DNA of 23,566 bases from a virus, in the IMG/VR virus record IMGVR_UViG_3300042351_000420, positions 1 to 23,566 of that record; one strand, given 5' to 3'. The notes under the pieces are model-generated. The model made no database searches. It saw nothing but the letters and a program-made list of their open reading frames with translations, and was not told the DNA's origin. Shown here piece after piece: positions 1 to 23,566 of the stretch. The position numbers were made by a program, and so were the translations under genes. Within the stretch, counting starts at the first letter, position 1; every line of letters begins with the position of its first letter.

Positions 1-962
1 AACTCTGCATACAATCCATCTCTACTACCATTTCCAGATTTTAACAAATCTGCATAATCAATAATAATAAGTTGTGGATTAAAACCAATTTGTCTCATCT
101 TCTCAACGTGAGCAGATAAGGTTTTAGCTGATGCAAATTGTGGTGGGTAGTATTTAATACGAACTCTACCAGGAACTGCTTTAATTTTTCTGATTACCTC
201 TTCTTTTCTATCCTTATGTTCGGATGTTCCAATGTTTGTAAGGATAGTAGTATATCTTTGTCCTACATAACTTTCAGATAATTCTAATGTATAATGTAAT
301 ACATCGATTCCTCTTTGTAATGCCGAACACGCTATCTTTGATAAGAACCAACTCTTTCCGATACCAGACGGAGCCATTACAACTCCTAATTCTCCTGGTC
401 CTAATCCACCATCCATTAGTTCATCAATTACATCCCAACCGGTAGGAACTGAGTCTCTTTTTACATCCTCCATAATCAATTCAAAGTTTTCAATATAATC
501 TAAACCTAAATCGGATTCAACACCTACTTTGGATGCGGCTGTCATAGTATCAATAATTCTATCGTATTGACCTAACTTTAATAATTCTACGGATTTTAAA
601 AGAGCTTCTTTTACTTTTTGATTCTTAGCAAATGTAAGGTATTCGTTTTTAACATAAGGTAAATCATTTGCCTCCATTTGTTGATACACACTTTTAAGTT
701 GTTCAACAATGGTTTGTTTTAATCCTTTATCCTCAACTGTACCAACTTTGATTTTGAAAACCTCCATTGTTGGTACTGCACGATATTCACCAAAGTAATC
801 AATTACTTCGTTTATAATCCATTTATTTGCTTCGGATTCAAAGAATGCAGCTTTGGTGATTTCACTTACCTGCTCTAAAAACTTTACATCTGATATAAGA
901 GAAGCAACTACTTTAGATTGATACGATTGTCCATACTTTACCAATGTATCTACTGCTTCCAT
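1..962 (-). CDS. Replicative DNA helicase, DnaB/T4 gp41 type (partial, C-terminus beyond window)
   Basis: The reading frame opens with ATG at 962-960 and runs off the left edge, giving about 320 residues. Residues 1-150 form a helical N-terminal part. A RecA-like ATPase core follows, with a Walker A motif (APSGIGKS, residues 197-204) and a Walker B strand (LIIIDYADLL, residues 298-307). The segment PTGWDVIDELMDGGLGPGEL (173-192), just before the P-loop, is typical of DnaB-family helicases. The expected role is 5'-3' unwinding at the phage replication fork as a hexamer. The start overlaps the stop of the upstream 72-aa gene by one base (TAATG), which suggests translational coupling. It sits at the downstream end of a replication operon with SSB, recombinase and exonuclease. 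The DnaB_C core is clear; assignment to gp41 rather than a bacterial-type DnaB rests on context. Confidence 0.9.
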   Translation of the reverse strand, partial: MEAVDTLVKYGQSYQSKVVASLISDVKFLEQVSEITKAAFFESEANKWIINEVIDYFGEYRAVPTMEVFKIKVGTVEDKGLKQTIVEQLKSVYQQMEANDLPYVKNEYLTFAKNQKVKEALLKSVELLKLGQYDRIIDTMTAASKVGVESDLGLDYIENFELIMEDVKRDSVPTGWDVIDELMDGGLGPGELGVVMAPSGIGKSWFLSKIACSALQRGIDVLHYTLELSESYVGQRYTTILTNIGTSEHKDRKEEVIRKIKAVPGRVRIKYYPPQFASAKTLSAHVEKMRQIGFNPQLIIIDYADLLKSGNGSRDGLYAE

Positions 963-1180
963 TATTTATTTTTTTTCTTTCTTGCTAATCTCTTCTCCTC
1001 AATCGATAATTCAGCTACGTCGGTAGCCTGGTCGGAGCTTGGTCGGGGGTTAGTCGGTTTACGAAGTGCTTTCCATTCTGATTTAGGAACGAACACCCAA
1101 CCGTATTGTAATACTTTTAAATCTGCTTCTTCTTCTTTTACTCTGCGGATTTCTCCTTCTTTACTTTTGATACACTTCAT
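962..1180 (-). CDS. Small conserved phage protein of unknown function (72 aa)
   Basis: This 72-residue protein begins MKCIKSKEGEIRRV and has a central YGWVFVPKSEWKALRK segment followed by a Lys/Arg-rich, charged C-terminus ending ARKKKNK. I do not recognise a named family, although short proteins of this pattern (substrate-like KxxGEIRRV start, then W-x-F/Y-VPKSEWK) seem familiar from other T4-like phage replication clusters. Its stop overlaps the ATG of the helicase gene by one base and it begins 21 bases after the co-chaperonin stop, so it is almost certainly co-transcribed and translationally coupled. The basic tail could bind nucleic acid; that is inference only. Confidence 0.75.
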   Translation of the reverse strand: MKCIKSKEGEIRRVKEEEADLKVLQYGWVFVPKSEWKALRKPTNPRPSSDQATDVAELSIEEKRLARKKKNK

Positions 1181-1201
1181 CTGTTCCGTGTTTTGTTTAA
1201 A

Positions 1202-1510
1202 TTATTTAACTACCATTAAAATTTCTGATTCTCTTAATAAGATGTATTTGTTACCACCCACTTTAATCTCCAATCCTTGATGGTATGGTGGAATGATTAC
1301 TTCATCACCTACTTCTAAATTCATTGGAATCAATGTTCCAGATTGTGTGTAAATACCAGGTCCTACTGATTCTACCTTTGCTCTTTTAATATCCTCATTC
1401 TTAACCGAGTCTGGGATAATAATACCACCTGCTGTCTGTGAAACCTCTGATTCTAATTCCGTTAAAAGAACTCTATCTCCTAACGGTTTTGCTAATCTTT
1501 CTTCTGCCAT
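1202..1510 (-). CDS. GroES-like co-chaperonin
   Basis: The protein is 102 residues from the ATG at 1510 (MAEERLAKPLGDRVLL), the usual GroES length of about 95-100. A longer reading from an upstream ATG at 1555 adds 15 residues unlike the family and overlaps the exonuclease gene, so the internal start is preferred. Visible GroES features are the PLGDRVLL opening strand, the mobile loop with its hydrophobic GroEL-binding tripeptide (QTAGGIIIPDS), the GPG turn, and the GDEVIIPPYHQGLEIKVGG strand near the end (compare GDxVxFxxYxGxEVxxxG). It would cap the host GroEL chamber. In T4, gp31 does this and is needed to fold the major capsid protein. The gene starts 5 bases after the exonuclease stop, inside the replication operon. 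Confidence 0.92.
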   Translation of the reverse strand: MAEERLAKPLGDRVLLTELESEVSQTAGGIIIPDSVKNEDIKRAKVESVGPGIYTQSGTLIPMNLEVGDEVIIPPYHQGLEIKVGGNKYILLRESEILMVVK

Positions 1511-1515
1511 TTGTT

Positions 1516-2583
1516 TTAAAATTTTGAAATGTGTAAAAATGTACTTTGTAACCAATCGGTTATGTTAGGGAATGCATCTAACACTTTATGCTTTAATCCC
1601 AATTTTAAGAAACCTTGTTTATCAAACTTAACAGTATTTTCGTTGTATCTATCTATAATCTTCATACGAATAGTACCACTAAATTCTGGTTCTGATAATT
1701 GCATCAATTTACGATTTCTTTTTAATATTTCCAAGTTATTTTCAAATAAATCGTAAGCTTTTGTTTTCTTTGGTTGCTTTTTGATAAATTCTAATAAAGA
1801 TTCAGTAGTTTGAACTACTTCTTCTGTTAATATTGGAAAGTTTTTTATAATTGTTTTTAACCCTAATCCAGGTAAACCATTTAAATTATCAGATTTATCA
1901 CCATCAATCATTCTGAAATTGATAAAGTTATGTGGATGGATTCCGAACTCTTCTACCACTTCTGGTATATTGTAGATTTTCTTTTTAGATGGTGAATAAA
2001 CACTCACATCTTTATTTACCAATTGTAAGAAATCTTTATCGGAACTCATTATCACAACCTTCTCATCTTCTTTTTTTAATTGAGTAGTGATATAAGCAAT
2101 AACATCGTCAGCTTCGATTCCATCATAAATCATAATGGATACTGGTAAAGAAGACAGTAATTCACCCAATCCGAACATTTGTCGTCTCATTGATTCACTT
2201 TCTTCTTCTTGATTCATTTCAACAGATGCAGCACGATTCAATCTCATTTTGATTTTGTTCTTGCCTCTATCTGCTTTGTAACCAGAGTATATATCTTGTC
2301 TGCTTTTGTTACCACCTTTACCATCAAATACAATGATACATCGGGTAGGATTGATTGTACGGATTGCGTAGCCGATACTTTTTAAAGTACCGACTATGCC
2401 TCCGATGTGGTCTCCATTATCGTTAAGATTTGGAGCAGTTGACCAAGAACGAATGAAGGTATTAAGACCATCAATAATCAATGTTTTGGAGTTACGATGT
2501 AAATCACCAAATTCATTATGTTCTTTATCTATTTGTTTTAGTATATCTAAATACCGTTTGTTAATCTGACTCATTGCCTTCAT
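1516..2583 (-). CDS. 5'-3' exonuclease, FEN/T4 RNase H family
   Basis: The 355-residue protein has the acidic metal-binding set of the flap/5' exonuclease family in order: LIIDG (D38), VFDGKGG (D87), GIEADD (E157, D159, D160), SSDKDF (D182, D184) and MIDGDKSDN (D227, D229, D232). A helix-hairpin-helix segment, GLPGLGLKT (236-244), follows. The basic helical arch lies around residues 93-115. In T4 the counterpart removes RNA primers from Okazaki fragments. The reading overlaps the end of the recombinase gene by 23 bases. A second in-frame ATG at 2574 (MSQINKRYL) is an equally plausible start and still overlaps. Phage enzymes of this kind are separate from the polymerase, consistent with the polymerase in this window lacking a 5' nuclease domain. 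Confidence 0.92.
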   Translation of the reverse strand: MKAMSQINKRYLDILKQIDKEHNEFGDLHRNSKTLIIDGLNTFIRSWSTAPNLNDNGDHIGGIVGTLKSIGYAIRTINPTRCIIVFDGKGGNKSRQDIYSGYKADRGKNKIKMRLNRAASVEMNQEEESESMRRQMFGLGELLSSLPVSIMIYDGIEADDVIAYITTQLKKEDEKVVIMSSDKDFLQLVNKDVSVYSPSKKKIYNIPEVVEEFGIHPHNFINFRMIDGDKSDNLNGLPGLGLKTIIKNFPILTEEVVQTTESLLEFIKKQPKKTKAYDLFENNLEILKRNRKLMQLSEPEFSGTIRMKIIDRYNENTVKFDKQGFLKLGLKHKVLDAFPNITDWLQSTFLHISKF

Positions 2584-3664
2584 CCGTTGTTATTTCAACT
2601 TCCTCTGATGCTGATGTTTTATATTGTAAAATAGTTGCTTCGCAGATTCTACGATAGATTTGGTCTTTTAAATCCTCATCTTCTAAAATAGATACGAAGT
2701 CTTTTGCTTGGAATTTAATTTCCTCCCCTGATTCAATATCAGTATATGTGTACCATGCACCACCTTGTTTTACCAATTTAGCATCTTTCATAACTGAAAT
2801 CCAACCACCGTAATTATCAATACCTCTATCAAAGAAAATATCAAAATCTGCGTGTCTCAAAGGAGGTCCCATTCTGTTTTTGATAACCTGACAACGAACT
2901 TTAATACCTACGATTCTATCTCCTGCTTTCAATTGTCCCATATTCTTCAATCTCAATCTAACAGATGCGTGGAATGCCAATGCTTTACCACCCGATGTTG
3001 TCCACGGGTCTCCAAACATTGCGTTCATCTTCTGTCTTAATTGGTTTGTGAATACTAATGCAATAGATTGTCTACCAATCATATTGGTAATCTTTCTCAT
3101 TGCCTTTGAAATGATGATTGCCTTATCAGTTGCATAACCGTCTTTATCATAATCAGCTTCCATCTCTTTCTTTGAAGATGCCGCTGCTACTGAATCTACT
3201 ACGATTGTAACTAATCTATCCTTATCACCCTTACGAACTTGCTCAATAATTGTTTCACAAGCTTCAAAAATACCTTCAACGGTATCTACTGAAACATAAA
3301 GGAGTTTGGAAATGTCCACTCCAATTGCTTCTAAAAATTCTCTACTAACTGCGGTTTCGGTATCAATCAGAACTGCAACACCACCTTTACGTTGTGCTTC
3401 AGCTAATAAATGGGCAGAGAGCAGAGATTTTCCACTCTGCTCTAAACCCGTTATTTCTGTTATTCTACCAACTGGCAATCCACCATAAGGTCTGTTTGAG
3501 ATTGCAACATCTAACATTGCGTTTCCCGTAGATAACCAATCTTTGACGTTTGTCGGAGCATCCGAACTATCATCGTCTAAGAAATAGGCAATCTTCCCAT
3601 CCTTATTTTGTTTGTTTAGAGAATCGGCAAGTAAACTTGCTAAATCATCTTCTCTTTTTGCCAT
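2561..3664 (-). CDS. RecA/UvsX-type recombinase
   Basis: The 367-residue protein has a Walker A motif GLEQSGKS (residues 73-80), a Walker B strand LVTIVVDSVA (151-160), and the RecA-type segment FTNQLRQKMNAMFGDP (205-220) followed by TTSGGKALAFHASVRLRL, which matches the DNA-binding loop L2 region. It would form a filament on single-stranded DNA and drive recombination-dependent replication and repair, the role of T4 UvsX. An acidic tail (TTDEGNESD) ends the protein. It starts 12 bases after the stop of the gp32-like gene and its 3' end overlaps the exonuclease gene, so the three are probably one transcription unit. The start context is ACAAATGGC with no Shine-Dalgarno sequence. Confidence 0.94.
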   Translation of the reverse strand: MAKREDDLASLLADSLNKQNKDGKIAYFLDDDSSDAPTNVKDWLSTGNAMLDVAISNRPYGGLPVGRITEITGLEQSGKSLLSAHLLAEAQRKGGVAVLIDTETAVSREFLEAIGVDISKLLYVSVDTVEGIFEACETIIEQVRKGDKDRLVTIVVDSVAAASSKKEMEADYDKDGYATDKAIIISKAMRKITNMIGRQSIALVFTNQLRQKMNAMFGDPWTTSGGKALAFHASVRLRLKNMGQLKAGDRIVGIKVRCQVIKNRMGPPLRHADFDIFFDRGIDNYGGWISVMKDAKLVKQGGAWYTYTDIESGEEIKFQAKDFVSILEDEDLKDQIYRRICEATILQYKTSASEEVEITTDEGNESD

Positions 3665-3676
3665 TTGTAACTAATT

Positions 3677-4543
3677 TTAGTTGTTAAATAAATCGTCAAA
3701 TGCCGAAGTAACATCATCTTTTGTTGTTACTGCTGCTTTTGGTGCCGGTGTTGTAGGAACTTCATTATCCCAAGGTAGTGTATCTATTACTGGTTTTGAT
3801 TCCGTTGCTCCACCTAAATCATGTGATACTGTTGGTTTTGGTTTTGGTGCTTCTAATTCAGCAACAACCTCATCACTATCACCATTTGCTCCCGCAGTTG
3901 GGTTTAACCAATTTTCTAATACTGATTTCAATTCTGCGTAAGATAATTCAGAATACAATTCCGTAATATCTTTTTGTGCGTTCAATAATTCAGTTACTGC
4001 TTCTGCATCTGGTAAGATTTTAGATACCGCAGGTTTAACTCTGATTGTAGTTGTTGGGTATGCTGCATTTGATTCTTCAGCAGATACTACTTCTAATACA
4101 ATATCACGTCCTGTGTGTGGGTCTGTAATATCACCGTAATCAGGGTCTGCAATGTATCCTAAGATGTCCTGATAAACAGTTTTACCAAATCCCCAAAACT
4201 TAACTCCTTCACTTTCCTTACCTCTTACGATTACAGGTGCGAATGTTCTTAATTTTGGCTCCATCTTCTTACCTGCTTTCCAATCATCCGTATCACCTGT
4301 ACGTTTAAGTTTTTCTGCAAACTCTACGATTGGGTCAGGTCTACCAAATGAAATTGGAGATAGATAAGTTTTGTTATTAATGTTGTAATGAAAATACAAT
4401 TCGATAAAAGGATTATCCTTATTGAATTTGTAAGGTACTAAACGGATTTGAGATTTTCCGTTTGCCGGTTTCCAAATTGAATCCGATTTCTTTGTGTTTG
4501 TTTGAAGAGAGCTAAATCTCTTTAATGCTAATGAAATGTCCAT
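3677..4543 (-). CDS. Single-stranded DNA-binding protein, T4 gp32-like
   Basis: The 288-residue protein begins with a short basic segment (LALKRFSSLQTNTKK) in the place where gp32 has its cooperative LAST-type motif. The core includes WKPANGKSQIRLVPYKF (24-40) and FGKTVYQDILGYIADPDYGD, a signature of gp32-type SSBs. The C-terminus is acidic and low in complexity, ending SAFDDLFNN, as expected for the partner-recruiting tail. No cysteine occurs anywhere in the protein, so the zinc site of T4 gp32 is absent. It would coat single-stranded DNA and load recombinase and helicase. It heads the operon: a host-type promoter lies about 100 bases upstream, and a structured leader precedes the start. Confidence 0.9.
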   Translation of the reverse strand: MDISLALKRFSSLQTNTKKSDSIWKPANGKSQIRLVPYKFNKDNPFIELYFHYNINNKTYLSPISFGRPDPIVEFAEKLKRTGDTDDWKAGKKMEPKLRTFAPVIVRGKESEGVKFWGFGKTVYQDILGYIADPDYGDITDPHTGRDIVLEVVSAEESNAAYPTTTIRVKPAVSKILPDAEAVTELLNAQKDITELYSELSYAELKSVLENWLNPTAGANGDSDEVVAELEAPKPKPTVSHDLGGATESKPVIDTLPWDNEVPTTPAPKAAVTTKDDVTSAFDDLFNN

Positions 4544-4586
4544 TGCTTTTTTAAATTTTAAGTGTTAATAAATTGTTTTAAGTTTT

Positions 4587-4626
4587 AAGGTTATATCGCG
4601 ATTACCTATATCTAAATATAACCTTT
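4587..4626 (-). promoter_or_regulatory. Inverted repeat in the leader of the gp32-like gene (possible translational operator)
   Basis: On the plus strand AAGGTTATAT (4587-4596) is matched by ATATAAACCTT (4616-4626), giving a 10-bp stem with one bulged A and a loop of 19 bases. It lies in the predicted 5' leader between the promoter at 4643-4673 and the ATG at 4543, and it is followed in the mRNA by about 40 bases of almost pure A/U before the start. T4 gp32 represses its own translation by binding a structured leader and spreading over unstructured A/U-rich RNA at the start site. The layout here is similar, but the regulatory function is inference. Confidence 0.45.
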
Positions 4627-4642
4627 TTGCTTTTATTGTAAC

Positions 4643-4673
4643 AAAGATACGAAATATTTGTTACATTTCCAAG
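4643..4673 (-). promoter_or_regulatory. Bacteroidota-type promoter of the gp32/recombinase operon
   Basis: Read on the minus strand, a -33-like TTGG (4673-4670) is separated by 19 bases from a perfect -7 element TATCTTTG (4650-4643), matching TAnnTTTG. The predicted start of transcription near 4637 leaves a leader of about 94 bases before the ATG at 4543. The bases just before the -7 element (TTTCG) are shared with the promoter at 5494-5525. It sits in the longest gene-free gap of the window (4544-4698). Confidence 0.7.
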
Positions 4674-4698
4674 CTTTTTTTTGCCCAATAAAAAACCT

Positions 4699-5055
4699 TT
4701 ATTTTGCCCATTTTCCTCTTTGCACTAATTGAGCAATTACGGAATATACGGCAAGGTCTTCATAGGTATCTGCAATAGATTCACCAACCTCATCCGGTTG
4801 ACCTAATACTACTAATTGTTTTAATCTGTTGATTTTATCGTTCTGTCTGAACCATAACCCTGTTAAAGATAATTTAATATCATCGTTGGTTTGTAAAGTA
4901 GTTCCTACAGAAATATTACCAGGTCCGTAGTTTCTTTGTTTCTTACAAAATGTTTCATACATCTCGTTTAAAATAACTTTGAATTCATCACAAGTTTGTG
5001 GATAAACTTCTTCGCAATATGCAATTGCTGATTGTTCTGGTTTGATTTCTGTCAT
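4699..5055 (-). CDS. DUF1599 / Nmad1-like protein (nucleotide metabolism or modification associated)
   Basis: The 118-residue protein has the pattern I associate with DUF1599 (nucleotide modification associated domain 1): a helix ending KKQRNYGPGNIS (38-49), then GLWFRQNDKINRLKQLV (66-82), then ESIADTYEDLAVYSVIAQL (92-110). The conserved charged residues (R70, D73, K74, R77, D96, D100) sit on helices and resemble an all-alpha NTP-pyrophosphatase (MazG-like) layout. The family occurs in phages that modify or remodel nucleotides, so a role in the phage dNTP pool is plausible, but no reaction is established from sequence alone. It starts 3 bases after a 41-aa open frame and ends before the promoter of the gp32-like gene. 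Confidence 0.7.
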   Translation of the reverse strand: MTEIKPEQSAIAYCEEVYPQTCDEFKVILNEMYETFCKKQRNYGPGNISVGTTLQTNDDIKLSLTGLWFRQNDKINRLKQLVVLGQPDEVGESIADTYEDLAVYSVIAQLVQRGKWAK

Positions 5056-5058
5056 AAC

Positions 5059-5184
5059 TTATTTTTTAATACCCCACTTTTTTTCTAACATAGTATAATA
5101 CCTCTGTGTTTTGTTTCCGTTATACAGAAAATACACAATGTGGATGTCTAACCACAATTCAATCTTTTTTAGTAACTGTTTCAT
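5059..5184 (-). CDS. Small predicted protein (41 aa)
   Basis: An ATG at 5184-5182 opens a 41-codon frame ending with TAA at 5061-5059. It begins MKQLLKKIELWLDIHIVYFL and continues with a basic/aromatic segment (NGNKTQRYYTMLEKKWGIKK). It overlaps the end of the upstream 109-aa gene by 26 bases and stops 3 bases before the ATG of the DUF1599-like gene, filling a gap that would otherwise be empty in a tightly packed operon. It has one amphipathic to hydrophobic helix and no recognisable family. Codon choice (AAA, TTA, ATT) is like that of its neighbours. The spacing is the main evidence; chance occurrence in AT-rich DNA cannot be excluded. Confidence 0.5.
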   Translation of the reverse strand: MKQLLKKIELWLDIHIVYFLYNGNKTQRYYTMLEKKWGIKK

Positions 5185-5488
5185 CTGTTTTATTTATTTT
5201 GTTTTTAAGTTTTACTGCTAATGCGCACAATTCGTATTCTTCGTTTTCTTCCAAAATTTTTATATTATCATCCAACAAACCATCAAATTCATTACTTCTA
5301 ATTGATAATGCTATAACAAGAATTCCTTTTACAATTATTTCTGCAAAATCTATCTTTTTTCTTTTGTTTGTTACGGCATAATTTATTGCATGAATTATTG
5401 CTTTGGCAATTTCAGTTTGGTGTTTTTCAAATAATTCGTTTGGATTATCTTCCGAAATCTGTAATGGGACGAATTTTTCTGCTTTCAT
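5159..5488 (-). CDS. Hypothetical phage protein (109 aa)
   Basis: The protein starts MKAEKFVPLQISEDNPNELF and is mainly helical, with a lysine-rich middle (NYAVTNKRKKIDFAEI) and an acidic stretch (LLDDNIKILEENEEYEL) before a basic C-terminus. No family is recognised. It appears to be the first gene of the left-hand operon: a near-perfect host-type promoter ends 5 bases before its ATG, so its message is probably leaderless. Its 3' end overlaps the 41-aa frame. Confidence 0.7.
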   Translation of the reverse strand: MKAEKFVPLQISEDNPNELFEKHQTEIAKAIIHAINYAVTNKRKKIDFAEIIVKGILVIALSIRSNEFDGLLDDNIKILEENEEYELCALAVKLKNKINKTDETVTKKD

Positions 5489-5493
5489 TAATA

Positions 5494-5525
5494 CAAATAT
5501 ACGAAAAATATTTTACTTTTCCAAA
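5494..5525 (-). promoter_or_regulatory. Bacteroidota-type promoter, probably leaderless
   Basis: On the minus strand TTTG (5525-5522), 20 bases, then TATATTTG (5501-5494) match the -33/-7 consensus exactly. Only five bases (TATTA) separate the last G from the ATG at 5488-5486, so transcription should begin at or next to the start codon. The promoter overlaps the last codons of the upstream 135-aa gene, which ends at 5513. Confidence 0.72.
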
Positions 5526-5920
5526 TTATCTATATTAATTGCTTTAAAAACTTTTGTAGGAATTTTTTTGTATCCGTTTGAAGATGTTGTGATAATACAG
5601 TTTTTGTATTCATCCCATTCCAACTGATAAGTATTATCTAGCATACCACCTGTTTTTGATTTAACTACTTCGTTAAGTGCGTTGATGGTGTAGATTGTAT
5701 TGGATTGTTTTTTTCTATGAACTAAAATCGTTTTCCATATTGAAGGAATTGCTAAAGAACCTTTTTCTACATTAAACGTAATATAAAGTTCTCCCACATT
5801 TGTTTTGCTTTCTAATACAAAAACGTTTGGATTTGTAAGTATATATTGGTTTAGAACGAATTCTAATGATTTATCTAATTCTTCTTTTGTGGTAAAAAGA
5901 CATAATAACTGTGTATTCAT
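5513..5920 (-). CDS. Conserved T4-like phage protein of unknown function (135 aa)
   Basis: The protein opens MNTQLLCLFTTKEELDK and contains FVLESKTNVGELYITFNVEKG, ILVHRKKQSNTIYTINALNEV and YQLEWDEYKNCIITT (each listed in part). The combination LCLFTT..., ITFNVEKG..., HRKKxSNTxYTINALN..., QxEWxxYxN is one I associate with short proteins in marine T4-like phages, where it has no assigned function. It reads as a compact alpha/beta fold with no membrane segment. A late-type octamer at 5947-5954 precedes it by 26 bases, so it is probably expressed late, unlike the gene that follows. Confidence 0.75.
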   Translation of the reverse strand: MNTQLLCLFTTKEELDKSLEFVLNQYILTNPNVFVLESKTNVGELYITFNVEKGSLAIPSIWKTILVHRKKQSNTIYTINALNEVVKSKTGGMLDNTYQLEWDEYKNCIITTSSNGYKKIPTKVFKAINIDNLEK

Positions 5921-5946
5921 CTATTATTAGTTTATTAACTTTACGG

Positions 5947-5954
5947 ATAAATAT
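5947..5954 (-). promoter_or_regulatory. Late-type promoter octamer
   Basis: Coding-strand ATATTTAT lies 26 bases before the ATG of the 135-aa gene, in the gap between that gene and the 722-aa gene. It is one of eight exact copies found near late gene starts. No -33 TTTG accompanies it. Confidence 0.55.
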
Positions 5955-5977
5955 AAAATTACAAACTAAAAACGATT

Positions 5978-8146
5978 TTATTTGGTATTTTTTCTACCAT
6001 CTACTTTAGAAGCAACACAATCTCTTAAACCCTTACCTAATTTTTTCTCAACTTTTTTACTTTCACCAGATGTTCTCCAACTATCCTCTGCCAATGAAAC
6101 AGTTCCATTTGGACTTGTGATTTCAATGAATCCAGTAGTTGCATTTATTTTACACTTCTTTAATAGGTGTTTATTTAATTCATCTCTTCCGTTTGTTGAT
6201 TCAATATCTCCTTTAAATCCACTTAATTCTGCTAAACACCCTCTAAAATCAGCAGGTACACTATCTCTAATACCGGTTACAGCTGCCAAACTACCATCAA
6301 AGTTTTCAACCATTAAATCAAAGTGCATTGAATGAACTACGGTTGAAATATATGCTTCGGTGTGAGGACCGTTGTTTCCATCTTTATCTGGGAATCCTCT
6401 ATCTTTATCAGCTTTGCCAATTTCATTTACAATATCATTGTGAACTGCAGCAATCAAATCTTTTTCATCATTTTTATTCTTAACTGCCAATGATACTGAT
6501 TCTGAATTTAAATCTATATCAGGATATTTTTGTTTTATTTTTGTTACTTGAGCAAATTCACCAACTTTTGTAAGAACTTTACCAAATACTTTATAACCAA
6601 CGGTTTTACCTTTTGCTTCTTCCGATTTCATATATTGTTGAGATGCCGAAAGAAGTTCTGCGTTTGATGCTTTTTGCAAATCTATACCGTTTGTTTGAGC
6701 AAATTTATTAAATTCTTTATGCTGTCTTAACGTATCCATATACGGTTTCATCTCCGCTATTTCTGTAAATTTAACAAAGTTTTCATCAATCTTCATAGAT
6801 GCAAATGCTCTGTTAGTTGCCTGCTTTCCATCGTTACATCTTATAATAGCATCCTTTGAAAAAGTTATTACGGCTTCCGATACTTCTGGACCAAATTGAC
6901 TTATAAGTCTATTCAACATTGGTTCAGGAGTGGTATTTGCCCACATATCTGCTAAATCGTTTCCTTTTTTATTTGTAATATGTAATACGGTAGTTCTATC
7001 ATTTTTATCTTTACCGATTACCATTGTATCATGAAATCCTAATTTATCAAATGCATTGATTTCTTTTTCGTAATGTTTAACATCATCTGCATTTCCAGAT
7101 TGTTTTGCTTCTTCTAATTTATCTTGCAAATGTGCGTATATAGCATCATCTTGCCCACCTTTTGTAGCATCCGATTGAACGACACGGTGTGGCTTGGATG
7201 TATCTATATTACTATTATTTCTAACCGCATGTAATGTGGCATGTGCCCCATCAAAATCTGCTTCTGCCCATTTTCTAAATGCCGGTTCGTCTTTACCAAA
7301 TCCTTGTTTACCAGTATTAAACCATACTGATTTAGGGTTAGATTGTAATCTTTTTAATTCTAAATCACCCCATACTTTTCTTTGAGCAATATATGCAATC
7401 GCATCTTCCTCAGAAACACCCAATTGTTTAGAAATTTCATTAATTTTCTTTTTGTTCTCTTTTAATTTTGAAGTGATGTTTTGTTTTTCAACATCAATTG
7501 CTTCTGCGTTTGTTTCTTTAAAATTGGAGAACCCATCTGCTTGAAATTCATTTGCAGCACTTGTTAATCTTGCTTCACCATATGATGGGACCGAACCACC
7601 CATACCCGCAACACCCATATCTCTTAATGCGTTTATCTCATCAGATTTTTTAACTATTTCTGAAAAATCACCTTTGTTTAACGATTGTCTAATTGCTTCT
7701 TGACCAGAAGTTAATTTTGTTGGTTTTGTTTCAGTTGGTTCAGGAAATACACTAGCACCACCATCATTACCAAATACACTTGCACCCTGCGTAGGTTCGT
7801 TAGGTTCTGATGGTAAATTGCCACCATTATCTTTTTTAGCTTTTTCTACTTCCGAATCAGTTGGTTTATCGTGCCTATCTGGATTAAATGTTTTAACTGT
7901 ATAGATGTTACCAGATGATTTACTTTTTACAACGGTATCCTCTCTAAGAATACGTTTTGGTTTTGGAGTGTTCTCCTTTATATACTTAAATACAACAGAT
8001 GCTCTATCTGTAAGTTGTTGTGCAGAATCAATACCCCTTTCTCTCAAAAGTTTTACTAATATCTGTTTGTGGGATTCGTTTGTTAAATCAACAATTCCTA
8101 CCTTATAACTTAACTCTTCTAATATCTCGTCAAAATTTGGATACAT
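5978..8146 (-). CDS. Large late phage protein of unknown function (722 aa)
   Basis: Residues 1-55 (MYPNFDEILEELSYKVGIVD...) form a small helical module that I associate with the N-termini of several structural proteins in marine and Bacteroidota T4-like phages. Next comes a basic strand segment VKSKSSGNIYTVKTFNPD (73-90), then a Gly/Pro/Asn-rich linker (100-145) containing the pentapeptide GASVF twice (121-125, 130-134). From about residue 150 there is a large charged alpha/beta region with no motif I can assign. The C-terminus is basic (KKLGKGLRDCVASKVDGRKNTK, given here in part as a description). It follows the polymerase gene with a late octamer between them, so it is probably a virion or assembly protein. 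No signal peptide or membrane helix is visible. Confidence 0.75.
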   Translation of the reverse strand: MYPNFDEILEELSYKVGIVDLTNESHKQILVKLLRERGIDSAQQLTDRASVVFKYIKENTPKPKRILREDTVVKSKSSGNIYTVKTFNPDRHDKPTDSEVEKAKKDNGGNLPSEPNEPTQGASVFGNDGGASVFPEPTETKPTKLTSGQEAIRQSLNKGDFSEIVKKSDEINALRDMGVAGMGGSVPSYGEARLTSAANEFQADGFSNFKETNAEAIDVEKQNITSKLKENKKKINEISKQLGVSEEDAIAYIAQRKVWGDLELKRLQSNPKSVWFNTGKQGFGKDEPAFRKWAEADFDGAHATLHAVRNNSNIDTSKPHRVVQSDATKGGQDDAIYAHLQDKLEEAKQSGNADDVKHYEKEINAFDKLGFHDTMVIGKDKNDRTTVLHITNKKGNDLADMWANTTPEPMLNRLISQFGPEVSEAVITFSKDAIIRCNDGKQATNRAFASMKIDENFVKFTEIAEMKPYMDTLRQHKEFNKFAQTNGIDLQKASNAELLSASQQYMKSEEAKGKTVGYKVFGKVLTKVGEFAQVTKIKQKYPDIDLNSESVSLAVKNKNDEKDLIAAVHNDIVNEIGKADKDRGFPDKDGNNGPHTEAYISTVVHSMHFDLMVENFDGSLAAVTGIRDSVPADFRGCLAELSGFKGDIESTNGRDELNKHLLKKCKINATTGFIEITSPNGTVSLAEDSWRTSGESKKVEKKLGKGLRDCVASKVDGRKNTK

Positions 8147-8172
8147 AATTTATTTGTGTTTCTGTATATGTT

Positions 8173-8180
8173 ATAAATAT
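8173..8180 (-). promoter_or_regulatory. Late-type promoter octamer
   Basis: Coding-strand ATATTTAT (in TATATTTATAAC) lies 26 bases before the ATG of the 722-aa gene and just after the polymerase stop at 8187. It has the same spacing as the copy before the 135-aa gene. Confidence 0.58.
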
Positions 8181-8186
8181 AAAAGT

Positions 8187-9446
8187 TTATTGTAAATGAA
8201 CCAAATTATCATAATTCGTTCCTTCATCTGCTTTGACGGGGAATCCACCTTTTTCCATAATGGTCGGTAGGAGGTTCAAAATTTTATCTCTTTCGGATGG
8301 GTGAGTGTCGATTAGGAACGCATCATATGTGTATAAGATTATTTTCGATTTCATCCCACTCATAAACTCCAACATCTCTACCATCTTCATATAGTTTATT
8401 TCAGTTTCTAATGCTTGTAGAAGATAGTTAAATATTTTTTGTTGATTCGGTAATTCGATTCGATTATGATTAATTTCCCTTTTAAATAAAGGTGTCGTTA
8501 ATTTACCCGAAATTACATACCGTTGATACAAACTCTCAATATATGAATCTACTTTTTGAAAGAACGGTATCCCTCTTGCAAAATCGTCTAAACCTCCGTA
8601 GAGATATTTAAACGTTAATCCTTTTGCCGTATCGTAATCCGTTCCATAATGGTTTGCAAGATATTGGTGAGCAGATATTCCTTTTGGAAACTTATACCCT
8701 ATCAATCCCGCAATCAAACGGATGTGGTAAGATTCATAATCAAATTGAATTAAACTCCCAAACGTCCACCTACTTATGATAGTTCCCCTACTCCCATCAC
8801 CTTTAGGAAGAGCAGAGTAATTTACGTTTAAGTGTCTATTGGATGGTCTACCCGTAATAGTATATGGATTGTATTGTGTGTGTACCCTACCCTCATTGAT
8901 GTATCTATAATCGAAGCTAAATCTATCAATAAAATTTTCCACTTCGACTTGAACCCCAGCCCCTTCCACTTTTCCTAATAGAGAGATTGAATCTGAATAC
9001 TTACGATACCAATCCTTTATCTCAAAACCTTCAGGTATTGATTTTAAGAGTTCGTACCACTTCATAAGAGGAATACAGTCGTTGTTGAAAAGATAATCGT
9101 TTCTATACCCCTTAAAAAGAGTTTCTACAAAATCATTAAATATAAATGGTTTACCTACTGATTCAAAATATACCCACTCATAATCAAGTCCGTTTGATTG
9201 GATATATCGGTTTCCTAATACTAATGTGTTTGGATTGCAGAGTTTAGATATTGGAAATGGTGTAACAGAATCCGCATCAATGTGTTGGAAATTTAAAATA
9301 AAATCCGTATCTTTAGTTTTTATATATACAAATGAAATTGGAAACATTGATTGATGCCCCCTTTGAGAACTCCATACAGGAACTATCAATAAAATCTCCT
9401 CTGGATTTAATAAGTGTAAATCTATATCTTTCTCAATTATATTCAT
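8187..9446 (-). CDS. Family A DNA polymerase, minimal form without recognisable exonuclease domain
   Basis: The 419-residue protein carries family A polymerase motifs in order: VHTQYNPYTITGRPSNRHLN (188-207, the TGR-S region); motif A IQFDYESYHIRLIAGL (233-248, catalytic D236); motif B AKGLTFKYLYGG (274-285, K275, F279, Y283, G284); FNYLLQALETEINYM (339-353); and motif C YTYDAFLID (372-380, catalytic D375). Two usual residues differ: the first O-helix Arg position is Y271, and motif C HDE reads YDA. It is much shorter than Klenow fragment (about 605 residues). The first 150 residues show no clear 3'-5' exonuclease motifs. T4 itself uses a family B polymerase. Phage RM378 is reported, as I recall, to carry polymerase and exonuclease as separate genes, which this resembles. 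A host-type promoter ends 5 bases before its ATG. Confidence 0.85.
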   Translation of the reverse strand: MNIIEKDIDLHLLNPEEILLIVPVWSSQRGHQSMFPISFVYIKTKDTDFILNFQHIDADSVTPFPISKLCNPNTLVLGNRYIQSNGLDYEWVYFESVGKPFIFNDFVETLFKGYRNDYLFNNDCIPLMKWYELLKSIPEGFEIKDWYRKYSDSISLLGKVEGAGVQVEVENFIDRFSFDYRYINEGRVHTQYNPYTITGRPSNRHLNVNYSALPKGDGSRGTIISRWTFGSLIQFDYESYHIRLIAGLIGYKFPKGISAHQYLANHYGTDYDTAKGLTFKYLYGGLDDFARGIPFFQKVDSYIESLYQRYVISGKLTTPLFKREINHNRIELPNQQKIFNYLLQALETEINYMKMVEMLEFMSGMKSKIILYTYDAFLIDTHPSERDKILNLLPTIMEKGGFPVKADEGTNYDNLVHLQ

Positions 9447-9451
9447 ATCTA

Positions 9452-9482
9452 CAAAGATACAAAAAATAATTGATATTTCAAA
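9452..9482 (-). promoter_or_regulatory. Bacteroidota-type promoter of the DNA polymerase gene, probably leaderless
   Basis: On the minus strand TTTG (9482-9479), 19 bases, TATCTTTG (9459-9452), then five bases (TAGAT) and the ATG at 9446-9444. The match to TTTG/TAnnTTTG is exact. The arrangement relative to the ATG is the same as at 5494-5525. It gives the polymerase its own early-type control although late baseplate genes lie directly upstream. Confidence 0.72.
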
Positions 9483-9484
9483 AT

Positions 9485-9859
9485 TTATTTATGAAATTGT
9501 AAAATATTAGGTAAATATAATCCTAAATTTTTTATCTGTTCCGCTCCTAATTGTATAGATGCTTTATTTGAATTATAAACTCCTTTATCTATAACCATAC
9601 CATTATCACTATATACCATATCTAATGGTCCTCTTATCCTCCAATAAATACTTCCAATTAACCAGTATGGGTTTGTTGTTAAATCACCATATGTATCCGA
9701 ATCTATTTCATAAACAAATCCATTTACATCATTTGCTTTTTGAGTAAAAAATCTCGTAATAACACCATTATAATAATCGTCTTCTGTTGGAGAAGGTACT
9801 ATTGTTTTTGGTATTTCTAAAGAATATAGTTTTTTATCTTTTATTAAATCATTATACAT
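9485..9859 (-). CDS. Putative baseplate-associated protein (124 aa, unknown family)
   Basis: The protein begins MYNDLIKDKKLYSLEIPKT and has an aromatic-rich, beta-like middle (FVYEIDSD, TNPYWLIGSIYWRIRGPLD, DMVYSDNG). It ends NLGLYLPNILQFHK. I do not recognise the family. Its first 8 bases overlap the end of the hub-like gene, so the two are translationally coupled and it probably serves the same structure. The small size, the YW-rich strand and the position after hub and gp53-like genes fit a baseplate component. Confidence 0.65.
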   Translation of the reverse strand: MYNDLIKDKKLYSLEIPKTIVPSPTEDDYYNGVITRFFTQKANDVNGFVYEIDSDTYGDLTTNPYWLIGSIYWRIRGPLDMVYSDNGMVIDKGVYNSNKASIQLGAEQIKNLGLYLPNILQFHK

Positions 9860-12128
9860 TTTCTCCTGCTTTTATTCTAAATCCTGCTTCAATTGTAGTC
9901 TTCCAACCACCATCATCTATACCTTGCTTTACATTTTCTACTTGAAAATAACCATTTTCATTATAAATTTCAGGTACACCATTTAAATGAAAATATTCAC
10001 CACAACTAATTCCAGCAATACCATCTATTACAAGTGTAATTTTTAAATAAGTTAAAGCAGTTGTTCCGGCTTTTTGTTTTCTTGGTTTAACAAATTTTTG
10101 TATTAATGCAGCATCCGTATATATAAAGTTTTTTATCGAGTTATCATTTTCACTTGCTTTAAATCTTATATAATTTTTACCATATACTTCACTTGCATTT
10201 TTTATTTCTTCTTGTGCATCTTTTGGTGGTGGAGGTGGAACTTCTTCTTCTAAATCTGTAGTTTCTTTTATAATATTATTCCAATCTTTTGCTTCTTTTA
10301 TAATTTGTACTTCAACTGCATTTATAGAATAATACCCATCTGCGTTTTTTGCATAAGATAAATCAGCATGTTGAAATGGGTCTTTTTCAGGAACAGATGA
10401 TTTTCCTTCTACTGCATCGTTTTCCGTTGCTGCAATTGCCAATTGAGTAGAATATAATGCTTGTGCCTGCATCAATGTACTCAATTCCATATTAAAATTA
10501 AATTCTTTCACTACAGAATTTAATGAATTTATTTTAAATCTAAAAATTTCATTTTTTTGTTCTGGAGGGTTTGGTATATCTAATTTTACATCCATTATAA
10601 TTAAAGGAGCTCCAGTGTTTGCATCAGATTCTTTTTGTAGTCCTAATTTGCACAACCCAAACATATTATTATTTATGGTATCTAATAACCCATTTACAAC
10701 ATCAGCCGCAGTATATGCATCATTATAAATTTTTTTAAAAGAATTATAATTAAAATATAAATTTAATAAATTACCAACATATGATGATGCTTTTATTTCT
10801 TTTGATTCATCATCGTATATTGTAATACTTTCTATTGTTTCCGATGGTTGTTTTAAATTAAAACTTCTCCCATGTATTGGACAATTTTCTGCTTTTTTTA
10901 TATCACCATCTAATATTATAACATCTTTTTGTTTTGCAACTTTTTTAACTCTAATTTTTGGTAATTTACCTGGTAATATAAATTCCGTTGTAGGTGATAT
11001 TATTAAATAATTAGATGATATTGGTATTAATGGTATTGTTTTTGCTTTATCTTCATAGTACGCCCAATGAATTGTTTCTTTATATTCGTTATATAATTTC
11101 ATATTATTTAACAAATATAAAATAAGTCTCATTGAAATATATGGGTCTTTTGAAACAGTAGTTTGTTTTTGAGTTTTAGTTACAGTTGATTTTCCCCAAT
11201 TAAAAAACTCCTTTCCCCATTTTTTATCATCTCCTAATAATGTGGTAAATTCAGGATTATTTAATTCTGCTGCTAATTTATTTATCCAAGTTTTATATCC
11301 AGTATTTGCAGTTTTGTCTTTTTCTTTTTTATTAATTTTATCGGAATTTTTTGCTCTTTTTATTGGCATCCATAATTGGAGTTCATTCCCAGCTGATATT
11401 GTTATAGTAATTGAATATGTCCCGTCTGCTTCAGGTGAGTAGTTAAAATTTGTAACTTTACCCGCCATAAAATCATAATTACCTTTTGTATTTTTTAAAG
11501 TCGATATATACTTTCCTTTTGCAATTTTATACGCATTTTCTTGGTGAGAAAATATTTCAGCAAATTGTTTTAAATAGTTTTCGTGATTTTTGTTAGCAAA
11601 CATTCTAGAAGTAATTTCTATATCTTTATTTCTGATATTAGTATTCCAACCGTATTCCAAAACAACATTCATTGATGGTCTTAAAAAAAACAATTCAAAC
11701 ATTTCTAATTGTTTTAATGTAAATACCCGTACTTTAACTTCTGCAACTTTTAATGTGTTGTTTGCACCATCCGTATCTATTTCTACTGATTCTATTATTG
11801 GTGTAGAAACTCTTCTATTGGTTTCACCTTCAACTTCAATAGGTTTACCTTCCAAATCATATCCAACAATAGTTTTGCCAATTTGATAATTATCAGTTAC
11901 ATTTATTGAATTTGCAACAACACATCCTTTATATGCATTTGCCGAATATTTTGATTGTGCTATTGATGCTTTTATTTGAGCAGGAGTTTTTTCTTCTTTA
12001 GTTACTACTGCAGCAGAACTTAATACAACAAAAGGCATAAGTGTATTAAGAATATCTTGATTGCTTTCTCTCCGTTCTATACTTTCTGTAATCCACTCCT
12101 TCATAGGAGCAATAAATGGAAATCCCAT
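9852..12128 (-). CDS. Large baseplate hub-like structural protein (758 aa)
   Basis: A long beta-rich protein. Around residues 135-170 it has LKQLEMFELFFLRPSMNVVLEYGWN (partly listed here as LEYGWN following a short helix), a pattern I associate with baseplate proteins of distant T4-like phages. A proline run (EEEVPPPPPKD, about residue 630) marks a flexible linker. The C-terminus contains YFHLNGVPEIY, GYFQVENVKQGIDDGGW and TTIEAGFR; an 'F-x-V-x-x-V-x-x-x-I-D-x-x-G-W-x-T-x-I' ending is common in hub proteins of the gp27/gpD type. It lies immediately downstream of the gp53-like gene (4-base gap) and overlaps the 124-aa gene. Hub is the best guess; a wedge protein is possible. Confidence 0.6.
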   Translation of the reverse strand: MGFPFIAPMKEWITESIERRESNQDILNTLMPFVVLSSAAVVTKEEKTPAQIKASIAQSKYSANAYKGCVVANSINVTDNYQIGKTIVGYDLEGKPIEVEGETNRRVSTPIIESVEIDTDGANNTLKVAEVKVRVFTLKQLEMFELFFLRPSMNVVLEYGWNTNIRNKDIEITSRMFANKNHENYLKQFAEIFSHQENAYKIAKGKYISTLKNTKGNYDFMAGKVTNFNYSPEADGTYSITITISAGNELQLWMPIKRAKNSDKINKKEKDKTANTGYKTWINKLAAELNNPEFTTLLGDDKKWGKEFFNWGKSTVTKTQKQTTVSKDPYISMRLILYLLNNMKLYNEYKETIHWAYYEDKAKTIPLIPISSNYLIISPTTEFILPGKLPKIRVKKVAKQKDVIILDGDIKKAENCPIHGRSFNLKQPSETIESITIYDDESKEIKASSYVGNLLNLYFNYNSFKKIYNDAYTAADVVNGLLDTINNNMFGLCKLGLQKESDANTGAPLIIMDVKLDIPNPPEQKNEIFRFKINSLNSVVKEFNFNMELSTLMQAQALYSTQLAIAATENDAVEGKSSVPEKDPFQHADLSYAKNADGYYSINAVEVQIIKEAKDWNNIIKETTDLEEEVPPPPPKDAQEEIKNASEVYGKNYIRFKASENDNSIKNFIYTDAALIQKFVKPRKQKAGTTALTYLKITLVIDGIAGISCGEYFHLNGVPEIYNENGYFQVENVKQGIDDGGWKTTIEAGFRIKAGENV

Positions 12129-12132
12129 AACT

Positions 12133-12435
12133 TTATTTATTTATTTTTTCAAAATCATTCATAATTGTATTTAGATTTGAAGGAATTCTTAATTGTTTTC
12201 CAGCTTCTATTGAATAAGATGCATCGTTTAAATTATTAGCAATTGCAATTATCCACCAAAGTGATTGGTCATTATAATATTTTAAAGCAAGTACATCTAA
12301 TCTATCCGAAGAATCTGATATAATGTATATATCATCATTTGATGCTTTAATTTTTGGGTATATAACACTACCTAAATACTTTCTTTTAGTATCAGTTGTT
12401 GTTAAATTTGTTGAGTATCTATATCTATCTGCCAT
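12133..12435 (-). CDS. Baseplate wedge protein, gp53/LysM-like
   Basis: This 100-residue protein contains SDRLDVLALKYYNDQSLWW, then IIAIANNLNDASYSIEAGKQLRIP. That matches the LysM-like pattern in T4 gp53 and related small tail proteins: 'D-x-L-A-x-x-Y-Y-x-D-x-x-L-W-W-x-I-A-x-A-N' followed by 'G-x-x-L-x-I-P'. In T4, gp53 joins neighbouring wedges of the baseplate. The gene starts 6 bases after the stop of the 488-aa baseplate gene and ends 4 bases before the hub-like gene, in keeping with a single late transcript. The short length is normal for stand-alone LysM-type tail proteins. Confidence 0.8.
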   Translation of the reverse strand: MADRYRYSTNLTTTDTKRKYLGSVIYPKIKASNDDIYIISDSSDRLDVLALKYYNDQSLWWIIAIANNLNDASYSIEAGKQLRIPSNLNTIMNDFEKINK

Positions 12436-12441
12436 ATAATA

Positions 12442-13908
12442 TTAACTATAGTATGAAGCTAAAAAGGTACGAAGTGCTGCTTCTTGTTTTATAATTTCAG
12501 GGTCTGTTGAATCTTTGGATTCTTTTGAGTTAGAATTTGCTTCTGTTTTTGCCGTTTCTTCTTTCTCTTCTACAATATCTACTTCAGTTGCCCTTCCATC
12601 GAAATTATAATTATAAGTTGTAGTTCCTGGTGATGTTTCAATTTGATGGTTATTTTCAATTAGTTTAATACTAATTGATGCATCTATTACGGATGGATAT
12701 AATGATGATTTTTCAGATGGTTTATTAATCATATTTCTTTCAAAATTAACCCAAGATGTATTTTCATCAATACTAAATGAAAGTGATTCCATATATCCAA
12801 ATACATTTTGATACATATCACCAATTGAAACGTATAATAAATTTGGTGAAAACGCAATTTGAGCGTTTTTTGCATCTGCACCCGTTTTTCCTGCGTAATT
12901 TATTGTTGATGTTGTTTCATATGGAAAGGCCAATGATTTTAAATAATTTATTTTTTTAATCATTGTTTGTTTTTGGTTTGGTGCGTGATAGTATAATTTT
13001 AAATTAAATTTTAAACTTCTTTCTACACCACTATATCTGTATATTTTAAATGGAGAACCTACATATTTAAAACCATTCCATTCGGGTGAAATATCTTCGG
13101 AAATACCAGATATAGAACCAACAAATGGAACTACGGTACTATTACCATATTTTTTAAATAAAACGGGTACTTGATTTGCATTTGGATATGCTTCAATTGC
13201 TTCTTTAAACAAAGCTGAATTTTTATAACTTTCGGTATCTAATATTTTAAGAGTAGCCGCATCCCAACCAAAATATTTAGTACTGTTATCTTTTCTTTCT
13301 TTCAACTCCATAGAAGCCCTGCTATCATTTGGGTCTATGTATAAATGTTCCGATGAATATAGTGAAAATGGTTTTTTGTTTGTATATGCTTCGGTCCCAA
13401 AAGAACCATTTTGAGGTAAATCAAACCTATTGTTACTAAATCTTTCTTTTAATTCCTTTAAACCACTTTTACTTCCGTATTTATTTAGTGATTTAATTGC
13501 TGCATTGGTTGCAGCACCTCTTATAGATGAACCACCTTGGTTTATATTATTAACTATGGAATCCGGTGGTGGGTTTGTTTTTACTACATAACCACCATCA
13601 TCAGTACCATTTTTACCATAACCACCATCAACCGTATCTCTTAACAGAGCCGGTGTAAATGCACTTATTGTAATTGGTTTAGCTAATGGGTCTCCTTTTT
13701 TAAATATAGTATCAGATGGTCTGTTTGCAACTCCTCCAATAATACCTGAAATTTGTCCACCCACTGCATCGGCAATGGAGTCTGGAGAAGATGCGGCTAA
13801 AGCAGCTTCTCTCGGTGGATTAAGCAATCCCCTACTATCTATACGAATAAGTTCTTTATTGTATAGTTCTTTTTTTTGAGAATTGAAAAGGTCTAATATT
13901 GTTGCCAT
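12442..13908 (-). CDS. Baseplate / tail tube initiator-like structural protein (488 aa)
   Basis: The N-terminal 70 residues have an Ala/Gly/Ser-rich stretch (SIADAVGGQISGIIGG). The middle and C-terminal part (about residues 260-430) is beta-rich: EDISPEWNGFKYVGSPFKIY, RSLKFNLKLYYHA, then a helix KQTMIKKINYLKSLAFP and strands ending SLSFSIDENTSWVN and PSVIDASISIKLIEN. This strand-helix-strand order, with 'PEW-x-G' and 'R-S-L-x-F-x-L-x-L-Y', resembles tube-like domains of the tail tube family found in initiator or cap proteins (gp48/gp54 position in T4). The tail (EEKEETAKTEANSNSKES) is charged and probably flexible. It is preceded by a late octamer. Confidence 0.55.
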   Translation of the reverse strand: MATILDLFNSQKKELYNKELIRIDSRGLLNPPREAALAASSPDSIADAVGGQISGIIGGVANRPSDTIFKKGDPLAKPITISAFTPALLRDTVDGGYGKNGTDDGGYVVKTNPPPDSIVNNINQGGSSIRGAATNAAIKSLNKYGSKSGLKELKERFSNNRFDLPQNGSFGTEAYTNKKPFSLYSSEHLYIDPNDSRASMELKERKDNSTKYFGWDAATLKILDTESYKNSALFKEAIEAYPNANQVPVLFKKYGNSTVVPFVGSISGISEDISPEWNGFKYVGSPFKIYRYSGVERSLKFNLKLYYHAPNQKQTMIKKINYLKSLAFPYETTSTINYAGKTGADAKNAQIAFSPNLLYVSIGDMYQNVFGYMESLSFSIDENTSWVNFERNMINKPSEKSSLYPSVIDASISIKLIENNHQIETSPGTTTYNYNFDGRATEVDIVEEKEETAKTEANSNSKESKDSTDPEIIKQEAALRTFLASYYS

Positions 13909-13927
13909 TTATAGTTCTGTATTTACT

Positions 13928-13935
13928 ATAAATAT
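13928..13935 (-). promoter_or_regulatory. Late-type promoter octamer
   Basis: Coding-strand ATATTTAT (CATATTTATAGT) lies 19 bases before the ATG of the 488-aa baseplate gene and after the stop of the 139-aa gene. It would drive the baseplate set down to position 9485. Confidence 0.57.
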
Positions 13936-13956
13936 GTTTATTATTAAAATATTAGA

Positions 13957-14376
13957 TTATTTTAATTTTGATTTTATTTTTGCAGAAACTCTGTTAGTTG
14001 TAGAGTTATCTTTGAGTGATTGTATTAAAATATCTCTAACTGCTTTTTGAAATTTTTGAAAGTCCATATCATCAACACCATCATATGATTTTATTGCTTT
14101 TTGCCATTCAGGAAGTTGTAACCAATAATCAATAACACTCACATCGTACCCATAATCTGCCATTATTGCATTCATTTTGGCAACAACTCTATCGTTATCA
14201 TATATGGTTTGAAATAGTTTTTTTACATTCTTACCAATTGCTTTATCATCACTTTGCAAATGATTGCCAAAATTAATAAGTAAGTCACCTAACCATTGTG
14301 TCAACCAAAAGGTCATAAACGGTTTAAGTAATGATATTAAAAGGTTATTTTCGTTTAATTCTTCTTTCTTTTTCAA
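13957..14376 (-). CDS. Hypothetical protein between tape measure and baseplate genes (139 aa)
   Basis: The frame begins at TTG (14376-14374), giving MKKKEELNENNLLISLLKPF; the next ATG in frame is about 20 codons in, within a hydrophobic helix, so the TTG start is preferred. The first 40 residues include a hydrophobic segment, LLKPFMTFWLTQWLGDLLIN, that could be one membrane-facing or buried helix. The rest is helical and charged, with DYWLQLPEWQKAIKSYDG and a basic end (RVSAKIKSKLK). No family is recognised. Its place just after the tape measure gene suggests a tail assembly or baseplate role. It has its own late octamer. Confidence 0.65.
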   Translation of the reverse strand: MKKKEELNENNLLISLLKPFMTFWLTQWLGDLLINFGNHLQSDDKAIGKNVKKLFQTIYDNDRVVAKMNAIMADYGYDVSVIDYWLQLPEWQKAIKSYDGVDDMDFQKFQKAVRDILIQSLKDNSTTNRVSAKIKSKLK

Positions 14377-14392
14377 TATATTTTTCTTTTAA

Positions 14393-14400
14393 ATAAATAT
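14393..14400 (-). promoter_or_regulatory. Late-type promoter octamer
   Basis: Coding-strand ATATTTAT (TTATATTTATTT) lies 16 bases before the TTG start of the 139-aa gene, immediately after the tape measure stop at 14404. This is the shortest octamer-to-start distance in the set. Confidence 0.52.
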
Positions 14401-14403
14401 AAT

Positions 14404-17157
14404 TTATTTTGCTAAACCGTATGATGCTCTATTTGAATTTAATAATGTTTTATTTACTTTAATACCATCCAAATTAATTGTTTTACCAGTTTCTGTACTT
14501 GTTAATATAGCTTGTAATAATGCGTTTGTAGTAGCTTGTTGTGCAATTTGTTCGTTTGCTATTTTATTTCCAAATTCAAATTCTTTTTGATGGATTATTC
14601 CTCTAATACCCGCCTCAGATTGGGTTTTACTATCTACCGTAAGTTGATTTTTACTTATTGTACTTGCAGTATCTGTTATTGCTTTTGTACTAGTATCTTG
14701 TATTCCTTTAAATCCATCATTTGTTAAACTTCCTCCTCCTCCTGTACCAGCTGCTTTTTTAAGTTCAGCTGCTTTTTGTCTTTGTACTTCTGCTAACGCA
14801 TCTTTTGTAGATGCTATATTATTTTCTTTAGCTTGTAATTTATCTTTTTTACCTTGCCAATCTGCATCACCTGTGGCTGAACCTACAAACATTCTATAAA
14901 AAGGAAGATTTCTTTCTGCCCAAGTACCAACCCCTTCCATTTTATTTTTTTCTTGAATTGCAAGTGATTTTTTTAAATCTGCTTCCTTTTTAGCTAATTC
15001 ATCTGCTTTCTTTTTAGCTAATACTTGAGTTCCACCAAAGAAATCTTCTGCATTTAATTGTCCTCCTTTAGCTGCTGCTTTTCCTGCTGCATCTCTATAA
15101 TCTAATATTCTTTTATCACTACCACTAACATAACCCGCTGCAACTAATTTTGCTAAATCAGATTGAGATTTTCCAAATGAAGCAGTTGCATCTTGCATTT
15201 GTTGTGCAGTTGCTTTGGCAGGTAATAACGTTTTAAATTCACCTGTAAAATTTCCAAATAGATTTGCCATATTACTGGCAGCAGTAGTAGCTCTCATTTC
15301 TTGAACTGCTCTATCTATGTCTTGGTCATTTTCTAATTTGGCAGTTTTTATTCTCCATTTGGCTTCTAACGCAATTCCATCCAATCTTTGCAATTGTTCA
15401 ATAGCCAACATATCCAACCTTTTATCCTGTTCAAACTTTAACATTTTAGCTCGCATATCTTGCTCCATAGCAAGTTTTGTAGCTTCGTTTGAAATATCTT
15501 GTCTTAATGCACCATTTGCTATTGCCGCTCCCGTTTTTGCTGCGTTTTCTGCTTCTAATTGTCCTTTTGATTTGGTTTCTTTTCCGGACATCATATTCAT
15601 TAACTCACCAATATCCATACCAGTTGCTTGACTCAATTGTTGTTTAGCAAATGGATTCATTGCACCAATATCAATTCCACCTAACGCGGATTTCATTGCA
15701 CTTGCAGCTTCTGAAGTTTTACCACTCATTAAAAGAGCTCTTGTCTCAGAAAGGTCTACATTTTGACCTAACATAGCACCCAAACTCATTTCTGCTTGTA
15801 TGCTATCTTTATAATTTAATACCATTGCATCAGATGCTTTCATCATTGAAGTCATTGATGTATTCATGCTTTTTAACTGAACAATCTGTTTAGCATATTC
15901 CATTGAAGTGTAATTTGTATATTTAAATATTTCTTCTTGTGAATCTGCCATTTCTTTATGCAATTGAGCAGGAGACATATCGTTCATTTTTGCAAATGCA
16001 GCCACACCCGCTACCATATTTAATGCTTGGCGTGCAGTAGATTTATCCATTAATCTAAACGTTTTACTCATTGTTAAAACTTCATCCGAAGTTGCTCCAA
16101 ACATTGCACCCAATCCTGCGGCAGAGGTTGCCATTGAGACTTGATTTTTTAATGTAGTTCCTAATGTAACTCCTACGTTTTTAACTGCATCCATTACTGC
16201 TTCAGTTGATGAACCTATTGCTTGTAATGCTCTTTCAGAAATTCCTATAGATTTTCGCATATTACTCATATTAAGAGTAAATAACGTTTTGGTTCTTGCC
16301 GCATTTGCTTCAAACGTTTGAACCGCTTGTTGCTGCGAAAAATTCATCCAATCAGCTTCTTTATCTTTTCTAAAGTTATATTCGTCTGTAACTAAACTTT
16401 GTTGATAAGTTAATAAATCAGTTTCAGATTGTTTTTGTAAATCAAACATATCCCTTTCCATTGCCTGTCTTTGCAGTAATGGTTGAACAAAGTTCCAATT
16501 AGCTTTCTTTTGTCTACCTTCTTTGGTATCCAAATACAATCCTTTATCTCTTTTAAATGATGCAGAATTGGGGTCAGCTGACATTGCGGTTTTATTATCA
16601 AACATTACTGATAATGCCGTACCCGTCTCATAAAGTTTTCCTCTTACCTCTTCTATCGCATCGGCAAAGGCACTTACTGCTTGGTATGCTGCAATTATTT
16701 GACCTCCAAATTTTACCATCCCACCACCAAATTTTGCCAATGAACCAGTAACTGAACCAAATTTAGATGCTAATCCCATTCCAGACTTTAGAACATCTCC
16801 AGCTGGTCCTTTTTTATTTTTTACACCTGAGAATGATTTAAGAAATGCATCTGCACCTTTTTTACCAAGTATGTTACTCCAACCTTTCATGTTTTTTGCA
16901 CCAAACATATCGTTTAGGTCACTTTGTCCTTGGGCAAGTTTTTTCTCAGTTGGAGTTAATTTTTTCTTTTTTTCTTCCTTACCGGCGTTTTTAGCAGCTT
17001 GTTCTACGTTGTTTGCAGCAGATGCCATTTTATCTGCGGCATCTGCAAATTTATCCATAACAGGTCCTAATGCAGAACTAATTGAACGTGAGACAGCGGA
17101 TGCAATTCCTCTTTCAGTAGTTTGTGATTTTAGATTACTTGTTGATTTTTTGGCCAT
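14404..17157 (-). CDS. Tail tape measure protein (T4 gp29 position)
   Basis: This is the longest protein in the window (917 residues), Ala/Lys/Gln/Met-rich and largely helical. It has a Ser/Lys-rich N-terminus, an Ala-rich region (DKMASAANNVEQAAKNAGKE), a hydrophobic stretch near 130-165 (LAKFGGGMVKFGGQIIAAYQ), and heptad-like charged helices (MLKFEQDKRLDMLAIEQLQR; DQDIDRAVQEMRATTAAS). The position directly after the two-part assembly chaperone and before baseplate genes is that of tape measure genes. At about 1.5 angstrom per residue, the usual rule, it predicts a tail tube of about 135 nm, longer than that of T4 (gp29, 590 residues). Its ATG is preceded by TTCTGCGTAA and a late octamer. Confidence 0.88.
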   Translation of the reverse strand: MAKKSTSNLKSQTTERGIASAVSRSISSALGPVMDKFADAADKMASAANNVEQAAKNAGKEEKKKKLTPTEKKLAQGQSDLNDMFGAKNMKGWSNILGKKGADAFLKSFSGVKNKKGPAGDVLKSGMGLASKFGSVTGSLAKFGGGMVKFGGQIIAAYQAVSAFADAIEEVRGKLYETGTALSVMFDNKTAMSADPNSASFKRDKGLYLDTKEGRQKKANWNFVQPLLQRQAMERDMFDLQKQSETDLLTYQQSLVTDEYNFRKDKEADWMNFSQQQAVQTFEANAARTKTLFTLNMSNMRKSIGISERALQAIGSSTEAVMDAVKNVGVTLGTTLKNQVSMATSAAGLGAMFGATSDEVLTMSKTFRLMDKSTARQALNMVAGVAAFAKMNDMSPAQLHKEMADSQEEIFKYTNYTSMEYAKQIVQLKSMNTSMTSMMKASDAMVLNYKDSIQAEMSLGAMLGQNVDLSETRALLMSGKTSEAASAMKSALGGIDIGAMNPFAKQQLSQATGMDIGELMNMMSGKETKSKGQLEAENAAKTGAAIANGALRQDISNEATKLAMEQDMRAKMLKFEQDKRLDMLAIEQLQRLDGIALEAKWRIKTAKLENDQDIDRAVQEMRATTAASNMANLFGNFTGEFKTLLPAKATAQQMQDATASFGKSQSDLAKLVAAGYVSGSDKRILDYRDAAGKAAAKGGQLNAEDFFGGTQVLAKKKADELAKKEADLKKSLAIQEKNKMEGVGTWAERNLPFYRMFVGSATGDADWQGKKDKLQAKENNIASTKDALAEVQRQKAAELKKAAGTGGGGSLTNDGFKGIQDTSTKAITDTASTISKNQLTVDSKTQSEAGIRGIIHQKEFEFGNKIANEQIAQQATTNALLQAILTSTETGKTINLDGIKVNKTLLNSNRASYGLAK

Positions 17158-17176
17158 TTACGCAGAATTATTTATA

Positions 17177-17184
17177 ATAAATAT
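17177..17184 (-). promoter_or_regulatory. Late-type promoter octamer
   Basis: Coding-strand ATATTTAT (AATATTTATTAT) lies 19 bases before the tape measure ATG, between it and the stop of the frameshifted chaperone extension at 17197. Confidence 0.55.
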
Positions 17185-17196
17185 TAAATAAATAAA

Positions 17197-17421
17197 TTAC
17201 TTTCTTCTAGCTAATGAATTTCTATTTCCAGATGATTTATTAATAATATCTTCGTATGAATTTTTTTCCTGCTCTTTGGCATTTAATAATTCATTCCAAT
17301 AAAATTCTCTTAATTTGACGGGCATAAAATATAAGTCACTCCAATTAAACCCACCATTAGAATTATAGATAATAGTAAATATTTTTTTATGTAAAGCTAC
17401 AGAATAATTAATCGGCAGGGT
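17197..17421 (-). CDS. gp51-like extension of the tail assembly chaperone, reached by +1 (or -2) frameshift
   Basis: The frame is open from 17448 to a TAA at 17199-17197. After the putative shift site it encodes 74 residues, TLPINYSVALHKKIF..., including GGFNWSDLYFMPVKLREFYW, a pattern ('GG-F-x-W-x-D-x-x-x-M-P-x-x-L-R-x-F-Y') I associate with gp51-type proteins next to gp26 in T4-like phages. There is no ATG, GTG or TTG upstream of the conserved part. The only ATG is the M of MPVKLREF and would delete half the domain. The frame is +1 relative to the end of the 271-aa gene, which it overlaps. If joined at the Phe-Phe codons the fusion is 267 + 74 = 341 residues. In T4 the gene order is 26-51-27-28-29. 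Confidence 0.7.
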   Translation of the reverse strand, partial: TLPINYSVALHKKIFTIIYNSNGGFNWSDLYFMPVKLREFYWNELLNAKEQEKNSYEDIINKSSGNRNSLARRK

Positions 17422-18223
17422 AAAAAAAGTCTGCCGAAATCGGCACTTTCAACGCCTCCGTTTCGTTAGTAAAAGGTGATGTATATTCAAATGTAAAATC
17501 TACATCAGGTGTAATCGTTGCCATATATTTTCTTAATGCTCTTGCATCTTGTGCTTGAAATTGATTAATTACAAAATTACTAATATATCCAACTTCTCTA
17601 TTTCCATTTACTTCAATTATAACTCTTCTATATCTAGCAGTTACTTCATTTGATTGTTTTAAAGTTTTTTCAGCTGCTTCAATATCTTTTTGAATTGATA
17701 TTTCATCACCATGAGTAAGTAATTTAAATTTAATATCAGCACCAGATTTTGGTAATTTAAAACCATATTCGTTTTCTCTATTTAATTTAGATTCATCAAC
17801 TTCTTTAATTGATAATTTACCCATATCTACTGTAACTTCTACATTTTCATTTTCAGAAGGGTCTGTTACATTTACTTTGTATTCAGCACCATAAGCTAAT
17901 ACACGTGTTGCAACTAATATTGCATTTTTATCACCTATTAGTAAATCATTAATATTAATAGATGAATCCACAATAATTGATTCTAACAATTTATCTAAAA
18001 CAATTCCTTTACGAATGAGATTTGTAGAAGTTAAAATATCTTCTTCTTTTGCAGTTAATAATTTAACTGTAATCTCCCCTTTTGATAATGGATTTGATTC
18101 CGGATATACCAAACCTTTTGATGGTAATGAAATTACTTCAGTAGGAAATGGATAGGATTTTTGTTGTTGTGTAAACTGAGGTCCTAAACCTCGTGTAACT
18201 TGTTGTTCTAATTGTTCTTCCAT
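17408..18223 (-). CDS. Tail assembly chaperone / T4 gp26-like baseplate hub assembly protein
   Basis: The 271-residue protein has PTEVISLPSKGLVYPESNPL (27-46), then GEITVKLLTAKEEDILTSTN (49-68), LIRKGIVLDKLLESIIVD and IGDKNAILVATRVLAYGAEY (96-115). This is the pattern of the T4 gp26 'T4_baseplate' family ('LPSKGLxYPE... G-x-I-x-x-x-x-x-T-x-x-E-E-D-I-L... L-I-x-x-G'). A gene of this type just before the tape measure is the expected tail assembly chaperone. It ends ADFFYPAD at a TTT TTT TAC run, where the +1 frame opens into a gp51-like domain. A late-type motif with one mismatch and an upstream terminator suggest that it begins a new transcript. Confidence 0.8.
   Translation of the reverse strand: MEEQLEQQVTRGLGPQFTQQQKSYPFPTEVISLPSKGLVYPESNPLSKGEITVKLLTAKEEDILTSTNLIRKGIVLDKLLESIIVDSSININDLLIGDKNAILVATRVLAYGAEYKVNVTDPSENENVEVTVDMGKLSIKEVDESKLNRENEYGFKLPKSGADIKFKLLTHGDEISIQKDIEAAEKTLKQSNEVTARYRRVIIEVNGNREVGYISNFVINQFQAQDARALRKYMATITPDVDFTFEYTSPFTNETEALKVPISADFFYPAD
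17412..17444 (-). promoter_or_regulatory. Putative programmed frameshift site with flanking hairpins
   Basis: In the mRNA, GAC TTT TTT TAC contains a T7 run (plus-strand A7 at 17422-17428). A Phe tRNA on the second TTT can slip +1 or -2 with full pairing, entering the gp51-like frame. The run lies in a 12-base loop closed by a perfect 7-bp stem, TCGGCAG (17437-17431) with CTGCCGA (17418-17412). An alternative hairpin, GCCG-ATTT-CGGC (17444-17433), lies just 5' of the run. These GC-rich stems stand out in AT-rich DNA. Confidence 0.62.
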
Positions 18224-18242
18224 AATATAACTTGATGTGTTT

Positions 18243-18250
18243 ATTAATAT
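18243..18250 (-). promoter_or_regulatory. Late-type promoter octamer, one mismatch
   Basis: Coding-strand ATATTAAT differs by one base from ATATTTAT. It lies 19 bases before the chaperone ATG and directly after the terminator at 18264-18297, the position a new promoter would need. Confidence 0.4.
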
Positions 18251-18263
18251 ATATCACATTTTT

Positions 18264-18297
18264 AAAAAAATAAAGGGGAACATTTCTGCTCCCCTCT
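18264..18297 (-). terminator. Rho-independent terminator after the tail tube gene
   Basis: On the minus strand AGGGGA (18295-18290) pairs with TCCCCT (18279-18274), with two further C/A-G/T pairs across one mismatch and a four-base loop. A T-rich run, TTTATTTTTTT, follows (plus-strand A run at 18264-18270). It lies 24 bases after the tail tube stop at 18321 and before the chaperone promoter, so it can end the sheath and tube transcripts. Confidence 0.75.
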
Positions 18298-18320
18298 TAT
18301 TTCAATTACTTTATTTATTT

Positions 18321-18809
18321 TTAGTATTCTAATATTGCGTAATCATAAGTTAAAGTTAATTCGATTGAAACAGGGTCGTTTGATGCCCAATCCAATTCAC
18401 CAAAGTTTGCAGATGTAATAAATGCTCCTTTGATTGTCCATTGTTCAACTTTATCACCCACTGGTCCTAATAAAAAGAAAGTAACATCTTTTTTATAGAA
18501 TGATGAGTATCCATCTCTACCCGTTAATGATTCATGTGATTGACGAATCCACTCCATAACTTGCTGTGCTCCAGATGGAACGATTGGGTCATAAAGAGTG
18601 ATGTTCATATCATCCCAATTAGATTTTCCTTTTATCTTACGCTTTACGTTGATATGGTCTAATTCAACTATTTCTGAAGTAAATGTTGGTCTACTTGCAG
18701 TTTTAATGATGTATGATTCGATACCATTGATTTCCATAATGAATCTATTACCAAGCTTTGGTTCAAAATTCTTATAAAATATCTTGTCAAATTCTAATAT
18801 TTCTGGCAT
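18321..18809 (-). CDS. Tail tube protein, T4 gp19 family
   Basis: The 162-residue length equals that of T4 gp19 (163 residues). The protein starts MPEILEFDKIFYKNFEPKLG and contains NRFIMEINGIESYIIKTASRP (in part), VELDHINVKRKIKGKSNWDD and MNITLYDPI. It ends with TIKGAFITSANFGELDWASN and SIELTLTYDYAILEY. The order of 'F-x-M-x-I-x-G', 'W-x-x-M-x-I-T-L-Y-D-P' and 'D-P-x-x-I-x-L-T-L-x-Y-D-x-A' is characteristic of the gp19/Hcp-like tube family. It would stack as hexameric rings inside the sheath. It follows the sheath gene with a late octamer in the gap and is followed by a terminator. Confidence 0.93.
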   Translation of the reverse strand: MPEILEFDKIFYKNFEPKLGNRFIMEINGIESYIIKTASRPTFTSEIVELDHINVKRKIKGKSNWDDMNITLYDPIVPSGAQQVMEWIRQSHESLTGRDGYSSFYKKDVTFFLLGPVGDKVEQWTIKGAFITSANFGELDWASNDPVSIELTLTYDYAILEY

Positions 18810-18837
18810 TTTCTTTTTATTTAAATGTTATTCTCTA

Positions 18838-18845
18838 ATAAATAT
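18838..18845 (-). promoter_or_regulatory. Late-type promoter octamer
   Basis: Coding-strand ATATTTAT (CAATATTTATTAGAG) lies 28 bases before the tail tube ATG, between it and the sheath stop at 18858. An extra promoter here would allow more tube than sheath message. Confidence 0.56.
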
Positions 18846-18857
18846 TGTTTTTTAAAA

Positions 18858-21119
18858 TTATCCGTTAAACGCCGCGCCAGTTGGTAAGATGTTGAAATCA
18901 ATTTGAATGAATTCAGCTGTCTTAGTTGGTTGTAAGTAGATAGCTCCTTTCATAATGTTTCTATCAATTACATCTGGTGTGTTATTAGAATCATCCATTA
19001 TTACTCTAAACGCGTAAAGTCCTTGTCTTTGTTGGATTGATTCCAAATAAGGATTTACGATGTTTAAGAATCTATTTCTAGTTTCAGCAGTATTTTGTTC
19101 AAATACCAAATATCTAGAAGTAGATGCAATGTATTTTCTAACCGTTAATAATAATCTTCTTACGTTAATTCTATCCAATGCAGATGGTTTATCTTGTAAT
19201 GTTTTTTGTCCGAATACTACAATACCTTGTCCAGGGAACTGAACGATTGGGTTTACCTTTCCTTCATATAATGTATCCTTTTCAGATTGAGTTAATCTAT
19301 CCAACACTGCTACCGCTCCAATTAATCCACCTCTGTTTAAACCCGCTGGTGCGAACCATTCAGCTGCTACTCTATCGTTTGATGCAAATACACCAGGTAA
19401 TAATACCGATGGTGGAACTGTAATAAGTTTATTTGTGTTTACATCAATTGTTTTAATCCAAGGATAATAGAATGCCGCGTAGTTGGTATCAACTGCGTCT
19501 GCTTGCGTTACAGTTGCTGCTAAATTTGTAGTAGCATTACCCGCATCCGCAATAAAAAATGCATCACTTCTTTCTTCAACCATATCCAATATAGATGTGA
19601 ATACAGATGGGTGGTCTGCTCTATTTACACCAGGTGCTACAACCATATTAATATCGTATTCATCTTGATTAGATAAAGCCGCGATGTGTTTACCATATGC
19701 TTGAGTACCGGTTGATATTGATGTTGATAAATCAAATCCTTGTGTATTTCCTGCATTAATGTCAGAACCTTTGTTAATTACAGTTGCAGGACTTAAACCA
19801 TCAAATCCTTCTTGGAACGCTACAACAAACTGTGCGTATGAATTACCTACGGATAATGCTGCACCGTTCGTAATTGAATCATCTAAACCAAATGCAGTAT
19901 TTGCACCGGTTGTAGCTCCGTTAGGAATTGGTTTTAAATATATTTTATTATCATCTTTAATAATTGTACTATCTAAGTTTATGCCAGAATAGTAAATTGA
20001 ACTAGATGCTGCAGATGAACCAGTTGCGTAAGTTACAGTTGGAATTAATGCACTTACTAATGTTGATGCAGATATTGGTAATTTATATGCCTCATGTCCA
20101 AATGGAACTGCTTGAACAGGTGCTGCCGAATTTAAGTTTTTAATTCTAATATATTTTGAATTATTAACCCAATCACCATTTTCTGTTATTTTTCCAGATG
20201 ATGCAATTTGTCTGTATCTATCTCCTATTACTCTTGAAATATAATTAGGAGAGTTAGGGTCTAGATTTACATTTGCAAATGTTTCTAATACTACTTTTTT
20301 CTTATCAGTATCATTGAAATCTCTTACAACTACTGTAAATATACCATAATCAGTACCATTTACAGACCCCGCTGCTTTAATATTTGTAATACCAATTTTT
20401 ACTTTAGTATTTGCCGCATTTCCTGCTCCAATTGTTTCAAATTGGAATAAATTTGTTCTACTTCCTCCAATTGTTTGTGATTGAATATATGGAGTTACTG
20501 CTTCTTGTGCGTCAAATGCGAAGTCTTGGTCACCTAATGCTAAAACCGAAGATGATGCACTACCATCTAAAGTAACACCGTGGTTTTTAAAGAATCCATA
20601 TACATACGCACCTTTAGAACCAAATGGGGAATTACCAAATACAGATTCAATATCATTTGTACTTTCTGGGTTTAGTGAAATAGAACCACTATATCCTAAT
20701 TCAGAACCACTAATAGTTAAATTTCCATTAAATGAATTAGATGCTTCGGAATTGGTAAATCCGATTGCGTCAGTATCAGTATTAAATAAAATACCTGCAA
20801 CTTTTGTACCAGTTGAACCTGATACTTGTATTAATAGAGGATTTTGTTCAGTATATCCACCGATTCCTCCAACTCTACAGATTGTAGCAACTCCTGATTC
20901 TCTTAAATATGATTGTACTGCTAAAGGTGTGTAGTATGTATCATCAACTGTTCCAAAAAGTTCTTGAAATTCTGATTGAGAATTTACAATTGTTGGAACT
21001 AAAGGTCCTTCTTTAAAAGGTCCGATGAAAGCTGCACCAATATCAGCTACACCTTGTTGTAAAAATGAAAGGTCGTTTTCTTTTGTAAAAACACCTGGTG
21101 ATACTATTTTGTCTGCCAT
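18858..21119 (-). CDS. Contractile tail sheath protein, T4 gp18 family
   Basis: The 753-residue protein (T4 gp18 has 659) starts MADKIVSPGVFTKENDLSF, the standard 'S-P-G-V-x-x-x-E-x-D' opening of sheath proteins. IGAAFIGPFKEGPLVPTIV follows and is also typical. A long variable, Ser/Thr/Gly-rich middle (about residues 90-430) holds the surface domains. The conserved C-terminal region (from about residue 560) has PPSVLLPGVFASNDRVAAEW, FAPAGLNRGGL, a Q-P-Q-like VNPIVQFPGQGIVVFGQKTL (in part), and RRLLLTVRKYIASTSRYLVF. It is the outer contractile cylinder of the tail. It has a late octamer 34 bases upstream and a start context of ACAAATGGC without Shine-Dalgarno. Confidence 0.95.
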   Translation of the reverse strand: MADKIVSPGVFTKENDLSFLQQGVADIGAAFIGPFKEGPLVPTIVNSQSEFQELFGTVDDTYYTPLAVQSYLRESGVATICRVGGIGGYTEQNPLLIQVSGSTGTKVAGILFNTDTDAIGFTNSEASNSFNGNLTISGSELGYSGSISLNPESTNDIESVFGNSPFGSKGAYVYGFFKNHGVTLDGSASSSVLALGDQDFAFDAQEAVTPYIQSQTIGGSRTNLFQFETIGAGNAANTKVKIGITNIKAAGSVNGTDYGIFTVVVRDFNDTDKKKVVLETFANVNLDPNSPNYISRVIGDRYRQIASSGKITENGDWVNNSKYIRIKNLNSAAPVQAVPFGHEAYKLPISASTLVSALIPTVTYATGSSAASSSIYYSGINLDSTIIKDDNKIYLKPIPNGATTGANTAFGLDDSITNGAALSVGNSYAQFVVAFQEGFDGLSPATVINKGSDINAGNTQGFDLSTSISTGTQAYGKHIAALSNQDEYDINMVVAPGVNRADHPSVFTSILDMVEERSDAFFIADAGNATTNLAATVTQADAVDTNYAAFYYPWIKTIDVNTNKLITVPPSVLLPGVFASNDRVAAEWFAPAGLNRGGLIGAVAVLDRLTQSEKDTLYEGKVNPIVQFPGQGIVVFGQKTLQDKPSALDRINVRRLLLTVRKYIASTSRYLVFEQNTAETRNRFLNIVNPYLESIQQRQGLYAFRVIMDDSNNTPDVIDRNIMKGAIYLQPTKTAEFIQIDFNILPTGAAFNG

Positions 21120-21153
21120 TTGTATTCTAATTTAAAAATTTTATTATCTTAAT

Positions 21154-21161
21154 ATAAATAT
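21154..21161 (-). promoter_or_regulatory. Late-type promoter octamer
   Basis: Coding-strand ATATTTAT (TTATATTTATATT) lies 34 bases before the sheath ATG, in the gap after the adhesin stop at 21189. This is the longest octamer-to-start distance in the set. Confidence 0.56.
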
Positions 21162-21188
21162 AAAAATTATTTTCAAAACAACAAAATC

Positions 21189-22937
21189 TTATTTGTAGTT
21201 AGGAGAGAAATAATCATATACTTGTCCTACTTGTGCCGCAGTTTGTAATGTGTTATAAAATAATACTGGTCCAATTTGTCCGTTCCAAAATGTATTTCTT
21301 GCACTATTACTACCGATTGTTACATAGTTAGTTGATGATGGTGCAGTAAATGCATTTGTAGCAGATGTTCCTACCGATGTTTTATCTACATATACTGTTG
21401 CAGTTCCGGATGGTTGGAATGTTGCCGAAATCATATACCAAACGTTTGAAGATAATGAAGTTGTATGTAAATTACTATTTCCTAATATACTACCATAGAA
21501 TCTTACTCTATTTAAAGTAGAAAGGTTTGTTGATTCAATTGCTAAACCATAAAATCCACCATAGTCAAAAATATGTCTTGTACTAGTACCCAATGTTGTT
21601 GTAGGTCTAATCCAAATGTGAATAGTACCTGTATTTGTATTAAATTGAGTTATACCTCCATTAATATTTGATGCAGTATCTTTATAAAATAAATCTTCAC
21701 CATCAAAAGAATAGTATCTTTCTTTTCTACTTGCACCATTATTGTATGCCGGATTTCCACCTGATTTTGATAACGGTCCCTGTGCTCCAGGTCTAACACC
21801 CGTACCATACCCACTCATATCCAATAAATCCACCGTTGGTGTACCAGTTGCGGGTAACGAACCTGCTGCAAATGATGCAGTTTTAGCAGGTTCTAAATAC
21901 ATTCTTAATCCAGATGCAGGTATACGTGGTTGAGTTGCCGTTCCTTTGTTGTGTGATATTGTATTATTTGCCAAATAAACGTCAGCATTTTCTACATTAA
22001 GTGTTACAATTTCAACATCTTCTACTATTTTAGCAACATCATATACCAATACTTCAACCAAACCATCAGTTTCATCATAAGTTAATACTGAATCTCCTGG
22101 TAATATGTTTTCTACGGCTTTAAAGTGATATTTTTGTGTTTCCGAATCAAGTACATATAATGGGTGAGTTCCGGTTGCTTTTATTAAACCATTGTTAATG
22201 TTGTAATACCCACTTGCAAAGTTAAATGTAATATCAGATACAGTTACATCCTGATATTCACCCTCAGCAGTATCTGAATTAAACATTCTCCATTCAGTTG
22301 CTTCTGTATCAGTACCATCTAATGATTCATCTGGTAATCCTGCTGGCACCCATGCTTTAATTACATCACCAACTGCCAAATCTTCTATATTTACAACAGT
22401 ATTATCTGCTTTTGTTATAGGAGTATCAAATAATAAACAGAAATCAGGTTGATTAATTGTGTTATAAACATCAACTGCAAATAAAGTTTTTGTAACAGTA
22501 GAGTTATAATTTGTTGCCGTAGTATTAAAACCATCATTATAAGTCATCGATAAAATTGATTCTGCTTCAGAATATGTTGATACTGATATTCCTGCTGCTG
22601 CTACGGGAAACGTTGAAGTTGCTCCTAATGTTGCAGCATTAACTACAAAGTTTGCATTATTAAATGATACCGAATAGTTTGCAGCTACACCAGCAACTCT
22701 TGTAGTATGAGCAGCTCCTGCACTTCCAAATGTAAATGTAGCATTTTCAATTGTATTTTCTACAATATATGTAAAAGTTGGTGGAGTTACATTTACTGAA
22801 TCAATTGCAAATGCTCCAATGGAAATTGAAGTTCCTGCATTTGCATTTCGTGCATTTAATGATGATGCTTGTGAAGTTCTTGCTGAACCTACAGTTGCTC
22901 TGTATAAATTTCCTAAAGATAAATTATTTTTTGGCAT
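21189..22937 (-). CDS. Virion adhesin-like protein with internal Hint (intein-like) domain and C-terminal LamG-like domain
   Basis: The 582-residue protein has three parts. Residues 1-166 are Ala/Thr/Asn-rich and beta-like (structural, no family seen). Residues 167-330 form a Hint domain: Cys167 opens CLLFDTPITKADNT with VVNIEDLAVGDVIKAW, the TxxH motif is TGTH (255-258), and the end is VYLANNTISHN with His329-Asn330. Residues 340-582 resemble a LamG/concanavalin jelly-roll: YYSFDGEDLF, GTIHIWIRP, VWYMISATFQPSGTATVYVD and WNGQIGPVLFYNTLQTAAQV. Position before sheath and tube, and next to a glycosyltransferase, suggests a tail or neck fibre that binds host glycans. Lys331 follows the Asn, so ordinary splicing is unlikely, but cleavage at one or both ends is possible. 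Confidence 0.82.
   Translation of the reverse strand: MPKNNLSLGNLYRATVGSARTSQASSLNARNANAGTSISIGAFAIDSVNVTPPTFTYIVENTIENATFTFGSAGAAHTTRVAGVAANYSVSFNNANFVVNAATLGATSTFPVAAAGISVSTYSEAESILSMTYNDGFNTTATNYNSTVTKTLFAVDVYNTINQPDFCLLFDTPITKADNTVVNIEDLAVGDVIKAWVPAGLPDESLDGTDTEATEWRMFNSDTAEGEYQDVTVSDITFNFASGYYNINNGLIKATGTHPLYVLDSETQKYHFKAVENILPGDSVLTYDETDGLVEVLVYDVAKIVEDVEIVTLNVENADVYLANNTISHNKGTATQPRIPASGLRMYLEPAKTASFAAGSLPATGTPTVDLLDMSGYGTGVRPGAQGPLSKSGGNPAYNNGASRKERYYSFDGEDLFYKDTASNINGGITQFNTNTGTIHIWIRPTTTLGTSTRHIFDYGGFYGLAIESTNLSTLNRVRFYGSILGNSNLHTTSLSSNVWYMISATFQPSGTATVYVDKTSVGTSATNAFTAPSSTNYVTIGSNSARNTFWNGQIGPVLFYNTLQTAAQVGQVYDYFSPNYK
21948..22439 (-). other. Hint domain inside the adhesin (Cys167 to Asn330)
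   Basis: This is the part of the adhesin gene that encodes the intein-like fold. Its 164 codons start at the Cys codon (22439-22437) and end at the Asn codon (21950-21948). There is no endonuclease insert: 164 residues is a mini-intein or bacterial-intein-like size. Catalytic positions visible are Cys1, the T and H of TGTH, and the terminal His-Asn. The +1 residue is Lys, not Cys, Ser or Thr. Confidence 0.8.
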
Positions 22938-22948
22938 ATTAGTATGTG

Positions 22949-23566
22949 TTATTCTCCGTTATAAATATCTAAAAGTTTTTCTTTCCACACATCTTTATTT
23001 CCAAAGTGTATTTTCATCCAATCTTTTAGTTTGTGATGTTCTGTTTTTCTTTCTTCATAACTATCTTTACAGATTTGCTCATAGGTTTCCTTAAAAGTTT
23101 CTGCATCTTTTGCTTTATATTTGTAGTCAAGGGGAATACACCAGTTTTCATGTAATATTGGTACTTTACCCCAATCAACTGCTTCAAATATTCCATATCC
23201 AAATGGTTCAAATTCAAAACACGAGTGAGATACACCCCAATCAAGTCCGTAGAACCTTTCTTTATATTTGTAATCAAACTTATAAATTTTACTTTTTTCG
23301 AATTTGTGTCCATATTTCTTTCGGTAATATTTATTAAATGTTTCTGAATTAGTAGAAATGTAATTTTCAAATGGTTCTATGAACTCTAAATTTTTTCTAC
23401 CTTCTGCTCTTGCGGCAAACCCAATTTTTAATGACTCCGAAACTTCTTTATTTACTTTAAATTCGTAACAATTTGGTATATGATATAAATTTTCTGTTTT
23501 ATATGGAAAATGATACAATCCTATCCAAACTTTATTTTTAATTTTATCAATCATTTCTGATTCATA
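22949..23566 (-). CDS. Glycosyltransferase, GT-B fold (partial, N-terminal domain beyond window)
   Basis: The frame is open to the right edge, with four more codons before an internal ATG at 23554, and the visible 205 residues correspond to the second half of a GT-B enzyme. Numbered from that Met, LKIGFAARAEGRKNLEFIE (42-60) looks like the start of the nucleotide-sugar-binding domain ('G-x-x-x-R-x-x-x-R-K-x-x'). EPFGYGIFEAVDWGKVPIL (116-134) contains the E-x7-E signature of GT4-type glycosyltransferases (E116, E124). The first visible residues read as an interdomain linker, supporting truncation by the window edge. Substrate is unknown; modification of a virion protein, DNA or the host surface are all possible. 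The adhesin gene starts 11 bases after its stop. Confidence 0.82.
   Translation of the reverse strand, partial: YESEMIDKIKNKVWIGLYHFPYKTENLYHIPNCYEFKVNKEVSESLKIGFAARAEGRKNLEFIEPFENYISTNSETFNKYYRKKYGHKFEKSKIYKFDYKYKERFYGLDWGVSHSCFEFEPFGYGIFEAVDWGKVPILHENWCIPLDYKYKAKDAETFKETYEQICKDSYEERKTEHHKLKDWMKIHFGNKDVWKEKLLDIYNGE
22961..22968 (-). promoter_or_regulatory. Late-type promoter octamer
   Basis: Coding-strand ATATTTAT (AGATATTTATAACG) lies 23 bases before the adhesin ATG and inside the last codons of the glycosyltransferase gene. GGAG follows it but is too far from the ATG to act as a Shine-Dalgarno sequence. Confidence 0.56.

Follow-up and report, generated by a model that had tools for sequence, protein, structure and literature searches.

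The locus studied here raises the question of how a conserved coding frame that has no start codon ahead of its conserved core comes to be translated. It lies on the minus strand of a 23,566-base stretch of viral DNA, called the window in the following. Read directly, the window contains a 271-residue gp26-like ORF (18223-17408) whose 3' end reads ...GCA GAC TTT TTT TAC CCT GCC GAT TAA. The GAC codon (17429-17431) places its C directly 5' of a T7 run (17428-17422). The +1 frame is open from upstream of this run through to a TAA at 17199-17197; the extension (17197-17421) comprises 74 codons after the slip plus the stop, and together with the short form it makes up a long form of 341 residues. 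A start codon scan found a single ATG, GTG or TTG in the open +1 frame, an ATG inside the conserved segment FMPVK and 85 nt beyond the stop of the short form. The -1 frame closes shortly past the run. The initial annotation of this DNA had already described the 74-codon continuation, its lack of a usable start and the early -1 stop. It had also let the gene end at GAC TTT TTT TAC; the 271 residues and the T7 run hold, while the true stop lies four codons past TAC. In a profile search of the whole window, the two pieces at 18223-17197 were the only copies found of the chaperone domain (G) and of the extension domain (T).

The best explanation, to which we give a probability of roughly 0.9, is the tail chaperone locus of a contractile-tailed phage of the T4 type, of the G/G-T kind, in which a programmed +1 frameshift would lead to the 341-residue long form. 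It builds on the open frame and its coding conservation, the slip site and offset, the homology to the gp26 family and the position between the tail tube gene and the presumed tape measure gene, all of which were observed.

The short form (TAC-N, or G) was correctly taken for a gp26-like tail assembly chaperone. It matches PF12322 (T4_baseplate) with an E-value of 6.6e-8 and 32.9 bits, above the gathering cut-off of 24.5 bits, and phrog_150 (baseplate hub) with an E-value of 3.2e-13. An AF2 model of the short form (pLDDT 83.6) matched models of gp26-family proteins in the structure search. Its first match in the PDB was a weak one, to the HK97 tail assembly chaperone gp13 (2ob9; Foldseek E 0.74, Z 4.5, 97 of 104 residues); by sequence, no match to any solved tail chaperone was obtained in the PDB.

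The gene order fits this assignment. Upstream lies a gp19-like tail tube protein (18321-18809, minus strand; PF06841, E 7.4e-11), and downstream a large gene of 917 codons (14404-17157, minus strand), assigned to the tape measure by position only. The 917-residue protein has no clear Pfam or PHROG match; the gene in the same position is annotated as tape measure in immuto and LIS04. The tail sheath protein (18858-21119, minus strand; 753 residues) was identified by PF04984 (E 5.5e-16) and phrog_23 (E 5.6e-72). Its Pfam sheath domains begin at residue 477, leaving a large N-terminal or inserted part without a Pfam match.

Other genes of the window were noted in passing. A minus-strand ORF at 8187-9446 encodes 419 residues and contains the C-terminal portion of a DNA polymerase of family A (PF00476, E 6.5e-8, slightly below the curated score); no exonuclease match was found in this protein, and the window has a 5'-3' exonuclease as a gene of its own at 1516-2583. 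A GroES-like co-chaperonin is encoded at 1202-1555 on the minus strand (PF00166, E 9.2e-24), its start probably being inside the listed ORF. The 582-residue protein at 21189-22937 (minus strand) has a C-terminal lectin-like domain (PF13385) and in its middle a possible Hint/intein-like stretch, matched by PF14890 at an E-value of 0.94 only.

For the comparison, 80 viral contigs with a relative of the window's branch were retrieved, and relatives from isolate branches were added later. The Phe-Phe site, the overlap and the +1 offset were all kept in 80 of the 80, far more than chance would give, and most of these relatives carry the motif GGF.W.D.Y.MP..LREFY in the extension. The loci were surveyed with profile models of both domains. 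Both domains were present in 252 loci, and in every one of them the T ORF overlaps that of G, 167 times in the +1 frame, 85 times in the -1 frame and never in the same frame; in one further locus (L196) T is absent, at the contig end. Thinning at 95% identity left 36 sequences with complete junctions in the window's branch, 48 in the Immuto-like branch and 78 in the cyanophage branch. An alignment of relatives, which the initial annotation had proposed as a check, bore it out: overlap, +1 offset and the TTT-Y codon are kept in 36/36 sequences of the window's branch and 48/48 of the Immuto branch.

The extension evolves as a protein under purifying selection. In the window's branch, dN/dS of the T frame was about 0.087 (n = 36, less than 95% identical), compared with 1.1-2.2 in two control frames. 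The values were 0.22 in the Immuto branch (n = 47), with the control frames of both +1 branches spanning 1.1-2.4, and 0.057 in the cyanophage branch (n = 77), with the other frames over the three branches at 1.1-3.1. These are simple pairwise counts made with no likelihood model, and the contrast between the T frame and the controls is very large.

One could argue that the extension is a separate gene, translated from a weak non-standard start or by translational coupling. A distant jumbo phage (L085) indeed encodes the domain separately, in a gene whose ATG overlaps the stop of the gene before it, and the loci of the survey's -1 branch carry an ATG nearby. However, no ATG, GTG or TTG precedes the conserved domain in 34 loci, i. 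e. the window and 33 other +1 loci including SP-15, and several -1 phages (ZPAH1, Melnitz-3, Kuja and a Variovorax phage) likewise have no ATG ahead of the domain start, which makes a frameshift likely there too. Moreover, a separate gene would need neither the overlap nor a fixed offset nor fixed slip codons. We therefore regard this explanation as unlikely. Judged by sequence comparison, the locus has these features of a G/G-T pair: an extension without a start codon that overlaps G out of frame, a conserved slip site, and purifying selection.

Given a frameshift, the same frame could also be entered by a -2 slip, and the initial annotation had left the choice between +1 and -2 open. A -2 slip is used by phage Mu (PMC5009743), and on TTT TTT T it would allow perfect re-pairing as well. 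The decision comes from relatives in which the run is broken and the +1 offset is nevertheless kept: TTC TTT T (L066), TTT CTT (Immuto), TTT CTA (L184 and L206), TTC TTT C (GXN1) and TTT CTA TTC (L082). Each of these variants has TTT followed by T or C, so that tRNA-Phe re-pairs fully on TTT or TTC after a +1 shift and is mismatched after a -2 shift. The comparison thus strongly supports a programmed +1 shift, and a -2 slip is rejected as improbable.

The same relatives argue against RNA polymerase slippage, by which a share of the mRNAs would carry an insertion or deletion. The T7 stretch of the window is a homopolymer run of the kind this would need, yet in many relatives the run shrinks to 3-4 Ts and the +1 frame is still kept, which leaves this explanation with very little probability. 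A homopolymer at a frame junction is also a usual site of sequencing or assembly errors, and a misread run had been named beforehand as what could overturn the frameshift; an error or a decayed gene can practically be dismissed, since the junction recurs across independent metagenome contigs and also in isolate genomes, whether or not a homopolymer is present, and purifying selection acts on the extension.

At a +1 programmed frameshift as favored here, most ribosomes would terminate at the TAA and release the 271-residue short chaperone. A fraction would slip at TTT-TTT-T, where the peptidyl-tRNA-Phe in the P site can re-pair after moving from UUU to the overlapping UUU, and would produce the long form with its small, probably helical C-terminal domain. 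This resembles the +1 shift of bacterial prfB (CUU U), in which the P-site tRNA also re-pairs one base downstream; UUU and CCC are the next most slippery codons there (PMC10885494). Unlike in prfB, the A site holds no stop codon but TAC in the window and TGG, CGT or CAC in the relatives. Slippage in vivo and its rate, as well as the binding roles of the two forms, are what we infer from these data. In lambda, a short and a frameshift-extended chaperone are likewise encoded directly upstream of the tape measure gene (Xu, Hendrix & Duda 2004; PMC5009743), with the difference that -1 is usual in lambda and its relatives whereas the site in the window is +1. If the analogy to G/G-T holds, many short and few long copies may form a coat on the tape measure protein, and the tail tube protein may be recruited by the extension. 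A +1 shift in a tail chaperone locus has a counterpart in the archaeal myovirus HSTV-2, described as very likely using +1 frameshifting (PMC5009743); the two are likened by that description.

The window and its relatives can be set against T4-type phages that shift in the other direction. In cyanophages and KVP40, T_TTT_TTC stands beside the stop and the T domain follows in the -1 frame; all of the thinned cyanophage sequences (78/78) have a T in front of TTT TTC. Further -1 isolates are phiN3 and Melnitz-3 (T_TTT_TTT), Moby, ZPAH1 and the Variovorax phage (T_TTT_TTC) and Kuja (C_CTT_TTT). These -1 junctions share with the window's branch the gene order, the Phe-Phe junction and a related T domain. 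What differs is the offset and the heptamer. The window has a +1 offset and, in front of the run, a C and not the T of the T4-type -1 heptamer T_TTT_TTY. More generally, a T hardly ever stands in front of the run in the +1 branches, whereas it always does in the -1 branch of the cyanophages. Rhodothermus phage RM378 (C before TTT TTT T) has the +1 arrangement, as have SP-15, LIS04, GXN1, immuto, Microcystis phage Mel-JY01 and L082, and in none of the seven is the slipping TTT preceded by T. In L066 (GAT TTC TTT T), a C stands directly before the run itself. In a tree of the G proteins, a split with 100/100 support has all +1 rows on one side and all -1 rows together with T4 on the other, long branches leaving the positions within the -1 side unsure. 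The jumbo phage L085, in which T is a gene of its own that starts at an ATG and which is one of the 85 loci with a -1 offset, falls on the +1 side of the tree.

Further signals were found around the slip site at the RNA level. In five-codon windows, synonymous variation in the G gene is most strongly suppressed at the slip site in both +1 branches. Bases downstream of the slip are fixed by double coding; those upstream are not so constrained. In the window's branch, the Asp codon before the run is GAC in 33/34 sequences as against about 13% elsewhere in the gene, and a Gly codon three codons (6 nt) upstream of the site is GGG in 31/33 as against about 6% elsewhere. The window itself has TCG at the latter position; thus GGG is not required. 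In the window, a GGAGG element (17455-17459, minus strand) lies 26 nt 5' of the first TTT. Every sequence of the window's branch (36/36) has it exactly 26 nt ahead of the first Phe codon; in the Immuto branch it stands mostly at 25-26 nt and in another codon phase. The element is synonymously fixed. In all of these counts, those of GAC and GGG included, related sequences enter separately, for which reason we give no probabilities. At this spacing, GGAGG is too far upstream to act at the P site as an ordinary internal Shine-Dalgarno sequence. Both GGAGG and GGG may stimulate the slip. In the cyanophage branch (L091-L170), GGAGG was seen 11 nt upstream of TTT TTC in 24/78 thinned sequences; 11 nt is the spacing usual for a Shine-Dalgarno sequence that stimulates -1 shifts.

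In the window alone, a fold around the slip site pairs CGGAGG with CCUGCCG (z -1.6). The alignment around the site revealed no compensatory change and a differing consensus, hence no covarying stimulatory RNA structure; because the pairing downstream bases are fixed by double coding and the consensus differs, we do not claim an RNA structure. Searches with Rfam and for tRNAs found nothing.

A tentative interpretation, which we hold to be rather doubtful as a whole, is that frameshifting changed its direction a single time, at the deepest split among the T4-type chaperones. The base ahead of the Phe-Phe codons could then be the main switch, T leading to -1 and any other base to +1, and the +1 branch could use a new stimulator in the form of GGAGG, placed at a constant 26 nt, which is farther than an internal Shine-Dalgarno sequence usually reaches.

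The initial annotation had called the extension a gp51-like domain. This applies, through a transitive link, to the last 48 or so residues of T4 gp51; the rest of gp51 is a paralogue of gp26. PF12322 matches residues 1-206 of T4 gp26 and 1-201 of gp51, and phrog_634 has matches in the small proteins of KVP40 and Bellamy and at residues 147-246 of gp51. Together these matches indicate that gp51 is a gp26 paralogue with the T domain fused in frame. In agreement with this, a model of a T4-type gp51 shows the gp26-like order of elements followed by three C-terminal helices. Among the structural matches of this model are gp26 proteins and SP-15; when it was run through VIA-align, no row reached a Z of 5. 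The window protein (P0001) matched phrog_150 and not phrog_634. Profile comparisons linked the T domain of the window's branch to that of Immuto (99%) and to SP-15, GXN1 and LIS04 (91%), all +1 T domains to those of cyanophages and KVP40 (87%), and the latter to the C-terminus of T4-type gp51 (93%). Among the G profiles, the +1 branch was linked to the -1 branch (96%) and the -1 branch to gp51 (97%). Direct comparisons were not significant, neither between the T domain of the window and the +1 branch and the gp51 C-terminus (hhalign) nor between the +1-branch G and gp51. The extension may thus be related to the C-terminal part of gp51 by way of intermediate profiles.

The T4 proteins gp26 (TAC-N) and gp51 (TAC-NC) belong to the same G family as the protein of the window, and a related C-terminal domain is carried by the longer protein only. 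T4 encodes the two in separate genes, which lie on opposite strands of the T4 record and of which gp51 has T fused in frame, whereas the window has one gene and a predicted +1 slip. The T4 genes 26 and 51 are reportedly separate TAC genes, and frameshifting is said to be kept in several T4-like groups.

T4 relatives are known mainly for a -1 slip or for two separate genes. Placing T4 gp26 and gp51 in the G/G-T scheme, as the initial annotation did, is sound and was published before: according to the papers citing them, Vladimirov, Gautam & Davidson (Virology 2022) described T4-like phages with one short and one fused long gene (PMC10885494) and poly-T -1 signals in their TAC-N genes (PMC12846349). 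By these citations, both the recognition of gp26 and gp51 as tail chaperones and the -1 form are prior art. In the literature, with Vladimirov et al. 2022 represented by what its citing papers report, we found no description of a +1 form in the T4-type chaperone family, nor of the +1 branch and its clean split from the -1 branch, of the base before the run that tracks direction, or of GGAGG exactly 26 nt upstream.

The locus belongs to a large, mostly unannotated T4-type branch that includes Immuto, SP-15, LIS04, GXN1, RM378 and Mel-JY01 as well as numerous environmental contigs. Several public annotations lack the extension or give it in truncated form: the T domain is cut off at an internal ATG in immuto26A_233, SP15_046 and Melnitz3_109 (L083 5860-5970, L087 4821-4940 and L269 2250-2393, respectively) and unannotated in GXN1, LIS04 and ZPAH1 (L084, L088 and L271). 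A review from 2016 considered G-T frameshifting, with -1, -2 and +1 cases, to be conserved in long-tailed phages except T4 (PMC5009743). Although T4 is named there as the exception, the rule appears to hold in the window's branch, by way of a +1 slip. Since the -1 and the +1 branches have the junction and the domains in common, they represent a natural experiment on what sets the direction of a frameshift.
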